Shown here: positions 1 through 64,000 of the stretch, piece after piece | How positions within the stretch are numbered: the first letter of the stretch is position 1 | How the letters are laid out: every line of letters begins with the position of its first letter | Source: Lacticaseibacillus pabuli | GTDB taxonomy: Bacteria > Bacillota > Bacilli > Lactobacillales > Lactobacillaceae | Reading direction: 5' to 3' | DNA: 64,000 bases | Assembly: GCF_028736235.1 (NCBI RefSeq) | Contig: NZ_CP117884.1 | Location: forward strand, 496,001 to 560,000 | The notes under the pieces: model-generated | What the model saw: the letters and a program-made list of their open reading frames with translations, nothing else | What the model was told of the DNA's origin: nothing | Database searches by the model: none | Translations under genes and position numbers: made by a program

Positions 1-1
1 A

Positions 2-3000
2 AGTGCAAGCATCAGTACAAGCAACTCGACGTCCAAGCAGATTTCCGACTCGAACAGCGATTCGATAAAGGACAGCGTTTCGGACAGCATCGTTGATTCA
101 ACTTCTGACTCGGCTCACAATAGCAAGAGTAAGAGCGACAGCATCAACGATAGCAAGTCGACGTCAGCTTCTAACAGTGCAAATGACTCTAAGAGCATTG
201 ACGACAGTAACTCAGCTTCCATCGTTGACAGCAATTCAAAGAGTAGCAGCGACAGCATTTCCATGACGCCATCTAACTCGGATAGCAAGTCGATTAGCGA
301 AAGCAACTCGTCAAGCAAGTCCACGGTTGATTCCACGTCAGTTGTCGACAGCACCAGCGACTCGGCAAAGAACTCCAAGAGTGACTCCGAAGATCATGTG
401 ATCAGCGACAGTTACTCTGCATCTCAGTCCACCGTGGACAGCACTGACAACTCGAAGAGCGGCAGCATCAGTAGCAGTGATTCGACCGTTATCAGTAACT
501 CCTCATCAATCAGCACCAGCGATTCGGTGAAGAACTCCACGAGCGAATCAGACAGCAGCCGGGAAAGCACCAGCGACTCGGCATCCAAGTCGACGAGCGA
601 TAGTAAGTCTAAGACGCCAAACCCAGATTCAAACCTGAGTGACAGCATCAACGACTCCACCAAGCAATCAGAGAGCAACTCGATTAGCGGTAGCATTTCA
701 TCCAGCGAGTCGACCTCTGATTCTAAGAAGACTGTGGATAGTATCAGCGATTCATCCAGCAAGTCAGCCGCAGATTCTGGCTCAATCAGTACAAGCCAAT
801 CCATCAGCGCGAGTGACTCAACGGATGATTCCACGAAGAACTCAAAGAGCGATAGTAAGTCTGCGTCAGACTCCGATAGTCAGAGCACGGACAACTCACT
901 GAGCGACAGCATTTCCAACAGTGAGTCGACCGTTGATAGCAAGTCGAAGGAAAACAGTGGTAGCCTATCCGCTTCCATTAGTAACAGTCAGAGTGTCAGT
1001 GATGCGAGTGGTTCAACCAGTAAGTCCGTCAGTGATAGTGCTGACAAGAACCATTCAGACTCCACGAGTGCAAGCATCAGCACGAGCAACTCGACGTCCA
1101 AGCTGATTTCAGATTCTGAAAGCAACTCGACGAAGGACAGTGTCTCTGATAGCATCGTTGATTCGACCTCTGACTCAGCGCACAATAGCAAGAGTAAGAG
1201 CGATAGCATCAACGATAGCAAGTCTGCTTCAGCTTCTAAGAGTGCAAGCGACTCGAAGCACATCGATGACAGCAACTCTGATTCAATCTCCGAGAGCAAT
1301 TCGAAGAGCACGAGCGACAGCATTTCCATGACGCCATCTAACTCGGATAGCAAGTCGATTAGCGAAAGCAACTCGTCCAGCAAGTCCACCGTTGATTCCA
1401 CGTCAGTTGTCGATAGCGCAAGTGATTCTGCGAAGAACTCTAAGAGCGACTCCGAAGATCACGTCATCAGTGATAGTTACTCTGCATCCCAGTCAGCCGT
1501 TGACAGCGGTGATAACTCGAAGAGCGGCAGCATTAGCAGCAGCGATTCGGTTGTCATCAGCGAATCTTCATCCATCAGCACCAGCGATTCCGTGAAGAAC
1601 TCCACCAGCGAATCCGACAGTAGCCGTGAGAGCACCAGCGACTCGGCATCCAAGTCGACGAGCGATAGCAAGTCCCGGACGCCTAACCCAGATTCAAATC
1701 TGAGTGACAGCATCAAGGATTCCACCAAGCAATCAGAGAGCAACTCGATCAGCGGCAGCATCTCAGCCAGTGAATCGACCTCTGATTCCAAGAAGACTGT
1801 GGACAGCATCAGCGATTCATCCAGCAAGTCCGCCGCTGACTCTGGTTCAATTAGCACGAGCCAGTCAGTCAGCGCCAGCGATTCCACAGTTGATTCAACT
1901 GATAACTCAAAGAGTGATAGTAAGTCCGCGTCAGACTCCGACAGCCAGAGCACGGATAACTCACTGAGCGACAGCATTTCCAACAGTGAGTCGACCGTCG
2001 ATAGTAAGTCGAAGGAAAACAGCGGTAGCATTTCCGCTTCCATCAGCAACAGTCAGAGCGCAAGCGAGGCCAGTGGTTCCGCAAGCAAGTCTGTCAGCGA
2101 TAGTGCTGACAAGAACGTTGCGGATTCCACCAGCGCAAGCATCAGCACGAGCGACTCAACGGACAAGCAGATCTCTGATTCTCAGAGCAACTCCACCAAG
2201 GACAGTGTTTCCGACAGCATCTCTGATTCTAATTCGAACTCCGTGCGCGATAGTAAGAGTAAGAATGACAGCGTCAACGATAGCAACTCCACGTCGGCAT
2301 CCAAGAGTGCGAGTGACTCTAAGGCAATTGATGACAGTAACTCCACGTCAATCTTCGAGAGCAATTCGAAGAGCGCGAGCGACAGCATTTCCATGACGCC
2401 ATCTAACTCTGATAGTAAGTCGATTAGCGAAAGCAACTCGGCCATCAAGTCCACCGATGATTCTGCGTCCGTTGTCAACAGTGCTAGCGATTCTGCGAAG
2501 AACTCCAAGAGCGACTCCGACGATCACGTCATCAGTGATAGCTACTCTGCATCACAGTCAGCTGTTGATAGTACCGACAATTCGAAGAGCGGCAGCATTA
2601 GCAGCAGCGACTCGATTGTCATCAGCAACTCTTCATCCATCAGCACCAGCGATTCCGTAAAGAATTCCACGAGCGAGTCTGACAGCAGTCGGGAAAGCAC
2701 TAGCGAATCGGCATCCAAGTCGACGAGCGATAGCAAGTCCCGGACGCCAAACCCAGATTCTAATCTGAGTGATAGCATCAAGGACTCCACCAAGCAGTCA
2801 GAGAGCAACTCGATTAGCGGCAGCATCTCTAGCAGCGAATCGACCTCTGACTCCAAGAAGACTGTTGATAACACGAGTGATTCGGCAAGCAAGTCGACTG
2901 TTGATTCCGGCTCAATCAGTACGAGCCAGTCGATCAGCGCGAGTGACTCAACGGTTGATTCCGCTGATAACTCCAAGATCGATAGCAAGTCTGCCGCAGA

Positions 3001-5746
3001 TTCAGACAGCCAGAGCACGAAGAACTCCCTGAGTGATAGTGTTTCGGCCAGTGAATCGACGACTGACAGTGTCGACAACCGGAACTCGGCCAGCGAATCG
3101 GCTTCGACCAGCGTAAGCAAGAGCGCAAGCATTGCCAGCGGTGAAGCGAGCCAGTCCGTTGTTCTGAGTGACGACCTCGACTACTCAATGTCCGTCTCCG
3201 CAAGCACGTCCGACAGCAACTCGGCTGTTAAGCGCAATAGCGTTTCAGATGACGCTTCTGTAAGCGATTCTGAATCCGCCGCACTGATGCAGTCCCAGTC
3301 AGATAGCCTGCGCCAGGTACGTTCACGCAGCTTCGTTGATGCGACAGGCGTCTTCGTCTCAGCATCGACGTCAACGTCTGAATCCCTTGCTAAGCGGAAT
3401 AGTCAGTCAGATGATATTTCACAGAGTAACTCGAAGTCCGTCTCTGATGGTATTTCGATGAACAACAGTGAGTCTGTAAGCAAGTCGGCAAGCGAAAGCC
3501 TGTCAGCCAACGCTTCTGCTGACGATTCCATCACCGCTCGCGCAAGTAGCAGTGATTCAGCTAGTCAGTCCGCGAGTGATTCATTGGCTCACGTTCTGAG
3601 CGATTCCACGTCGGCATCTAAGTCCGACTCCCAGAGCACACACGCGTCACTGAGCGGTAGCGCTTCTGCAAGCCAATCTGGTGATGACAGTGGTTCTGCA
3701 TCCGTCAGCCGGAGCCAGTCAACGAGCAAGTCGAAGGACATGCGGGATAGCGCCATTAACTCCGCAAGCGTATCGGCACACACGTCGACTAGCGAAAGCG
3801 AATCACGGACGCCAAACGCCACCCCTGATCAAAGCAGGTCCATTGCAACTAGTCAGGCTGATTCCACGTCCAACTCGGCTGAGAAGAGTCAATCTATCGC
3901 TCAGTCCACCGCCGATTCCAAGGTGGTTCAGGACTCCGTAAGCGACCAGGCCACCGCGTCTGTCAGTGGCTCAGCCCAGAAGGCCAGCGAACTTTCGACT
4001 TCCGCCTCGGTTTCCAAGGCAGAGTCATTGGCCAACTCCTTGAGCGACAGCCAGTCTGCAAGTGAATCCGACACTAAGTCTGATTCCGCTTCACTCCGCG
4101 GTAGCGAGTCCGCAAGTCAGTCAACGGTGCTTAGCGACAGTATCGCAGCATCTGCTAGCGACTCAGCATCCAAGAGTGCTTCACAGAGTCACAGTGAGGC
4201 CAGCGGTAGTGCCAGCGCATCTAAGCGTGAGAGTGATGATCTGAACAGCCAGCTCTCCACGTCCGCAAGTGTATCCGCGAGTGAATCAATTGCTAAGAAC
4301 AACGCCGATTCCGACTCAGCTTCAGTTAGCCAGTCAGAGTCCGACTCGAAGTTCGCGGCAGATTCTGATTCAATCAAGGCATCACGTTCCAACCGCGATG
4401 ACGACGCCGTTTACCAGTCCAACTCGGTAAGCCGCTCTGCATCACAGTCTGCAGCTGACGATAGCCAGGCATCGACTTCGATTTCCCTGAGCAACTCGCT
4501 TAGCCGCAGCAACAGCACTTCGATGAAGCCAACCGATTCAACCAGCAAGTCGACGAGCGAAAGCCTGTCAGCTAGCGAATCAGGTTCACATTCAGAATCC
4601 GTGGTTAACAGCCAGAGCGAGTCTGCTAGTCAGTCCGCCGCCGATTCTGAATCACAAGTCTTCAGCAAATCGACCTCTGCATCTCACTCAGATTCTGAGA
4701 GCACCGACAATTCACTGAGTGGTAGCGAATCTGCTAGCCAGTCCGCAAACGGCAGTGATGAAGCATCAATCAGTGACAGCAGTTCGATTAGTAAGTCTGG
4801 TAGCCAGAGCGATAGTGCCCGTGAGTCTAGCAGCGAATCGGCAAGCCAGTCCAAGAGTGATAGTGAATCACGTCAGCCAAATCTTGATCCAGCTCTTAGC
4901 GATTCTGTCGCGAAGAGTGATAGCGAATCAACGGCGGCATCCCTGAGCGACAGCGTTTCGAGCTCACGGTCAGCGGATGATTCAACCGACGTACGCGTTT
5001 CCGATTCCAACTCCGCAAGCCTGTCTGGTAGCGAATCTGTTGCCAAGGCAAGTGAGCTATCGGCTTCAGCATCAACTTCCAAGATTCTGTCCGCGGATGC
5101 TTCAAACGACGCCAGCGAGGCTGCTAGTCAGTCACGTACGCTGTCCGATGCAGCTTCCGTAAGTGGTAGCCTTTCCGCCAGTGAATCTGGCAGTGAGTCT
5201 GCTAGTGAACAGAAGTCCGAGAGCCTGTCAGCGTCAACCTCCACGAGCGATTCACTTCGTCGCTCACAGGACGATGCCAACCAGAACTACTCGAACTCGA
5301 ATGATGACACCTCCAAGTCAGAATCACGTTCTCGTTCCACATCTGATTCTGCAAGCAAGCGCACGTCGACCTCAACGTCAGACAGTGCTTCACGGAGCCG
5401 GATTGATTCCGAGTCGAGCTCTCGTAGCAAGTCCGTTGTAATCAGTCGTCATGGCAGCCTGCCTAACACGCATGGTGGCAATGGCAACGGGACCAACGGC
5501 AACAACGGCCAGAACCAGAACGGCCGCGGTGGTAACGGAATTAACGGCAATGGGGTCAATGGCAACCGGGCAATCGGTGGCAATGGCAGCCAGAGCGTTA
5601 ACGCCAGCGCTGGGCGTCTTGCACGTCGCGGCGATCTTCCGCAGACCGGGAATGATCAGAATACCGAATTCTTTGAACTCGGAATTGCACTCCTGGCACT
5701 CCTGACCATGGCTGGTGTCCTCAAGCGTAAGCGCGAAGAAGACTAA
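2..5746 (+). CDS. Serine-rich repeat LPQTG surface adhesin, 5' truncated by the window edge
   Basis: The frame is open from base 2 with no stop, so the Met at 263 is an internal residue and the true start, with its signal peptide and binding region, lies outside the window. About 1,800 residues of alternating Ser-x-Ser-x sequence are followed by an Asn/Gly-rich stretch (about 5460-5600), a sortase motif LPQTG at 5636-5650, a hydrophobic segment and a KRKREED tail. It should be secreted, heavily O-glycosylated and covalently attached to peptidoglycan by sortase A, acting in adhesion or biofilm formation (family knowledge). The serine region is built of five units of exactly 1065 bp. The glycosyltransferases and accessory Sec genes that often accompany such proteins are not in this window. 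Terminator follows at once. Confidence 0.93.
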   Translation, partial: SASISTSNSTSKQISDSNSDSIKDSVSDSIVDSTSDSAHNSKSKSDSINDSKSTSASNSANDSKSIDDSNSASIVDSNSKSSSDSISMTPSNSDSKSISESNSSSKSTVDSTSVVDSTSDSAKNSKSDSEDHVISDSYSASQSTVDSTDNSKSGSISSSDSTVISNSSSISTSDSVKNSTSESDSSRESTSDSASKSTSDSKSKTPNPDSNLSDSINDSTKQSESNSISGSISSSESTSDSKKTVDSISDSSSKSAADSGSISTSQSISASDSTDDSTKNSKSDSKSASDSDSQSTDNSLSDSISNSESTVDSKSKENSGSLSASISNSQSVSDASGSTSKSVSDSADKNHSDSTSASISTSNSTSKLISDSESNSTKDSVSDSIVDSTSDSAHNSKSKSDSINDSKSASASKSASDSKHIDDSNSDSISESNSKSTSDSISMTPSNSDSKSISESNSSSKSTVDSTSVVDSASDSAKNSKSDSEDHVISDSYSASQSAVDSGDNSKSGSISSSDSVVISESSSISTSDSVKNSTSESDSSRESTSDSASKSTSDSKSRTPNPDSNLSDSIKDSTKQSESNSISGSISASESTSDSKKTVDSISDSSSKSAADSGSISTSQSVSASDSTVDSTDNSKSDSKSASDSDSQSTDNSLSDSISNSESTVDSKSKENSGSISASISNSQSASEASGSASKSVSDSADKNVADSTSASISTSDSTDKQISDSQSNSTKDSVSDSISDSNSNSVRDSKSKNDSVNDSNSTSASKSASDSKAIDDSNSTSIFESNSKSASDSISMTPSNSDSKSISESNSAIKSTDDSASVVNSASDSAKNSKSDSDDHVISDSYSASQSAVDSTDNSKSGSISSSDSIVISNSSSISTSDSVKNSTSESDSSRESTSESASKSTSDSKSRTPNPDSNLSDSIKDSTKQSESNSISGSISSSESTSDSKKTVDNTSDSASKSTVDSGSISTSQSISASDSTVDSADNSKIDSKSAADSDSQSTKNSLSDSVSASESTTDSVDNRNSASESASTSVSKSASIASGEASQSVVLSDDLDYSMSVSASTSDSNSAVKRNSVSDDASVSDSESAALMQSQSDSLRQVRSRSFVDATGVFVSASTSTSESLAKRNSQSDDISQSNSKSVSDGISMNNSESVSKSASESLSANASADDSITARASSSDSASQSASDSLAHVLSDSTSASKSDSQSTHASLSGSASASQSGDDSGSASVSRSQSTSKSKDMRDSAINSASVSAHTSTSESESRTPNATPDQSRSIATSQADSTSNSAEKSQSIAQSTADSKVVQDSVSDQATASVSGSAQKASELSTSASVSKAESLANSLSDSQSASESDTKSDSASLRGSESASQSTVLSDSIAASASDSASKSASQSHSEASGSASASKRESDDLNSQLSTSASVSASESIAKNNADSDSASVSQSESDSKFAADSDSIKASRSNRDDDAVYQSNSVSRSASQSAADDSQASTSISLSNSLSRSNSTSMKPTDSTSKSTSESLSASESGSHSESVVNSQSESASQSAADSESQVFSKSTSASHSDSESTDNSLSGSESASQSANGSDEASISDSSSISKSGSQSDSARESSSESASQSKSDSESRQPNLDPALSDSVAKSDSESTAASLSDSVSSSRSADDSTDVRVSDSNSASLSGSESVAKASELSASASTSKILSADASNDASEAASQSRTLSDAASVSGSLSASESGSESASEQKSESLSASTSTSDSLRRSQDDANQNYSNSNDDTSKSESRSRSTSDSASKRTSTSTSDSASRSRIDSESSSRSKSVVISRHGSLPNTHGGNGNGTNGNNGQNQNGRGGNGINGNGVNGNRAIGGNGSQSVNASAGRLARRGDLPQTGNDQNTEFFELGIALLALLTMAGVLKRKREED
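263..5440 (+). repeat. Five in-register 1065-bp (355-residue) macro-repeats of the serine-rich domain
   Basis: The codon ATG of an Ile/Thr-Ser-Met motif occurs at 263, 1328, 2393, 3458 and 4523, each exactly 1065 bp apart. A second anchor, (K/R)(T/Q)PN, lies at 611, 1676, 2741, 3806 and 4871, again exactly 1065 bp apart. Units 1-3 are nearly identical; units 4 and 5 are strongly diverged but keep the register without any net indel. Bases 1-262 match the end of a preceding unit, so at least one more copy lies upstream. Confidence 0.95.
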
Positions 5747-5757
5747 CCTGGGCAGTC

Positions 5758-5792
5758 GCAAAACGGTCATCCGAAATGGGTGACCGTTTTGC
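5758..5792 (+). terminator. Terminator after the serine-rich repeat gene
   Basis: A 12-bp stem (5758-5769 with 5781-5792) encloses an 11-nt loop. The 3' arm contains TTTT, but there is no long U tract after it. Confidence 0.7.
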
Positions 5793-5843
5793 ATACATAT
5801 TGGTAAAATGTTTAGTAGAGAGATTCAACTCAGGAGGACAACC

Positions 5844-6962
5844 ATGAAAATCTTAGTCGTCGGCGCCGGGCTCTTCGGTGCGGTATCTGCGCGTGAACTG
5901 GCACTCAAGGGGCATCAGGTTGATGTCATCGAACGGCGCGACCACATTGCGGGTAATATATACACCGAGAACGTCCACGGCATTCAGGTACATCGTTATG
6001 GCGCCCACATTTTCCACACCAGCAACAAGGCGGTCTGGGATTACGTCAACCAGTTTGCGACCTTCAATCGCTATACGAACGAGGTGGTGGCCAACTACAA
6101 GGGCGAGCTGTACAGCCTGCCGTTTAACATGAACACCTTCTACCAGATGTGGGGCGTGACCACGCCAGATGAGGCGCAGGCTAAGATTGCTGAGCAACGG
6201 GCCGTGCTCGGTGGTAAGCAGCCTGCCAACTTGGAGGAACAAGCGATCTCCCTAGTTGGGACGGACATCTACGAAAAACTCGTGAAGCACTACACGGCCA
6301 AGCAGTGGGGACGAGATCCCAAGGACTTGCCTGCCTTTATCATTCGGCGCCTGCCCGTTCGCTTTACCTTCGACAACAACTACTTCAACGACCCATACCA
6401 AGGCATCCCAATCGGTGGCTATACCCAGATTGTCGAGAAAATGCTGGATCAGCCGAACATCCACGTTAAGCTACACACCGATTTCTTTGCCAAGCGCGAT
6501 CAATATCTGGCCGACTACGACAAGGTCATTTTTACGGGGATGATTGACCAATTCTTCGATTACCGATTTGGTGAGCTTGAATACCGGTCGTTGCGATTCG
6601 AAACAGAAACCCTGGCAAAAGATAACTATCAAGGCAATGCAGTTATTAACTATACGGATGCCGCAACGCCCTACACCAGAATTATCGAACACAAGTTTTT
6701 TGAGTTTGGAAGCGGCGAAAAGGGTCAAACCGTCATTACCCGGGAGTACCCGCAGCCATGGCATAAGGGGGTTGAGCCTTACTATCCGGTTAACAATCAA
6801 GAAAACAATCATTTATTCACAAAGTATCGTGATTACGCCCGCGCAAACGCGCAGAATGTTGTTTTTGGTGGTCGGCTTGGCCTATACCGCTACTACAATA
6901 TGGACCAAGTGATTGGCGCCGCATTGGAACTCGTGCAAAAGCCAAATCTTTTCGAAAAATAA
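5844..6962 (+). CDS. glf: UDP-galactopyranose mutase
   Basis: A 372-residue flavoenzyme interconverting UDP-galactopyranose and UDP-galactofuranose, supplying Galf for surface polysaccharides. The N-terminus has the FAD Rossmann motif VGAGLFG followed by an acidic strand end (VDVIERRDHIAGN). The middle carries the family signature around LPAFIIRRLPVRFTFD and YFNDPYQGIPIGGY. Length is normal for the family. I chose ATG 5844 because of the AGGAGG at about 5832, although the frame is open from 5808. It stands alone between terminators or candidate terminators, so the rest of the polysaccharide pathway must be elsewhere. Confidence 0.95.
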   Translation: MKILVVGAGLFGAVSARELALKGHQVDVIERRDHIAGNIYTENVHGIQVHRYGAHIFHTSNKAVWDYVNQFATFNRYTNEVVANYKGELYSLPFNMNTFYQMWGVTTPDEAQAKIAEQRAVLGGKQPANLEEQAISLVGTDIYEKLVKHYTAKQWGRDPKDLPAFIIRRLPVRFTFDNNYFNDPYQGIPIGGYTQIVEKMLDQPNIHVKLHTDFFAKRDQYLADYDKVIFTGMIDQFFDYRFGELEYRSLRFETETLAKDNYQGNAVINYTDAATPYTRIIEHKFFEFGSGEKGQTVITREYPQPWHKGVEPYYPVNNQENNHLFTKYRDYARANAQNVVFGGRLGLYRYYNMDQVIGAALELVQKPNLFEK

Positions 6963-6965
6963 CCA

Positions 6966-7127
6966 TTTACAACAATTCTGATAAATTATAAAGATTAGCC
7001 CATAAGTCTTTCTATATCGGGTGCGAGGGAGTACCATGTACTTGCAAGGGCGAAATTCGTTTTCATAACTTGCACTCCCCCAAAAAAGTTCCCCCAAACT
7101 TTTCCACCGCTATGCGGTGGTTTTTTT
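6966..7127 (+). ncRNA. Candidate small structured RNA between glf and the next gene
   Basis: Promoter-like boxes TTTACA (6966-6971) and TATAAA (6987-6992, spacer only 15) precede a GC-rich foldable stretch. GGGTGC at 7019-7024 can pair with GCACTC at 7072-7077, while the adjacent GAGGGAGT at 7025-7032 competes for the same ACTCCC strand. A strong terminator ends the unit at 7127. No ORF of note is present and the next gene has its own -10 downstream. This could equally be just the 3' UTR of glf. Confidence 0.35.
7104..7127 (+). terminator. Rho-independent terminator
   Basis: Perfect 7-bp stem CCACCGC/GCGGTGG with a 3-nt loop, followed by seven T residues. Confidence 0.85.
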
Positions 7128-7281
7128 ATGCCTTTTTGAGGAATTACAAAACAAATTACGACCAGTTAAGTGACGACTAAAAACGACATAATTGCCAGAT
7201 TGTGTTCTTTTCGAAACGCCTTCAGCACGGTACAATAGAAGCATATGATTGCCGCAACATACGGCGTCGAAGGAGAGGCAA

Positions 7282-7941
7282 ATGCGTTCATTACGAAAAT
7301 TCCTATATTGGTTAAACATTGTTGGCATGATTGCCTATCTCATTGTTTGTGGCTACTTCCAAATGACTGGCAAGCCACTTTACCCTGGACAAGTCGGGTT
7401 GATGTTCCAGGTTGCCTCAGGATTAGTGTTGGTTAGCATTCCACTAATTATCGAAAAATGGGCGCACGTTGCGTTGCCCGACATCCTGGTCGTCCTGTAT
7501 GAACTCTTCATCCTCATGGCCATTCTACTGGGGACGGGGATGCAGGCATACAGCATTCCGAACTGGGATAAGTTTGAGCACTTGTTCTCAGCCGGCATGC
7601 TCGCGGGTAGCGGCTTCATGATTTACGCCGCCCGGACGCCAGCGGACAAGCAGGACCAGATTGATCCGTTCCTGATTGCCCTGTTCGGTGCCGCGTTCGG
7701 CGTTTTGCTGGGCGTGTGCTGGGAGTTTTACGAGTTCACCGGTGACAGTCTGTTCGGCATGAACATGCAGCGCTACATGGCCGCTGGCAAGCCGCTGATT
7801 GGCCATCCGGTTCTTTATGACACGATGGGCGACTTGCTTAGCGACTTCATCGGGAGTGCCGGGATGAGCTTGTATGCCTTCTTCAAAATCCGCCGTGACC
7901 ATAGTTGGCTCAATACGTTTAAATTGCACCGGATTAAATAG
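7282..7941 (+). CDS. Integral membrane protein, DUF2238/YjdF-like
   Basis: A 219-residue protein with about six hydrophobic segments: after the basic N-terminus, at roughly 40-60, 72-90, 105-120, 138-155 and near 195. Conserved-looking polar patches are WDKFEHLFSAG and DTMGDLLSDFIGS, which resemble the YjdF/DUF2238 family of unknown function; I am moderately sure of that family. ATG 7282 was chosen over the upstream Met codons because AAGGAGAGG lies just before it. A -10-like TACAAT sits at 7231-7236 with a poor -35. No operon partner is evident. Confidence 0.75.
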   Translation: MRSLRKFLYWLNIVGMIAYLIVCGYFQMTGKPLYPGQVGLMFQVASGLVLVSIPLIIEKWAHVALPDILVVLYELFILMAILLGTGMQAYSIPNWDKFEHLFSAGMLAGSGFMIYAARTPADKQDQIDPFLIALFGAAFGVLLGVCWEFYEFTGDSLFGMNMQRYMAAGKPLIGHPVLYDTMGDLLSDFIGSAGMSLYAFFKIRRDHSWLNTFKLHRIK

Positions 7942-8027
7942 TTAAGGCAGCGAATCAATTCACACCGGCTGCATGCTGACAGCGGTGGTACAATTAATAG
8001 GTGACCAATTAGAAAGCGACGATAGTA

Positions 8028-8777
8028 TTGCGTAGTTCATTAATTTATGCGCGGACCGAGCCTATCTCGACCGCAGTAGTAACCCTGGGCATTGATCCCA
8101 TCGATATGCTAAGCACCGCCAGCCCTAATCCGCGGCACCTATTGCTGTTGCCGCCAGTGACCGATGATTACACGATTAATCAGCACACGGGCTTCAACGT
8201 CATTGATGGCGCAAGTGATGTCGAGCGATTCTTATTAAGCGACGAGGGCAAAAAGCACGCCTGGCTCGATATGCGCGAGCGTGATTTTGCGGACGATTTG
8301 TTGCCTCAAGAAATTGCTGAGTTATTGTACTTGGCTCATAAGAAGACGCACATGACCTTGCCGTTTTACTACAAACTGCAAAACGAATACGCTCGAGTTC
8401 CGATGCCAACCGGACTGGTCAACAGTTACTGGCGGCATCCGGATGAGTTTGCGGCGGTCTTGTCGGCGGCGGTGAACCGGCAGTTGCAGACATTGCTTAG
8501 TGCCCATCCGTTTTGGGCAATTGGCAATCGTCACAACCGGGGCATGATTCCGCTGAAGGCGCAGCTACAAAGTCAGTGGCACGATATGTTGCCAGATGGG
8601 TTGGGCTTTGACTTTGGCCGCGCAAAGGTCAACAATGCTGAAGTACGGATTCCGATTTTACGTATCCAGGAGCGGCAGTTGTTGCTCGGGGTGGATGAAA
8701 GTGCAGACAACGCGCAAGAATTGGGCTATTTACTACTCGATCGTAAAGCGCGAAAATGGCACTTGGATTTAAATTAG
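8028..8777 (+). CDS. Conserved hypothetical protein upstream of murF
   Basis: A 249-residue soluble protein of unknown function; no signal peptide or membrane segment. It has a central acidic and aromatic region (LDMRERDFADDLLP; WRHPDEFAAVL) and ends RKARKWHLDLN. The proposed start is TTG 8028, since no ATG lies near the 5' end and the coding pattern runs up to it; there is no convincing Shine-Dalgarno, so the true start may be internal. It lies 66 bp upstream of murF in the same direction and could be cotranscribed with it. Confidence 0.7.
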   Translation: MRSSLIYARTEPISTAVVTLGIDPIDMLSTASPNPRHLLLLPPVTDDYTINQHTGFNVIDGASDVERFLLSDEGKKHAWLDMRERDFADDLLPQEIAELLYLAHKKTHMTLPFYYKLQNEYARVPMPTGLVNSYWRHPDEFAAVLSAAVNRQLQTLLSAHPFWAIGNRHNRGMIPLKAQLQSQWHDMLPDGLGFDFGRAKVNNAEVRIPILRIQERQLLLGVDESADNAQELGYLLLDRKARKWHLDLN

Positions 8778-8843
8778 AAGGATAAGGGTGAGGGACGGTA
8801 GCGTGTGCTGCCGTCCCGCGCCGTTGAATGGAGTAATTTCAAA

Positions 8844-10232
8844 ATGAAAATGACACTTGCAGAAATCGCCGGGGTATTGAAGACGAACGTCCCCGCCGGT
8901 AGCGATAGCTATGCCGTGACAGGGGTAAGTTTTGATTCCCGTTCCTTGAAACCAGGGGACCTCTTTATCCCGCTTCAAGGGGCACGTGACGGGCACGACT
9001 TTATCGAAGTTGCCGCCAAGAACGGTGCCGTCGCTAGCTTGTGCGCAAGCGATAAGTTTGACGAGGTTCACGCCGACATTCCGTTGATGGTTGTGGATGA
9101 CCCGCTGACTGCTTTGCAGGATTTGGCCCGCTATTACCTGCTATTGAAGGTGAATCCTAAGGTCGTCGCCATCACCGGGAGCAACGGGAAGACGACAACC
9201 AAGGATATGGTGGCGTCAATTTTGGCCAAGCAGTATCACGTGGTTAAGACGCACGACAACTTTAACAACGAAATTGGCGTACCCATGACGATTCTGAGCA
9301 TGGAGACCAATACCGAAGTGCTGGTTGTTGAAATGGGGATGGATCGCCCAGGTCAGCTCAAGTTCCTGAGCGGCATTGCCGAACCCGATGTGGCCGTCAT
9401 CACGATGATCGGTGAGGCCCACATTGAGTTCTTCAAGACCCGCGACAAGATTGCGGATGCCAAGATGGAAATCACTGACGGGCTGAAGGAAGATGGGTTG
9501 TTTATTTATAACGGGGATGAACCACTGCTCCGCGACCGTGCCAAGAACGTTGACCAGGCGCAGAAGACGTTTGGCCTCGGCCCTGAAAACGACCTGTATG
9601 CCAAGCACATCGTGACCCACCAGACCAATACCGAATTTGACTTGTCTCGCTGGCCAGACCTGCATTTTGATATTCCGGTTATGGGTGAATACAACGTCAC
9701 CAACGCGCTGGCTGCTATCCTGGTAGGCCGTCGTTTCCACATTAAGCCCGAGGACATTCAGGACGCGCTGCAGCACTTTGCTTTGACCAACAATCGGACG
9801 CAGTGGATTCAGGGTGATTCTGGTGAAGAGATTTTGAGCGACGTGTACAACTCCAATCCTACCGCACTGGCTGCCGTTTTGGACGACTTTTCCACCTTCC
9901 CAACCAAGGGCCGGCGCATTGCCGTTCTGGGCGATATGCTGGAGCTGGGGGATGCAAGTGCTAAGCTGCACGCCGGCATCGCGAGTGCGCTTGACCCAGC
10001 ACAGGTTGAAGAGATTTACCTGTATGGGGATGAAATCAAGGCACTCGCAGACGCCTTGGCGGATAAGTATCCTGCTGATAAGCTGCATTACTTCCCATTT
10101 GGTGCCCAACAGGAGCTGACCGTAAAGCTACGCGATGACGTGCGGAGTGATGATCTCGTCTTAATGAAGGGCAGTCATGGCATGCATCTTGAAAATGTCT
10201 TGGCTGCGCTGCAAGAGGCAGACCGCGGTTAG
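8844..10232 (+). CDS. murF: UDP-N-acetylmuramoyl-tripeptide--D-alanyl-D-alanine ligase
   Basis: A 462-residue cytoplasmic Mur ligase adding D-Ala-D-Ala to the UDP-MurNAc-tripeptide, the last cytoplasmic step before lipid I. The N-terminal substrate domain begins MTLAEIAGVL; the ATP-binding P-loop GSNGKTTTKDM is near residue 115; DNFNNEIGVPMT and the central-domain NRT motif (NNRTQW) follow; the C-terminal Mur domain starts near 330 (DVYNSNPTAL). ATG 8844 is preceded by GGAG at 8830 and gives the usual MurF N-terminus; the upstream in-frame extension from 8805 is rejected. murF followed by a cshA helicase is a common lactobacillar order. Confidence 0.96.
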   Translation: MKMTLAEIAGVLKTNVPAGSDSYAVTGVSFDSRSLKPGDLFIPLQGARDGHDFIEVAAKNGAVASLCASDKFDEVHADIPLMVVDDPLTALQDLARYYLLLKVNPKVVAITGSNGKTTTKDMVASILAKQYHVVKTHDNFNNEIGVPMTILSMETNTEVLVVEMGMDRPGQLKFLSGIAEPDVAVITMIGEAHIEFFKTRDKIADAKMEITDGLKEDGLFIYNGDEPLLRDRAKNVDQAQKTFGLGPENDLYAKHIVTHQTNTEFDLSRWPDLHFDIPVMGEYNVTNALAAILVGRRFHIKPEDIQDALQHFALTNNRTQWIQGDSGEEILSDVYNSNPTALAAVLDDFSTFPTKGRRIAVLGDMLELGDASAKLHAGIASALDPAQVEEIYLYGDEIKALADALADKYPADKLHYFPFGAQQELTVKLRDDVRSDDLVLMKGSHGMHLENVLAALQEADRG

Positions 10233-10257
10233 GTGTAACCAGACCTAATATTGAATG

Positions 10258-10299
10258 AAAACAGTTGTGAAAGGTACTCGCCTTTTGCGGCTGTTTTTT
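10258..10299 (+). terminator. Probable terminator after murF
   Basis: Imperfect stem: AAACAG at 10259-10264 pairs with CTGTTT at 10291-10296, AAAGG pairs with CCTTTT inside it, and a run of T closes it. Confidence 0.6.
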
Positions 10300-10471
10300 G
10301 CATTATGTCACAGAAGGTGTTAAACTATTGGGAATGCTTTTTTGCATCGTAATGTGCACTTTTCAAAACAGTTCGTTTTTTGGAAACTGATTACTCCTGT
10401 TTTGTGAGGTGCTTGGAACTTGCTAGGCTATGGTGCTCACTATAGCCGTCACTAATAGGAGGAATATATTT
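10298..10471 (+). promoter_or_regulatory. cshA promoter and 5' leader with a hairpin before the ribosome site
   Basis: Boxes TTGCAT (10298-10303) and TAAACT (10321-10326) are 17 bp apart, giving a leader of about 140 nt. Within it, GGCTATGGTG (10426-10435) can pair with CACTATAGCC (10438-10447), a near-perfect helix ending 9 nt before the AGGAGG at 10457-10462. A long structured leader would fit cold-regulated expression of a DEAD-box helicase; that role is inference. Confidence 0.5.
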
Positions 10472-12073
10472 TTGAAATTTGCCGAATTAGGCCTTGATCA
10501 GGACTTGCTTGCCGCAGTTGAACGGGCCGGCTTCGAAGAAGCTACCCCCATCCAGGCGCAAACAATTCCGCTCGCATTGTCTGGTAAAGATGTTATTGGA
10601 CAAGCGCAGACAGGGACTGGTAAGACGGTTGCTTTTGGCTTGCCGTTGACCCAGAAAGTCGACACTTCTGATCCTAGCGTTCAGTCACTGGTCATTTCAC
10701 CAACCCGTGAACTGGCTGTCCAGACGCAGGAAGAGCTTTACCGTCTTGGTCGCGATAAGCACACCAAGGTTCAGGCTGTCTACGGTGGTGCTGATATCCG
10801 CCGCCAGATCAAAGCTCTGAGCAACCACCCACAGATTGTTGTGGGGACACCAGGTCGTCTGCTTGACCACATCAACCGCCACACCTTGAAGCTGCAAAAC
10901 CTCAAGATGCTCGTGCTGGATGAAGCCGATGAAATGCTCGACATGGGGTTTGTTGAAGACATCGAAAGCATTTTGGCAAGTGCGCCTGACAACCGTCAGA
11001 ACCTGCTCTTCTCTGCAACGATGCCTGCACCAATCATGAAGATTACCAACAAGTTCATGAACAACCCAATCACCGTTAAGATTGAAAGCAAGGAACTGAC
11101 TGCAGATACTATCGAGCAGTACTACGTCCGTGCCAAGGAATTTGAAAAGTTTGACATCATGACCCGTCTCTTCGATGTTCAGGGCCCAGAGCTGGCACTG
11201 ATCTTCGGTCGGACCAAGCGTCGTGTTGACGAACTCACCAAGGGTCTGCAGGCCCGCGGTTACAACGCTGAAGGTATCCATGGGGACTTGTCCCAGCAGA
11301 AGCGGATGCAGGTTTTGCGCCAGTTCAAGAACGGCGAACTGGACTTCCTGGTTGCCACTGACGTTGCGGCGCGTGGTCTCGATATCTCTGGTGTGACCCA
11401 TGTGTACAACTACGATATCCCTCAGGACCCAGACTCCTACGTTCACCGTATTGGTCGTACCGGCCGTGCCGGGAAGTCCGGGATTTCCGTTACGTTCGTT
11501 TCACCAAACGAAATGGACTACTTGCACACCATCGAGGACTTGACCAAGAAGCGGATGCTGCCTCTCAAGCCACCAACGCAAGCTGAAGCCTTCAAGGGCC
11601 AGATGAACACGACCATTGCGAGTGTTAAGGAACAGGCTGCTTCTGGCGACCTCGACCGTTTTGAAGACGAAGCAAGCAAGCTGCTCGAACAGTTTGATGC
11701 TCTGCAGCTGGTGGAAGCTTACCTGAAGGAAGTCGCACCTGATGATGCGTCAACCGTCCCAGTTAAGATAACCCCAGAACGGCCATTGCCTCGTCATGGT
11801 CGCGGCGGCGGTCAGCGTCGTTGGGGTCACGGTAACGGCGGCGGCAATCGCGGCGGTAACAGTCACGGTGGCTACCGTGGCGGCAATCGTCACGAAGGCG
11901 GCAACTACCGCGGTGGCGACCGTCGTGAAGGCGGCAACAAGCGCTACGGTAATGACCGCAAACGCGAAGGCGGGAACAACAGCTTCCGCGATGGTGGTAA
12001 CCGTTACTCCGGCAAGCGCGATGGCGTGAAGCGCGGGTACAATGGTAACCGTAAGAACAACAGCAAAGACTAA
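10472..12073 (+). CDS. cshA: DEAD-box ATP-dependent RNA helicase, CshA type
   Basis: A 533-residue RNA helicase. The Q-motif region ([14 protein letters not shown]) is followed by motif I AQTGTGKT, Ia [10 protein letters not shown], Ib [20 protein letters not shown], then IV-VI including ARGLDISGV and [10 protein letters not shown]. The C-terminal 80-90 residues are a Gly/Arg/Asn-rich basic tail, typical of RNA-binding extensions of cold-shock helicases. It is expected to unwind structured mRNA and work with the RNA degradosome and ribosome assembly. The start is TTG 10472, placed 9 nt after a perfect AGGAGG; the upstream in-frame codons from 10430 belong to the leader hairpin. Single-gene unit with its own terminator. 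Confidence 0.96.
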
Positions 12074-12088
12074 CGTTTAAACCAAAAA

Positions 12089-12118
12089 AGAACGCCGCAT
12101 CGCTGCGGCGTTTTTTTT
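12089..12118 (+). terminator. Terminator of cshA
   Basis: Stem AACGCCGCA/TGCGGCGTT (12091-12099 with 12104-12112), 4-nt loop, eight T residues. Confidence 0.9.
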
Positions 12119-12166
12119 GCATAGAAAAAACGGTGCCGATTGTCTCGACACCGTCATGCGTAAGTC

Positions 12167-12496
12167 TTAGTAAGTTTGGCTAGGGTTAAATGCTGCAACC
12201 ATCAGCGCGAGTGCGACAATGTAAATCAGGACACCGATAACGGCCAGAATGATTTGCCAGATTCCCGCGCGGTTCCAGGTTTCCTGAACCTTGAGGAAGG
12301 TCTTGACGTCTTCGTAGTCGCCATTCTTCCAGGCCCACTCGTTGCCCTTAGCGCCGACAACGAAGATCCAAACGATGTTGAAAATTGGAATTAATGTTAG
12401 CAGTGGCAGGTAAGTCTTGTTACCCAAACCCCATGTGATGTTGAACATGAAGGCACCCCAGTTCCAGTGCTTGACTTCGTATGGTACTTCTTTCAT
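12167..12496 (-). CDS. Small two-TM membrane protein with WNWGAF motif
   Basis: A 109-residue protein starting MKEVPYEVKHWNWGAFMFN. Two hydrophobic segments lie at about 27-48 and 80-102, flanking a charged loop (GNEWAWKNGDYEDVKTF). Function unknown; relatives are sometimes mislabelled ribonuclease G in databases, which nothing here supports. The ATG is preceded by GGAGGAAAC. It is convergent with cshA. Confidence 0.75.
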   Translation of the reverse strand: MKEVPYEVKHWNWGAFMFNITWGLGNKTYLPLLTLIPIFNIVWIFVVGAKGNEWAWKNGDYEDVKTFLKVQETWNRAGIWQIILAVIGVLIYIVALALMVAAFNPSQTY

Positions 12497-12823
12497 GATG
12501 TTTCCTCCAAATAGGTAAATTATAATAACAGATTAACAATACAGGAATACCGCTAAGACCGCAAGTAACAAGCAAATAAATATGTTTTGTGGGGGCAGAC
12601 GTTATGCGCGTTGCTGGTGCCATGCTCAAATACTGTATTGGTGCGAACGTACCGGCGATATTTGAGATTCGGTAACGTTCGGTATTAAGAAAAAAGGCGC
12701 TTTTACGCTACAATTCCCGAAATATGTGGAAAAAGGGTCAAATTAGCTGTTCTAAATTCCGTATGATTATGTATAATTAGATGGTATAATCCGCGTTTAA
12801 AGAAATTCAAGGAGATAATTAAA
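12497..12823. other. Intergenic control region between the small membrane protein and purR
   Basis: About 330 bp without a gene. It holds PurBox-like sites (12639-12686) and AT-rich promoter sequence; two TATAAT-like boxes at 12772-12777 and 12785-12790 lie shortly before purR, with no good -35 for either. Confidence 0.6.
12639..12686. promoter_or_regulatory. PurBox-like operator pair upstream of purR
   Basis: Inverted CCGAAC-type cores: CGAAC at 12644-12648 and GTTCGG at 12677-12682. The latter, read on the minus strand, gives AATACCGAACGTT, close to the Bacillus PurR box AWWWCCGAACWWT. An extra ATTCGG at 12667-12672 lies 10 bp, one helical turn, before the GTTCGG. Spacing is wider than in B. 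subtilis. Autoregulation of purR is inferred. Confidence 0.5.
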
Positions 12824-13672
12824 ATGAAAACTCGTCGTAGCGACCGTCTTATCGACATGACACGCTACCTGCTCGAACGGCCACACACTTTAGTGCCACT
12901 GACCTTCTTCTCGCAGCGTTATGAATCTGCAAAATCATCAATTAGTGAGGACCTGGCAATCATTCGGCGCACTTTTGCGCAGCGCCACACCGGGATTTTG
13001 GAAACCGTCCCCGGTGCTGCGGGTGGGGTACGCTATGTCCCAATCATTGCGGCGACTGAGGCCCAGACCTTCATTAGCCAAATTGCGGAACGTCTGTCTG
13101 ATTCTGAGCGGTTGCTACCCGGGGGTTATGTTTACCTGACTGACTTACTCGGTACACCCGAAGTGTTGCGCCAGATTGGCCGTCTGATTGCCACACAGTA
13201 CATTGATTCCTCTGTGGATGCGGTCATGACGGTTGCGACGAAGGGGATTCCGATTGCCCAGAGCGTCAGCCAATACCTCAACGTACCATTTGTCATTGTG
13301 CGCCGTGACTCAAAAATTACTGAAGGGTCCACCGTTTCCGTGAACTACGTGTCGGGTTCATCCGACCGTGTGCAGAAGATGGAGCTGAGCAAACGGAGCT
13401 TGAAGCCTGGTTCTGGCGTCCTGATTGTTGATGACTTCATGAAGGGCGGCGGTACCGTCGGCGGGATGAAGAGCCTGATCGAGGAGTTTGATGCCAAGCT
13501 GCTCGGGGTGTCCGTGTTCGCTGAAGGAGACTTTAACGGTGATCGCCTCATCGATGATTACACTTCCTTACTGCGGATCAACCAGGTCGACAGTAAGACG
13601 AAGACCATTACGGCAGAAGCGGGTAATTACTTGCAGCGTAATGCAGAATTACTGACAGGTTTGGACAAGTAA
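12824..13672 (+). CDS. purR: Pur operon repressor PurR
   Basis: A 282-residue regulator of purine synthesis genes in Gram-positive bacteria. The N-terminal winged helix occupies about 1-75 (RRSDRLIDMTRYLLERPHTL; KSSISEDLAIIRRTF). The rest is a phosphoribosyltransferase-like effector domain with the PRPP loop VLIVDDFMKGGGTVGG near residue 202, binding PRPP as signal and lacking enzymatic function (family knowledge). AAGGAG precedes ATG. PurBox-like sites lie upstream. The neighbouring prs makes PRPP, the effector of PurR. Confidence 0.96.
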   Translation: MKTRRSDRLIDMTRYLLERPHTLVPLTFFSQRYESAKSSISEDLAIIRRTFAQRHTGILETVPGAAGGVRYVPIIAATEAQTFISQIAERLSDSERLLPGGYVYLTDLLGTPEVLRQIGRLIATQYIDSSVDAVMTVATKGIPIAQSVSQYLNVPFVIVRRDSKITEGSTVSVNYVSGSSDRVQKMELSKRSLKPGSGVLIVDDFMKGGGTVGGMKSLIEEFDAKLLGVSVFAEGDFNGDRLIDDYTSLLRINQVDSKTKTITAEAGNYLQRNAELLTGLDK

Positions 13673-13691
13673 ACAATTGAACTAAAGTGGG

Positions 13692-13719
13692 GCTCGCGTG
13701 GCATACGCGGGCTTTTTTT
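13692..13719 (+). terminator. Terminator of purR
   Basis: 8-bp stem GCTCGCGT/ACGCGGGC (one G-T pair), 5-nt loop, seven T residues. Confidence 0.88.
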
Positions 13720-13829
13720 GACAGAATACAACCCGTAGTTATTTTACCCCTTGGATATGTGCGGCTTGGGCTCTATAATTGGACTATAGTGCTTTACCGA
13801 ATCTTTACATATTACTGGAGGATTTTGAA

Positions 13830-14585
13830 ATGGCCAAGGAAGACAGCACTGCAGAATACATCCGCCGCATTCGGCAGCAAATCGCTGGCGTTAGCCATGG
13901 CGAGGGCATGCGCCAACTTGAGGTGGAACGCAACAACGTGACGGATCGGTTCAGCGCCCGTGCTCTGGATGAGCTGATTCATGAAGAGAAGACGTCGTTT
14001 CGGAAACGCATTTTGATTCGTCTCGGAGGTTGGGCCGTTGTGCTCGCCGCGATTTTCTTTGTCCTCATCTACTTTGGGGGCTCAGGTGGCTCGAGCAAAC
14101 CAACCGCCAAGCCGGCCAAGACGTCACGGTCATCCGTCTCGACCGTGCTGACGGATAATAAACCGAAGAAGAAGTCGAAGAGCAAGACGAAGAAGCCAGC
14201 CAAGAAGGTCAAAAAGGCCACCAGCTTGAGCAGCAGCGCTTCTTCAAGTACCAGCAGTGTTGCCGCTTCGAGTTCTTCAAAGCAACAGCCCGTTGCGTCC
14301 AGCAGCTCACGCGCAGTTGCCTCTTCTAAGGCGCCGGTTGCTTCCAGTCGTCCTGCGGCGCAGACCCGCCAGCCGGCTGCTAGTTCACGGCGCGTTGTGA
14401 CCCAGGCCCCTGTCCGTCGTGCACCTGCGCGGCCGGTTCAGCCTAGCACGTACACTGTTAAAAAGGGTGATAACCTGTACCGGATTGCAGTCAACCATGG
14501 CACGACGCTGAAACAGCTTCAGGCCATCAATGGCATGGGTAACAGCCACGCCATCATGCCTGGTCAGACCATTCGCCTACGTTAA
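13830..14585 (+). CDS. Membrane-anchored LysM-domain protein
   Basis: A 251-residue protein with a cytoplasmic N-terminus of about 65 residues, one membrane span (about 67-88, WAVVLAAIFFVLIYFGG), then a long low-complexity extracellular linker rich in Lys, Ser, Ala and Pro, and a C-terminal LysM domain at about 208-251 (YTVKKGDNLYRIAVNHG ... MPGQTIRLR) that should bind peptidoglycan GlcNAc. No catalytic domain is visible; it may be a wall-associated scaffold or division factor. ATG 13830 follows TGGAGG; the frame open from 13779 is upstream sequence. It sits between purR and glmU with terminators on both sides. Confidence 0.9.
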   Translation: MAKEDSTAEYIRRIRQQIAGVSHGEGMRQLEVERNNVTDRFSARALDELIHEEKTSFRKRILIRLGGWAVVLAAIFFVLIYFGGSGGSSKPTAKPAKTSRSSVSTVLTDNKPKKKSKSKTKKPAKKVKKATSLSSSASSSTSSVAASSSSKQQPVASSSSRAVASSKAPVASSRPAAQTRQPAASSRRVVTQAPVRRAPARPVQPSTYTVKKGDNLYRIAVNHGTTLKQLQAINGMGNSHAIMPGQTIRLR

Positions 14586-14598
14586 TTAAGAATAAGCG

Positions 14599-14628
14599 CA
14601 CCCGCACTGAATTCAGTGCGGGTGTTTT
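14599..14628 (+). terminator. Terminator of the LysM gene
   Basis: Perfect 26-bp palindrome (14599-14624) followed by TTTT; the stem is at least 11 bp around a GAATTC centre. Confidence 0.85.
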
Positions 14629-14686
14629 CGTCTATACCAATCCGCACAATTTTGTCTAAAGACGACGTGCAATTCCGCTCTGACCG

Positions 14687-14715
14687 TTGTTTAGACCGTC
14701 CGTCTAGGCTATGAT
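14687..14715 (+). promoter_or_regulatory. glmU promoter
   Basis: TTGTTT (14687-14692), 17-bp spacer, TATGAT (14710-14715). A 7-bp inverted repeat GTCTAAA (14653-14659)/TTTAGAC (14690-14696) has one arm over the -35, which could be an operator. Confidence 0.6.
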
Positions 14716-14752
14716 ATAAGCATATTGACAAGTTTACGATAGGAGTTTGGTC

Positions 14753-16147
14753 ATGACAGAAAATAAGTACACCATTATCTTGGCTGCGGGTAAAGGTACT
14801 CGCATGAAGAGCAAGTTATACAAGGTTCTGCATCAGGTCGCCGGCAAAGCAATGGTCGATCACGTGTTGACGCAGGTCGAGCAGACAAAGCCTGACGAAA
14901 TCGTTACCATCGTGGGTCACGGCGCTGAAGCTGTCGAATCCGCAATTGGCGACCGCAGCGAGTTCGTTGTCCAGGAGCAGCAACTCGGTACGGGTCACGC
15001 GGTGTTGCAGGCAGAAAAGCTGCTGGGCGACAAGGATGGCATGACGATGATCGCCAGCGGGGACACACCTCTGCTGACGGCACAGACTTTTGAAAAGCTC
15101 TTCGCTTACCATCAGGACAAGGGCGCAACGGCAACTATCCTGACGGCGACGGCGCCAGACCCAACCGGCTACGGCCGCATTGTCCGAGGCGACTTGGGTA
15201 CCGTGCAGAAGATTGTGGAACAAAAGGACACGACGCCTGAAGAAGCCAAAATTGACGAAATCAACACTGGCGTTTACTGCTTCGACAACAAGTCCCTGTT
15301 CTCCGCCTTGCATGAAGTGACCAACAACAACGCGCAGGGTGAGTATTATTTGACCGATGTCATCGAGATCCTGAAGGCACGTGGCGATGTTATCGCGGCA
15401 TACAAGATGAAGGACTTCGCTGAGAGCCAAGGCGTGAACGATCGCGTCGCATTGGCCTCCGCAACGAAGGTCATGCGTCAGCGGATCAACGAACAGCACA
15501 TGCGCGATGGGGTGACAATCATTGACCCTGAGAACACCTACATCGATGTCGACGTCAAGATTGGTAATGACACGATTATTGAACCTGGCGTCCAGCTGCA
15601 AGGCAAGACGGTCATTGGTAGCGACTGTGTCATCGGGGCAAACTCCCGGATTGTTGACTCCACGCTCGAGGATGGTGTCCACACGCTCAGCTCCACCATT
15701 GAAGAGAGCGTTATGCACACGGGCAGTAACATTGGCCCTAACAGCCACCTGCGGCCACAGAGCGACATCGGTGCCGGCGTCCACTTGGGTAACTTTGTGG
15801 AGGTCAAGAAGGCCACAATCGGTGCCAACACGAAGGTCGGTCATCTGACCTACGTTGGGGATGCCACACTGGGTAAGAACATCAACGTCGGTTGCGGGGT
15901 TGTCTTCGTGAACTACGATGGGGTGAAGAAGTGGCATACGAATGTTGGGGACAACTCCTTTATTGGGAGCAATGCCAACATCATCGCGCCAGTTGAAATC
16001 TCTGATCACAGCTTTATTGCGGCTGGGTCAACGATTACCGACGACGTGCCATTCCACGCCATGGGGATTGCACGTGCCCGTCAGACGAACAAGGCTGATT
16101 TCTGGGACCGGACCGCATTGGCCGATTCCGACGAATGGAATGACTAA
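14753..16147 (+). CDS. glmU: Bifunctional GlmU: glucosamine-1-P acetyltransferase / GlcNAc-1-P uridyltransferase
   Basis: A 464-residue cytoplasmic enzyme making UDP-GlcNAc for peptidoglycan and wall polymers. The N-terminal nucleotidyltransferase has [11 protein letters not shown] and GTGHAV; the C-terminal half (about 250 on) is a left-handed beta-helix of hexapeptide repeats ending in the acetyltransferase part ([35 protein letters not shown]). ATG 14753 sits 7 nt after AGGAG; the TTG at 14747 is too close to it. Length is normal. The purR-glmU-prs neighbourhood is typical of lactobacilli. Confidence 0.97.
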
Positions 16148-16189
16148 AAATAATGATTTCGTCAGTATAATGAAAACACGACGAACATG

Positions 16190-16227
16190 GTAAAGGAGCG
16201 ACTAGCCGCGGCTGGTCGCTCCTTTAC
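16190..16227. terminator. 38-bp near-perfect palindrome after glmU
   Basis: Arms 16190-16208 and 16209-16227 are complementary with one G-T pair, and the centre AGCCGCGGCT is itself a palindrome. It is followed by TTTACTT rather than a clean U tract. Probably the glmU terminator. Confidence 0.65.
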
Positions 16228-16340
16228 TTATCTTTGGACCCAATGACCGGTCGTTCCTTTCAGAACATTTTCAAAAGTACAGGCACCGTGGTACCAACAT
16301 TTTGGAACGATTTTTCACCGAATCCACATCTGCATGTCAC

Positions 16341-16368
16341 TTGCATTTTCATCATATTCAGTTACACT
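16341..16368 (+). promoter_or_regulatory. prs promoter
   Basis: TTGCAT (16341-16346), 16-bp spacer, TACACT (16363-16368), about 43 bp before the prs start. Confidence 0.65.
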
Positions 16369-16410
16369 TTAATACGGAAATGAAAATAGTATTCAAATAT
16401 GGAGGCCATT

Positions 16411-17394
16411 ATGTCTGCGCATTACGCCGACCCGAAACTCAAGATTTTTGCCCTCAACTCTAACAAGCCGCTTGCTGAAAAGATTGCTGCCGAAGTTGGT
16501 GTTGAGCTAGGTAAGTCATCTGTCCGTCGCTTCTCCGATGGTGAGATTCAGATTAACATCGAAGAGAGTATTCGTGGGGACGATATCTACTTGATTCAGT
16601 CCACCTCAGCACCCGTTAACGATAATCTGATGGAATTACTCATCATGATTGATGCGCTCAAACGGGCTTCTGCACACACGATTAACGTTGTTATTCCGTA
16701 CTATGGCTACGCACGACAGGATCGTAAGGCTCGCAGTCGCGAACCCATTACGGCCAAGCTCGTTGCAAACATGCTCGAACGCGCCGGTGCTGACCGTGCT
16801 TTGGTTCTTGACCTGCACGCAGCCCAGATTCAAGGCTTCTTCGATATTCCAGTGGACCACCTAATGGGTGCCCCGCTGCTGGCTGACTACTTCTTGAGCA
16901 ACCACTTTGTCGCTGACGACACGGTTGTCGTATCCCCTGACCATGGTGGTGTGACCCGTGCCCGTAAGCTGGCAGAGTTCCTCAAGTCACCAATTGCCAT
17001 TATTGACAAACGCCGTCCTCGTCCTAACGTTGCCGAAGTAATGAACATCGTCGGTAATGTTGATGGCAAGGATTGCATCATCATCGATGACATGATTGAT
17101 ACTGCTGGGACCATCACCTTGGCCGCCGCAGCGCTTAAGAATGCTGGTGCCAAGTCCGTCCTCGTTGCGGCAACGCACGCGGTCTTCTCTGGCCCAGCTG
17201 TTGAACGTTTGCAGAACTCTGTGATTGAGCAGGTCGTTGTGACCGACTCCATCCAGCAGCCTGCAGGCCAGAAGTTGGACAAGCTCGTGACGGTTTCGGT
17301 CGGCCCACTCATTGGCCGTGCCATCAAGCACATTCACGAAAACCGGCCAGTTTCACCACTGTTTGAAAATCGTTTCCGTAAAGACGCTGAATAA
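16411..17394 (+). CDS. prs: Ribose-phosphate pyrophosphokinase (PRPP synthetase)
   Basis: A 327-residue enzyme making PRPP from ribose-5-phosphate and ATP for nucleotides, His and Trp. Visible signatures: [39 protein letters not shown] (flexible catalytic loop and ATP contacts), [17 protein letters not shown], and the PRPP loop [15 protein letters not shown] near residue 230. ATG 16411 is used because the preceding ATGGAGGCC is its ribosome site. PRPP is the ligand sensed by the PurR encoded 3.5 kb upstream. Confidence 0.97.
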
Positions 17395-17403
17395 GTATAA
17401 AAC

Positions 17404-17443
17404 AGGCGCCACATCAAGCAATCCGCTTGGTGTGGCGCCTTTA
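17404..17443. terminator. Bidirectional terminator between prs and the aldo/keto reductase
   Basis: 16-bp stem (17404-17419 with 17425-17440, one G-T pair), 5-nt loop, T residues after it. It lies between convergent genes. Confidence 0.85.
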
Positions 17444-17450
17444 GTTTGCC

Positions 17451-18281
17451 CTAGAATTCCTCGTACGTCGCAGGATTTTGCCCCTTCGTGCGACCATCTG
17501 GCTTGGTTAGGTCGTCAATGCGTTGCATCTCATCATCCGACAGCTCGAAGTCGAACACGTCGAGATTTGCTGCCTGCCGACTAGCATGGGCCGACTTTGG
17601 TAGTGGCAGGGTCCCGTGCTGAATGTCCCAGCGCAGAATGACCTGGCCGACACCCTTGCTGTGGGCGTCCGCAATCGTCTTGAGCACGGGGTCGTTCAAG
17701 ACAGCACTGGCGCGCCCCAGTGGACTCCAGTCTTGGGTGAGGACGCCACGCTTCTCGTCGGCAGCCCGCTGCGTGGCCTGGTTGAAGTAGGGGTGCAGTT
17801 CAATTTGGTTGATGACCGGCATCACGCCCGTCTCTTTTTGCAGACGGTCGAGATACTCGGGCAGAAAATTGCAGACCCCAATCGACCGGATGAGGCCAAA
17901 TTTCTGCGCGTCAATCAGTGCCCGCCAGGCCTCAACGTATTCGTCCTTCTTCGGGTTTGGCCAGTGCAACAGGTAGGTGTCGAAGTAGTCGAGACCACTG
18001 CGGTGCAGGCTTTCCTCCAAGGCATCAAGGGCGTCCTGGTAGTGGTAGTAACGCCCCGGCAACTTTGACTGGACGAGTAGCTGCGAGCGGGGAACAGATG
18101 CACGGCGGATGGCTGCGCCAACTGTCCCTTCGTTTTCGTAGTTATAGGCCGTGTCGATTAGGGTATACCCTTGATCGATGGCGCTCGTGATGGCCTTGAC
18201 CCCAGCGCTCCCCTTGAGTCTGAAAGTCCCAAACCCCAGCTTGGGTAATTGTAGTCCGTCAGTTAATTGGTAATATTCCAT
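17451..18281 (-). CDS. Aldo/keto reductase
   Basis: A 276-residue NADPH-dependent reductase of the AKR fold. Catalytic tetrad candidates: Asp and Tyr in DTAYNYENEG (about 43-52), Lys in LVQSKLPG (about 73) and His in LLHWPNP (about 105). NFLPEYLDRL and QIELHPYF are also family motifs. Substrate cannot be told. GGAGGT precedes ATG. It is the last gene of a three-gene minus-strand operon with the RpiA-like and Gfo/Idh proteins (40-bp gap), suggesting redox conversion of the same sugar or polyol. Confidence 0.92.
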   Translation of the reverse strand: MEYYQLTDGLQLPKLGFGTFRLKGSAGVKAITSAIDQGYTLIDTAYNYENEGTVGAAIRRASVPRSQLLVQSKLPGRYYHYQDALDALEESLHRSGLDYFDTYLLHWPNPKKDEYVEAWRALIDAQKFGLIRSIGVCNFLPEYLDRLQKETGVMPVINQIELHPYFNQATQRAADEKRGVLTQDWSPLGRASAVLNDPVLKTIADAHSKGVGQVILRWDIQHGTLPLPKSAHASRQAANLDVFDFELSDDEMQRIDDLTKPDGRTKGQNPATYEEF

Positions 18282-18321
18282 TAATGCGATACCTCCATTG
18301 ATTTTGCTATGGGGTATATTC

Positions 18322-19302
18322 CTATTCGAATGGGAATTTCATCCCCCACGCGTTCCGGACGCCATCCATGATGTGGCTGACGTCGTGTGATAGGTCGAGC
18401 TGACCGTCGTCGTGACCGGCTGCGATGTAGCGCTGCATATCCCGCACCTCGTAGTCGAGCGCCTCGGCAGCGTTACCAGCCGTCAGTGTCTGCGTCGTGG
18501 TGGCGTGCGCGTCAGAAGTGTACGTAATCGTTGCGGTCGTTGCCCGTGGGTAATCACTAATCTCGACGTAGCCCTTGGTGCCAGAAACCACGCCGCGTTT
18601 AGGTTGCTTGGCCCGCAGCGAAAGCGCCATGACGGCCATCTGTTGGCGCGGATTCTTGAGGATAATGCCCGACTGTTCGTCCACGCCGGTCTCAAAGAAC
18701 TTGGCCGTTGTCAGCGTCACATTTGGTTGTTCGGCCAGGAACGTGCGGGCAAAGGCGGTCGCGTAGCCGCCGATGTCCAGTAGCGCACCGCCGGCCAGGT
18801 CCTTGTTAAAGAAGCGGTTCTGCGGGTCATAGTCCTTGAGCGAGCCAAAGTTGACTTGCACCATGTTGATGTCGCCGAGTTTGCCGGCCGCGATGAGCTG
18901 TTTGACCTGGTCGTAAATCGGCATGTGCATCAGCGTCAGGCCCTCAGTGAGAATCAGCCCCTTGTCTTTGGCCAGCTGCTGCACTTCGTCAAACTCCTTG
19001 GCATTTACCGTAATGGCCTTTTCGGCGAAGACATGTTTTCCCGCGTTCAACGCCTGTTTGATGTAGGCGTAGTGGTAGGTGTGCGGCGTTGCGATGTACA
19101 CCACATCAACGTTCGGGTCAGCGATGAGCTCGTCGGCGGTCGCGTACGTTTTGGTGACGTGCTTTGCCGCAGCGAATGCGCGCAGCTTGTCCTGATCCAA
19201 GGCGGTCACGGCGTAAACGGAACCGTTGACGCGGTTGAGGGCGTCTGCCATTTCGTTTGCGATGACCCCAGTACCAATCATACCCCAATTATAAGTTGTC
19301 AT
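18322..19302 (-). CDS. Gfo/Idh/MocA family oxidoreductase
   Basis: A 326-residue NAD(P)-dependent dehydrogenase. The N-terminal Rossmann fold begins WGMIGTGVIANEMADAL; VYIATPHTYHY and the family EKAITVNAKEF motif (catalytic Lys region of EKP type) lie near residue 90; GGALLDIGGYATAFAR is in the substrate domain. ATG 19302 is only 1 nt after the stop of the RpiA-like gene, with AGGAAG inside that gene's end, so translation is probably coupled. Likely acts on a sugar, sugar phosphate or polyol. Confidence 0.92.
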   Translation of the reverse strand: MTTYNWGMIGTGVIANEMADALNRVNGSVYAVTALDQDKLRAFAAAKHVTKTYATADELIADPNVDVVYIATPHTYHYAYIKQALNAGKHVFAEKAITVNAKEFDEVQQLAKDKGLILTEGLTLMHMPIYDQVKQLIAAGKLGDINMVQVNFGSLKDYDPQNRFFNKDLAGGALLDIGGYATAFARTFLAEQPNVTLTTAKFFETGVDEQSGIILKNPRQQMAVMALSLRAKQPKRGVVSGTKGYVEISDYPRATTATITYTSDAHATTTQTLTAGNAAEALDYEVRDMQRYIAAGHDDGQLDLSHDVSHIMDGVRNAWGMKFPFE

Positions 19303-19303
19303 A

Positions 19304-19966
19304 TTAATCTTCCTTTCGCATAACTTGCGCCGTGCCATCTGTGTTTTCCGTAATGATAACGTCGGCGAGGCGGTTGAAAAATGAAGTGGCGACTACGCCC
19401 GGCAAACGCGACAGTGCTGCGTCAATGGTGGCAAGATCATGCCAATCTTGACCCAGCAAATCAATCAGCACATTGCCATCACGTGTGCGTGTGAAGCCCA
19501 TGTAATTGCCCGCAGCGCGCTTTGACACCGTCAACTGGTAATTGTCGGCAAGCTGGCGGACAAGCGGCTCAGCGGCTTCTAGGAGCTCCACGGTGAGCGG
19601 CACGGTGTTATCTAGTTTATCCTGAAGTTTACTAGCAGGGGCCAAGATGACGACCTGGTCTGCAAGCATGGCGTTACGCTTCTCGTAAGTGAAGATGGCG
19701 CCATTACTCTTGAGCAAATTGCCGTGTAAATCTGCGCTATCACAGCCGTCAAAGGCCAGATTAATGCTGGCGGGGTGGTCGGTGATGGTTAAGCCAAGCT
19801 GACGGGCATAATCCGCGGTTTCTTCGGATGGCGTGGTGAGGGTGAGGTCTGGCACGTCCGCTGCGTGTATGGCGTCGGCGAGGTGTTTCATGTGGTTGCC
19901 GCCACCAATGCTGACGGTCATGTGTGGTTTGATTCGGGCTAAGGCTAAATCGATTTGCTGAGTCAT
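19304..19966 (-). CDS. Divergent ribose-5-phosphate isomerase A-like protein
   Basis: A 220-residue RpiA-family protein. The catalytic framework is recognisable: FDGCDSAD matches the usual DGADE loop (two Asp kept), and LLKSNGAIFTYEK matches KGGGGALLREK with the Lys and Glu retained. The N-terminal phosphate loop, normally GTGST, reads SIGGGNHMKH, and the GGGG turn is SNG. It may therefore be a paralogue with a different substrate rather than the housekeeping enzyme. ATG 19966 follows AAGGAGC. First gene of the operon, driven by a promoter facing the RpiR regulator. Confidence 0.82.
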   Translation of the reverse strand: MTQQIDLALARIKPHMTVSIGGGNHMKHLADAIHAADVPDLTLTTPSEETADYARQLGLTITDHPASINLAFDGCDSADLHGNLLKSNGAIFTYEKRNAMLADQVVILAPASKLQDKLDNTVPLTVELLEAAEPLVRQLADNYQLTVSKRAAGNYMGFTRTRDGNVLIDLLGQDWHDLATIDAALSRLPGVVATSFFNRLADVIITENTDGTAQVMRKED

Positions 19967-19988
19967 CGTAAGCTCCTTCTTGAAACTT

Positions 19989-20000
19989 AATTTCACGATT
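19989..20000. promoter_or_regulatory. Operator half 1 (RpiR site) at the rpiA-like promoter
   Basis: AATTTCACGATT, whose exact reverse complement recurs at 20101-20112 before the regulator gene. It directly abuts the -10 box of the minus-strand promoter, a repressing position. TGAAA and TTTCA also form a local dyad at 19981-19995. Confidence 0.65.
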
Positions 20001-20029
20001 ATCGTATTTCGGAAACATAATTTTGTCAA
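20001..20029 (-). promoter_or_regulatory. Promoter of the rpiA-like/Gfo/AKR operon
   Basis: On the minus strand TTGACA (20024-20029), 17-bp spacer, TACGAT (20001-20006): a perfect -35 with a good -10. Confidence 0.75.
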
Positions 20030-20043
20030 GCGCTATCAGAAAC

Positions 20044-20072
20044 TTGCCGTCGCTTCCCAAACGCGGTACAGT
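20044..20072 (+). promoter_or_regulatory. Promoter of the RpiR-family regulator
   Basis: TTGCCG (20044-20049), 17-bp spacer, TACAGT (20067-20072). Confidence 0.6.
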
Positions 20073-20100
20073 GCTTGGTAGAAAGTTTCATAAATATTTG

Positions 20101-20112
20101 AATCGTGAAATT
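20101..20112. promoter_or_regulatory. Operator half 2 (RpiR site) before the regulator gene
   Basis: AATCGTGAAATT, exact inverse of 19989-20000, lying in the 5' untranslated region of the regulator just before its ribosome site; GAAAGTTTC at 20091-20099 is a further dyad. Confidence 0.6.
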
Positions 20113-20130
20113 ATACTGAGGAGCACGCGC

Positions 20131-20973
20131 ATGGCGAAACAAACGAACATTATTAATACCCTGTATGGCCAGCTACCAGCGCTATCGGTCACGGATCACA
20201 AGATTGCCGAGCAAATATTGGGGGACCCGCGTGCCGTCGTTAATATGACAATCGCGGAGTTGGCCCAGGCGGCTGAGGTGAGTGAGGCCTCGATTTCCCG
20301 GTTCTGCCGAACGGTCGGACTCGGGGGCTTTCACGAGTTAAAGATTGCGTTGGCGCAAGTCGCGGGGGATGAACACAGCTATTATCACCAGGTGAGCGGC
20401 GATTCCTTGCAGCAGGCCCTCAAGAGCATCAGCGACAACAAAGTAGCTGAGGTGGTGAGCACGCTCGCCGGGACGGATTCGGCCACAATCCAGGCGGTGC
20501 TCGACGCCCTGCAGTCTGCCAGCATGGTACTGTGCGCGGCGGCTGGTGGGACGCTACCCGTTGCGCAAGATGCCGCGTACAAGCTGAATCAGCTGGGCAT
20601 TATGGCAACGGCTGATACCATCTGGGAGATGACGGTTGGCCAGGCGATGAATATGCCGCGTGACGGCGTGGTTTTGGTCATCTCAAACTCCGGTGAAACC
20701 CAGAGCCTCTTATCCCTAATTCAAGTTGCCAAGCAGCGGGGCATCACCGTCATTGCGATGACAAACCGCGTGGATTCTCCCATTGCACAACAAGCCGATT
20801 TGCATATCCTGACCACGGTGCGCCAGCGCGTGTTTGATTCCGAGTATTACTTTTCACGACTGGCGGCCACGACGGCAGTTGAGGCCATTTTCCTGTTACT
20901 ACTGGCGCAAAACAAATCGTTTGCCGACCACATTAAGGCGCATGAGACGATTGTGGCGCCCACTAAAATTTGA
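20131..20973 (+). CDS. MurR/RpiR-family transcriptional regulator
   Basis: A 280-residue regulator with an N-terminal HTH (about 1-75; MTIAELAQAAEVSEASISRF is the recognition region) and a C-terminal SIS domain (about 125-270; SNSGETQSLLSLIQVAK is the sugar-phosphate binding loop). It probably binds a phosphosugar and controls the divergent operon, since identical 12-bp operator-like sequences flank the shared intergenic region. ATG 20131 follows GAGGAG. Confidence 0.92.
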   Translation: MAKQTNIINTLYGQLPALSVTDHKIAEQILGDPRAVVNMTIAELAQAAEVSEASISRFCRTVGLGGFHELKIALAQVAGDEHSYYHQVSGDSLQQALKSISDNKVAEVVSTLAGTDSATIQAVLDALQSASMVLCAAAGGTLPVAQDAAYKLNQLGIMATADTIWEMTVGQAMNMPRDGVVLVISNSGETQSLLSLIQVAKQRGITVIAMTNRVDSPIAQQADLHILTTVRQRVFDSEYYFSRLAATTAVEAIFLLLLAQNKSFADHIKAHETIVAPTKI

Positions 20974-21588
20974 TTGCGACCATAACCCCTAACCCAAAGC
21001 GCAACGTGTCAAAGTTTGGGTTCAGGGTGGGTTTTGAATGGTGGTTGCGGATACATTTTGTCCGGTAGCATGGTAATTAGAAACGCCTTATGCTTTTTCT
21101 TGCAAGCGGTTTATTACGTGCGCGTTGCGGCAAAAATTAAGCACTAATTTCCGATAATTTAGTGCTTCATAAAAAAACAGGTAGAGTTTTACAAGATTTC
21201 GCTTTTAAAGTCTATTGAATTTATGCTCAAAAGAGTGCAAATTATAATCGTAAAGGCGCTGGGTGTCACTAGATCGTGAACTTCGCTTTTACTGCAGCGA
21301 CCTTGCGACGGTGAACAATAACGGTTCATTGCCATGGATTACGGCGAGCTGAACACGCCACAAACCAGCGATGACGTGATGACAAGTACTAACGCTTCGG
21401 GGACGGCTGACAGGTAATTTGTCCAAGCTGTCACGGGGAGTGTAGACGTTAAGTAATTGGCATGACTACGATTTGGTTTTGTGTTCCTCACTGGCGGCAG
21501 TGAATAGCAGACACTATGAACGTGATGACCGTTTGGTTCGGGGCCGAACGGGTGATGCACGTCCAACGCGGGAAAAGTTTGAGGGTAC
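20974..21588. other. Gene-free region of about 0.6 kb with several hairpins
   Basis: A terminator-like hairpin for the regulator lies at 20986-21035 (AACCCAAA/TTTGGGTT core). Further hairpins: 21139-21167 (AAGCACTAA/TTAGTGCTT), 21408-21433 (TGACAG/CTGTCA) and 21529-21551 (CCGTTTGG/CCGAACGG). A TATAAT is at 21243-21248 without a good -35. I see no coding frame with a ribosome site. It could contain an RNA gene or gene remnants. Confidence 0.5.
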
Positions 21589-21620
21589 CAAAAAAAGAGC
21601 AAACCGGCTGGCTTGCTCTT
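21589..21620 (-). terminator. Terminator of mscL
   Basis: Minus strand: AAGAGCAA/TTGCTCTT stem (21595-21602 with 21613-21620) followed by a T run (A run on the plus strand at 21590-21596). Confidence 0.8.
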
Positions 21621-21630
21621 TTCTTGTGGG

Positions 21631-22008
21631 TTAGTTGTGGTTTTGGTCTTGGAGCAAGTCGCGAATCTGTGTGAGCAGTTCCTCCTGCGTCGGCCCAGCC
21701 GGCGCCGCCTCTGGTTCAGGCTTCCGGAAAACACGATTGACGAGTTTAACCAGCAGGAACACCACGAAGGCCATGATGATAAAGTTCAAGACATCGTTTA
21801 GAAATGACCCATAAGTGAACTTGGCGGCGCCAATCGAAAAGGACAGTTTGCCCAAATCAGTCTTGCCGACGAAGATGGATAGCAGGGGGTTAATCAGGTT
21901 TGTGGTCAGCGAGTTCACCAGTCCAGTGAACGCACCCCCGATGATTACCCCGATGGCGAGATCGAGCATGTTGCCACGCATGATAAAGTCGCGAAATTCT
22001 TTCAGCAT
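21631..22008 (-). CDS. mscL: Large-conductance mechanosensitive channel
   Basis: A 125-residue homopentameric channel releasing solutes on hypo-osmotic shock. The amphipathic N-terminus MLKEFRDFIMRGNMLDLAIG leads into TM1 (GVIIGGAFTGLVNSL); TM2 is near residues 66-90 (VLNFIIMAFVVFLLVKL), followed by a charged cytoplasmic helix (QEELLTQIRDLL). The start at 22008 has GAGGAGGAA upstream; the longer frame to 22029 is not needed. Confidence 0.97.
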   Translation of the reverse strand: MLKEFRDFIMRGNMLDLAIGVIIGGAFTGLVNSLTTNLINPLLSIFVGKTDLGKLSFSIGAAKFTYGSFLNDVLNFIIMAFVVFLLVKLVNRVFRKPEPEAAPAGPTQEELLTQIRDLLQDQNHN

Positions 22009-22095
22009 TGTCGTTCCTCCTCTATGCATATTTGAATAATTGTCATCATCTTTAATTTAATTATACGAGCTTGGCGGCGCCGTTCAAAATTTGAG

Positions 22096-23154
22096 CTAAA
22101 GTGCGTTGACTAGCCCGTCAATGAAGATGAACAGTGAGGGCAGCATGCATAGTCCCAGCACAATGGCGTGACGTTTCTTGTTCATCAGGAAAATGGCGGC
22201 ATATTCGCGAATGGTCGCGTTCGGCAAGAAGTAAAGGGCAGTGTGTGCGCCTAAACCGTTGGCGTTGAGGCCGGCCTGCTTGGCGAACAAACCCGCCCGG
22301 AACAAGTGATAATTGTTGGTGCAAAATTGCGCGCGGTAAGGTGCGCCATGGGTCTGCTGATTGATGATTTTTGCGGAAAACAGCATGTTCTCCAGCGTTG
22401 TGCGGCTCTTGTCCTCGAGCAGTGTGGCACTCATGGGGATTCCCAGATTCACGGCATAGTCGCGCATTGCCGCTGCCTCGCTAACCTGCTCATCTTTGCC
22501 CTGGCCGCCCGAGAAGATGATGCGCGGCAGTGGGCGTCCTTTGCCGGCTTGGCGCCTGTAGTAACTGATGGCACGGTCAATGCGGGCACCGAGGAGACGA
22601 GAGACTTTGTGGCCGTCAATGAGACCGGCCCCCAGGACAATGAGGTAATCCTGATCATGGATTGGCCGACGCAGGTTGTAGGCAAACAGGACGGTGAGAA
22701 AGTTCCAGAGTGTGATGAGAACGTACAAGATGCAGACCGCAAAGATGCTGGAAATGGTCTCGTAAATGAAATTGGGCAGGAAACGTTCGCCAACAAAGCC
22801 GAACAGGTCGATTGCAATTAGCGCGATGGCGATGAGCAAGGTCAACATATTGGCGAGGGAGTGGCTTTCGCGTCGCCAGACGATGACGGCGTTCCAGATG
22901 AGCCAAACTAAATGAAGCGTGACGAAGAAACCGATGATGACCACCACAATGATGAACCCCGCCAGGCCAATTCCGACGAGGGTATGATTATCGCTGGCGA
23001 TGACCAAGGTGCCAATCGCCAAGATGTCACAGGCCAGGGCAATGTTCAGCAGCAGACCGTTGACTAAACGGCGAGGTTCAAATGTGAAGCTCGCGCCAGC
23101 GCCAACCGTTGTCAGGATGGCGAGACAGAGGGTAAATACTACAAAAATGTTCAA
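22096..23154 (-). CDS. YdcF/SanA-type (DUF218) membrane protein
   Basis: A 352-residue protein with five or six N-terminal membrane segments (about 1-165) and a DUF218 domain from about 170 (LIVLGAGLIDG; IIFSGGQGKDEQVSEAAAM; LEDKSRTTLENM; TNNYHLFRA), then a C-terminal hydrophobic segment. The Asp/Glu and His motifs are those of the YdcF family, proposed to act in envelope metabolism; the precise reaction is unknown. The start is TTG 23154 with AAAGGA about 10 nt upstream. Confidence 0.88.
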   Translation of the reverse strand: MNIFVVFTLCLAILTTVGAGASFTFEPRRLVNGLLLNIALACDILAIGTLVIASDNHTLVGIGLAGFIIVVVIIGFFVTLHLVWLIWNAVIVWRRESHSLANMLTLLIAIALIAIDLFGFVGERFLPNFIYETISSIFAVCILYVLITLWNFLTVLFAYNLRRPIHDQDYLIVLGAGLIDGHKVSRLLGARIDRAISYYRRQAGKGRPLPRIIFSGGQGKDEQVSEAAAMRDYAVNLGIPMSATLLEDKSRTTLENMLFSAKIINQQTHGAPYRAQFCTNNYHLFRAGLFAKQAGLNANGLGAHTALYFLPNATIREYAAIFLMNKKRHAIVLGLCMLPSLFIFIDGLVNAL

Positions 23155-23223
23155 AACGATGACAATCCTTTCGCTTATCTTCTAATTGGTTTATAATTTG
23201 CCTGAAGAAAAGGTGGTGCGCAG

Positions 23224-23688
23224 ATGACTGATCCAGTATTTGGTAAAAAAGAGGCGGCCTTGAATTACAAGGAACGCGACGGTGTTTATGCCATTGTGCC
23301 GGACGCTTCCGGCAAGCGTATTATGACCCTTGCCGCGCCGAATGGGGCAGTTTTCTTGCCCGGCGGCGGCGTTGAGGCCGGCGAGACGGATGCTGAAACA
23401 TTAAACCGTGAGCTGCTCGAGGAGTTTGGGGTTGCGGTGAAGATTGACGGCAAGCTGGGTCGGGCGGCGGAGTATTTCTACTCCCACCATCGCCAGACGG
23501 CCTATTATCATCCGGCAACGTTTTACGCGACGAGTGAGCTCAAGGTGGCAGCGGATCCCCTTGAGGATTTCAACGTCCTCATGATGATGCCGATTTCCAT
23601 CGCGCTAGCTCAGCTCAAGCGGCCAACGCACCGCTACGCGTTAAGTGAGTGGATTAAATACCACAATGGGCAGCGTGAACTCGATTAG
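23224..23688 (+). CDS. Nudix hydrolase
   Basis: A 154-residue pyrophosphohydrolase. The Nudix box is complete near residue 47: GGGVEAGETDAETLNRELLEEFGV fits G-x5-E-x7-RE-x2-EE-x-G, with the RE..EE metal ligands; this splits here as GGGVEAGETDAE followed by TLNRELLEEFGV. Substrate unknown (nucleoside diphosphate derivative or damaged nucleotide). AAAGGTGG precedes ATG. Divergent from the YdcF-like gene, with TATAAT at 23192-23197. Confidence 0.92.
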   Translation: MTDPVFGKKEAALNYKERDGVYAIVPDASGKRIMTLAAPNGAVFLPGGGVEAGETDAETLNRELLEEFGVAVKIDGKLGRAAEYFYSHHRQTAYYHPATFYATSELKVAADPLEDFNVLMMMPISIALAQLKRPTHRYALSEWIKYHNGQRELD

Positions 23689-23740
23689 TTGTCCAGTCAC
23701 ACTATCCAAATTGTGAGCAATATCAATTTGTTTTTCAACT

Positions 23741-23788
23741 AAAAATCGTCTGACGACCAGAAAATCATTGGTTGTCAGACGATTTTTT
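23741..23788. terminator. Bidirectional terminator between Nudix and HAD genes
   Basis: 17-bp stem (23742-23758 with 23770-23786, one G-T pair) with A run before and T run after, between convergent genes. Confidence 0.88.
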
Positions 23789-23806
23789 CACACATAAGCA
23801 GGTCGA

Positions 23807-24619
23807 TTAGGCATTCAGAATGTACTTCTTCAGTGCAACCGCTACGCCGTCCTCAACGTTGGTGGCCGTGACGCCGGTCGCCATGTCTTTGAGCTCATCG
23901 ATGGCATTGCCCATCGCGACGCCGGTACCCGCAAAGTCAAACATGGATTCATCGTTGTGCGAATCACCCATCGCCATGACCTCGGATGCATCCAAGCCGA
24001 GCTTGCCAGCCAGTTCACGGAGGGCATTGCCCTTGCTAGCCTCTTTATTTACAAACTCGAGCAGGAAAGGTTCTGAGCGGTTGCCGTAGTACTGTGCCAT
24101 CTCAGGCTGCATGTTTGCAATGGCCTTTGTGAGTCCATCCTTGGTACCGAAGCACTGGAACTTGGCAAACTTTGCTTCCGATGAAATTTGCGCAGGGCTG
24201 GCAATCTGAATCGGCATGTTCGTCGCAAACGCTTCGAACTGCATCAGGTTGTTGATGACGGGGACATCCGTGTACATCCGCTCGCGATCCTCGATGACTG
24301 GCATGAGGCCGTTCGCCAGGGCAGCTGCATACAAATGTAAGTAGTCTTGGTAGGTCAGCGCGTGCTCGATGAGAACGTCGCCGTGGCGAGTTTGCTGAAC
24401 GAGCGCGCCATTGTAGGAAATGACGTAATCGTCCTTATGCAGCAAATCCAACTGCGGCAAGAACTTTAACGTGCCGGGGAGTGGCCGCCCACTTGCCAGG
24501 ACAACGTAAACGCCCTTTGCGCGAACCGTCCGGATGGTTGCGGCGACCTCAGGATTGAGTTCCTGATGTTCGTTGAGCAACGTGCCATCCATATCCAATG
24601 CAACCAACTTAATTGCCAT
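23807..24619 (-). CDS. Cof-type HAD-IIB phosphatase
   Basis: A 270-residue HAD hydrolase, YidA/Cof class, probably a sugar-phosphate phosphatase. Motif I LVALDMDGTLLN (nucleophile Asp 9), motif II VLASGRP near 42, motif III Lys around 190-196 (NKEASKGNALRELAG), motif IV GDSHNDESMF near 217. The type IIB cap lies between. GGAGGCTG precedes ATG. It follows the HD protein by 24 bp and is very likely cotranscribed with it. Confidence 0.93.
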   Translation of the reverse strand: MAIKLVALDMDGTLLNEHQELNPEVAATIRTVRAKGVYVVLASGRPLPGTLKFLPQLDLLHKDDYVISYNGALVQQTRHGDVLIEHALTYQDYLHLYAAALANGLMPVIEDRERMYTDVPVINNLMQFEAFATNMPIQIASPAQISSEAKFAKFQCFGTKDGLTKAIANMQPEMAQYYGNRSEPFLLEFVNKEASKGNALRELAGKLGLDASEVMAMGDSHNDESMFDFAGTGVAMGNAIDELKDMATGVTATNVEDGVAVALKKYILNA

Positions 24620-24643
24620 GATCAGCCTCCATAATTTTCCGAT

Positions 24644-25999
24644 TTACTTACCATAAATTGCCGGGTCAATGACACTGCCCGCCGCGAGGTACCGCTGAAA
24701 CTTACCGTATTCCGGCTTGAAGTCTGGACTGTCCGGACTCGTCAGCATGACCTTTGGGAAGTAGAAGCGTTCGTCCCCGGTAACCTTACCCGTGATTGCC
24801 TTCACGAGGGGACTTAGCGTTGAAAGCTCCTCGAGGGTATTGTCACGTTCCATGATTTCAATTTGCGTCTTTGGTGTTGCACTCGTTGGATCGTACTGAT
24901 CATATGGCAAATCGTAACTCGAGTTCTTCGCCGTGTAGTAGCGTGAGTCAAAGCCCGCCTCGTCCACAATCTTGGCCATTGCCGGCAGTAAGTGTGCCGT
25001 CGAATGGTTAAACTGGGCGGACTTAAGTGGGCGCCGGTCCAAGAAGCGCGCCGACATATCGGCAAGGACGTGGTCGGTTGACTTCATCCAGTAGTGGAAG
25101 TAGGTCGTCATCACGCCATCATCAAGCGCGAGGTAGTCGGCGAGGTCAAACTTGCCCTCAAAGAATGGTAGCAGTAGCCGCGGCTTTTCGTCCTCGGTGA
25201 ACTTGCCATCTTCGTAGAGCTCCTTGGCCCGCTGCAAGATGCCCGTCAGAACGACCTCCATCCCGCGGGAAACGGGGTGGAAGTAAATCTGCTGGTACAT
25301 CTGGAAACGGCTGACGATGTAATCTTCAACCGCGTGCATGCCACTCGGGTTGAAGGCAATGCCGCCAGCGTATGGCCGCATCACCCGCAAGATCCGGGTA
25401 AGGTCAAACAGGCCGTAGTTCGTCCCGGTGTGATAGGCATCCCGGAGCAGGTAGTCCATGCGATCTGCATCAATCTGGCTGCTAATCATCTGCACAACCT
25501 GGGGATTTGGATAGGAGTGGTCGATGACGCTGGCCACTTGCGCTGGAAATTCTGGGCTGACACCACGCAAAATCGCGTTAACCGTGGTGGACGGGTCGGT
25601 GAGGATCTGCCGTGTAATGGCTTCGTGGTCTGTGTGGAAAATATGCTCGAAGGTGTGTGAGTAAGCCCCGTGACCGATATCGTGGAGCAGCGCCGCACAG
25701 AGTGTGACCAAGCGTTCGGAATCATCCCACAAGCCATCTCCAGGCGTCTTGGTCGGATAGTCTTGCTGGAAATTGTCACATATTTCCCGGGCAATGTTGT
25801 ACACACCGAGTGAGTGGGTAAACCGGGTGTGCTCGGCGCCTTGGAACACCGTGTTGGCAACACCGAGCTGCTTGATTCGACGCAAGCGTTGCATCTCCGG
25901 GCTGTTAATCAGGTCAAGGATGACACGCTCACGTACGGGTATGTAATTATGGACTGGGTCTCGAAACACCTTTTCGCGTGGTAACATTTCAATTTTCAC
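24644..25999 (-). CDS. HD-domain phosphohydrolase (YwfO/SAMHD1-like)
   Basis: A 451-residue HD hydrolase. Metal-binding residues are visible as HTRFTHSLGVY, LLHDIGHGAYSHTFEH (HD) and SQIDADRMDYLLRDAYHTG (final Asp). The family includes dNTP triphosphohydrolases and YwfO, which is linked to nucleotide homeostasis in Firmicutes. The start is GTG 25999, 7 nt after AGGAGG, giving MKIEMLPREKVF; the frame open to 26026 is rejected. Operon with the HAD phosphatase. Confidence 0.92.
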   Translation of the reverse strand: MKIEMLPREKVFRDPVHNYIPVRERVILDLINSPEMQRLRRIKQLGVANTVFQGAEHTRFTHSLGVYNIAREICDNFQQDYPTKTPGDGLWDDSERLVTLCAALLHDIGHGAYSHTFEHIFHTDHEAITRQILTDPSTTVNAILRGVSPEFPAQVASVIDHSYPNPQVVQMISSQIDADRMDYLLRDAYHTGTNYGLFDLTRILRVMRPYAGGIAFNPSGMHAVEDYIVSRFQMYQQIYFHPVSRGMEVVLTGILQRAKELYEDGKFTEDEKPRLLLPFFEGKFDLADYLALDDGVMTTYFHYWMKSTDHVLADMSARFLDRRPLKSAQFNHSTAHLLPAMAKIVDEAGFDSRYYTAKNSSYDLPYDQYDPTSATPKTQIEIMERDNTLEELSTLSPLVKAITGKVTGDERFYFPKVMLTSPDSPDFKPEYGKFQRYLAAGSVIDPAIYGK

Positions 26000-26152
26000 T
26001 AGGTAACCTCCTCGCGTCCGAACCATTCGTCGTAACTTCTGCCTTTAATTATAGTGTAAAATGTCACATTTGGAAAACGCAAACAAGTGAAAGTTGCCAA
26101 GCATTTTGGGAGCGTGTAGAATATAATGTTTCTAGGAAGGGATGATAGTCTT

Positions 26153-26590
26153 ATGGATTTGTCACACGGAATTCCGGTACGTGTTCAGATGGAGACCTGG
26201 GTCAGCCAGGATGAACATCAGGAACACCACCAATTCGATGAGCCGGGCCAGCTTGTGAAGCTCGGCGATGCACTGTACGTTCGCTACGTTGAGCCAACGG
26301 AAGATCACATGCCTGTGACCGTCAAAATCAAGGGTGACAATGCGGTGGAACTGACACGCGGCAGCGCGGACGGCGACACGAGACTGCACATGCAGTTTAT
26401 CGCTGAAAAAGAGGTTACGGCGCAGTACCGCACCCCGTATGGTGTCATCCCAGTGACGACGATCACGCCCCGAATGGACGTGGTGATAGAGGACAACCAG
26501 GCGAGTGGCCAGGTTTATGTTGAATATCGACTAATAGCGGACAACCAGCCGATTGGTGATTACCGCATGCGCTTGATTTTTGGCGCTTAG
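26153..26590 (+). CDS. DUF1934 beta-barrel protein (YwiB-like)
   Basis: A 145-residue all-beta protein ([27 protein letters not shown]; ARRs absent, [15 protein letters not shown] turn as [13 protein letters not shown]). It fits the calycin-like DUF1934 family, which commonly lies just upstream of rpoE in lactobacilli. Molecular role unknown. ATG 26153 was chosen because GGAAGGGA lies about 10 nt before it; the upstream ATG 26126 overlaps the TATAAT of the promoter region. Confidence 0.85.
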
Positions 26591-26640
26591 TCGGTTATAT
26601 TTGGGTGTATCTGCGAAAATATGAAAGGGGCGCGACTAGC

Positions 26641-27222
26641 TTGAAACTTGACGTATTTAAAGACGCCGACAAGAGTGAGTTATCCATGATCGAGGTCGCT
26701 CACGCGATCCTGGCCGAAAAGGGCGACACGATGGCATTTGTCGACATCGCCAATGAAATTCAGGAGTTCCTGGGCAAGGATGACGAGGAGATTCGTGAAC
26801 GGCTGCCACAGTTCTACACAGATCTGAACGTCGACGGGAGCTTCATCTCGCTCGGCGATAACGTCTGGGGGCTGCGTTCCTGGTATCCATACGAATCTGT
26901 TGACGAAGAAGTGAACCATCCAGAAGAAGACGAAACACCAGCCCGTAAGAAGAAGCCAAAGCGTGTCAACGCCTTCTTGGCTGACGCTGGGGATGATGAC
27001 GACATTATTGACTACAACGCTGACGACCCAGAAGATGATGATCTGGACGCCGACGATGATGATGACAATTACAGCGCTGACGGCAACTATGGCGACAACG
27101 CGGACTCCGATGATGACGACGACAGTGATGACGGCGATGATCAGACGGACACTTTGCCAGACGGTATCGAAGGTCAGCTGAGTGAATTCAGTGATGACGA
27201 CGATGACGATGACGACGAGTAA
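26641..27222 (+). CDS. rpoE: DNA-directed RNA polymerase delta subunit
   Basis: A 193-residue subunit specific to Firmicutes that helps RNA polymerase recycle and displaces weak promoter complexes. The N-terminal HARE-HTH domain ([17 protein letters not shown] ... [26 protein letters not shown]) is followed by a short basic KKKPKR patch and a long Asp-rich tail. Start TTG 26641 gives the family N-terminus MKLDVFKD and has AAAGGGG upstream; GTG 26605 would add twelve atypical residues. The usual downstream pyrG is absent here. Confidence 0.95.
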
Positions 27223-27233
27223 TTGCGTCTACT

Positions 27234-27263
27234 AAAAAGAAGAGCTGCGGCTCTTCTTTTTTT
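27234..27263. terminator. Terminator between rpoE and the convergent Tpx-like gene
   Basis: AAAGAAGAGC/GCTCTTCTTT stem around a 4-nt loop; A run before and T run after make it usable in both directions. Confidence 0.88.
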
Positions 27264-27267
27264 GTTC

Positions 27268-27783
27268 TTAATTTTGCAGTTTGTGATAGTGACCGAAGAC
27301 AGTGTCCAGAAAAGCCAAAGCAGGGCCAAAATCTGGCAGTTCAGTTTGTTCGGCTGCGATGTCCCTGAACCGAACACGCGCATCAGGCCCGATAATATAG
27401 AGTGACCGTGCTAAAACCGCGACGTTAGGAATGAGCAATCCCGTCGCTTTACCGAAATTCATTTCGTCATCTGCGAGGAGCGTGAGATGTTCGTTGCCAT
27501 CATTCCCACACCAATTGGCTAGCATGGTTGACTCTGCCAACACGATGGCATAGACACCCAGGCGTTCATAGCGACGCAGAACGTGGTGAAAGGCCATCAA
27601 GCTCGCATCACAGACACCGGGCGAAATAGTTGACATTATCGACAGCAGGGTCCAGCCGTGCATTTGACTGGTATCGAAGGGTTCCCCAGCACTATTGTGT
27701 AGCGTACACACGGGTAAGCGGTCGCCGACGTCGAGCACACGACCGTAGAGTTCAAGTTCAGTCCCATGACGTTTGACAAACAT
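27268..27783 (-). CDS. tpx: Tpx-family peroxiredoxin with an altered active-site motif
   Basis: A 171-residue atypical 2-Cys peroxiredoxin relative. The overall fold matches thiol peroxidase: GDRLPVCTLHNS, peroxidatic Cys in GVCDASL (about 83), resolving Cys in NWCGNDGNEHLTLLAD (about 117), LLIPNVAVLARSLYII. The usual PxxxTxxC motif reads STISPGVC: the Pro at -7 is Ser and the catalytic Thr/Ser at -3 is Pro. Activity against peroxides may be altered or lost. Start 27783 follows GGAAGGTGG. Convergent with rpoE. Confidence 0.85.
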   Translation of the reverse strand: MFVKRHGTELELYGRVLDVGDRLPVCTLHNSAGEPFDTSQMHGWTLLSIMSTISPGVCDASLMAFHHVLRRYERLGVYAIVLAESTMLANWCGNDGNEHLTLLADDEMNFGKATGLLIPNVAVLARSLYIIGPDARVRFRDIAAEQTELPDFGPALAFLDTVFGHYHKLQN

Positions 27784-27969
27784 ATGACCACCTTCCTTGT
27801 TGCAACCCAAGCGTACGCCGGCCGCATCACTTTCGCCAGCAGCTGCGGTCGGCGTCCCCAGCTGAAGCGAATGCCACCTTATGTGAGTAAAATTTAATTA
27901 ATACTGTGTCCATAAAGCAACAAATTGACCGAATCAGTCGGGTAATTTGTGCTAAATTGCCTAAAATCC

Positions 27970-27997
27970 TTGCAATCGGGTTTCGGTTCGCTAAACT
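27970..27997 (+). promoter_or_regulatory. Promoter of the small gene at 28023
   Basis: TTGCAA (27970-27975), 16-bp spacer, TAAACT (27992-27997); the AGGAGG follows about 15 nt later. Confidence 0.65.
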
Positions 27998-28022
27998 ATT
28001 AAAAGAATCATAGGAGGCAATC

Positions 28023-28370
28023 ATGGAAATTGATAACAACCAGTTAGTGGCTCGCTACTACAAATTGCAGCACTCTAACCAGGAATACTTTAATGCGGTA
28101 CGTGAATACATCGAGGCCCAGATTCAGGGCTTGTATGACCGTCTTGAAACAACATTCCAAGACACGGTCATGCTCTCCGTTCAGGACGCGATTGCGTATG
28201 CCGCGCAAAAAGACGTTAAACTCGCCCAGCGCGTTAACGTGAACTTGGCAACGCTGAACTTCATCGTCAAGACACTTGATGACCTTGGCATCTTGATCGA
28301 CGGTGGCGCTAAGTCACCCGATGTTGTCATTGGTAAGCTTAATTTCGAAAACCGCGCGCGTTACATGTAA
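28023..28370 (+). CDS. Small hypothetical protein, 115 residues
   Basis: Not recognised. A mostly helical soluble protein (QEYFNAVREYIEAQIQGLYDRL) without Cys, signal peptide or membrane segment. Strong expression signals: promoter, TAGGAGGC before ATG, and its own terminator, so it is a real monocistronic gene. The C-terminal half (LATLNFIVKTLDDLGILIDGG) has a winged-helix flavour, but I would not assign a function. Confidence 0.85.
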   Translation: MEIDNNQLVARYYKLQHSNQEYFNAVREYIEAQIQGLYDRLETTFQDTVMLSVQDAIAYAAQKDVKLAQRVNVNLATLNFIVKTLDDLGILIDGGAKSPDVVIGKLNFENRARYM

Positions 28371-28386
28371 GTTACGTAAGTTAAAG

Positions 28387-28417
28387 AATCCGGACAGTTG
28401 GCCTGTCCGGATTTTTT
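28387..28417 (+). terminator. Terminator of the gene at 28023
   Basis: 11-bp stem AATCCGGACAG/CTGTCCGGATT, 5-nt loop, six T residues. Confidence 0.9.
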
Positions 28418-28479
28418 GTGCTTTGGGCTGTGCTACACTGTTATTGAGTTCAAAATTTCGACAAAAAGGGGTCAGGAGT

Positions 28480-29727
28480 ATGAAGAAGAAGTGGGCACTT
28501 GCCTTAACCTTAGCTGCTGGTTTAGCTGTCGGCGGCGCCATGCAGATGCAGCATCCGCAGGCGGCAACAGTTAACCAAATCGCGGCGAAGTATAAGCCAG
28601 TTAAAGTCACAAATTACAAGAGCAACTTTCCGTACAAGAAGGGCTATCGCCAAGGCGTTGGCCGTCCTGAAGGCATTATCATCCACGAAACTGCAGAACC
28701 AACTTGGACTGCCGCTGATGGCGCCAAGCATTTTCTGAGTGAATGGAAGACCAAGCAGACCTACGTCCATGCCTTTGTTGATGGGAGTGAGGTCGCCCAC
28801 ATTGGCGATACGAACTATCAGACCTGGGGTGCCGGGACAGCCGGGAACGCACGCTTCATCAGCATTGAGTTGTGCGAAACGACCAACCCAACGACGTTTG
28901 CGAAGAGTGTCAACAACTTGGCTTACTACTCTGCCACCTTGCTGCGTCAGTACAACCTGAAGCCTGACCTGGCCTCAAATGATGGCTTTGGTACCATCTG
29001 GTCTCACTATGATGTGACGCGCTTCCTCGGCGGTACAGATCACACTGACCCACTCGGCTACTTTAGCGCGCACGGCTACGACATGAACCAGTTCTTTGCC
29101 CTCGTGCAGAAATGGTACGGCCAGTTGGGTAGCGTGAAGCCCCAGGCGAGCGCGAAGAACGCCAACGTCGTTAAGCTTGGCGCCGTGACCGGCATGTACA
29201 CCCAGCCAACCTACAATAGCAAGAAGGTCAAGAACCTCGCTAAAGGCAGCTCATGGCGCTACAACAGTGTTACCGTGACTGCTGGCCAGTACTGGTTCAA
29301 CATTGGCCGCAACCAGTGGATTCGCGTTGGCGGTGCCAGCAAGCCAACGATGACCGTCAAGGCCACCTCGACCCTGCGTAATGCGCCAAGTTACACGGGC
29401 AAGGCAATCGGGACACTGAAGAAGGGTGCCAAGTACAAATACGGCGACACGCGCTTTGTTAACGATCAGCTCTGGTACAACTTGGGCGGCAATCAGTGGG
29501 TTGCAAATGGTAAGACGAGCGGCACGACACGTGTTGTGAAGAAGACCAGCAAAACTGGTGTGATCAACATCGGCCCCGCAACGCCACTTTACCCAAAGGC
29601 AGACCCTAAGAGCAAACCAGTTCGCACCTTGAATCCTGGGACGTCATGGCTTTACAGTGATGTGAAGACCGTTGGCGGCAAGACCTGGTACTGGCTCGGT
29701 GGTAGTCAGTGGGTTCAGTTCAACTAA
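28480..29727 (+). CDS. Secreted N-acetylmuramoyl-L-alanine amidase with three C-terminal binding repeats
   Basis: A 415-residue peptidoglycan hydrolase. Signal peptide 1-28 (MKKKWALALTLAAGLAVGG, cleavage near AQAAT/PQAAT). Amidase_2 domain about 45-220 with the zinc ligands in IIIHETAEP and WSHYDVTRFLGGTDHTDP. Three SH3-like/GW-type repeats begin near 228, 290 and 360, each with a (N/G)xxQW(V/I) end. It cleaves the MurNAc-L-Ala bond at the wall surface. Although it looks like a phage endolysin, no phage genes surround it and it has its own export signal. AGGAG precedes ATG 28480; TGCTACACT at 28431-28439 is an extended -10. Confidence 0.92.
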   Translation: MKKKWALALTLAAGLAVGGAMQMQHPQAATVNQIAAKYKPVKVTNYKSNFPYKKGYRQGVGRPEGIIIHETAEPTWTAADGAKHFLSEWKTKQTYVHAFVDGSEVAHIGDTNYQTWGAGTAGNARFISIELCETTNPTTFAKSVNNLAYYSATLLRQYNLKPDLASNDGFGTIWSHYDVTRFLGGTDHTDPLGYFSAHGYDMNQFFALVQKWYGQLGSVKPQASAKNANVVKLGAVTGMYTQPTYNSKKVKNLAKGSSWRYNSVTVTAGQYWFNIGRNQWIRVGGASKPTMTVKATSTLRNAPSYTGKAIGTLKKGAKYKYGDTRFVNDQLWYNLGGNQWVANGKTSGTTRVVKKTSKTGVINIGPATPLYPKADPKSKPVRTLNPGTSWLYSDVKTVGGKTWYWLGGSQWVQFN

Positions 29728-29740
29728 ACCATAGGACACA

Positions 29741-29770
29741 AAAAGCACACATCCGCGGATGTGTGCTTTT
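29741..29770. terminator. Bidirectional terminator, perfect 30-bp palindrome
   Basis: AAAAGCACACATCC at 29741-29754 pairs with its complement at 29757-29770; it separates the convergent amidase and P-type ATPase genes. Confidence 0.88.
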
Positions 29771-29783
29771 CGTTTGCCCGGGT

Positions 29784-32132
29784 TTACTTCTTTGGCGCTT
29801 CACGCCAGCGAATCCGTGACAGGATACGGCGGCCGAGGAATTCCTGTAAGAACAGGTAAACCGGTGAAGTGGAAATAATTAGTGGCACGTAGATCAGGAA
29901 CAGCTTGAAGTCCCAGAGGTTCGCCAGTGAAAATGGCTTGTTGATGATGAAGAACACCACGAACAAGAAGATGGCGGCGAGCACAACCAGTCCAATCTTG
30001 AAGCGGTTGAACGGGCGCGCAACCCGGAACAGAACGTTGAACGAGACACAGGCGATGGTCAGTGCAACGAGCGTCCCGTTGATGTCAAAGCCGAGGTTTA
30101 GCCGCCAGGTGATGAACGTCAGGCCCATCGTGTACAGCACGATTTCAACCGCAGCGGGTGCCGCAAAGGTCATAACCTTGCGCATGAATTGCCCGGTTAC
30201 GCGGCTGAAGTTGGGTTCCAGCGACAACATGAAGGATGGAATTGCCACCGCAATGACGGAGACAGGCGTCAGGTTAATGGGGATGATGGGGTAATCGGCG
30301 TTGATGAAAATAAACAGCGCGGTGAGTGCCGTGGAGTACATCGTCTTGATCAGGAACAGTGAGGCGATGGATTCGATGTTGTTAATCACGCGCCGGCCTT
30401 CGTTGAGGACGCCGGTCATGGCCTTAAAGTCAGAGTCCAGAAGTACGAAGTCCGCGATGGCACTGGCGGCCTCAGAGCCACTGGCCATGGCAATCGCGCA
30501 GTCCGCCTGCCGCAGTGCGAGGACGTCGTTGACACCATCCCCCGTCATCGCGACGGTATGGCCCGCGTCCTGGTAGGCTGCAATCAACCGCTTCTTCTGT
30601 TCCGGCGTCACCCGGCCGAAGACGGTGTTCGCTGCCATAATCCCAGCAAAGTCGGCATCGTCAGGCACTGTGGACATATCGATGTAGTGTTCCGCACCCT
30701 CGATTTCGGCGAGCTGGGCGACACGGGCAACGGTGACAGGATTATCACCAGAGATGACCTTGAGCGCAACGTCTTGGGAAGCAAAGAAGCCAAACGTTTC
30801 GGCTGCGCTAGGCCGGAGCTCATCGGCAATGGTGATGAGCCCAAGCAATTGAGGCTGGACAATGTCAGGGCTGAGCGCCTGTGCACTGCCAACAACGAGG
30901 ACACGCAGGCCGTCTGCCGCGGCACGCTGAATTTGCTCATGTACGTCAGCGGGCAGGTGCGTGCCAAAGGTGAATTCCGGCGCCCCGATGAAGTAGTTAC
31001 GGTCGCCGGTGAAGCTAGCCCCAGACCACTTGCGAGAGGAACTAAATGGCACGGTGGAGGTGCTTTGCCAATTTGGTTTGTCCTTGACGTAATTCTTGAT
31101 GGCCAGCGCCGTTTCGTTGTCGTCGTTTAAGGCGTACATCACGGCGGCGGCGGTTGTGCTGAGCTGATCCACAGTTGTGCCCGTTTGTGGCAGCATGGCC
31201 GTTACGCGTAATTTTCCGCTGGTGATGGTTCCGGTCTTGTCGAGGCAAATGGTGTCGACACGCGCGAGCGCCTCAATGGCAGGCAGGGCGCGAACCAGGA
31301 CGCGCCGCCGTGCCAGCGTCAGGCTAGATACGGCAAGGGCGACGTTGGTCATAAGGACCAGGCCAGAAGGAATCATACCGATGATGGCCGCACTGGTGGT
31401 GAGAATCGCGCGGTTGTAGTTGCCGCGGCGCACCATGGACACGGTGAACAGGGCGATACTGAGCGGAATCAGGACGTAGGTCAGGACTTGAATGATGCGG
31501 TTGATGTTGCGCAGCAATTCACTCTCTGTGGCCTTGCCCTTCTTGGCCTCGTGCGCGAGTTTGGCAGCAAAGGTGTCGTCAGCAACCGCGGTGACCTCGA
31601 TGGCCCCTTGTCCGGCAACGGTAAAACTACCAGAATAGACGACGTCGCCGGGGTGCTTAGCTATCGCGTCAGCCTCACCGGTCAGGGGACTCTCGTCGAT
31701 TTCGACGGGGGTGTCACTGATGAGGCGGCCGTCAACGGGCAGTTGCCCGCCTAGTCCTGTGAGCAAAATGTCACCAACGACGATGTCTTGTTGGTTAATG
31801 TCGACGATTTTGCCATCGCGGCGGACGCGCGCGGGTTCTTGATTCAGAATGCTCATGTGTTCGACTTGTCGCTTCGCACGAATTTCCTGGAATGTCCCAA
31901 TTGCCGTGTTCAAAATGGCGATGCCCAGGAAGAGTAAGTTGGTGTAGCGGCCAGTGGTGAAAATCAGGACCCCGATGACCACGTTAATCAGGTTGAACAG
32001 GGTGAAGGTGTTTTCCGCGATAATCTGCCGAACAGATAGCGTTAAATCCTCCTGGCGATTGTTGACCAGGCCGGCTGCACGTTGCTGTTCGACTTGTGCC
32101 TTTGTCAGTCCAGTTTGCGGATTCGTAGCCAT
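29784..32132 (-). CDS. Cation-transporting P-type ATPase
   Basis: A 782-residue membrane pump. N-terminal actuator domain with SPLTGEAD (TGE motif), phosphorylation site CLDKTGTIT near 300, hinge TGDGVND near 520 and about ten membrane segments (paired near 45-85 and 225-275, then six after about 580). The TM4 motif reads IPSGLVLM, with Ser where calcium/magnesium-type pumps usually have PEGL. The ion cannot be named; the Exp7-like lactobacillar group is the nearest in my judgement. GGAGGTGAG precedes ATG. Confidence 0.93.
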   Translation of the reverse strand: MATNPQTGLTKAQVEQQRAAGLVNNRQEDLTLSVRQIIAENTFTLFNLINVVIGVLIFTTGRYTNLLFLGIAILNTAIGTFQEIRAKRQVEHMSILNQEPARVRRDGKIVDINQQDIVVGDILLTGLGGQLPVDGRLISDTPVEIDESPLTGEADAIAKHPGDVVYSGSFTVAGQGAIEVTAVADDTFAAKLAHEAKKGKATESELLRNINRIIQVLTYVLIPLSIALFTVSMVRRGNYNRAILTTSAAIIGMIPSGLVLMTNVALAVSSLTLARRRVLVRALPAIEALARVDTICLDKTGTITSGKLRVTAMLPQTGTTVDQLSTTAAAVMYALNDDNETALAIKNYVKDKPNWQSTSTVPFSSSRKWSGASFTGDRNYFIGAPEFTFGTHLPADVHEQIQRAAADGLRVLVVGSAQALSPDIVQPQLLGLITIADELRPSAAETFGFFASQDVALKVISGDNPVTVARVAQLAEIEGAEHYIDMSTVPDDADFAGIMAANTVFGRVTPEQKKRLIAAYQDAGHTVAMTGDGVNDVLALRQADCAIAMASGSEAASAIADFVLLDSDFKAMTGVLNEGRRVINNIESIASLFLIKTMYSTALTALFIFINADYPIIPINLTPVSVIAVAIPSFMLSLEPNFSRVTGQFMRKVMTFAAPAAVEIVLYTMGLTFITWRLNLGFDINGTLVALTIACVSFNVLFRVARPFNRFKIGLVVLAAIFLFVVFFIINKPFSLANLWDFKLFLIYVPLIISTSPVYLFLQEFLGRRILSRIRWREAPKK

Positions 32133-32284
32133 TTGCTCACCTCCTCATTTGTCTTTGGCTCAATTGTAACCGTTCGCGTGGCCAGGCGCATAATCATTTA
32201 GTCTGACTTTAGCGAAATTTAGCGATGATTATTGTTGTTGAAAGACCGATAATGTGAGTAGACGATATTAAGGAGACACAATCT

Positions 32285-33208
32285 ATGACGACATTAAATC
32301 CGAACGGCACTAATTTCATTACCCTGAGCAACGGTTACCACTTGTGGACTTCAACGCAAGGGGATGGCCCGGCGCAGCTGCTGACGCTGCACGGTGGCCC
32401 TGGCGGTACAAACGAGGTATTCGAAAACTTTGCACCACGTCTCAATCAGTACGGCGTGCGGGTATCCCGGTACGATCAGTTGGGTTCATGGTTCTCGGAT
32501 CAACCAGATTTTAGCAAGCAGGAGAACCGGGATAAGTTTCTGAACATTCCATACTACGTGGATGAAGTCGAAGAAGTGCGTCAAAAGCTTGGCCTCGACA
32601 ACTTCTTTCTGCTGGGCCAATCCTGGGGTGGGGTGCTCGCCATCGAGTACGCACTCAAGTATGGTCAGCACCTGCGCGGCCTGATCTTGAGCTCCATGAT
32701 TGATAACCTGGACGAGTACATCACGAACATTAACGCCATCCGCGAGTCCATGTTCAGCGCAGATGAAGTGGCATACATGCAAGCACGCGAAGCCGCACAT
32801 GACTTTACGGACGCGCATTACGTCGAGCTCGTCGCAAAACTTGGCGAGAATTACCTGCACCATCAGTCCGACCCACAGCCACGCCACCTCATCAACGTCA
32901 TGGGCACCCCCGTATACAATTATTTCCAGGGTGACAATGAGTTTGTCATGGTCGGGGCGCTTAAGGATTGGGACCGGCGCGGTGATTTGAGTCAAATCAC
33001 GCTGCCCACTTACCTGACTTTTGGTGGTCACGAAACCATGCCGCTGACCGCAGCGCGGCGGATGGCTGGTGAATTGCCAAACAGCCGGTTGCACATCACG
33101 CCAAATGCTGGGCACGGGCAGATGTTGGATAACCCGGATAATTACTTTGCCAACCTGGGTCAATTCATCCAGGACGTTCAGACCGGCGTCTTCACACCTG
33201 ATAAGTAG
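32285..33208 (+). CDS. Proline iminopeptidase (prolyl aminopeptidase)
   Basis: A 307-residue alpha/beta hydrolase of peptidase family S33 releasing N-terminal proline from peptides, useful for growth on protein. HGGPGG oxyanion motif near 36, nucleophile elbow GQSWGG near 111, Asp probably in LTFGGHETMP, His in NAGHGQML near 278. Length matches the lactobacillar PepI/PIP enzymes. AAGGAGACA precedes ATG. Cytoplasmic; no signal peptide. Confidence 0.93.
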   Translation: MTTLNPNGTNFITLSNGYHLWTSTQGDGPAQLLTLHGGPGGTNEVFENFAPRLNQYGVRVSRYDQLGSWFSDQPDFSKQENRDKFLNIPYYVDEVEEVRQKLGLDNFFLLGQSWGGVLAIEYALKYGQHLRGLILSSMIDNLDEYITNINAIRESMFSADEVAYMQAREAAHDFTDAHYVELVAKLGENYLHHQSDPQPRHLINVMGTPVYNYFQGDNEFVMVGALKDWDRRGDLSQITLPTYLTFGGHETMPLTAARRMAGELPNSRLHITPNAGHGQMLDNPDNYFANLGQFIQDVQTGVFTPDK

Positions 33209-33218
33209 ATATTGAATC

Positions 33219-33241
33219 CAGGAAAATGACTGGTTTTCCTG
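33219..33241 (+). terminator. Possible terminator after the iminopeptidase gene
   Basis: Perfect 8-bp stem CAGGAAAA/TTTTCCTG with a 7-nt loop; no U tract beyond the arm. A second perfect hairpin TCCCGGC-TGAG-GCCGGGA lies at 33273-33290, before the next ribosome site. Confidence 0.45.
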
Positions 33242-33308
33242 AAAAATTTGCGGGATAATAGTTAGCAATTGCTCCCGGCTGAGGCCGGGACTACAGGAGG
33301 TAGCTATT

Positions 33309-33842
33309 ATGCCCGTTATTTTTGTACGCCCAGGACGTCCCGAAGACGTGCCTGCAATTATGGCAATTATTGCTGGTGCCCGCGCATTTTTGCACAGTCA
33401 GCACATTGATCAGTGGCAGGGGAGTTACCCAAATCAGCCGGCCGTCGAAGAAGACATCGCGGCGGGGCACAATCGTGTGCTAACCGTGGATGGCAAAGTC
33501 GTCGGGATGGCGAGCCTGATTCCGGGTCCAGACCCATACTACAAATGTCTCGAGGGAAAGTGGACGAATGGTGCGGAGGCCGCTTATTACGCCATTCACC
33601 GTTTTGCACTTGGCGACGCGGGTCGTGGCCTGCACCTGACCCGGCCTTTCTTTACGGCCCTGATTTCAGAATTGTACCGTGACGGCGTGCGTGATGTGCG
33701 CATCGATACGCATGCGGACAACAAGATCATGCAGCACGTGGTCAAGTCGAACGGCTTTGCCCCACGCGGCATCGTCTACTTGGACGAACCTGTTGCCGAA
33801 CGTTTGGCCTACCAGCTCGTGATTGACGAGCCAGCAAAGTGA
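33309..33842 (+). CDS. GNAT-family acetyltransferase
   Basis: A 177-residue N-acetyltransferase fold: N-terminal VRPGRPEDVPAIMAII, central strand LTVDGKVVGMASL, and the pyrophosphate-binding region altered to FALGDAGRGLHLTRPF near 98-110; C-terminal HADNKIMQHVVKSNGFAPRG is the usual last helix and strand. Substrate unknown. AGGAGGT precedes ATG. It overlaps the exporter gene by 4 bp, so a shared role in resistance to or detoxification of a small molecule is plausible. Confidence 0.92.
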   Translation: MPVIFVRPGRPEDVPAIMAIIAGARAFLHSQHIDQWQGSYPNQPAVEEDIAAGHNRVLTVDGKVVGMASLIPGPDPYYKCLEGKWTNGAEAAYYAIHRFALGDAGRGLHLTRPFFTALISELYRDGVRDVRIDTHADNKIMQHVVKSNGFAPRGIVYLDEPVAERLAYQLVIDEPAK

Positions 33843-35029
33843 CGGCGGCGCGAAAGAAGCCGAGCTTTGGCCTCGCGCTACTGCTCGGCACGTTATCCGC
33901 ATTTGGCCCGTTATCCATGGACCTGTACTTGCCTGCCTTGCCCACGATGCAGGCGGACTTGCACAGCAGTGCGACCCTAGCCCAACTGACGATTACTGCC
34001 AGTGTGATTGGGCTTGGCCTCGGCCAGGTGCTTATCGGGCCGCTGTCAGACCGTTATGGCCGACGAGTGCCATTGTTAGCGGGTCTGGCCCTGTTCACCG
34101 TCTGCTCACTGCTAATTGTCTTTCAAACGGACGTGCGACTGCTGATTGGCTTGCGTTTCTTCCAGGGCATCGGTGGTAGCGCGGGCCAAGTGTTGTCACG
34201 CTCTATCGCGCGCGATATGTACAGCGGGGCAAAATTGACGAGTTTCATGGCCGTTCTGATGGCGATTAACGGGGTATTCCCGATTATCTCGCCAAGCATT
34301 GGGAGCTTGATTCTGATGATTACCAGCTGGCGCGGCATCTTTGTCCTCTTGCTCATTATCGGGCTGATTTTGATGGCAGCCAGTGCCCTGTACCTGCGGG
34401 AAACGTTGCCGGCTACGCGCCGGAGCAATGAACTCGGACGTGCCTTTGTGGATATGCTGTACCTGCTTAAGCAACGGGAGTTCATGGCGTACGTTATCGC
34501 ACAGGCCTTCTCATACGGGAGCCTGTTTTCCTACATTTCGGGCTCCAGTTTTGTGCTGGAAGGCCACTTCAACGTGCCGGTCTTTGCCTTTGCGGTGTTG
34601 TACGCGATTAACGGGCTAGGCATCATCGTTGGGACAAACCTCGCGGGCCGTTTGAGTGCACGACGCGGGACGCTACCGGCGCTGAAAATGGCCCTGTATG
34701 GTCTGGTCGGCGTTGGCGTCTGGTTGGTCGTCACATCCTTCATCTGGGATTCGTTGGTCCTTCTCATCGTGGGTCTCGTGGCGATGCAGGCGTTCCTTGG
34801 CATGATCAACACGACGGCCACTAGTCTGGGGATGAATGGCGAAGCTGACCGCGCGGGTGGCGCGAGCGCAATGCTCGGCCTGTTCAGCAACGTGATGGGC
34901 GGCATTGCGTCACCCATTGTGGGGCTGTTTGCCGCAACGAACGCGATGCCGATGGTTGGCATGATCTTTGTTTGGGCAGTGATGGCACTGCTGAGCTATT
35001 TCCTCATCGCACCAAGACGTCGTGCTTAG
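33839..35029 (+). CDS. Bcr/CflA-type MFS drug exporter
   Basis: A 396-residue 12-TM proton antiporter of the DHA1 group. MFS motif A appears as GPLSDRYGRRVPLL near 62, the DLYLPALPTM patch in TM1 is typical of Bcr/CflA, and GIGGSAGQVLSRSIARDMYSG covers TM4. Starts at GTG 33839, overlapping the acetyltransferase stop (GTGA), so the two are translationally coupled. A MarR regulator is encoded convergently just downstream. Confidence 0.92.
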   Translation: MTAARKKPSFGLALLLGTLSAFGPLSMDLYLPALPTMQADLHSSATLAQLTITASVIGLGLGQVLIGPLSDRYGRRVPLLAGLALFTVCSLLIVFQTDVRLLIGLRFFQGIGGSAGQVLSRSIARDMYSGAKLTSFMAVLMAINGVFPIISPSIGSLILMITSWRGIFVLLLIIGLILMAASALYLRETLPATRRSNELGRAFVDMLYLLKQREFMAYVIAQAFSYGSLFSYISGSSFVLEGHFNVPVFAFAVLYAINGLGIIVGTNLAGRLSARRGTLPALKMALYGLVGVGVWLVVTSFIWDSLVLLIVGLVAMQAFLGMINTTATSLGMNGEADRAGGASAMLGLFSNVMGGIASPIVGLFAATNAMPMVGMIFVWAVMALLSYFLIAPRRRA

Positions 35030-35039
35030 CGTATAAGAA

Positions 35040-35066
35040 GGGGCAAGTCCGCGTTGGACTTGCCCC
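35040..35066. terminator. Terminator between the exporter and marR genes
   Basis: 11-bp stem GGGGCAAGTCC/GGACTTGCCCC with a 5-nt loop between convergent genes. Confidence 0.75.
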
Positions 35067-35085
35067 ATTCGATTCTATTCAGTTG

Positions 35086-35547
35086 TTATGAATCCATCTT
35101 GCTTGATTGCCGTAATGGTTCTAAAACGGTCGCGTCAATCTTGTCGAGTATCGAAACTAAAGTGCTGAGATCGTCCTCGCCAACTTGTAGCAGCAACTTT
35201 TCAAAGCTACTCGTCATGCGCTCCGAGACAGCCTTTTCCACCCGTTTACCCTTGTCCGTTAGACTGAGCAGGTGCCGACGTCGATCCGCGGTTGAAGTCG
35301 TTTGGGTGATGTAACCCAAATTACGCAAAGTCCGCAACTGACGTGCAATGGCGGGCTTGGTAACGCCGCGCAGACGTACCAAATCAGTCAGGTTGGTCGC
35401 CCGCTGATGCGCAATATCGTGTAAAATCTGGTATTGTTCAAATGAGGTATGATACTCAGTGGTCGCCGCCTGCAGCAAGGCCGTTAAACTTTTTGTGGTT
35501 TTGAGGTAGACGTCGGTGAAGGCAGTGCTGAACTTTTCACTATCCAT
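35086..35547 (-). CDS. MarR-family transcriptional regulator
   Basis: A 153-residue winged-helix dimer. Recognition helix LRGVTKPAIARQLRTLRNLGYI and wing STADRRRHLLSLTDKGKR are classical MarR. The likely start is the second of two ATGs (35547), 7 nt after GGAGGG; the frame to 35562 includes that ribosome site. It may control the divergent alpha/beta hydrolase gene (107 bp away) or the convergent exporter; the sequence does not decide. Confidence 0.92.
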   Translation of the reverse strand: MDSEKFSTAFTDVYLKTTKSLTALLQAATTEYHTSFEQYQILHDIAHQRATNLTDLVRLRGVTKPAIARQLRTLRNLGYITQTTSTADRRRHLLSLTDKGKRVEKAVSERMTSSFEKLLLQVGEDDLSTLVSILDKIDATVLEPLRQSSKMDS

Positions 35548-35653
35548 CATAAAACCCTCCATTCAGTTTTATGAACAAATTTAACTTAATTGTACAATAT
35601 AAAAGGCTCGAGTGCACCATTTTTGTAATTTTTTGAACCATGAGGGGACAGAG

Positions 35654-36598
35654 ATGAAGAATTTGATTGGCAAACACAAGAAACTCAGTATTACCTTGTT
35701 AGTATTGGTCATCCTTTTGGCCGGTGGGTTTGGTGCCGGTTGCGAATATTTCTACCGCGTTGCCTTTGTACCCGCACACAAGAGTTTCCTCAGTAGTGGC
35801 CTATCCGCCCGGCAGCGGGATGATCGCAACTGGTTGTCGGATACCGCTAAAGAAAAGTGGACGCAGGCCGCTGCGGGCCACAGTAGCTGGACCTTGCGCG
35901 CCGACTATGTGCCGGCAGCCACAAAGTCGAACAAAACCATCGTGGTGGCACACGGCTACATGAACACCAAGGAAGACATGGCGACCTACATCCGGATGTT
36001 CCACAATGCTGGCTACAATGTCCTGGCGCCAGATGATCGTGGTCACGGTCAGTCGGACGGTAACTATATTGGCTACGGCTGGGCGGACCGCAAGGATTAC
36101 TTGTTATGGATTCAGCAATTGCTCCGTAAAAAGGGGACGAATCAACAACTGGGTCTGTATGGTCTGTCCATGGGCGGTGCGACCGTCATGTACCTGAGCG
36201 GCGAAAAGTTGCCACATCAAGTGAAGGCCATCGTGGAAGACTGTGGCTATAGCAGTGTGGATGGCGAAATCAGCTATCAGGCAGGGTCCATGTACAACTT
36301 GCCGCGCTGGCCACTCGTTCCCGGCGTGTTGCGCGTGGCGCAGATGCATACCGGAGTCGACTTCAAAAATGCGGATGCGTTGACTGCTTTACGCAAAAAC
36401 CACCTGCCGACGTTCTTTATCCATGGCGCCAAGGATAAGTTTGTGCCGACCAAGATGGTGCATGCGAACTACAAGGCGAGTGCGGGGAAGAAGCAGCTGT
36501 GGATTGTCCCAGGTGCTGGCCATGCCCAGAGCATTTTCAAGGCGCCGCAGCAGTACCAGGAACGCGTTACCGACTTTTTAGCCCGTTACATGCGTTAA
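35654..36598 (+). CDS. Membrane-anchored alpha/beta hydrolase
   Basis: A 314-residue hydrolase with an N-terminal anchor (about 10-32, ITLLVLVILLAGGFGAGCEYF) and an extracellular catalytic domain. HGYMNTKEDM oxyanion region near 100, nucleophile elbow GLSMGG near 174, Asp in GAKDKFVP near 262, His in GAGHAQS near 293. Related in layout to YqkD-type esterases; substrate unknown. GAGGGGACAG precedes ATG 35654. The Cys at about 30 is not in a clear lipobox. Confidence 0.9.
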   Translation: MKNLIGKHKKLSITLLVLVILLAGGFGAGCEYFYRVAFVPAHKSFLSSGLSARQRDDRNWLSDTAKEKWTQAAAGHSSWTLRADYVPAATKSNKTIVVAHGYMNTKEDMATYIRMFHNAGYNVLAPDDRGHGQSDGNYIGYGWADRKDYLLWIQQLLRKKGTNQQLGLYGLSMGGATVMYLSGEKLPHQVKAIVEDCGYSSVDGEISYQAGSMYNLPRWPLVPGVLRVAQMHTGVDFKNADALTALRKNHLPTFFIHGAKDKFVPTKMVHANYKASAGKKQLWIVPGAGHAQSIFKAPQQYQERVTDFLARYMR

Positions 36599-36899
36599 CG
36601 CCTTCCAGCACCGATTCTAGCCGTGGTGGCCAAATTACCGGATTTGATGCACGCGTCTAAAGCAAAATATAAGGAAAAGGCAAAAAGTAGTCGCCATCCT
36701 CAATTTAAATGCAAAATAAGACACCTCCAGGCAAAATGTTTGGGGGTGTTTATTATGTCTGCTAATTGATTCGTCAGCCACCTTAACCGCTCGCGGCGCT
36801 TTTTGATAACAGATGGGGGCTACCCGTTACACCTGAAACGTTGAGTTTGGGCTCATAAAACAATAAGCTATTTAAAGATAAGAAGAGGAGGTTTTCAAC
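36599..36899 (+). promoter_or_regulatory. Intergenic region before the DegV gene
   Basis: About 300 bp. A terminator-like hairpin at 36720-36752 (ACACCTCC/GGGGGTGT, then TTTATT) probably ends the hydrolase transcript. A weak promoter TTGAGT (36841-36846), 17-bp spacer, TAAGCT (36864-36869) precedes AGGAGG before the next ATG. Confidence 0.5.
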
Positions 36900-37769
36900 A
36901 TGAAAATCGCAATCGTTACCGATAGCTCAGCGTACATGAGCAAGGCAGAGACGACCAAACTCGGCGTGACCGTGGCACCACTGACCGTTATGTTTGGGGA
37001 ACAAGTCTATTTTGAAAATGAAACCATCAGTAGTGCTGAATTCTATGCGCGGATGAAGTCCGGCAAGGCATTGCCAACGACATCGCAAGCGACGCTGGGG
37101 CGGATGGATGAAATCTACCGGGAATTGGCCGCAGCGGGTTACACTGACATCCTCTCCATTCACTTGTCTGGTGCCCTCAGCGGGATGTGCGCGAGTCTGA
37201 AGGGTTTCGTTCGCGACTACGAGGGCTTTACCGTACACGTCGTTGACTCACGCAGCATCAGCGTTGGCCTTGCCGACCAAGTACGCCTCGCCGTGCGGAT
37301 GGTGCACGCCGGTAAGACGGTTGATGAGATTGTACCAGTGCTACAAAAGTTCAATCAACACGTCAACGTCGGCTTTATGGTCAATGATCTGAAACACCTG
37401 CAGCGGACGGGTCGCCTGAAGGGCGGTGCGGCACTGATCGGGAACCTGCTGCTGATCAAGCCCCTACTTGCCTTGCAGGATGGCGCCATTGTGCCAACCA
37501 ACAAGGAACGGACTGCGCGACGTGCGCTGAAACACATCGCTGCCGACGCCGTGGATCAGATGAATCATTTGGGGATGCCAGGCCGGTACACCTTAATCGA
37601 TGCGAATAACCCACGGGCGATTGCCACCCTGCGCGAACAGATTGTGACCGCCCAGCCAGATGCCGTTATTGAAGGCGGCGAGATTGGCCCTGCGGTTGGG
37701 GTGCATACCGGTGAGGGTGTTGTGGGCGTCTTTACCGCACCAGACTGGCAACAATTTCCAATCGAATAG
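36900..37769 (+). CDS. DegV-family fatty-acid-binding protein
   Basis: A 289-residue protein of the DegV/FakB family, which presents fatty acids to the FakA kinase. Signatures: IVTDSSAYM at the start, TTSQATLGRM (about 60-70), IHLSGALSGMCAS near 88, VVDSRSISVGLADQ near 115 and the C-terminal GEIGPAVGVHTGEGVVGVF. Length is normal. AGGAGG precedes ATG. The fakA partner is not nearby, as is usual. Confidence 0.94.
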   Translation: MKIAIVTDSSAYMSKAETTKLGVTVAPLTVMFGEQVYFENETISSAEFYARMKSGKALPTTSQATLGRMDEIYRELAAAGYTDILSIHLSGALSGMCASLKGFVRDYEGFTVHVVDSRSISVGLADQVRLAVRMVHAGKTVDEIVPVLQKFNQHVNVGFMVNDLKHLQRTGRLKGGAALIGNLLLIKPLLALQDGAIVPTNKERTARRALKHIAADAVDQMNHLGMPGRYTLIDANNPRAIATLREQIVTAQPDAVIEGGEIGPAVGVHTGEGVVGVFTAPDWQQFPIE

Positions 37770-37795
37770 GGTTGACCAGCGCTACCTGCAACCGC

Positions 37796-37823
37796 TTGCA
37801 AAAATTTAAAAATGCGGTATAGT
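37796..37823 (+). promoter_or_regulatory. Promoter of the small membrane protein at 37907
   Basis: TTGCAA (37796-37801), 16-bp spacer, TATAGT (37818-37823); a leader of about 75 nt follows. Confidence 0.7.
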
Positions 37824-37906
37824 TAATTAGAAGAGCGGAACGATTGTTATTTTCCACCCGTGAAATGTAACGGCTGATTGGGTTCGGTCATTAAGGAGCT
37901 GAGATT

Positions 37907-38140
37907 ATGAACGCATTCTTCAATAAAATCTCGTTTATCTTCGTTGGCATCAGCACGTATCTGATTCTGTTTCTCATTATGAGTTACCCTCACTATGAAC
38001 TGATGACCTGGCATGGATTCTTCGGCGGCATGTGGATTGTACCTATCTTCATCGCCGTGGCATACATCTGGCGTCAGGTGCACCTGAACGAAATCAAGTA
38101 TTTGATTCAGGATGCAGTAAAGCGCGCGAGCCTGCACTAG
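37907..38140 (+). CDS. Small two-TM membrane protein A
   Basis: A 77-residue protein of unknown function with membrane segments at about 8-26 and 41-56 joined by SYPHYELMTWHGFFGG, then a cytoplasmic-type tail (HLNEIKYLIQDAVKRA). AAGGAG precedes ATG; it has its own promoter and terminator. It resembles the next gene product in spacing and in the motifs YPxxE and (A/V)AY(I/L)W, so the pair probably arose by duplication. Confidence 0.85.
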   Translation: MNAFFNKISFIFVGISTYLILFLIMSYPHYELMTWHGFFGGMWIVPIFIAVAYIWRQVHLNEIKYLIQDAVKRASLH

Positions 38141-38162
38141 GATTGCATGCGTCGATCGATAA

Positions 38163-38196
38163 GCACCAGTCGTTATTGGACGACTGGTGCCTTTTT
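38163..38196 (+). terminator. Terminator between the paired small membrane protein genes
   Basis: 10-bp stem GCACCAGTCG/CGACTGGTGC, 8-nt loop, CTTTTT. Confidence 0.85.
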
Positions 38197-38217
38197 CTGC
38201 CTTAATGGAGGGTGCGT

Positions 38218-38418
38218 ATGAATGATTTTGTCAAAAGTTTACGCTTGGTGTTTGTCTTTGTCGGGGCATACGCGATTAGTTTCTTCTTTCGCTATTATCC
38301 CAACTTTGAGGTGAATTGGCGGGTGAAGCTGCATTCACTGTGGGCGTTGCCCTTTATCTTCCTGTTTGCCTATTTGTGGCAGCGGTCGGTGTCGCGGCGC
38401 AATCAAAAGAAGCAGTAG
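38218..38418 (+). CDS. Small two-TM membrane protein B
   Basis: A 66-residue protein, MNDFVKSLRLVFVFVGAYAI, with two hydrophobic segments (about 8-24 and 40-55) and a basic C-terminus (SRRNQKKQ). Shares the layout FxGxY... YPxFE ... PFIFxFAYLW with protein A directly upstream. ATG 38218 follows GGAGGG by about 5 nt. Function unknown. Confidence 0.8.
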   Translation: MNDFVKSLRLVFVFVGAYAISFFFRYYPNFEVNWRVKLHSLWALPFIFLFAYLWQRSVSRRNQKKQ

Positions 38419-38426
38419 GCATAATA

Positions 38427-38470
38427 AAGGCGCCGCCGCAATCCTAAATCTAGGATTGTGGCGGCGCCTT
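38427..38470. terminator. Bidirectional terminator before the CorC-like gene
   Basis: 20-bp stem (38427-38446 with 38451-38470, near perfect) around a 4-nt loop, between convergent genes. Confidence 0.85.
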
Positions 38471-38486
38471 CGCTATCTATTTAAAA

Positions 38487-39854
38487 CTATTCGTCGTCGC
38501 TGTCATCGTCTTCATCATGGACGATTTCGGGGCCGACAGTCACGGTAAACCAGTGAACAAAGCCGCGTTCGAAGTCACTCACAACAAAGTGGTAGCGATC
38601 AAGCGTAATTTCATCACCGGTTTTCAGGTCAGGGTGCTTTTCGAGGAGCAGGCCACCGACCGTGATAATGTCAGAGTTCTCGAATTCTTCGATATCCGTG
38701 CGGAAGTAACGCTCAAAATCATAAAGGGTTGTCTTCCCGCTGACCTTGAAGACCTTCTTGTCGTCTGTCGTGAGGATGTATTCATCGGAAACATCGTCAA
38801 TTTCATCCTTGACGGTACCAATGAGTTCCTCATACACATCCTTGTCGGTGACAATCCCCGAAGTCCCACCGTACTCATCAGAGACAACCACGATTGGGGA
38901 TTGACTCTTGATCATGGACTGCAGGATTTCTTGGATTGGCGTGGACTCAGGAACCGTGACGATGGAACGGAGAATTTTGGCAATCCGCATGTTGGCATCG
39001 ATTCGCGACTGACGTACTAGGTCGTAAATGTAGACGTAGCCGAGGATCTTATCCTTATCCCCATTGGCAACAACGGGGAAGCGGCTGTACCCTTCGCGCA
39101 GGTAAAGCGTGATGACGTCCTTCACGGTTGAATTGATATCCACCACGTCGAGGCGTGTCCGGTCAACCATGACGTCTCGGGCGACCTTGTCGTTGAACTC
39201 GAAGGCACGTTCCATGTAGACAACGTCATTCTTTTCCAGCTCACCCGTCGTCACGGCGGTCTTGCTGAGGTTCAGGATTTCGGCTTGGGAGAAGGCTTCA
39301 TTTCCTTCGTCCGCTGGCTTAATCCCAAAGAGACGCAGTACCGCGCGCGATGAGGTGTTCAGGAACCAAACAAATGGGTAGCAGATCACGTGGAAGTAAT
39401 GCAGTGGGGTAACCACGAACATCAAGGTCTTAATGGAAAAATCGATGGCAATATTCTTGGGCACGATTTCGGTTAGGACAACTTCCAAGTAGGTCAGAAT
39501 CAAAATCCCCAGTGCGGCCCCAATGGCGTGCAGACCACCGCCTGGTAGCTGAAGACCGGTAAAGCCGAGCAAGGTAACCAGCAGATACTCGGTCACTTCC
39601 TCACCAATCCAACCCATGATTAACCCGGCAATCGTTACCCCGATTTGGGTGGTTGACAGGTATTCATTTAAATTGTGGACCATTTTGAGGGCCCGCTTGA
39701 GTTTGGCCTTAGAACCCTGACCAGACTTGAGCATTTCCTCGAGTGCACTAGGGCGACTTTGTACAAGTGCAAACTCACTCGCTACAAAAAAAGCGGCGAA
39801 CAAGAATGTAATAGCCATCACCAGAAGACTAGAGGCGACTTGGCCACTATCCAT
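38487..39854 (-). CDS. CNNM/CorC-type membrane protein with CBS pair (hemolysin-like)
   Basis: A 455-residue protein: DUF21/CNNM transmembrane domain (about 1-195, four hydrophobic segments, with SEFALVQSRPSALEEM after TM1), tandem CBS domains (about 215-340, RDVMVDRTRLDVVD and ILRSIVTVPESTPIQEI) and a C-terminal CorC_HlyC domain (about 350-440). Members affect magnesium or sodium flux; true hemolysis is not implied. It ends in an acidic DEDDDSDDE tail. ATG 39854 is preferred because GGGGAAT lies upstream; ATG 39875 lacks a ribosome site. Confidence 0.93.
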   Translation of the reverse strand: MDSGQVASSLLVMAITFLFAAFFVASEFALVQSRPSALEEMLKSGQGSKAKLKRALKMVHNLNEYLSTTQIGVTIAGLIMGWIGEEVTEYLLVTLLGFTGLQLPGGGLHAIGAALGILILTYLEVVLTEIVPKNIAIDFSIKTLMFVVTPLHYFHVICYPFVWFLNTSSRAVLRLFGIKPADEGNEAFSQAEILNLSKTAVTTGELEKNDVVYMERAFEFNDKVARDVMVDRTRLDVVDINSTVKDVITLYLREGYSRFPVVANGDKDKILGYVYIYDLVRQSRIDANMRIAKILRSIVTVPESTPIQEILQSMIKSQSPIVVVSDEYGGTSGIVTDKDVYEELIGTVKDEIDDVSDEYILTTDDKKVFKVSGKTTLYDFERYFRTDIEEFENSDIITVGGLLLEKHPDLKTGDEITLDRYHFVVSDFERGFVHWFTVTVGPEIVHDEDDDSDDE

Positions 39855-39996
39855 AGTTAATATTCCCCATTTCATAAATTATATTCACAGATTGCTCCTA
39901 TTTTAACATAACCGTTCGATATAGCGTTAATGATAGCGCGAAGTTAGGTGCGGCGTGCTAGACTAGGAACAGATAAGAAGAAGGTGGCGATACGCA

Positions 39997-40626
39997 ATGA
40001 AAATTGATGTCATGCAACACAGTCCCATCGAAGGTCTGGCAATGATCCAGACTTGGGGTGAAGAAAACGATGTAGAGTTTGTCATTCACCGGTTAGACGA
40101 AGGCGAGGACATTCGTGCCCTGAACCCAGCAGAGATGAATGGGCTGATTGTACTCGGTGGGCCAATGAGTGTCAATGATGATTTTGACTGGCTCGCAGCC
40201 GAACGCATTTACATTCGCAGCTTGGCAAAATTGGGCCGGCCCGTCTTGGGCATTTGCCTCGGCGCTCAGCAGATTGTGCGTGCGTTTGGTGCACCTGTGT
40301 TTGAGAGCGCAGAAGGTGAGTACGGCTTTGCCCCAGTCACCGATTTACGCGACGACAGTACCTTTACGGCTTTCCATTGGCACGGCGAAGAAATGGCCGA
40401 GCTACCTGGTGCGACCCAGCTGTACACGAACGCAACAACCAGCAACCAAGGCTTTGTGTACCATGACAATATCGTTGGCCTACAGTTCCACCTCGAGGCC
40501 GATGAGGAAGAAGTCACCGCACTTCAGGCCGATGAAGGTCGCGTGGTTAAACCAGGTGCGCCAGAGATTCAGGCCGAGATGTACGAGCGCTTGGCTAGCA
40601 CCCTGGATGACTTATTCACAGACTAA
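39997..40626 (+). CDS. Class I glutamine amidotransferase (GMP synthase-like)
   Basis: A 209-residue GATase1 protein: LIVLGGPMSVND oxyanion loop near 50, nucleophile Cys in GICLGAQ near 89, and the His/Glu of the triad in GLQFHLEAD near 165-168. No synthetase domain is attached; free-standing relatives act on gamma-glutamyl compounds or donate ammonia. AAGGTGG precedes ATG. Monocistronic. Confidence 0.93.
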   Translation: MKIDVMQHSPIEGLAMIQTWGEENDVEFVIHRLDEGEDIRALNPAEMNGLIVLGGPMSVNDDFDWLAAERIYIRSLAKLGRPVLGICLGAQQIVRAFGAPVFESAEGEYGFAPVTDLRDDSTFTAFHWHGEEMAELPGATQLYTNATTSNQGFVYHDNIVGLQFHLEADEEEVTALQADEGRVVKPGAPEIQAEMYERLASTLDDLFTD

Positions 40627-40653
40627 TCCACAGCCTGTGTGCATAAGAAGTCT

Positions 40654-40698
40654 AAATACGGTCCGCAGTGGTGAAGTTATCCACTGCGGACCGTATTT
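40654..40698. terminator. Bidirectional terminator with an 18-bp perfect stem
   Basis: 40654-40671 pairs with 40681-40698 without mismatch around a 9-nt loop, between convergent genes. Confidence 0.85.
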
Positions 40699-40712
40699 CT
40701 GTGTATAAGTGT

Positions 40713-41267
40713 TTAGCGTCGACTGCCGAGGCGCCGCCGCCGGAGTACGGAGGCCACCGCCCCACTAGGCATGCGGGTCAGGTCACTGGCGCTCCAGCTA
40801 CCAGGCTGGTGGTCGGATGAAAAGACGTGACTTTCAGCCTGTTGCACGTCGTTTTCGCTGCCAAACATGGCGATGGTACCGTGATTGTGCCGCAAGAGCT
40901 GGGCGAGGTCAGCGAGTAATTCGTAGTTCGCCTGATCAACGCCCGCGATGATAATGATGTCGTAGAAGCCGCCAAGAATGGGCCAGCTACTCGTTGGCAT
41001 CAGGCGAAAACGAAGCCGGGACGATTGTCCGGATGCACGCGCGATGTCGATGCTCTTGGCCTGGCTGTCCACGCCGAGTACCGCAATGGCGCCGTTCAGG
41101 ACCGCACGGCGGGCGAGCCAGCCCGTACCTACGTTCAGAATCAAGACGCGTTTGCCGCTACAATCCGGCAGTTTCTTTGCGAAGAGCTCCCAGTCGGCGT
41201 TTGGTGCCGTCTGGTTATAAGTCCCGACGAGTTCGACGCCAGCAACATGTGGATAAGTTTGGGGCAT
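40713..41267 (-). CDS. Class I SAM-dependent methyltransferase-like protein
   Basis: A 184-residue protein with motif I VLILNVGTGWLARRAVLNGA near 45 and motif II-like VLGVDSQAKSIDIAR near 66, then FYDIIIIAGVDQANYELLADL near 100. The classic GxGxG is NVGTGW. The C-terminus is basic (LRRRRLGSRR). Target unknown. AAGGAT precedes ATG. Third gene of a compact minus-strand operon with the two genes upstream (14-bp gap). Confidence 0.75.
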   Translation of the reverse strand: MPQTYPHVAGVELVGTYNQTAPNADWELFAKKLPDCSGKRVLILNVGTGWLARRAVLNGAIAVLGVDSQAKSIDIARASGQSSRLRFRLMPTSSWPILGGFYDIIIIAGVDQANYELLADLAQLLRHNHGTIAMFGSENDVQQAESHVFSSDHQPGSWSASDLTRMPSGAVASVLRRRRLGSRR

Positions 41268-41281
41268 GCGAATCCTTCTTT

Positions 41282-41647
41282 CTAATCGACGAACAGCAAC
41301 TCGACCGCGCGGCTGTCATCATCGATGTTAACGCTCACGTGTCGGTTGAGGTCCGCGACAATACTGCGGGCGGCGGCGACCTTGTCCTCTAGTGTGAACA
41401 AGGTGTTGTCGGCCGCAAACGCCGTGAAGTCGTAGTTTTCCGCAATGAAGGCCGCATCCACCACGAAGCTCAGGTTGTTCTGGTCGTGGCGACTGCCAGG
41501 ACGCAGCACCGTGTTGATGTACTGGTACAGCTGGCTGGTCGTGAAATGGAGCGGCTTCTTGAGCTTGGTTTCGATACGGTATGTGTCGCTGTCATTTAGG
41601 TACTGACCATTGACGGTGACTTGTGTTAAAGCCTGATAAAGTTTCAT
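41282..41647 (-). CDS. Hypothetical protein, 121 residues
   Basis: Not recognised; a soluble alpha/beta protein starting MKLYQALTQVTVNG with a conserved-looking block LHFTTSQLYQYINTVLRPG. No motif of a known enzyme is visible. Of two in-frame ATGs, 41647 is preferred because the AAAGGA is 8 nt before it and only 2 nt before 41653. It lies between the phosphatase and methyltransferase genes. Confidence 0.8.
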   Translation of the reverse strand: MKLYQALTQVTVNGQYLNDSDTYRIETKLKKPLHFTTSQLYQYINTVLRPGSRHDQNNLSFVVDAAFIAENYDFTAFAADNTLFTLEDKVAAARSIVADLNRHVSVNIDDDSRAVELLFVD

Positions 41648-41671
41648 AATCATTATCCTTTCGCGGATTGC

Positions 41672-42475
41672 TTAGGCAAGGTAGATCTGACGCAAATCAG
41701 CAACTTGCTGGTCTGTGAGGTCCAGGGCGCTGTGTAAGTAATGTTGCATACTACCATAATGTTCATCGATGGTGGCCATCGCGGACTCGAGGTAATCCAA
41801 TTTCACAGTCCAGAGGTCCCGGATACTTTGTTCATAATTGGTACCCATGTGCCGCTTTTTAATTTGAACCAGGACGTCCTCAAGCGGTTGCTGAATGTAC
41901 TGGGTTGTGGCGATGTAATCACTGCGGATAAGCTTCTTGTTCACGCCGAGCGCGGATAGGAGGTAAACAGCACCCATTCCTGTACGGTCCTTGCCGGCGG
42001 AGCAGTGGAAGAGCAAGGCCTCGTTATCGCCATCATTGCCGAGCAGTAAATCGAAGAAACCCCGGTAAGCCTTCTGGGCGCTCGGGAGCAGCACCATGTC
42101 GGCATACGTTTTGAGCATGTTCTTGTAGCCGCCGTCAGCGTGTTCAGAGAAGATTTTGTCTTCCTCTTCGCGGTTGATGTACTTGGTGACCTTGGTTTCA
42201 TCAACTGGGAAGACGGGCAGGTGGTAGTAGCTCGCGTCACTCGGTTTCCGGTCGGGTGCCTGCTGCAGCTCTTCTGGTGAACGGAAGTCGACGTCGTAAC
42301 GGACACCGTAATCATCCAGAAATTGGACGTCGCGGTCGCTCAGCAAGTCAAGTTTGCCGGAGCGAATTAATTTATGTTGCTTGATTGTTTTCAGACCGGC
42401 ACCAGGGTAGCCGCCGAGATCACGGAAGTTAAAGCCGTGGTGTATGTTGAGTAACGTTGGTTCCAAGGAATTCAC
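41672..42475 (-). CDS. Tyrosine/serine protein phosphatase (MptpB/LMO1800-like)
   Basis: A 267-residue phosphatase with the P-loop HCSAGKDRTGMG (Cys near 158, Arg near 164), the N-terminal NFRDLGGYPG motif and VDFRSPEE typical of the Y_phosphatase3 family, which may act on phosphotyrosine, phosphoserine or phosphoinositides. Start GTG 42475 gives the expected N-terminus but has only a weak ribosome site. First gene of a three-gene operon. Confidence 0.9.
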   Translation of the reverse strand: MNSLEPTLLNIHHGFNFRDLGGYPGAGLKTIKQHKLIRSGKLDLLSDRDVQFLDDYGVRYDVDFRSPEELQQAPDRKPSDASYYHLPVFPVDETKVTKYINREEEDKIFSEHADGGYKNMLKTYADMVLLPSAQKAYRGFFDLLLGNDGDNEALLFHCSAGKDRTGMGAVYLLSALGVNKKLIRSDYIATTQYIQQPLEDVLVQIKKRHMGTNYEQSIRDLWTVKLDYLESAMATIDEHYGSMQHYLHSALDLTDQQVADLRQIYLA

Positions 42476-42604
42476 CGTCTTTTCTAGATTTTGGACAATG
42501 CGCCCAATAGTTTCTAAACCATTGTATATCAGGATGGCGTTCTTGCCTATTTTTTGTCTTCTTTATAGTAGAAATATCTGGGGGGGTACACCCGGTAGCG
42601 GGGT

Positions 42605-42670
42605 TTGGCCTTGGCGGGCGCCGCCCGACAACCACGCTGAGTCTGTATTGCCGTCGCCCGCCAAGGCCAA
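42605..42670. repeat. 16-bp perfect inverted repeat with a 34-nt loop
   Basis: TTGGCCTTGGCGGGCG (42605-42620) pairs with its exact complement at 42655-42670. The loop is GC-rich and there is no U tract, so it is not an ordinary terminator. It could be a dispersed palindromic element or part of an RNA. Confidence 0.7.
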
Positions 42671-42786
42671 TCCCAGTCGAGACTGACGAATTGAGTCCTC
42701 TTATGCCAATAAAAATACCGTCGTGAGTTCGTGGGAGGCGCTCTGGGAAATTAGAAGGAAATTCCAAATGCAAAAACGAGCGTATG

Positions 42787-42813
42787 AAAAAAGCCGCCAA
42801 ACTGCGACGGCTT
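42787..42813 (-). terminator. Terminator of the XRE gene
   Basis: Minus strand: AAGCCGTC paired with GGCGGCTT (one wobble), followed by T residues. Confidence 0.75.
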
Positions 42814-42818
42814 CCTGA

Positions 42819-43217
42819 TTAGTCTTTGTCTTGCTTGCCACTCAGCAAAATGCCGGAGACAAATGCACCGAATAGACGCTTGTCCTGTTCTGACACGAGC
42901 TGGCCATTGTAGCTAAGCTCGGTTGCAGGCGAGATGACGTCTTCAATTCGGATGGCGTTTGAGGGTGCGGGCGTTGCAGCAGGCGTTTCATCCTTGGGCG
43001 CGTACTTTTCTGGGTAAGCAAGTCCGAGTAATTTCTCGGGCTTCACATCATAGTACTCGGACAGCTTGCGAACAGACCGTTCGGAAGGAATGGTTTGCTC
43101 GTTTTCCCACTTGGTGAAACTTGCAGGTGACGTGTGGGTAGCCATAGCAACTTCGACGATTGATTCACCGCGACTCTTGCGGATTCGACGAAGTTCAGCA
43201 CCGATTTCGTTTGCCAT
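42819..43217 (-). CDS. XRE-family helix-turn-helix regulator
   Basis: A 132-residue protein. Cro/CI-type HTH at about 5-60 (IGAELRRIRKSRGESIVEVAMATHTSPASFTKWENE split over the two helices; SVRKLSEYYDVKPEKLLG closes the domain). The C-terminal part, after a Pro/Ala-rich linker, is unassigned (SEQDKRLFGAFVSGILL). No adjacent toxin or phage gene. ATG 43217 has a weak AGAAG upstream. Confidence 0.88.
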   Translation of the reverse strand: MANEIGAELRRIRKSRGESIVEVAMATHTSPASFTKWENEQTIPSERSVRKLSEYYDVKPEKLLGLAYPEKYAPKDETPAATPAPSNAIRIEDVISPATELSYNGQLVSEQDKRLFGAFVSGILLSGKQDKD

Positions 43218-43569
43218 GTTTGTTCAACTTCTCTCATTATTATTTGTCATACTTAGCGCATCACATTTCACAGTATAATGTACCCGCCTTCTTGTGATAA
43301 ATCAAGAACTAAATAGTGAAGATTTGTATAATACTAACACGGTAAATATAAGCATTCGCTACATTATCAATCTTAATTGCTATAATTATGGAAATTTCAT
43401 TGCCGAGATTGTAAAAATGGGGCACGGGCGATATGTTAAAAGAAAATGGTACCAGGGCTGGTTTGCTAATATCGAACATGACAGCCGAACAAAATATAAC
43501 CGTTTTCACTTGTATTTGAGTCCGCCCCGCCGTATGCTTGGAATAAGATAAGTAAGGGAGTTGATTAGA
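43218..43569. other. AT-rich divergent promoter region between XRE and uspA
   Basis: About 350 bp, much richer in A+T than its surroundings. The uspA promoter is at 43510-43538. A GTG-started frame at 43294-43551 has no ribosome site and odd composition, so I do not call it. Confidence 0.6.
43510..43538 (+). promoter_or_regulatory. Promoter of uspA
   Basis: TTGTAT (43510-43515), 17-bp spacer, TATGCT (43533-43538). Confidence 0.65.
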
Positions 43570-44016
43570 ATGAAACAAGAATATGAACGCCTACTAGTAC
43601 CAGTTGATGGCTCTACTGAGGCGGAACTTGCCTTTGACAAAGCCATTCAGGTAGCTATTTCTAACCACGCGCGGATGGATATCTTGAACGTTCTCGACAC
43701 GAAGCAGTTCATCGGTAGTTATGGCGGGATGATCTCCGGAGATGCCATTTATCAGCTCACCCAGGATTCTCAGGAATACCTCGAAGGTCTGCAGAAGAAG
43801 GCAGAAGATGCCGGCGTTAAGGAAGTTGCGATTCACGTTCGTTTCGGTAACCCGAAGAACGTTATTGCAACAGACTTCCCACATGAATACAAGACGGACC
43901 TGATTATGATTGGCTCAACTGGCCTGAACGCCATCGAGCGTGTTCTGGTTGGTAGTGTCACTGAATACGTTAACCGGACGGCGCCTTGCGATGTGCTCAT
44001 CGTTAAGACTAAGTAA
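43570..44016 (+). CDS. Universal stress protein, UspA family
   Basis: A 148-residue ATP-binding stress protein. LLVPVDGSTEAELAFDKAI opens the fold; the ATP motif G-x2-G-x9-G(S/T) is present as GSTGLNAIERVLVGSVTEYV. Length is normal. AAGGGAG precedes ATG 43570. Monocistronic with promoter and terminator (44039-44062). Confidence 0.94.
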   Translation: MKQEYERLLVPVDGSTEAELAFDKAIQVAISNHARMDILNVLDTKQFIGSYGGMISGDAIYQLTQDSQEYLEGLQKKAEDAGVKEVAIHVRFGNPKNVIATDFPHEYKTDLIMIGSTGLNAIERVLVGSVTEYVNRTAPCDVLIVKTK

Positions 44017-44038
44017 TAACGTGATGATTCATCAAATT

Positions 44039-44062
44039 GCCTCGGATTTCCGGGGCTTTTTT
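44039..44062 (+). terminator. Terminator of uspA
   Basis: 7-bp stem GCCTCGG/CCGGGGC (one G-T pair), 4-nt loop, six T residues. Confidence 0.85.
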
Positions 44063-44101
44063 GATATCTGCGGAATCTATCTATAGAAAAGGGGCGATAA
44101 A

Positions 44102-44665
44102 ATGGAACTGTTACCAAACACGGATGCCAAGTTTTGGGCGAACCGCAATGCACTGCTACAGGATTACTATTTACACGACTGGGGGATGCCGAAACACGAT
44201 AATCGGGATTTGCTCGGGTTACTCGTCATGGAGATTATGTCCGCTGGCTTGAACTGGGAAATGATTTTGAAGCGGCGAGATGCCCTGACTGAAGCATTTG
44301 CCGGCTGGGACGCCGGTACTATCGCAGCTTGGGGTGAAGCTGACTTTGACCGGCTCATGACTGACCCCAGCGTGATTCATAATCGCATGAAGATCGAGGC
44401 GGCATTTGCGGCGGCTCGCGCGACGGTGGCGCTGACGGGGGAGTATCGGGACCTGGATGATTATGTTTGGTCCTTTACCGCGGGCGAACAGATTCAGAAT
44501 CACCCAACTGCAGCCGATCAAGTTCCTAACCACAGTAAATTATCCAAGTGGATGGCGACGGATATGAAGGGACGCGGTTTTAAGTTTGTGGGCCCAGTCA
44601 TCGTGTATAATTACCTAGAAGCAGCGGGCGTCATTGACGACCATATCGAATCAGCGCTGCAGTGA
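44102..44665 (+). CDS. tag: DNA-3-methyladenine glycosylase I-like protein
   Basis: A 187-residue base-excision repair glycosylase removing 3-methyladenine. Family landmarks: YYLHDWGMP near 22, EIMSAGLNWEMILKRRDA (catalytic-pocket Glu) near 45, VIHNRMKIEAAF near 98, LSKWMATDMKGRGFKFVGPVIVYNYLEAAGVIDDH to the end, which exceeds one motif. Of the E. coli zinc ligands Cys4, His17, His175 and Cys179, the two His are present but both Cys are missing. AAAGGGG precedes ATG. The permease gene follows after 13 bp. Confidence 0.88.
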   Translation: MELLPNTDAKFWANRNALLQDYYLHDWGMPKHDNRDLLGLLVMEIMSAGLNWEMILKRRDALTEAFAGWDAGTIAAWGEADFDRLMTDPSVIHNRMKIEAAFAAARATVALTGEYRDLDDYVWSFTAGEQIQNHPTAADQVPNHSKLSKWMATDMKGRGFKFVGPVIVYNYLEAAGVIDDHIESALQ

Positions 44666-44678
44666 AGGACATGATGGT

Positions 44679-45617
44679 GTGAATGCACACGAACGGCATC
44701 TTTTAGGAATCTTATTGGCGGCGGGTGGCTCCCTCATGTGGGGTGTTTCCGGTCCAGCCAGCGAATATTTGTTTGACCGCGGCGTCGGCGTGACCTGGCT
44801 CATTGCATCCAAAATGCTCATCGCGGGAATCGTACTTGGTCTCTACTGCTTGATTAAAGACCCGCACGCTTTTTTCGCGCCTTGGCACAGTTTGAAAGCA
44901 ATCGTGCACCTGCTACTATTTGTCATTTTTGGCATGGTCGCGATGCAGTACGTTTACTTTAAGGCGGTGGCGGTGGCAAATGCGGCTACGGCCACTGTAT
45001 TGCAGTACCTTTCGCCGGTCATCATTCTCATTTGGGTGGCCGTTGCTTCCCGGACCATGCCCCGGCGCGGTGATATTGTGACTATTGTGATGGCGATGGT
45101 GGGGACGGTGCTGGTCGTAACGAAAGGGCAGATTACGACGCTGGCCATTACGCCTAACGCCCTGTTCTGGGGGCTAGCCACGGCGGTTGCGGCGGCGAGC
45201 TACACGCTGGTGCCGCAGTGGCTGCTTGCCAACTACTCGGGTGTGGCCATTTCCGCCTGGTCGATGATTATCGGCGGGTTGGGGATGAACCTCTACCAGC
45301 CATCTTGGGAGCACATCCCGCACATGGACTGGCCGATGATTTGGTGCTACCTGTTTGTGGTGGTATTTGGGACCGTGTTTGCCTATGTGTTCTATCTATT
45401 AAGCTTGAACTATATCGCACCCACTGCGGCTGGCCTGCTGGACGCATTTGAACCTTTGGGCGCAGTCGTGACGGGTGTCGTGTTCTTGCACCTGCACCTG
45501 AGTTTCTGGGAGCTCGTCGGTGGCGCTATTATTTTGGCGACTGTGGCCCTGATGACGCTGCTGGAGCCGACCATGCCGGAACCCGATGCCACGGTGGGCG
45601 ACCACGGGCGGAAGTGA
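44679..45617 (+). CDS. EamA/DMT-family permease
   Basis: A 312-residue transporter with ten hydrophobic segments and two EamA repeats (GILLAAGGSLMWGVSGPAS at the start; NALFWGLATAVAAASYTLVP near 160). Related proteins export amino acids or metabolites; substrate unknown. GTG 44679 is used because AAGGA lies about 10 nt before it; the frame from 44634 overlaps the tag gene. Probably cotranscribed with tag. Confidence 0.9.
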   Translation: MNAHERHLLGILLAAGGSLMWGVSGPASEYLFDRGVGVTWLIASKMLIAGIVLGLYCLIKDPHAFFAPWHSLKAIVHLLLFVIFGMVAMQYVYFKAVAVANAATATVLQYLSPVIILIWVAVASRTMPRRGDIVTIVMAMVGTVLVVTKGQITTLAITPNALFWGLATAVAAASYTLVPQWLLANYSGVAISAWSMIIGGLGMNLYQPSWEHIPHMDWPMIWCYLFVVVFGTVFAYVFYLLSLNYIAPTAAGLLDAFEPLGAVVTGVVFLHLHLSFWELVGGAIILATVALMTLLEPTMPEPDATVGDHGRK

Positions 45618-45689
45618 TACAATTAACGCATGTGGTTGCAGTCACTGCGACCCGAATGCATGCGCGACTTGCGCGAATCAGGAGGAAAC

Positions 45690-46187
45690 ATGGATCAATT
45701 TGGTGTGAGCGCACTCGCTGACTGGCTTGAAGAGCAGAGCGACGCGTTACTTAGCAAAAAGACAATTATCGATCTTGACCGCGTGTTCAAAGCGGTTGAC
45801 TACCTCAATGTGTTGAAGAACACGGCTGCGGCGTACCCGCAGATGAGTGAGGAAACCTACCTCAAGACCGAATCAGACAAGAAACTCAGCCTACTGGATG
45901 ATCACGACACGCTCGCTGAACTTGAAGACCGGATCATGGTTAACCATGTGGATGGCTCAATTAGTGGCCAAGACTTCGCGTTCAAGTACAACCACGATAC
46001 GCCAATCGTTGACGGCAAGTACAACGCGCGCAAGGATCTTGAAATCCTGAAGTTTGGCCTCGAAGTGGTCGGTGCCGTTACGGGTGCCAGCAAGCTTGAG
46101 GACGTGACTGAAGCATTGTCACCAGACGCTGCGGTCAGCTTCGTACTGGCGGCTAACGCTTTCCACGAATGGCAACTCTCAGATTAA
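45690..46187 (+). CDS. Hypothetical protein, 165 residues
   Basis: Not recognised. Acidic, probably helical and cytoplasmic; blocks such as LADWLEEQSDALLSKKTIIDL and FAFKYNHDTPIVDGKYNARKDLE may be conserved. ATG 45690 follows AGGAGGAA perfectly. An extended -10 TGATACAAT at 45615-45623 overlaps the permease end, and a terminator follows, so it may be transcribed separately. Confidence 0.82.
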   Translation: MDQFGVSALADWLEEQSDALLSKKTIIDLDRVFKAVDYLNVLKNTAAAYPQMSEETYLKTESDKKLSLLDDHDTLAELEDRIMVNHVDGSISGQDFAFKYNHDTPIVDGKYNARKDLEILKFGLEVVGAVTGASKLEDVTEALSPDAAVSFVLAANAFHEWQLSD

Positions 46188-46197
46188 AACTAAGCAC

Positions 46198-46224
46198 GAC
46201 GGCGGCTGCGGCCGCTATTTTTTT
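46198..46224 (+). terminator. Terminator of the gene at 45690
   Basis: Stem GCGGC/GCCGC (46202-46206 with 46211-46215), 4-nt loop, TATTTTTTT. Confidence 0.8.
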
Positions 46225-46455
46225 GCCCTCAAAATTGGGTAATTCGGTAAACTTAAATTTTTTTAACGTTTCTAATATGCGATTCTTATACAAATAAATG
46301 AATTTTACAAATTGCTTGCCAAATGATGACGGTTAATTTTGTTTTATCTGACTATCATAGTTGGTGTAGGCAGCGGGTCAGTATTTCAACGACGTACATA
46401 TGTCTAGAAACCTGTTGCGAGTGTATTTGAATTCTTTCTTCGGGGGGTACAAATC

Positions 46456-49260
46456 ATGTCAAAGCAAATTGTAAACAAGCATGAACGGATGCGCCGTGCG
46501 ACGGCAGAACGTCAGGAGCGCTACCGGATGTATAAGGATGGACGTAACTGGGTGATTGCTGGGATGGCAGCTTTGACCTTTGCGGTTTTGGGGATTCAGC
46601 AGACCACGACTTATGCGGATACTGAAGCGCCAGCTGTTGCGACCACCGAATCGACACAACAGGATGATAATAATGTGGCGACGCTAAAGTCATCCGATAC
46701 GAAGCAAACAGATACAAATGTGCCTGATGCCGGAAGCGACACGTCAAAGCAAGCTGAAACGACGAGTAATCAGACACAGCAAAATGATTCACAAAACGAT
46801 GAAGCCGTTACGGATAAGACGGCAAATGCTGCTGATACAGATGCTACGGAGAAGACGCAACCAGCACCAGCAGCTGAAGCTAAGTCGTCAGAGCCTGCAG
46901 CAAAGTCTGCTGCGACTACCACAACAGCCGCACCGGTAGCGACTACTAATGATAACAGTGCATCAAAGTCAGATACGACGAATCTGGGCGACGTCACGAG
47001 CGCGCAAGTGAATGCTGCAAAGGCTGCCGCAAAGGCGAAGTTTGAGGCAACAGGCGTTGCGCAAAAGGTGACTGCGGTGGATTCGGGTGCTGCGGTAACT
47101 GGCCAAGTTACTATTGAGTATGTTGATGATAAAGGACAACAGATTGTCCTTTCAGCAGAGGAGCAAAACGGTCTGACTAACAATGGCAAGAGCACGTCTG
47201 CCACCTTTGTTGGCGGCAATTTGGTGCTGAGCACAACTGTTCCTGCCGATAAGGTGACAACCAAAACGGTACTGTCACGTTACTTTCAACTGACGCTGCC
47301 GGGTTACACTTGGGTCAATACCGATTCAGACCAAACTTACGCTGCTGTTGGGACACCCAAGACCATTGAAGATCACTACAAGGCCAATGCAACGCCAACC
47401 CAAACAACCGGGACGACCCCTGTTGCCCAAGGTGTGACGGGACAGGCGACCGTTGAGTACGTTGATGAAAACGACCATCAGATTACTTTAACGCCAGCGG
47501 AGCAACGTGACCTGAAAAACGGCGCAACCTCAATCGTTGATGGCAATTTAGTCGTTACGTCGAAATTGCCAGCCGATTTGCTGGCAGAACACCCGAATGT
47601 GCCGAGTAGTTATTTTCAATTGACCTTGCCAGGTTACACTTGGGTTCAAACTGATGCGGACCAAGCCTTCGCAACAGATGGCTCAACCAAGATTATCAAA
47701 GATCACTACAAGACTAATGCAACGTCCATTCAAACGACCGGGACAACCCCATCAGTAGATAATACAGTTGATGGCGCAGTCACTGTGAAATACGTCGATG
47801 CGGACACCGGTGATGAAATTGATTTCAATAGCACTAATTCGTCAATGCCAATCCCGGCAACCCAAATCAATGGTGAATACACGGCGACTATCAGTGTTCC
47901 AGAGAGTAAATTTGACCAGCAACATGTTTCACCAAAAATTGCGGCAACACAGCTCATTGGATACCAGTACATGGGTAATGATGCTGCAGACTTGTCCTAT
48001 GCTCCTTCAAATGCCGCTAAACCAAAAGTCATCACGGCAAAGTATGAAAAACTAGCACCGTTGACTGTTAATTACGTGAACGAGGATGACCCAAGCGATA
48101 TCATTTATCACGTTACCGTTGTAGCCAACGACCCTGCTAATCAATTGCTCGGCGGTGAAGATTATGATATTACGAACTACATTCCGACATTTTATGGCTA
48201 TGAATACGATGCCAGCCGCACTAATCAGAGTGCTTTGACGGGACAGTTTGAAGGTGGGCCAGCAAAATCCATTAACATTGTCTACAAGAAGACAAATGAT
48301 GCGGTTTCCAAAGGTAGCTTGTTCATCGATGACTATTTGGGAACAACTGTTGTTCTGTCGAACGATCAGCAGGTCGGCATGAAGACCGTCAACCCCGGAA
48401 TCGTTTATGGCGCGACGGCAATACAAGATGGTGCGGTTGTAACGTCGCGGACTAAAAACGGCGCGGTAACTTCCTACCAAAACTACACGGTATTATTCGC
48501 AGTTGGACAGCATACTCTTGGATTGCAGGTAATGCCAGGGTTCTATTCCCTTGCTAATCAGCCTGTTGAGGTTCGGTTCGTAGATGCGGCATCGAACACA
48601 ACTTTGAATGCCATTTCCATGGGTGACTACAACACTAGTGAGAACATTATCCCATCTGGAAGCTATAACACGGATTCAGATAAAGCTGTAATCGCGGAGC
48701 AGAATCAGTTGGCCAAACAGAATTATCAGTTAGTGAAAGTGTTGGGTAATAAAGTTGGGGTTTACGACCCAGTTCACCGGGTGGTTTACTATTATTATGA
48801 GAAGCCAGCTTCGGTAACGACAGGGTCAACTACAGGTATTGATACATCCTTCCCCACGACTACTGATGAGACACCAACTTCACAACCAGACCAAACGCAA
48901 CCTGCTGTGACGCCAGTGCAAGCACCAAGCGGGCCTGACCTGAATAGTGAGAATGAACCTGATTTGCCATCAACATTTGGAGCAACTTCAACTGCGACAA
49001 ATGTCAAAAACACAAATCAAGGTACTCTGCCAGATACCTTTGGTGGCCAACAGGGGAGAAACACAATGAATGCTCAACAAGTGGCCAGCGCGGACTCCCA
49101 GCATCAGCAACTTGTTCGTGATCTTAGCAACAAGGTAAGCAGCAACTCATTGCCTCAGACTGGTGAAACCAAGTCCTCAATCACCAGCATCATCGGCCTT
49201 GCCCTTGCGTCCTTATTTGGCATCTTCGGACTCGGTATCAAGCACCGCAAAGCGAACTAG
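46456..49260 (+). CDS. MucBP-type LPQTG wall-anchored adhesin
   Basis: A 934-residue surface protein. Signal peptide of KxYKxGKxW type (RMYKDGRNWVIAGMAALTF; cleavage near TYAD/TEAP). Residues 55-200 are a low-complexity Thr/Ala/Gln region. Two closely similar MucBP-like units begin near 215 and 327 (each ends FQLTLPGYTWV... DHYK), a more distant one near 438 and a YVNEDDPSD module near 533. LPQTG is at residue 899, followed by a hydrophobic segment and KHRKAN. Likely binds mucin or glycans and is anchored by sortase. Base composition is visibly richer in A+T than its neighbours, which suggests acquisition. Confidence 0.93.
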   Translation: MSKQIVNKHERMRRATAERQERYRMYKDGRNWVIAGMAALTFAVLGIQQTTTYADTEAPAVATTESTQQDDNNVATLKSSDTKQTDTNVPDAGSDTSKQAETTSNQTQQNDSQNDEAVTDKTANAADTDATEKTQPAPAAEAKSSEPAAKSAATTTTAAPVATTNDNSASKSDTTNLGDVTSAQVNAAKAAAKAKFEATGVAQKVTAVDSGAAVTGQVTIEYVDDKGQQIVLSAEEQNGLTNNGKSTSATFVGGNLVLSTTVPADKVTTKTVLSRYFQLTLPGYTWVNTDSDQTYAAVGTPKTIEDHYKANATPTQTTGTTPVAQGVTGQATVEYVDENDHQITLTPAEQRDLKNGATSIVDGNLVVTSKLPADLLAEHPNVPSSYFQLTLPGYTWVQTDADQAFATDGSTKIIKDHYKTNATSIQTTGTTPSVDNTVDGAVTVKYVDADTGDEIDFNSTNSSMPIPATQINGEYTATISVPESKFDQQHVSPKIAATQLIGYQYMGNDAADLSYAPSNAAKPKVITAKYEKLAPLTVNYVNEDDPSDIIYHVTVVANDPANQLLGGEDYDITNYIPTFYGYEYDASRTNQSALTGQFEGGPAKSINIVYKKTNDAVSKGSLFIDDYLGTTVVLSNDQQVGMKTVNPGIVYGATAIQDGAVVTSRTKNGAVTSYQNYTVLFAVGQHTLGLQVMPGFYSLANQPVEVRFVDAASNTTLNAISMGDYNTSENIIPSGSYNTDSDKAVIAEQNQLAKQNYQLVKVLGNKVGVYDPVHRVVYYYYEKPASVTTGSTTGIDTSFPTTTDETPTSQPDQTQPAVTPVQAPSGPDLNSENEPDLPSTFGATSTATNVKNTNQGTLPDTFGGQQGRNTMNAQQVASADSQHQQLVRDLSNKVSSNSLPQTGETKSSITSIIGLALASLFGIFGLGIKHRKAN

Positions 49261-49280
49261 CAAATTGAATTGATTCACCG

Positions 49281-49313
49281 AAAGACGATTACCAACGTGG
49301 TAGTCGTTTTTCT
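49281..49313 (+). terminator. Terminator of the adhesin gene
   Basis: Stem 49285-49294 with 49298-49307 (one wobble), followed by TTTT-C-TTT. Confidence 0.75.
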
Positions 49314-49412
49314 TTGCGCTAAAAACGGCTATTTGCGTAAATTGATAGCGTTTCCCTAAACGACACTGGTACAATTGAGCTATCAAATATTGAACTACCG
49401 GGAGGAATAGCC

Positions 49413-50714
49413 ATGCGAATGGTCGATTTGATTGCGAAGAAACGTGATGGCGGGAATCTGTCAAAGGCCGAGATAGATTGGATGATTGCATCCTACGTCA
49501 AAGAGGAAATTCCTGACTACCAAATGAGTGCGTTCCTGATGGCTGTTTACTTTAAGGGGATGGCTGATGACGAAATGGCCAACTTTGCTGGTGCGATGCT
49601 GCATTCTGGTGAAGTTCTCGACTTGTCGAGCATTCCGGGCGTCAAGATTGATAAGCACAGTACGGGTGGTGTGGGCGATAAAATCAGTCTCATCCTGGCG
49701 CCAGTCCTCGCGGCGTTGGGCGTCAACATTCCCATGATTAGTGGCCGTGGACTTGGTTTCACGGGCGGGACGCTGGATAAGCTCGAAGCGATTCCCGGCT
49801 TTAATGTCAACTTGACTGTGGATCAGTTCCGCAAGCAGGTCACCGAGCATCACGAAGCAATTATTTCCGCCAGCAAGGAAGTTGCCCCAGCTGACCGGCG
49901 CTTATACGCCTTGCGTGACGTCACGGCAACCGTTGAATCTATTCCGCTTATCGCCGGCTCCATCATGAGCAAGAAGATTAGTTCCGGAATTGATGCCCTC
50001 GTGCTGGACGTTAAGGTCGGTCGCGGTGCGTTCATGAAGACCCAGGAGGATGCTGAAAAGCTGGCCAAGGCACTGGTAACAATTGGCAAGGCCCACAATG
50101 TGAAGACCAAAGCGGTACTGAGCGACATGAATCAGCCGCTTGGATTAACCATTGGGAATGCGCTTGAAGTCGCGGAAACGATTGCGACACTTAATGGCCG
50201 TGGCCCCAAGGACGTTCGGCAACTTACGATAACACTCGCCGCTGAAATGTTAGTGCTGGCCGGTAAGACAGACAGCACAGAGACGGCCGCGAGCCTGGCG
50301 GGGGATGTCCTGCGCGATGGCCGTGCGTTGCGTGCATTCCGGCAGATGGTCATTGACCAAGGCGGGGATGTTCGGGTGATTGATAATCCGCAGCTGTTGC
50401 CGCGTGCCGACTTCCGTACTGCAGTGAAGGCACCTCGCAGCGGATTTATTAACAACATTGACAGTGAAGCCCTTGGCCTGGCTGCGATGCAACTGGGGGC
50501 TGGCCGTGCGAAGACGGGTGACAAGCTCGATCCTGCTGTTGGTTTGGTGCTCCACAAGAAGGTGGGAACGCCCGTTAGCGAAGGCGATACGTTGGCGACA
50601 GTTCACAGCAACCAGGAGCAAATTCCTGCAGTCTTGGCAGCTGTGCAAGCCGCCTTCGATATCACGGATGCGGCGCCGGCACCTAGCCAGCTCATTCGGG
50701 GCTTCGTCGAGTGA
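49413..50714 (+). CDS. pdp: Pyrimidine-nucleoside phosphorylase
   Basis: A 433-residue enzyme cleaving uridine/thymidine with phosphate in nucleoside salvage. Phosphate and nucleoside motifs: KHSTGGVGDKISL near 80, SGRGLGFTGGTLDKLE near 110, RDVTATVESIPLIAGSIMSKK near 168, DVKVGRGAFMK near 200; the C-terminal domain ends with LHKKVGTPVSEGDTLATVHSN. The usual GLGHTGGT carries Phe for His here. GGGAGGAAT precedes ATG. The other deo genes are not adjacent. Confidence 0.94.
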   Translation: MRMVDLIAKKRDGGNLSKAEIDWMIASYVKEEIPDYQMSAFLMAVYFKGMADDEMANFAGAMLHSGEVLDLSSIPGVKIDKHSTGGVGDKISLILAPVLAALGVNIPMISGRGLGFTGGTLDKLEAIPGFNVNLTVDQFRKQVTEHHEAIISASKEVAPADRRLYALRDVTATVESIPLIAGSIMSKKISSGIDALVLDVKVGRGAFMKTQEDAEKLAKALVTIGKAHNVKTKAVLSDMNQPLGLTIGNALEVAETIATLNGRGPKDVRQLTITLAAEMLVLAGKTDSTETAASLAGDVLRDGRALRAFRQMVIDQGGDVRVIDNPQLLPRADFRTAVKAPRSGFINNIDSEALGLAAMQLGAGRAKTGDKLDPAVGLVLHKKVGTPVSEGDTLATVHSNQEQIPAVLAAVQAAFDITDAAPAPSQLIRGFVE

Positions 50715-50768
50715 AATTAAATCACAAATAGCGGGTCAACATTATATAAATATTTTGGGTAAAATTGC

Positions 50769-50797
50769 TTGCATTGTAAGCGGATTCATCATATACT
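50769..50797 (+). promoter_or_regulatory. Promoter of the large noncoding RNA
   Basis: TTGCAT (50769-50774), exactly 17-bp spacer, TATACT (50792-50797). Predicted start near G50804. Confidence 0.75.
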
Positions 50798-50803
50798 CTA
50801 GTT

Positions 50804-51736
50804 GAGGTTAAGGGAGAGCTACCGAACCTCATAAGCCACATTCTCTCCAGTTCCAGTACCGTAGTTAAGAGTTATGCATCACCAGTATCCATTGATGTTT
50901 CCGCACGTCAGTTGCTCACTCATCACGTTAAGTTGTATCGCTTGTGGTATTGATCCCCGTCGGTGTGAGCGGCGGTGGTCAGCCGGATCACCACACGATT
51001 AAGAGATGAAAGTACCAGGTATGTAGCCACCGATAGTAGTACCGGTTCATCCGCATCGGCGATGAAGCGGTTTAGGCAAGAAGGCTAAGTGCCAATGCTC
51101 TAAAAGCTTATAGTATGTTGTTGAGTTCCAATTGTTTCAAGTTTACCGTCACATTGTTTCTGAAGGCGGCTGATACGGCGGAACAAACAATCTCATTGGG
51201 CAACACAGAAGGTTTCGAAGGGATTTGATACCGATGCCAAGTGTAGTTGTTTCATAAGAGTACCTGATGTTGTTGGGTTTTACAGGAAAAGAGTTACTGA
51301 ACTTGCTGAAAGGGGCAGATAGCCGTCCAAAACACGAGCATATCCACTCGGCAAGTTGCCGAGAAGCTTAGTAACATCACGGCCTGCGAGCTGCCAGCTT
51401 CATTCGGACAGAGCCAGTAGGGCAGTCAAACTTCACCAAGAATATATGGTTGCGACGGCTACTGCAGGTCTCAGCGCTTTGATAGTTCCAAGTTTCAAGT
51501 TATCAGAGTTGCCAGCACCAAGTCAGTTAGTTCCACTAACAGTTGAATATTGTTGACCTAGCAATCGGCACAATCACGTTTGATAAAGCAACGGTCAACA
51601 TGAACCAGAGTTTCATCACAAAAAGTGAATAAGTGTTTTGAGGTGTTAATATCGGATTTGAAAAACCGCAAATGCTTATCGAGGTTCTGATTCCCTTAAC
51701 TTAGCGTTCCGAGCTGGAGAGACTCGGGACGCTTTT
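50804..51736 (+). ncRNA. Large structured noncoding RNA candidate (GOLLD/ROOL-like), about 930 nt
   Basis: A gene-free unit with promoter and terminator. The 5' end closes on the 3' end: 50805-50816 pairs with 51691-51702 (12 bp, two G-U), nearly 900 nt apart. Internal hairpins include TGTTGACC/GGTCAACA (51551-51558 with 51593-51600), CTCGGC/GCCGAG (51347-51363), GTTAG/CTAAC with loop TTCCA (51526-51540), TTCATC/GATGAA (51046-51066) and GTGTG/CACAC (50963-50996). AGTTCCA occurs four times (50849, 51124, 51484, 51529). No frame over about 66 codons has a ribosome site. Giant RNAs of this size class with terminal helices are known from Lactobacillales; which family this belongs to cannot be told by eye. 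Confidence 0.72.
51703..51736 (+). terminator. Terminator of the large noncoding RNA
   Basis: 11-bp stem AGCGTTCCGAG/CTCGGGACGCT (one G-T pair), 9-nt loop, TTTT. Confidence 0.8.
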
Positions 51737-51739
51737 GCT

Positions 51740-51860
51740 ATGCCCGTTAATAAGCTTTGAGACAGTTAATGGGCGACTTCGCGAAGCGGAGCTCGCGCAT
51801 TTACTGTCTCATGCGAATTTACGGGCATGCAGTCATTAGATGCGTAAGCATCTTATGACT
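51740..51860. repeat. Nested inverted repeats and GTAA-loop hairpin downstream of the large RNA
   Basis: ATGCCCGT (51740-51747)/ACGGGCAT (51821-51828) encloses GAGACAGT (51759-51766)/ACTGTCTC (51803-51810), which encloses CTTCGCGAAG (51777-51786). A second hairpin, 51831-51843 with 51848-51860, has a GTAA (GNRA) tetraloop and one mismatch. Coding potential is nil. Confidence 0.7.
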
Positions 51861-51989
51861 TCCATGCTCTTAGGCTTTTAATCCTCTAATTCCATCAACC
51901 ACTACCCACCCGCCGCATTAAGCACTATACTTAAAGCGCTGAAACGGAAGTCAACTAGGTATAACGAAAGACAGGCGGATATCAGACTA

Positions 51990-52280
51990 ATGGGCAAAAA
52001 GGATCGGATTGTCAAGGCGATGCAGGCGCTACGCGATGAGCTCAATCGACAGCACGAAGGGTCGGCAATTGCAAAGTATGTCGCAGGCACGCTCACGAAC
52101 TTACAACATTGTGAGGGTGTTGGCTTTAGCGGAACACTTCAGGATTTTTTTCAGCACGTGCCCGTGGTGAAATTATCTGAAGCGATTGAGTTAAGCGACG
52201 CTGAAACCAAGCTATGGAATCAAGTCTTTTCCTATCAGGAACTCACTGATAGTTCCCGGGTCGCACGCGTCAAAGCATAA
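51990..52280 (+). CDS. Small hypothetical protein, 96 residues
   Basis: Not recognised; a basic N-terminus (MGKKDRIVKAMQALRDELNR) and probably all-helical fold. Size and helicity recall bacteriocin-immunity proteins, but no motif supports that and no bacteriocin gene is adjacent. The ribosome site is weak (AGGCGG about 15 nt upstream); TATACT lies at 51926-51931 region. A terminator follows at 52322-52350. First ORF after the noncoding RNA. Confidence 0.6.
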   Translation: MGKKDRIVKAMQALRDELNRQHEGSAIAKYVAGTLTNLQHCEGVGFSGTLQDFFQHVPVVKLSEAIELSDAETKLWNQVFSYQELTDSSRVARVKA

Positions 52281-52321
52281 TCGGTTTTGGTCCAGGTCGC
52301 AACACAGATATATCAATGAAA

Positions 52322-52350
52322 AGTCGTGACCCCTTGGCCGCGGCTTTTTT
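52322..52350 (+). terminator. Terminator after the small gene
   Basis: AGTCGTG/CGCGGCT stem (two G-T pairs), six T residues. Confidence 0.75.
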
Positions 52351-52402
52351 CATGGAATTTCCACTTTAGTTACATGAGTGGCTAATTTGAAAATGCTTAC
52401 TT

Positions 52403-52430
52403 TTGACATTTAATTTTAACGTGCTAAACT
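52403..52430 (+). promoter_or_regulatory. Promoter of the T-box/ECF operon
   Basis: Perfect TTGACA (52403-52408), 16-bp spacer, TAAACT (52425-52430). Confidence 0.8.
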
Positions 52431-52436
52431 TACAAC

Positions 52437-52658
52437 ATAATTAACCTGACTGAGAAATAGTAAGTTGGCCCCTGCATACACAGAGATGATCGGAAGCTGA
52501 GAAGATCACATTGCAGACCGAACGAATGAATCCCAGTAGCGAGTAATCGGGTGGTGGCGCCTTAAGCCTTTGAGTGGTTCGGATTATCCGGACAATTTAG
52601 GTGGTACCGCGACAATGGTCGTCCTAAGATGCAAGACATCTTGGGACGACCATTTTTT
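52437..52658 (+). promoter_or_regulatory. T-box leader controlling the ECF transporter operon
   Basis: The conserved T-box antiterminator bulge AGGTGGTACCGCG lies at 52599-52611, followed by an 18-bp terminator stem (52614-52631 with 52637-52654) and six T. Stem I shows the AGTA strand at 52458-52461 and the CAGAGATGAT/GAAGCTGAGAAGATCA distal features. The specifier is probably ATG at 52526-52528 (Met), read from its position opposite AGTA; this is tentative. Uncharged tRNA would block termination and turn on the transporter when the amino acid is scarce. Confidence 0.9.
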
Positions 52659-52827
52659 AGGTTAAGAGTCCGGGTCGAAGGAGGCACGCGAACAAACAGA
52701 GTCATTTCATTTGGAGTCACAGGTGGGCGTCATGGCATTCAGCATTAATTTTCAAAGTTAGATCACATTGGAACCGGTGCCGTTTAATATATTGCATTCA
52801 AAAAGAGCAAGCGAGGGCTATAATATT

Positions 52828-53385
52828 ATGAATAAGAAAAATTCTTTAAGCGTTAAAACCGTTGTGGCAATTGGGATTGGTACGGCTATTATTTTCATTT
52901 TGAAGCGGTGGGTTTCAATTCCTAGTGGGATTCCAAACACCAACATTGATACCTCATACGGGTTTCTTGGCTTCTTCAGCATTCTGTTTGGACCAGTTGC
53001 CGGCTTTGTCTCCGGATTCCTTGGTCACGCGCTAACCGACTTTACCTCCTACGGGACACCTTGGTGGACATGGGTGTTCACGACTGGGCTCGTCGGTGGT
53101 GTCATCGGGTTGTTCTGGAAGCGGCTGGATGTCTCAGCTGGCAACTTTGGTGTGAAGAAGATTGTTGGCTATAACGTCGTTCAGATTATTACAAATGTTG
53201 TCGGTTGGGCACTCATTGCCCCAACCCTGGACATCATTGTTTACTCTGAGCCTGCAAACAAAGTTTACTTGCAGGGCATCGTGTCCGGAATCTCCAATTC
53301 CATTTCCGCTGGTGTCATCGGGACCATTCTGTTGGTCGCATACGCTGCAACACGCACGCAAAAGGGTAGCTTAAAGAAGGAATAG
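52828..53385 (+). CDS. ECF transporter S component (UPF0397, MtsT-like)
   Basis: A 185-residue membrane protein with about five segments that captures the substrate for an energy-coupling-factor transporter. The block SYGFLGFFSILFGPVAGF, GHALTDFTSYGTPWWTWVF and the C-terminal YSEPANKVYLQGIV and AATRTQKGSLKKE are typical of UPF0397. That family has been linked to methionine or a precursor in comparative genomics, matching the probable Met T-box. ATG 52828 is chosen over the upstream frame at 52768. Start of a complete S-A-A-T operon. Confidence 0.9.
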   Translation: MNKKNSLSVKTVVAIGIGTAIIFILKRWVSIPSGIPNTNIDTSYGFLGFFSILFGPVAGFVSGFLGHALTDFTSYGTPWWTWVFTTGLVGGVIGLFWKRLDVSAGNFGVKKIVGYNVVQIITNVVGWALIAPTLDIIVYSEPANKVYLQGIVSGISNSISAGVIGTILLVAYAATRTQKGSLKKE

Positions 53386-53395
53386 AAAGGGCGGT

Positions 53396-55114
53396 TTGTC
53401 CCCAATCATGGCAGAACCGATTATCCAGTTCCAAGATGTGACATTTCAGTACGACAGTCAGGCGGAACCAACCCTGCATAATATCAATCTGACTATTAAT
53501 CGCGGCGAAAAGATTCTGATTGTCGGCCCATCTGGCTCTGGCAAATCGACCTTGGGCAACCTCATTAATGGCCTCATTCCGCACGCCATTCCCGGACAAA
53601 TTATGGGCAAGGTGACGGTAGACGGCGAAGTCGTTCAGGATAGTTCAATTTTTGACCTTTCTCTGAAGGTCGGCACGGTGTTGCAAGATCCTGATAGCCA
53701 GTTTGTCGGCTTAACGACCGCAGAGGACATTGCATTTGCCCTCGAGAACGACCAGGTTGCCACGGCCGAAATGAAGCAACGCGTCAAGGCGGTCGCCGGT
53801 ACGCTCGGTCTCGACAACCAGCTGAGTCAATCGCCACAGAATCTGTCTGGTGGTCAGAAGCAGCGCACCTCAATGGCTGGCGTTCTGATTGATGACGGGG
53901 ACATTCTACTATTTGACGAACCGCTTGCCGCGTTGGATCCTGCGACGGGGAAGGCGTCTATCAAACTCATCGATGATTTGCACAATCGCCTCGGTGTGAC
54001 CGTGGTGATTATTGAGCACCGCTTGGAAGACGTGCTGACGCAGCCAATCGATCGGGTGTTGGTGGTGAATGACGGGCGAATTACTGCCGACGTGACGCCG
54101 GATGCACTGCTACACAGTGACCTGCTGACGACGATTGGGGTCCGGAGTCCCTTGTACCTGCAGGCTTTAACGGCGGCGGGTGTTGCTAAGGATAGTATTA
54201 CTGGCATTGATTCCGTGCAGACTGTTGATGCCCCACAGTTGCAGCAGCGTTTGAGCGACTGGTTGGAGGGCGAACCCGAACTGACGAAGGCTAGCCGGCG
54301 TGAGCCGTTGCTTGAAATCCGCAACTTAGACTTTGGCTACGATGCGCAGACGCCAATTTTTAATCAGCTTAATCTGACCATCAATAAGGGCGACATGTTG
54401 GCACTTGTTGGGCGCAACGGGGTGGGGAAGACTACCCTGAGCCAGCTCATTACGGGTTTTGCGACGCCGCAATCCGGGCAGATGCGATTCGCAGATACGG
54501 ACCTGCTCGACCTTTCCATCAAGGAACGGGCGGACCATATTGGCTACATCATGCAGGACCCGAACCAGATGATTTCCAAGAACTTGATCCATGATGAAGT
54601 CGGCCTGGGACTTGATCTGCGCGGCGTGGCACCTGAAGAACGGGATCGGCGCGTCGATGATGCCCTGAAGATTTGCGGCCTGTACGCATTTCGGCACTGG
54701 CCGATTTCCGCGCTCAGCTTTGGACAAAAGAAGCGGGTCACCATCGCCAGCATTCTCGTGTTAAATCCAGAAATGCTGATTTTGGACGAACCGACTGCCG
54801 GCCAGGATTGGCGTCACTACACGCAGATGATGCGATTCCTCGAGCAGCTTAACCGTGAGCAGGGGATAACGATTGTTTTGATTACTCATGATATGCACCT
54901 CATGCTGGAATACGCGAACCGCACCGTTGTCCTGGGTGATCACGGCATCATGCTCGACGCCTTGCCTGCAGAAGTCCTCACCAACCGCCCGGTGATTAAG
55001 GCCGCCAGCTTGGCTGAAACGAGTCTCTACACGCTGGCCGACCGCTTCAATCTGGACCCTTATCAATTCACGAGTCAGGTGATTGCCAGCGAAAGGAGGT
55101 CGTGGCATGAATAA
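53396..55114 (+). CDS. ECF transporter energy-coupling ATPase, fused double ABC domain
   Basis: A 572-residue protein with two ABC ATPase domains in one chain (about 1-240 and 300-540). Domain 1: Walker A GPSGSGKST, signature LSGGQKQR, Walker B DILLFDEPLAALD. Domain 2: Walker A GRNGVGKTT, signature LSFGQKKR, Walker B MLILDEPTAGQD. It powers uptake with the S and T proteins. TTG 53396 is 5 nt after AAAGG and is taken as start; ATG 53408 (MAEPIIQF) is an alternative. It overlaps the T gene by 8 bp. Confidence 0.94.
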   Translation: MSPIMAEPIIQFQDVTFQYDSQAEPTLHNINLTINRGEKILIVGPSGSGKSTLGNLINGLIPHAIPGQIMGKVTVDGEVVQDSSIFDLSLKVGTVLQDPDSQFVGLTTAEDIAFALENDQVATAEMKQRVKAVAGTLGLDNQLSQSPQNLSGGQKQRTSMAGVLIDDGDILLFDEPLAALDPATGKASIKLIDDLHNRLGVTVVIIEHRLEDVLTQPIDRVLVVNDGRITADVTPDALLHSDLLTTIGVRSPLYLQALTAAGVAKDSITGIDSVQTVDAPQLQQRLSDWLEGEPELTKASRREPLLEIRNLDFGYDAQTPIFNQLNLTINKGDMLALVGRNGVGKTTLSQLITGFATPQSGQMRFADTDLLDLSIKERADHIGYIMQDPNQMISKNLIHDEVGLGLDLRGVAPEERDRRVDDALKICGLYAFRHWPISALSFGQKKRVTIASILVLNPEMLILDEPTAGQDWRHYTQMMRFLEQLNREQGITIVLITHDMHLMLEYANRTVVLGDHGIMLDALPAEVLTNRPVIKAASLAETSLYTLADRFNLDPYQFTSQVIASERRSWHE

Positions 55115-55937
55115 TTCACTATTTGGTTTTGCCCCTGGGACCAGCTGGCTACACCGCCTGAGTGGCGCGACCAAGCTCCTGGCATTTCTCGGTATTTCCA
55201 TTATCGCGATGGCCAGCTACGACACACGGTTTACCCTTGCGATTGTGATTGTTTCGCTCTTCCTATTTTGGCAGGCGGGCATTAAGTGGTCGCAGGTTCG
55301 ATTGGTGGTTAAAATCATTTTGGCCTTCTCCATCCTGAATCTGATTACCGTGTATCTGTTCGCACCGGCATACGGTGTCGGACTGTACGGGACTAAACAC
55401 CTCATTTTGGGAAGCACCGGGTACTTCACGCTAACGCAGGAACAGCTGTTTTACGAGCTGAACCTGGCACTGAAATACGTGGTGACCGTGCCCCTTGCGC
55501 TGCTCTTCCTCATTACGACGAACCCCAGCGAGTTTGCGGCGAGTCTGAACAAGATTGGTTTGTCGTACAAGATTAGCTATTCGGTTGCGCTGTCCTTGCG
55601 CTATATACCGGACATCCAGAACGTGTATCACCAGATCAGCATGAGTCAGCAAGCCCGTGGTTACGAGCTGTCCAAGAAGGCGCGACCCATGGCACGGCTG
55701 CGTGGTTCCGCCCAGATTCTGATGCCACTAATTTTCAGTAGCCTGGACCGCATCGAAACCATTAGTCAGGCGATGGAACTGCGGCGTTTTGGTCGCCACA
55801 AGAAACGGAGCTGGTATATGGACCGGCCGTTTGCACTGGCAGACTGGTTGGTACTGGCGGGAACAGTCGTCATTTTCTTGATTGGTCTAGCGCTGTTCAA
55901 GGTGAATGGCGGGCGGTTCTTTAACCCCTTCAAATGA
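55107..55937 (+). CDS. ECF transporter T component (EcfT)
   Basis: A 276-residue membrane scaffold linking the ATPases to the S component, with about six hydrophobic segments. The coupling helices carry the Ala-Arg-Gly type motifs: SMSQQARGYELSKKAR near 185 and ISQAMELRRFGRHKKR near 225. ATG 55107 follows AAGGAGG by 7 nt, inside the end of the ATPase gene. Last gene of the operon; terminator at 55943-55995. Confidence 0.93.
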   Translation: MNNSLFGFAPGTSWLHRLSGATKLLAFLGISIIAMASYDTRFTLAIVIVSLFLFWQAGIKWSQVRLVVKIILAFSILNLITVYLFAPAYGVGLYGTKHLILGSTGYFTLTQEQLFYELNLALKYVVTVPLALLFLITTNPSEFAASLNKIGLSYKISYSVALSLRYIPDIQNVYHQISMSQQARGYELSKKARPMARLRGSAQILMPLIFSSLDRIETISQAMELRRFGRHKKRSWYMDRPFALADWLVLAGTVVIFLIGLALFKVNGGRFFNPFK

Positions 55938-55942
55938 TAAAC

Positions 55943-55995
55943 AAACGGCCACCCCAGCTAGAAACGTTGTGCTTCTAACCTGGGTGGCCGTTTTT
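55943..55995. terminator. Terminator between ecfT and the SGNH gene
   Basis: ACGGCCACCC/GGGTGGCCGT stem with a larger internal loop, then TTTTT; the genes are convergent. Confidence 0.8.
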
Positions 55996-56002
55996 GTGAC
56001 GC

Positions 56003-56755
56003 TTAACGTTTGCCGGCAAGAACTTCAGCCAAATCGCGTTCGAAAATTGGCAGCCACATGGTTTCATAGCCCAGCCGTGTCGGGTGCGCGTCGTCCATCA
56101 TGCTGTTAGGACTGAGTGCTGTGCGGTGTTTGAGCACCGGGTCACCCCAGAGGTCAATCACGCTACAGTTCCATTTGGTTTGTAAGGCGTAAAGCTGGCG
56201 AATCAGTTCCTCATAATCACTGTCGGATTTCCGAACGCAGGTGTAGAAGACCATGGGACAACCAAAATTGTCCGCCACGTACTGACAGATGAACTCCATG
56301 GCGCCGATTGTGGTCTGCACATCATAGTGGTTGGTCTCACTAATCTGGCCCATTGCCAGCCCTTGGCGGCTATCATTGGTGGATAGCTGACAGACAAAGG
56401 CATCGAGCGGCTGGCTGTTGTCAAAATCAGTTACGATGCGGCTGACATAGGTTTTCGGCGTGGAACCTGCTAGGGTCGTGCCACTAATCGCCGATTTGGT
56501 TGCAATGACGCCATCCTGGGCGACCAGGTCCTCGACGAATGATTTGCCACCGGCCGCCGCGCCATAGGTAATGGACGAGCCGAGAAAGCCGATGCGCTTG
56601 CCGTACAGTGGGGAATCTGTGTTGAGAATCAGCCGTTCGGGTGCATACTGCGGCGCGTTCCCGATCACCAGGGCCTTGAGCGGGCGGGGGATAAACCGGT
56701 AGGCGGCAGCGCCTGCGCCAAGGACGGCGGTCGTTTTAATCAGTGGGTGTTTCAT
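56003..56755 (-). CDS. SGNH/GDSL-family hydrolase
   Basis: A 250-residue esterase or acetylhydrolase. Block I GFLGSSITYGAAAGG (Ser nucleophile near 60), block III STND near 127 (Asn of the oxyanion hole) and block V DDAHPTRLGY near 224 (Asp-x-x-His). The N-terminus (IKTTAVLGAGAAAYRF) is weakly hydrophobic, possibly an anchor. ATG 56755 follows TAGGAGGC; the frame to 56833 is upstream sequence. Substrate unknown. Confidence 0.9.
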   Translation of the reverse strand: MKHPLIKTTAVLGAGAAAYRFIPRPLKALVIGNAPQYAPERLILNTDSPLYGKRIGFLGSSITYGAAAGGKSFVEDLVAQDGVIATKSAISGTTLAGSTPKTYVSRIVTDFDNSQPLDAFVCQLSTNDSRQGLAMGQISETNHYDVQTTIGAMEFICQYVADNFGCPMVFYTCVRKSDSDYEELIRQLYALQTKWNCSVIDLWGDPVLKHRTALSPNSMMDDAHPTRLGYETMWLPIFERDLAEVLAGKR

Positions 56756-56885
56756 GAGGGTGCCTCCTAGTTCACGATGCCAATAACGGTTAACGATTAA
56801 CTTTAGGGCTAGTCTAGCACGGATTGAAGGCAATGGGAGAAAGCAAATGACGACAATAGCGCGTTATCATCGCATTCTTCGCAAA

Positions 56886-56914
56886 ATAAAAAGCCGCCTA
56901 TCTCTGGACGACTT
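56886..56914 (-). terminator. Terminator of the uspA-like gene
   Basis: Minus strand: AAGTCGTCC paired with GGCGGCTT with wobbles, then T residues. Confidence 0.65.
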
Positions 56915-56926
56915 TTCGGGCCGTGA

Positions 56927-57379
56927 TTAACGAATGACGATGACACTGTCACGCGCTTCACGGGTGACTTCAGCGGCAACGCTACCCAGGTGGCGTTGGT
57001 GGTGATTCCCGAGAATGATGACGTCAGGCTTGAAGCTAGGCACAACTTCTTCCAAAATCACGTGGGCGGGCTTGCCTTCACCAATAATTGGTTCCACGTC
57101 CTTCACACCGAAAGCCTCGGCCTTGGTGACGTACGTATTTAAGTGAGCAGCGATTTGGCTACGGCGGTCACTGACAATATCAGGTGACAGGGATTGGTAG
57201 ATGTTCAAATCACCAGTCTCGAGCACGGATACAATGCCGAGTGGGATATCGTAAGTTTTAGCCAGCGTGCAGGCGTAGTTAAACGCCCGGTGACTGGACT
57301 CGTCATCGTCATCATCGACAGCTAGCAGCAATTTCTTGAACTGCAGCGTCTCGACTTGAAAATCTTCCTCTGTTGCCAT
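56927..57379 (-). CDS. Universal stress protein, UspA family
   Basis: A 150-residue UspA-fold protein with N-terminal KKLLLAVDDDDDESSHRAFNYA and a C-terminal nucleotide motif LGNHHQRHLGSVAAEVTREA, in which the second Gly of G-x2-G is His/Gln-shifted, so ATP binding is less certain than for the other UspA here. GGAGGAATT precedes ATG. It lies 36 bp after the D-Asp ligase gene and is likely cotranscribed. Confidence 0.9.
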   Translation of the reverse strand: MATEEDFQVETLQFKKLLLAVDDDDDESSHRAFNYACTLAKTYDIPLGIVSVLETGDLNIYQSLSPDIVSDRRSQIAAHLNTYVTKAEAFGVKDVEPIIGEGKPAHVILEEVVPSFKPDVIILGNHHQRHLGSVAAEVTREARDSVIVIR

Positions 57380-57415
57380 GAGAATTCCTCCTAATAAAAG
57401 TCAATGTGCGACTGT

Positions 57416-58675
57416 TTAGTTATCACCCTTGTTTTCAGCGAAGTACTGCTTGTAGCGGCCATAGTAGTTATACATGGCGTACTTCATCAGCAACCAGCGC
57501 TTAGGTGACATGTCCTTGTTGTAGAACACAGTCGTCGCGGCACGGCCTTCAGAGATAAGCTGAAGGGCGCGTGTCTTGTACTTGTTGTCTTTAGCGTAAC
57601 GCTTAAAGATGCGCTTGGGAACACCGAGCCAGAGCTTAGCCTTGTCTTCGTCTTCGTTAGCGAAGACGGTCTTGGCGCCGGCCAGTTCACCGGTGATGTA
57701 ATCCTTAACGGGCCAGCTGGCGAGGTTGTAACCGTTCAGTGTCACGAAGAAACTGCTGCGGCCCTGACGGATGTTGATTTCAAACAGCTTGAAGGTATCG
57801 TCGCGGTCGTCGTACTTCATATCGAAGTTGGCGAAACCGGTGAACTGGATGTCTTCGAGGAACTGCTTCATCTTGTCGTACAAGGGCTTGTTGTATTCAG
57901 GCAAAATGGCGACATAGTTCCCGATTGCAGCTGGCGTTGGGTCTTCCAGCAGTGGGTGACCCAAGCACATCATCTTGACCTGATGATTCTGGTCGACATA
58001 AGCGTTTAGCACCCGCATGTGGCTGTCGTCCCCAGGCACGAAGTCTTGGAGAATCAGGTCACTGGTGTAGCCGTTGTCGTAGATTTTGCCGATGACGGTG
58101 TTCAGCTCAACTTGTGAGTGAATCGTGAAGGCTTTCTTGCGACCTTCGAAGTGGATGTTTAGCCATTCAACGGAGTTCGTTGGCTTGAGCGCAACGGGGA
58201 ATGGGAATGGTGGGTTAACGGACACGCCACTCTCGTACATTGCCTTGGTGATAATCTTGGTGCTTGGGTAAGGTAGGTTGTACTTGTCGCAAATTTCGTA
58301 GAAGCTTTCCTTACTATTCAAGCGCTTGAGTAAGTCGTAATCAACGTACGGGCAAATAAAGGTCTTGCTGAGTTCTTCCTTATGTTTAGAAATCAGTTCG
58401 GCGTAACCATCCCCACACGCAATCAGAATAATCTTTTCGTCGTGGTTCGCGTATTTTTCAGCAACCTTCCGCATGTTTTCAATGAAGGTTGGGTCAGAAT
58501 CAAAGTCATCAATTAAGTGCACGTTTACAATTTTTGAGAAACGTGTTGGTGCTAGCTGCAGCCGCGCGTAGATATCGACTGGTTGGTTCGTTAATTCGTG
58601 GAATGACCGGGCCATTCCGTATACATTCATGTCACTCCCGAGAAGAATCGGGGTAAATTTAGGCAAGTCTGCCAT
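57416..58675 (-). CDS. ATP-grasp ligase, probable D-aspartate ligase of the peptidoglycan cross-bridge
   Basis: A 419-residue ATP-grasp carboxylate-amine ligase. The N-terminus (ILLGSDMNVYGMARSFHE) and central blocks (FPFPVALKPTNSVEW; LILQDFVPGDDSHMRVLN; MMCLGHPLLEDPTPAAIGNY; GFANFDMKYDDRDDTFKLFEINIRQGR is the metal/ATP end, given in two motifs) closely resemble the Aslfm group that attaches D-Asp to Lys of UDP-MurNAc-pentapeptide. That would give a Lys-D-Asp bridge. The assignment is from memory of the family. ATG 58675 follows GAGGAGAC; the frame to 58690 is rejected. Confidence 0.85.
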   Translation of the reverse strand: MADLPKFTPILLGSDMNVYGMARSFHELTNQPVDIYARLQLAPTRFSKIVNVHLIDDFDSDPTFIENMRKVAEKYANHDEKIILIACGDGYAELISKHKEELSKTFICPYVDYDLLKRLNSKESFYEICDKYNLPYPSTKIITKAMYESGVSVNPPFPFPVALKPTNSVEWLNIHFEGRKKAFTIHSQVELNTVIGKIYDNGYTSDLILQDFVPGDDSHMRVLNAYVDQNHQVKMMCLGHPLLEDPTPAAIGNYVAILPEYNKPLYDKMKQFLEDIQFTGFANFDMKYDDRDDTFKLFEINIRQGRSSFFVTLNGYNLASWPVKDYITGELAGAKTVFANEDEDKAKLWLGVPKRIFKRYAKDNKYKTRALQLISEGRAATTVFYNKDMSPKRWLLMKYAMYNYYGRYKQYFAENKGDN

Positions 58676-58740
58676 GTGGCGTCTCCTCACTTTGCTTTAT
58701 ACACTGGCATCAATTATACCACACGCGTTCGTTTGAATCG

Positions 58741-58771
58741 AAAAAGGCCGCTCGCGCAAACGCTAGCGGCC
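58741..58771 (-). terminator. Terminator of the TetR gene
   Basis: Minus strand: GGCCGCT/AGCGGCC stem (58746-58752 with 58765-58771), then five T. Confidence 0.85.
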
Positions 58772-58785
58772 CGTGGACTAGGGAG

Positions 58786-59397
58786 TTATTCGCTTACATC
58801 CGTGCCGTCGTCTGTGACATTATTATCGTCAATTGCCACATTCGGTACTGGCCGCGGTGGTTGCGCCGCCAAATGGTTGGTCACGGAGACCAAAGTCGGA
58901 ATTGGTGTGGCGAAATCCTCTTTGATCCAGGTGACGGTGACGGCGTACAAGCCAGAGGACACAAATTGCTTCCAATATTCGGCGTAGGGACCCGTAAACC
59001 AGGCACGCCGAATGTTTTGACTGAAGAAGTCACTGACGAGCTCGATAAACGGTTGGTAGAAGGCGTTATCCCCGGCACCAGCCAGCGCCAACTTGAAGCG
59101 CTCACCGTGATCCTGGATATAGCCAAAATAAACGGGCGTCAGTTTCTCGGCGGTCATCGGCTCAACGTCCGTGATCCGGCCCAGCACGCGCTGGAGTTCG
59201 CCGCGGAAATAGTCATTCAGCACGTCGGTTTTGGTTTTGTAGTTCCGGTAGAAACCCATGCGCGAAATCCCCGACCGCTCGGAGATGGCGCTAATCGTAA
59301 TGTCGTCAAGCGGTTGGTCCTGCATCAGGAGAAATAACGCCTCCTGAATGCACTCGCGACTGAGGGCTTGCTGACTGCGGGTATACTCTGTACTCAT
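58786..59397 (-). CDS. TetR-family transcriptional regulator
   Basis: A 203-residue regulator. The HTH at about 10-55 (ECIQEALFLLMQDQPLDDI; ISERSGISRMGFYRNYKTK) is classical TetR; the C-terminal ligand domain resembles the TetR_C group with FYQPFIELVSDFF. It ends in an Asp-rich tail. GAAAGGAGG precedes ATG 59397. A 15-bp palindrome just upstream may be its operator. Target genes are not evident; GtrB/GtrA lie upstream in the same direction. Confidence 0.9.
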   Translation of the reverse strand: MSTEYTRSQQALSRECIQEALFLLMQDQPLDDITISAISERSGISRMGFYRNYKTKTDVLNDYFRGELQRVLGRITDVEPMTAEKLTPVYFGYIQDHGERFKLALAGAGDNAFYQPFIELVSDFFSQNIRRAWFTGPYAEYWKQFVSSGLYAVTVTWIKEDFATPIPTLVSVTNHLAAQPPRPVPNVAIDDNNVTDDGTDVSE

Positions 59398-59414
59398 ACT
59401 GGGCCTCCTTTCAG

Positions 59415-59429
59415 TGTTTGGTGCAAACA
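59415..59429. promoter_or_regulatory. Candidate TetR operator
   Basis: Perfect palindrome TGTTTG-GTG-CAAACA placed directly upstream of the TetR ribosome site, suggesting autoregulation. Confidence 0.55.
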
Positions 59430-59430
59430 A

Positions 59431-59460
59431 GGCCCGCCTAGCAGGAATGCTAGAGGGCCC
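59431..59460 (-). terminator. Hairpin ending the gtrA-gtrB transcript
   Basis: CTAGCA/TGCTAG stem with flanking GGCCC/GGGCC; on the minus strand it is followed by TTGTTT. Confidence 0.6.
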
Positions 59461-59519
59461 AGAAGTTGTCCTGCAATAACAATAAGCTATCTGCGGACGA
59501 ATGACTATCAAAACTGATG

Positions 59520-60443
59520 TTACTTAATTTCTTTTGCAATAAATATTGGGCGATCCTTGGCCTCAACGAAAATTTTGCCGATGTAGCGGCCAACAATCCC
59601 GAGAGCTAACAGTTGCAAACCGCCAATCATCAAGAAAATTGAGACGAGTGAAGGCCAGCCGGGTGTGGGGTCACCGAAAATCATGGCGCGGATGACGATG
59701 AACAGCAGGGCAATGAACGAGCCGATAAAGCTGATGGTCCCGATCCAGGAGACAAAAGCGAGTGGCGCGTCGGAAAAGTCGATGATGCCATCCAGTGAGT
59801 AACGGAACAGGCTCCAGAAGCTCCACGAGGTCTTCCCGTGTTTACGTTCCACGTTGGTGTATGGCAGGTACTTGGTTTTGAAACCGACCCAGCCGAAGAT
59901 GCCCTTACTGAAACGGTTGGTTTCTGAAAGAGATAGCACGGCCGTGACGACCTGTTGCGTCATTACCCGGAAGTCGCGGGCACCGGGCACAATCGGGGTG
60001 GTGCTAATTGCGTTAATAATTTTGTAGAAGAGATTTGCGAAAAATGAGCGGATTGGTGGCTCGCCGGAGCGGTCCGTCCGCGCAGCGCCGACCATGTCAT
60101 AGCCGTCCCTAATTCCGGCCAACATGTCTGGAATCATGGCAGGTGGGTCTTGCAGGTCCGCATCCATGACGGCGTATAAATCCGCTTTGGCGGTGCTGAG
60201 GCCAGCGTACATGCCAGCTTCCTTCCCAAATGAACGGGACATATCGATGTAATGGACATCCGCGTCTTGAGCTTGGGCTGTCTTAATTGCGGCGAGTGTG
60301 CCGTCGGTTGAGCCATCGTTGATGAACCAGGTGATGAGGTGATAATCTGGCAGATTGGCGAAGGTTTTGCGTAATTCCGCATGAATCAGAGGAACGTTTT
60401 CCTCCTCGTTATGGCTGGGAATGATGATAGCAACGTCTTGCAC
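59520..60443 (-). CDS. GtrB-type polyprenyl-phosphate glycosyltransferase
   Basis: A 307-residue GT2 enzyme moving a sugar from a nucleotide to undecaprenyl phosphate on the inner membrane face. IIIPSHNEEENVP near 5, FINDGSTDGT near 40, MDADLQDPPAMIPDM near 93 (metal-binding DAD), KHGKTSWSFWSLFRYSLDGI near 205, then two C-terminal membrane segments (about 230-260 and 268-290). The sugar is not known. It starts 3 bp after the gtrA-like gene. ATP or sugar transfer to a wall polymer requires a third glycosyltransferase, not seen here. Confidence 0.92.
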   Translation of the reverse strand: MQDVAIIIPSHNEEENVPLIHAELRKTFANLPDYHLITWFINDGSTDGTLAAIKTAQAQDADVHYIDMSRSFGKEAGMYAGLSTAKADLYAVMDADLQDPPAMIPDMLAGIRDGYDMVGAARTDRSGEPPIRSFFANLFYKIINAISTTPIVPGARDFRVMTQQVVTAVLSLSETNRFSKGIFGWVGFKTKYLPYTNVERKHGKTSWSFWSLFRYSLDGIIDFSDAPLAFVSWIGTISFIGSFIALLFIVIRAMIFGDPTPGWPSLVSIFLMIGGLQLLALGIVGRYIGKIFVEAKDRPIFIAKEIK

Positions 60444-60446
60444 GAC

Positions 60447-60857
60447 TTACTCCTCCTCCGGGTGAATGAAGATTAATTTACTAAAGATGTAGTTTGAAAT
60501 GATGACGATGACCTGGTCGATGATCTTAACCAGCGGCGTTGGCCAGCTCAGCAGGCTGACACCGACGAACATGATGCCGTCATCTAATAGGAGGGAAATG
60601 CCCCGCAAGACAAAGAACAAGATGAGTTCTGTGCGGGCTTGGCCGGCCTTTGCGTCAGATTTGAACACAATCGATTTGTTCGTAAAGAACGCGAAGATGA
60701 CGCTGGCGAGCCAAGCAATGGTGTTGGCGACCATGTACTGGACACCAAGGTGCTTCAAGGCGAAAAACACGATGAAGTTGATCAATGTGGTGAGTCCACC
60801 GATAATGACATAGCGGATGAACATGCCGTATTTGGTTAGCAATGCTTTCAGGTTCAT
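60447..60857 (-). CDS. GtrA-family membrane flippase
   Basis: A 136-residue protein with four membrane segments (about 12-32, 38-58, 80-100, 107-126). GGLTTLINFIVFFAL and FAFFTNKSIVFKS are GtrA hallmarks. It is thought to flip the undecaprenyl-P-sugar made by GtrB. The two form a classical pair for glucosylation of wall polymers such as teichoic acids. GAAGGAGC precedes ATG. Confidence 0.92.
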   Translation of the reverse strand: MNLKALLTKYGMFIRYVIIGGLTTLINFIVFFALKHLGVQYMVANTIAWLASVIFAFFTNKSIVFKSDAKAGQARTELILFFVLRGISLLLDDGIMFVGVSLLSWPTPLVKIIDQVIVIISNYIFSKLIFIHPEEE

Positions 60858-61031
60858 GGCCGTGCTCCTTCTATATTAAAGACATACAGTTGCATTTTAC
60901 CACGCCCGTGTGTTTTCAGCACCACGTTAACAATTGCCTGTCGCTTCATTACGGCATTGTTAAACTAGGGTGCCATAATAATGCACACGTGACGAGGCTG
61001 TTTCAATGTGGTTACATCACCGGTGATTCCA

Positions 61032-61060
61032 TTGAGTGCGGGTCTGACCTCTGCTAGGAT
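61032..61060 (+). promoter_or_regulatory. Promoter of the GH25 gene
   Basis: TTGAGT (61032-61037), 17-bp spacer, TAGGAT (61055-61060), with an extended -10 TGC. Confidence 0.65.
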
Positions 61061-61126
61061 TAACAGTGGAAATCATTGAGAATACTTAAGCAATTAGAAG
61101 AATTATTGAAGAAATGGAGTAATGAC

Positions 61127-62797
61127 ATGAAAGTAAGTAAGAAGATATTGGGGACTGTTGTTCTCGGTGTCGCCCTCGCGGCAGGAACAGCATACGCAGC
61201 ACATACTGACGTTAACGCCGCCACGACTTACCTTGGCGTTGACTGGGCAAAGTACCAGGGGAACAACGGTGTGTACGGTCCAAACGATGAATTTGCCATT
61301 GCACAAATCGGTGGGACCTATAACGGGACCATCAACACACAGAGCACGTACGCTTCACAGGTGACTGCGGCGGGCAAGCGCGGTCTGCGTGCACATACCT
61401 ACATTTGGTACCAGGTTGGTTCAAGCACCAGCGTTGCTAAGGGCGCACTGGACTACTTCCTGCCTCGTGTGAAGACGCCTAAGGGTTCAATCGTTGCCTT
61501 GGACTACGAATCAGGTGCGACCGGCAGCAAGTCTGCGAACACCAACGCCATTATTTATGGGATGAACCGGATTAAGGCTGCAGGTTACACGCCAATGTTG
61601 TACTCTGGGCAGGTTTACCTGAACACGCATGTTGACATGAAGGCCGTTCTGGCCAAGTACCCGAACTCCCTCTGGGTTGCACGTTACGCGGACTATGCGG
61701 TTCGTAACAAACCTAACTTCAACTACTTCCCAAGTATGGATGGGGTTGCGATTTGGCAATACACCTCCATGCAAGTGGCTGGTGGTCTGGATGGGAACGT
61801 CGATCTGACCGGAATTACCTTTAACGGGTACCGTAAGGGCGGCTCCACCGCACCTTCCAGCTCGTCTGCGCCAAAGGTTACCATGAGTCAGAGCACGTAC
61901 AACTCCAAGGGTGCTGTGAATGACGGCACGCAGTTGTACTACCTCACCAACACGGGCATGATTAACGGTCCTAAGGCAGCTTGGGGCACCTACACCGTCA
62001 GCAAGAAGGGAACCTTAAACGGCTCGACCTACTACCTGCTGAACAAGAACGGCAAGGCCTACGCATGGGTTAAGTCAGGTTCCATCAAGCTGGGTCAAAC
62101 GGCCGTTAAGGTCACCATGACACAGTCTAACTATTCCGCTACCGGTAATGTGAGTGGTGGTACCCAGTTGTACTACTTCACCAACTCCGGCATGACAAGC
62201 GGTCCTAAGGCTACGAGCGGCAGCTACAAAGCCATCAAGAAGGGTGTGCTGAACGGCACGACCTACTACTTGCTTTCTAAAGATGGCAAGAACGGCTTCG
62301 CTTGGGTAAAATCAGCGTCTTTTAGGACAGGCTCATCCAACAATGGTGGGATGAGCCAGGACCCTCAGCACAGTGTCGCTACCGTTAAGGGCGGCGCACG
62401 TTTGTACTACTATACAAATTCTGGTCTGATCAATGGTCCTGTCTCTAAGGCCGGCGACTACACCGTTTTAAGCCGCGGTGTGAAGAGCGGCGCAACCTAC
62501 TACTTGCTTAGTCAAAACGGTAAGAGTGGTTACGCTTGGGCTCCCGCTAAGGCGCTTAGCTTTAACACCAACAAGAACAAAATGACGCAAAGCAACTACA
62601 CCGCAACTGCCAAGCTCAGTGCAAGTCGCGATGCGTACTACTACACGAACGCTGGCCTGACACCAGCTGCCAATGTTGCGGCAGGTTCATACTCCGTCGT
62701 CAAGAAGGGAACCTTCCTTGGCAACACGTACTACCTGCTCAGCCACAACGGCCGCTCCGGGTTTGCCTGGGTTGCAGCTTCCAGTGTTCGTTTCTAA
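61127..62797 (+). CDS. Secreted GH25 lysozyme with four C-terminal SH3-like repeats
   Basis: A 556-residue muramidase. Signal peptide about 1-33 (KKILGTVVLGVALAAGTAYA). GH25 domain about 34-235: YLGVDWAKYQG (first Asp) and IVALDYESG (Asp-x-Glu catalytic pair near 128-130), then GVAIWQYTS and DGNVDL. Four repeats of 77-80 residues start near 250, 327, 406 and 483, each with a YY(L/F/Y)TN(T/S/A)G and YYLL core, probably binding wall. Likely an autolysin rather than a phage enzyme, given its signal peptide. ATG 61127 follows TGGAG; the frame to 61076 is leader. Confidence 0.93.
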   Translation: MKVSKKILGTVVLGVALAAGTAYAAHTDVNAATTYLGVDWAKYQGNNGVYGPNDEFAIAQIGGTYNGTINTQSTYASQVTAAGKRGLRAHTYIWYQVGSSTSVAKGALDYFLPRVKTPKGSIVALDYESGATGSKSANTNAIIYGMNRIKAAGYTPMLYSGQVYLNTHVDMKAVLAKYPNSLWVARYADYAVRNKPNFNYFPSMDGVAIWQYTSMQVAGGLDGNVDLTGITFNGYRKGGSTAPSSSSAPKVTMSQSTYNSKGAVNDGTQLYYLTNTGMINGPKAAWGTYTVSKKGTLNGSTYYLLNKNGKAYAWVKSGSIKLGQTAVKVTMTQSNYSATGNVSGGTQLYYFTNSGMTSGPKATSGSYKAIKKGVLNGTTYYLLSKDGKNGFAWVKSASFRTGSSNNGGMSQDPQHSVATVKGGARLYYYTNSGLINGPVSKAGDYTVLSRGVKSGATYYLLSQNGKSGYAWAPAKALSFNTNKNKMTQSNYTATAKLSASRDAYYYTNAGLTPAANVAAGSYSVVKKGTFLGNTYYLLSHNGRSGFAWVAASSVRF

Positions 62798-62824
62798 GTT
62801 GAATGATGCACGGTCTCCTTTATG

Positions 62825-62898
62825 GGGGTCTTCGTCAAACGGTGTTGATTCCAATTTACTAGGGGTCTTCGTCAAACGGTGTTGATTCCAATTTACTA
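62825..62898. repeat. Perfect tandem duplication of a 37-bp IS-end sequence
   Basis: Copies at 62825-62861 and 62862-62898 are identical (starting GGGGTCTTCGTCAAACGGTG). The sequence has the look of an ISL3-family terminal inverted repeat and lies on the downstream side of the ISL3 transposase. Confidence 0.8.
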
Positions 62899-64000
62899 GT
62901 ACTGATGCAGCTCTCCTTTGGAGGACTGTATTTTGTTATGCGAAGAGTTGATAGGTTCTTAAGAACATGTTCATCGGGTTCTTAAAGCCATAACACGACC
63001 GTTTCAAACACTTAATCCGCCGGTTAATACCTTCGATGGGACCATTAGAGTATTCCGCGGTGACTGCTGCCAGCACACCCGACATATTTTTAACAAGTGT
63101 ATGCACGGCGACATCCAATGGCGATTTATTGTCTCGATAGGACCGGAGGATTCGAGTCACACGTTTTGTATGGTGCCCCATGATGGCCTCATGGAGGGCT
63201 TGGTACTCTTCATACACTACGCGTAATGTGGGCTGATCTTTGAGGCCAATTTCCATCAGTTCATAATCAGTTTGTTGTTCCTTCAATGCCTGATGGAATG
63301 TACGTTGCTGGCCTTCGGGATTTGTTTTGTGGAATAAACGCCAATCGGCTTTGAGAACTTTGTATTGCCGGCTACTATGGTTCTTCAGTTCCCTCAGGGC
63401 ACTGACCCGCACCTGATCCAGGGCTCGACCGAGTAGCTGAATAATGTGGAATCGATCAATGATAATTTGGGCTTTGGGGAACACTTCTGGAATAATCGCT
63501 TGATAGGCCGCGTTCATATCCATCGATACGCTCTGGACTGCCTCACGTTCGGCCTTAGAATACCGATTCATGAAGAACTCCTTGATGGTTTTATTCCAGC
63601 GATTGTCTAGCATGGTGACCAACCGGTGTGAGTCGCTGTCGATACAAATGAACGCAAAGCGACCAGCTACTGACCGGAATTCATCAAAGGCCAAATGCAT
63701 GGGTAAATGCTTGGCCGGCGTTAGTCTCAGTTCATGTTGGTAAATACGTTGAACCGAAGACGCTGAGATGCCAGTGACCATGGCAACGTGCGTGACCGGT
63801 GTTCCAAGTTTGAGTAGTTTCATGACATAGGCACTCATGTTGTTGGCAATTGCGTGACCACGGGCTACAAGCGGAGTGGTCGCCATGGTGGTGCTTTGAC
63901 AGTTTGCGCAACGCCAGCGCTGCTTATTAAGATCAATGATAATTGGTTTATCCGTGGCACCCTTAACCTTGATGTGAGTCCGCTTGTGACCGTTCGGATG
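62862..64000 (-). mobile_element. Partial ISL3-family insertion sequence
   Basis: The inner 37-bp copy (62862-62898) is taken as the element's end; the transposase fills the rest and runs off the right edge of the window, so the other end is not seen. The outer copy (62825-62861) would be an extra end outside the element. Confidence 0.75.
62936..64000 (-). CDS. ISL3-family transposase, N-terminus cut by the window edge
   Basis: 354 residues are visible. The frame is open to the last base, so the Met at 63886 is internal. The N-terminal visible part (GHKRTHIKVKG ... KQRWRCANCQSTT) is the end of the zinc-ribbon, followed by an HTH (SSVQRIYQHEL). The DDE domain shows Asp in FICIDSDSHR, Asp in SMDMNAAYQAI and IIIDRFHII, and Glu in GPIEGINRRIKCLKRS. 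No frameshift or stop is seen in the visible part, so it may be active. Confidence 0.92.
   Translation of the reverse strand, partial: HPNGHKRTHIKVKGATDKPIIIDLNKQRWRCANCQSTTMATTPLVARGHAIANNMSAYVMKLLKLGTPVTHVAMVTGISASSVQRIYQHELRLTPAKHLPMHLAFDEFRSVAGRFAFICIDSDSHRLVTMLDNRWNKTIKEFFMNRYSKAEREAVQSVSMDMNAAYQAIIPEVFPKAQIIIDRFHIIQLLGRALDQVRVSALRELKNHSSRQYKVLKADWRLFHKTNPEGQQRTFHQALKEQQTDYELMEIGLKDQPTLRVVYEEYQALHEAIMGHHTKRVTRILRSYRDNKSPLDVAVHTLVKNMSGVLAAVTAEYSNGPIEGINRRIKCLKRSCYGFKNPMNMFLRTYQLFA

Follow-up and report, generated by a model that had tools for sequence, protein, structure and literature searches.

What kind of gene occupies the stretch that follows pdp in Lacticaseibacillus pabuli? The first-pass annotation of the window (the whole stretch of DNA that was analysed, 64,000 nt) had proposed a giant structured non-coding RNA at this place, either a member of GOLLD or ROOL or a new class of similar size. 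GOLLD and ROOL are two of the best-known large bacterial RNAs, and both ride on phages. To our knowledge, few bacterial RNAs are so large and so structured without having a known function.

The locus and its predicted signals

The RNA gene was extracted for comparison as positions 50799-51738 of the plus strand (940 nt), from which a transcript of about 0.93 kb is expected, and it has a single blastn match in its own genome (G000 in our set). Its upstream neighbour, which lies outside the RNA, is the pyrimidine-nucleoside phosphorylase gene pdp (49413-50714, plus strand; Pfam PF00591/PF07831/PF02885), and its downstream neighbour is a 96-aa ORF without a Pfam match. The predicted promoter (50769-50797, plus strand) consists of a -35 element TTGCAT at 50769-50774, a 17-nt spacer and a -10 element TATACT at 50792-50797; it was read from the sequence and from an alignment with the promoters of eight relatives, and would place the start of transcription near 50804. 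The putative intrinsic terminator (51703-51736, plus strand) has a stem formed by 51703-51713 and 51723-51733, followed by a short T run. The promoter had been described as near-ideal, which over-states it: the -35 element matches the consensus at a poor 3 of 6 positions, and a consensus scan of the window contains neither the promoter nor the terminator. The terminator of the earlier description, though absent from that scan, is present and also appears in the predicted fold. For both signals in the window the argument is a comparative one, a promoter-like stretch and a terminator hairpin having been read in each of the 41 family extracts described below.

The longest sense ORF in the window RNA has 66 aa (51356-51556, TTG start) and no ORF conserved across the whole RNA family was found, in agreement with the earlier description of about 900 nt without coding potential.

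Two features of the surroundings may be mentioned. Further upstream, at 46456-49260, the window encodes a surface protein of 934 aa, which carries a signal peptide of the KxYKxGKxW type and an LPXTG wall anchor. Directly behind the terminator, at 51743-51865, lie further imperfect inverted repeats, and by eye long palindromes like these adjoin the RNA gene in G029, G007, G011 and G019; they may be mobile palindromic elements.

Pairing of the two ends and internal structure

The extreme ends of the RNA pair with each other. Helix P1, 12 bp including two G-U pairs, joins 50805-50816 (AGGTTAAGGGAG) to 51691-51702 (TTCCCTTAACTT), both on the plus strand, and lies exactly where the first-pass annotation had placed it. 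P1 continues into a second helix that had not been noticed there, P2, formed by 50824-50836 (GAACCTCATAAGC) and 51674-51687 (GCTTATCGAGGTTC) of the same strand with one bulge. Together the two helices contribute -32.4 kcal/mol in the window, and they are contained in both the minimum-energy and the centroid folds of the window RNA. The fold as a whole has a z score of -2.15, with none of 20 shuffles equally stable; judged by single-sequence folding, the RNA folds only moderately better than its shuffles.

Comparison among relatives is more telling. The end pairing was found in all 41 members; in every one of them we let the first 50 nt pair with the 50 nt that precede the terminator. Native ends pair with a mean of -28.0 kcal/mol, as against -17.25 (sd 0.70) when ends are swapped between species, and none of 20,000 between-species permutations was as low as the native set. 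When the 3' ends were shuffled instead (mean -14.3, sd 3.9), the best of 2,050 pairs was surpassed by 16 of the 41 natives. An earlier run with 28 members had the same outcome; in that run up to 22% of cross-pairings, close relatives included, matched or beat single natives. The arms themselves differ, with GGTTAAGG, GGTAAAGG, GGTCAGGG and AGTTAAGG as variants of P1, CGGAAGGATAA in group g12 and GTGAGGAA in group g38, each with its own complement.

For the internal domain we used alignment A7, which holds 34 distinct sequences and was fitted to a model, and hence leans towards structure. In it 90.6% of cells pair, changes on both sides occur in 24 of 35 pairs (18.1 when shuffled), and the covariation score is 0.468 against 0.185 for shuffles, of which 0 of 500 reached it, and at most 0.069 when the alignment is slid. 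The five long forms, taken alone, show changes on both sides in 9 of 35 pairs (4.6 when shuffled) and a score of 0.283 against 0.172, with pair types not above shuffles (15 vs 14.5) and one slid version scoring 0.160; the alignment of all five is good in the 3' half only. The first-pass annotation had named conservation or covariation of the paired arms in homologues as a check, and the structure passed it, both at the ends (41 of 41) and inside (24 of 35 pairs with compensatory changes).

In the five long Lacticaseibacillus members (group A), the conserved core spans 51217-51433 of the plus strand and contains, in the window, GAAGGGATTTG..CCGATGCC, GCAGATAGCCGT, a CTCGGC hairpin and GGCAGTCAAAC; alignment A2 and model R1 were derived for it. 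Nearer the 3' end, a conserved motif at 51625-51645 (plus strand) runs from GTGAATA (51625-51631) to GAGGTG (51640-51645), recognised by eye against homologues and by the enrichment of GAGGTG.

A terminator loop that may lock the fold

The loop of the terminator hairpin (51714-51722, plus strand; CTGGAGAGA) is complementary to 50842-50850 of the same strand (TCTCTCCAG); our script gives an 8-bp core at 50843-50850, and the ninth pair was read from the sequence. Because the 3' arm of P1 stands between the two strands, this pairing would be a pseudoknot. Its 5' strand sits just inside P2, and the pairing links the 3' end to the 5' domain in 14 of the 41 members, the window included. These belong to four groups (group A with 5 members, g38 with 7, g11 and g21) that were set apart only after the pairing had been noticed, and in 14 of 14 a search of the whole RNA places the best complement of the loop 31-46 nt from the 5' end (0-based). 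The paired sequences differ, being CTGGAGAG/CTCTCCAG in the window and TTGAGAGG/CCTCTCAA, TTGCGAGAA/TTCTCGCAA and TTGAGAAG/CTTCTCAA elsewhere, and shuffled loops found an equally good partner in the same interval in 6 of 560 trials. Among the remaining 27 members the best partner falls in this interval in 2 only, and a search for an equivalent loop pairing in the other 23 Lacticaseibacillus and the four g12 genomes gave scattered partners only. Four paracasei-like genomes have a common 6-bp candidate, which would compete with P2. Several short-form clades share terminator loops such as GAAGTAA or TAAGTA, which have no consistent pairing partner and may contact something else.

Taken as a kind, a large structured bacterial non-coding RNA is long, non-coding, conserved in structure with compensatory changes, and equipped with its own promoter and terminator. 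All of this was found here, the promoter and terminator being judged by comparison only, and we regard it as all but certain that 50799-51738 is a conserved structured RNA gene.

One family in five genera

The family comprises 41 members of 408-1107 nt in five genera of the Lactobacillaceae (28 of 30 Lacticaseibacillus genomes and 13 genomes of four other genera), with one match per genome where it was found. In the 30 genomes of the genus, blastn found two relatives besides the query itself, both downstream of pdp. Two more, G021 and G009, came from a profile search downstream of pdp, which also gave weak 5'-end matches in G017, G001, G011 and G007; these four are shorter relatives that share the promoter and the terminal helix. 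Among 397 Lactobacillaceae genomes, R1, the model of the long-form core, matches strongly in the five long-form genomes only, with five further matches at E 0.007-0.04. R2, the model of the short-form core, matches 21 Lacticaseibacillus genomes at E <= 2.3e-14 and two g12 genomes, and R3, built from 23 sequences, raises g12 to 4 genomes and also matches g38 (7), g11 (1) and g21 (1). A further search, run with full filters, brought in G004 and G020 and found no RNA match in G015 (85% complete) or G026 (91%). An order-wide search of 395 genomes returned 7 matches, all of them in Lactobacillaceae; searches over 40 genomes ran with stricter filters on sampled species, and do not prove absence elsewhere. 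Group g38 is presumably Lactiplantibacillus, as a recA primer for the L. plantarum group occurs exactly in G336 (1 of 15 genomes, and 1 of the 7 in g38). The longest member, 1107 nt in G303, contains N and its length is uncertain; by eye, a module of about 230 nt seems to be repeated several times inside this RNA (about 500-1640 of locus L115), where the N run also lies.

Several matches were set aside. L063 is a 22-base pattern match in an unrelated MAG contig that scores 13.2 bits by profile, L066-L068 are viral promoter-pattern matches inside ORFs of 138, 88 and 138 aa, and the G108 match (R2, E 0.028) lies inside a 195-aa ORF. The match in G176 (R2, E 0.022) lies outside any ORF of 60 aa or more; it was dropped, being absent from R3 at E 0.05, with no promoter, P1 or terminator seen.

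Whether the long and short forms belong together deserves attention, as the five long members gave no R2 or R3 match in the family-wide searches and the window's genome gave none in the full-filter search. With filters off, R3 does match within the RNA at four of the five long-form loci, at E 0.002 to 5: the best, in G029, reaches 22.1 bits (E 0.0019) and has 21 letters identical to G025, and those in G009 (14.0 bits), the window (13.9) and G021 (6.9) are weak singly. No such match lies inside the RNA of G022 (locus L005). In the window the weak match to the family-wide domain models covers 51464-51632 of the plus strand (R2 7.8 bits, R3 13.9 bits; E 0.04 and 0.14). The promoter and 5' arm also align across the nine members found first.

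Gene order points the same way. We searched 23 loci by tblastn with five marker genes. Of 12 short-form Lacticaseibacillus loci, 11 have a phosphatase gene (PF00149) at most 420 bases upstream, as does the long-form G029; 6 of these 12 loci and all three long forms examined have a universal-stress-protein gene. The gene of a 424-aa protein is found downstream in 4 short-form loci of the 12, in g11 and in the long forms G022 and G029; in these two long forms it follows the RNA within about 520 bases, and in the window it lies 5.7 kb downstream on the other strand (57416-58690, minus strand). This protein has no Pfam match and a below-cutoff NCBIfam match to a carbamoyl-phosphate-synthase-like model. 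Downstream of the RNA, asnB, the asparagine synthase gene (TIGR01536), is present in g11 and in 4 of the 12 short-form loci. None of the five markers was found near the RNA in G023 or in the g12 (2), g38 (4) and g21 (1) loci examined, and a constant partner gene, looked for across the loci, was not found. Between the RNA and the 424-aa-protein gene, the window carries genes of a riboflavin-type ECF transporter at 52768-55937 (S component, ATPase domains and CbiQ by Pfam). On promoter and P1 sequence, synteny, the R3 matches and a pseudoknot common with g38, g11 and g21, our reading of the sequences is that the long and short forms are one family. The gene looks like a vertically inherited, chromosomal one, no phage or plasmid relative having been found for three members.

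A predicted carbon-control site in the promoter

The spacer between the -35 and -10 elements contains a cre-like site (50775-50788, plus strand; TGTAAGCGGATTCA), a predicted operator of CcpA with one mismatch to what we take to be the cre consensus, TGWAANCGNTNNCA. Sites with at most one mismatch occur in 33 of the 41 family promoters, against an expectation of 0.26 when the same pieces undergo mononucleotide shuffling; the members are related and the events therefore not independent. They lie across the -35 element or in the spacer, at offsets that differ by lineage. The CcpA gene itself is found in the window's genome (542.6 bits, cut-off 442.35). Repression in the presence of a preferred sugar is the established behaviour of cre-type sites that overlap a core promoter. 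As the cre-like site overlaps the core promoter here, we would predict the same, and we consider it quite likely that the RNA is transcribed and controlled by CcpA.

What the RNA may do

Our best overall explanation, to which we assign a probability of about 0.6, is a new chromosomal RNA class that is held down by CcpA, closes upon itself and acts in trans as a scaffold or particle. CcpA would hold transcription down while preferred sugar is present, as is suggested by the cre-like site on the core promoter. When the sugar is exhausted, the RNA would be made and its last-made piece, the terminator hairpin, would dock onto the 5' domain, and this docking would close the RNA into a long-lived fold resistant to exonucleases. 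The closed RNA would work in trans as a scaffold or particle, be it a ribonucleoprotein or self-assembled RNA, and its variable middle would carry repeated single-stranded GWWCCA binding sites for a partner. Because the neighbours differ between genera, the RNA probably acts in trans, which we hold with some reserve, and any specific mechanism for the scaffold or particle step, which is proposed by analogy, would be less probable than trans action itself. One such mechanism, which we put forward tentatively, is an RNA particle built in starvation: upon release from CcpA, the terminator hairpin would click into the 5' domain, and the closed molecules would self-assemble or dock on ribosomes as an RNA compartment or ribosome store, with the expandable GWWCCA-rich modules as cargo sites.

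A possible but rather unlikely alternative is a ribosome-docking or hibernation RNA, whose conserved GGAGGUG and GAGGUG would base-pair with the 16S rRNA 3' end and thereby retain idle 30S subunits when the cell is starved of carbon. GGAGG and GAGGUG belong to the best-conserved parts of the RNA and are not followed by a conserved reading frame, and in 24 representatives that we picked from the 41 members GAGGTG was seen 35 times against 3.7 expected; the cre-like promoter fits starvation, and ribosomes are reported to have bound GOLLD in pull-downs (PMC12286853). On the other hand, group A, the window included, keeps GAGGUG only, G012 and G018 keep neither motif in full, and the first motif may have two of its G in a helix (A7 helix 1). 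Sites of at least 6 nt resembling an anti-Shine-Dalgarno partner number 2.46 per RNA, slightly more than the 1.55 of mononucleotide shuffles, when reckoned with an assumed 16S tail.

The repeats raise the prospect, which we think doubtful, of a base-pairing regulator or sponge whose GWWCCA copies titrate one mRNA, small RNA or RNA-binding protein. The first-pass annotation had counted four copies of AGTTCCA in the window, and indeed they start at 50849, 51124, 51484 and 51529. AGTTCCA is one form of G[AT][AT]CCA; in the same 24 representatives it was seen 18 times against 1.7, and the general form 89 times against 19.4 +/- 4.1 expected. TGG, in turn, is not enriched (157 vs 152). A tandem GAACCAA run in the variable middle of the RNA of G002 (locus L095), as if GWWCCA had expanded by slippage, would suit a sponge as well, but copies range from 0 to 9 per representative.

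Relation to known RNAs

The scaffold or particle reading assumes a class of its own, and the size of the RNA invites comparison with those already described. At gathering level the window matches nothing in Rfam; with E allowed to rise to 10, the RNA stretch gives only a chance match to PhotoRC-I (E 3.9). For 22 of the 40 other members no Rfam match was found in the RNA in scans at E<=5, at gathering level or at E<=1, those listed for the relatives' loci in the E<=5 and E<=1 scans lying outside it. Membership in GOLLD, ROOL and OLE was each rejected for want of a covariance-model match in the window or the 22 relatives. The Rfam check proposed with the first-pass annotation thus came out against GOLLD and ROOL, and of its two suggestions a new class of similar size is the one that stands.

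GOLLD is named for Lactobacillales among others, is encoded by phages or prophages and is often found near tRNAs. A nanocage of 14 units counts among the marks of GOLLD, and a nanocage made of RNA alone among those of ROOL. There are no tRNA genes in the 64-kb window, and no phage or plasmid relatives turned up when three members served as queries. Scanning IMG/VR with patterns gave 0, 0 and 3 matches, the 3 lying inside ORFs of 88-138 aa, and a phage or plasmid origin was rejected on these results. In the parts of the literature available to us, GOLLD is often longer than 800 nt, with a conserved 3' region, a less conserved 5' region and a large folded RNA (PMC12286853). The new family resembles it in these respects and differs in being without an Rfam match, a phage relative (three queries) or a tRNA nearby, and in being chromosomal, with one match per genome and a cre-like promoter. 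ROOL, by the text consulted, extends from 520 nt in L. salivarius to 659 nt in env-120 and has pseudoknots (PMC12286853, PMC5643018); the L. salivarius lncRNA, which the former source treats as ROOL, is megaplasmid-borne and reported as species-specific in the latter. The likeness here is a folded RNA with pseudoknots in lactobacilli, whereas the new family has no Rfam match and spans five genera. OLE, described in what we saw of the literature as a structured RNA of about 600 nt of Gram-positives, is similar in kind and differs in that the new family has no OLE match in Rfam and no constant partner gene alongside. The L. plantarum supermotifs (LPSM) are likewise intergenic, 800-1000 nt long and from lactobacilli, but as far as the accessible description goes they occur in many copies and only in L. 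plantarum (PMC5643018); the new family, with one match in each of the 7 g38 genomes, is set apart from them by this description and not by sequence.

A far-diverged GOLLD, ROOL or OLE would share the size class, the closed ends, the conserved 3' and variable 5' parts and the order Lactobacillales with our RNA; with no match in the window and 22 related loci, and the phage, plasmid and tRNA results given above, we think this very unlikely. A diverged RNase P was also rejected, as RNase P RNA is found elsewhere (G000:C1:1307090-1307450, 294.7 bits), and the only candidate for 6S RNA, below gathering level at 28.2 bits, is elsewhere in the genome too.

We found no description of this family in the literature, judged by titles and abstract openings, with subscription papers largely outside. 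In L. casei BL23, a strain of the same genus, 86 intergenic sRNAs were obtained from a 50-500-nt library and, by the portion of the report at hand, most candidates matched no known RNA family (PMC8220740). The form of about 500 nt in G005, G006, G016, G019 and G028 (genomes of 2.9-3.1 Mb) could be among them, and that list may include this RNA without naming the family. The best explanation of the sequence comparisons would be a new class of large, independently transcribed chromosomal non-coding RNA of Lactobacillaceae, of the size of GOLLD, ROOL and OLE and, by the Rfam test, none of these.

We give even less credence than to a far-diverged GOLLD, ROOL or OLE to a long 3' or 5' untranslated element that controls a neighbour such as pdp, the phosphatase, asnB or the riboflavin transporter. 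The phosphatase and asnB frequencies in the short-form loci, G029 and g11 speak for it, but all 41 extracts have a promoter-like stretch and terminator hairpin of their own and the neighbours change, being different in g12, g38, g21 and the window, and a pdp UTR was rejected for these reasons. Least credible of all is that the transcript encodes a small peptide, whether or not it also works as an RNA, for although there are Shine-Dalgarno-like motifs and longest ORFs of 23-82 aa, no start codon stands at a conserved spacing by eye, ORF lengths and frames vary with none conserved family-wide, and protein matches between members are short among the 60 of 128 pairs listed, so that a peptide gene was rejected.

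Implications

In contrast to the phage-borne GOLLD and ROOL, the new RNA is apparently encoded on the chromosome and inherited vertically, and its genera count tractable strains of laboratory and food use among their members. If it forms, the pseudoknot of the terminator loop would illustrate clearly how a transcription terminator can be built into the tertiary lock of an RNA. The predicted inducing condition is the loss of preferred sugar, which makes the role of large ornate RNAs testable.
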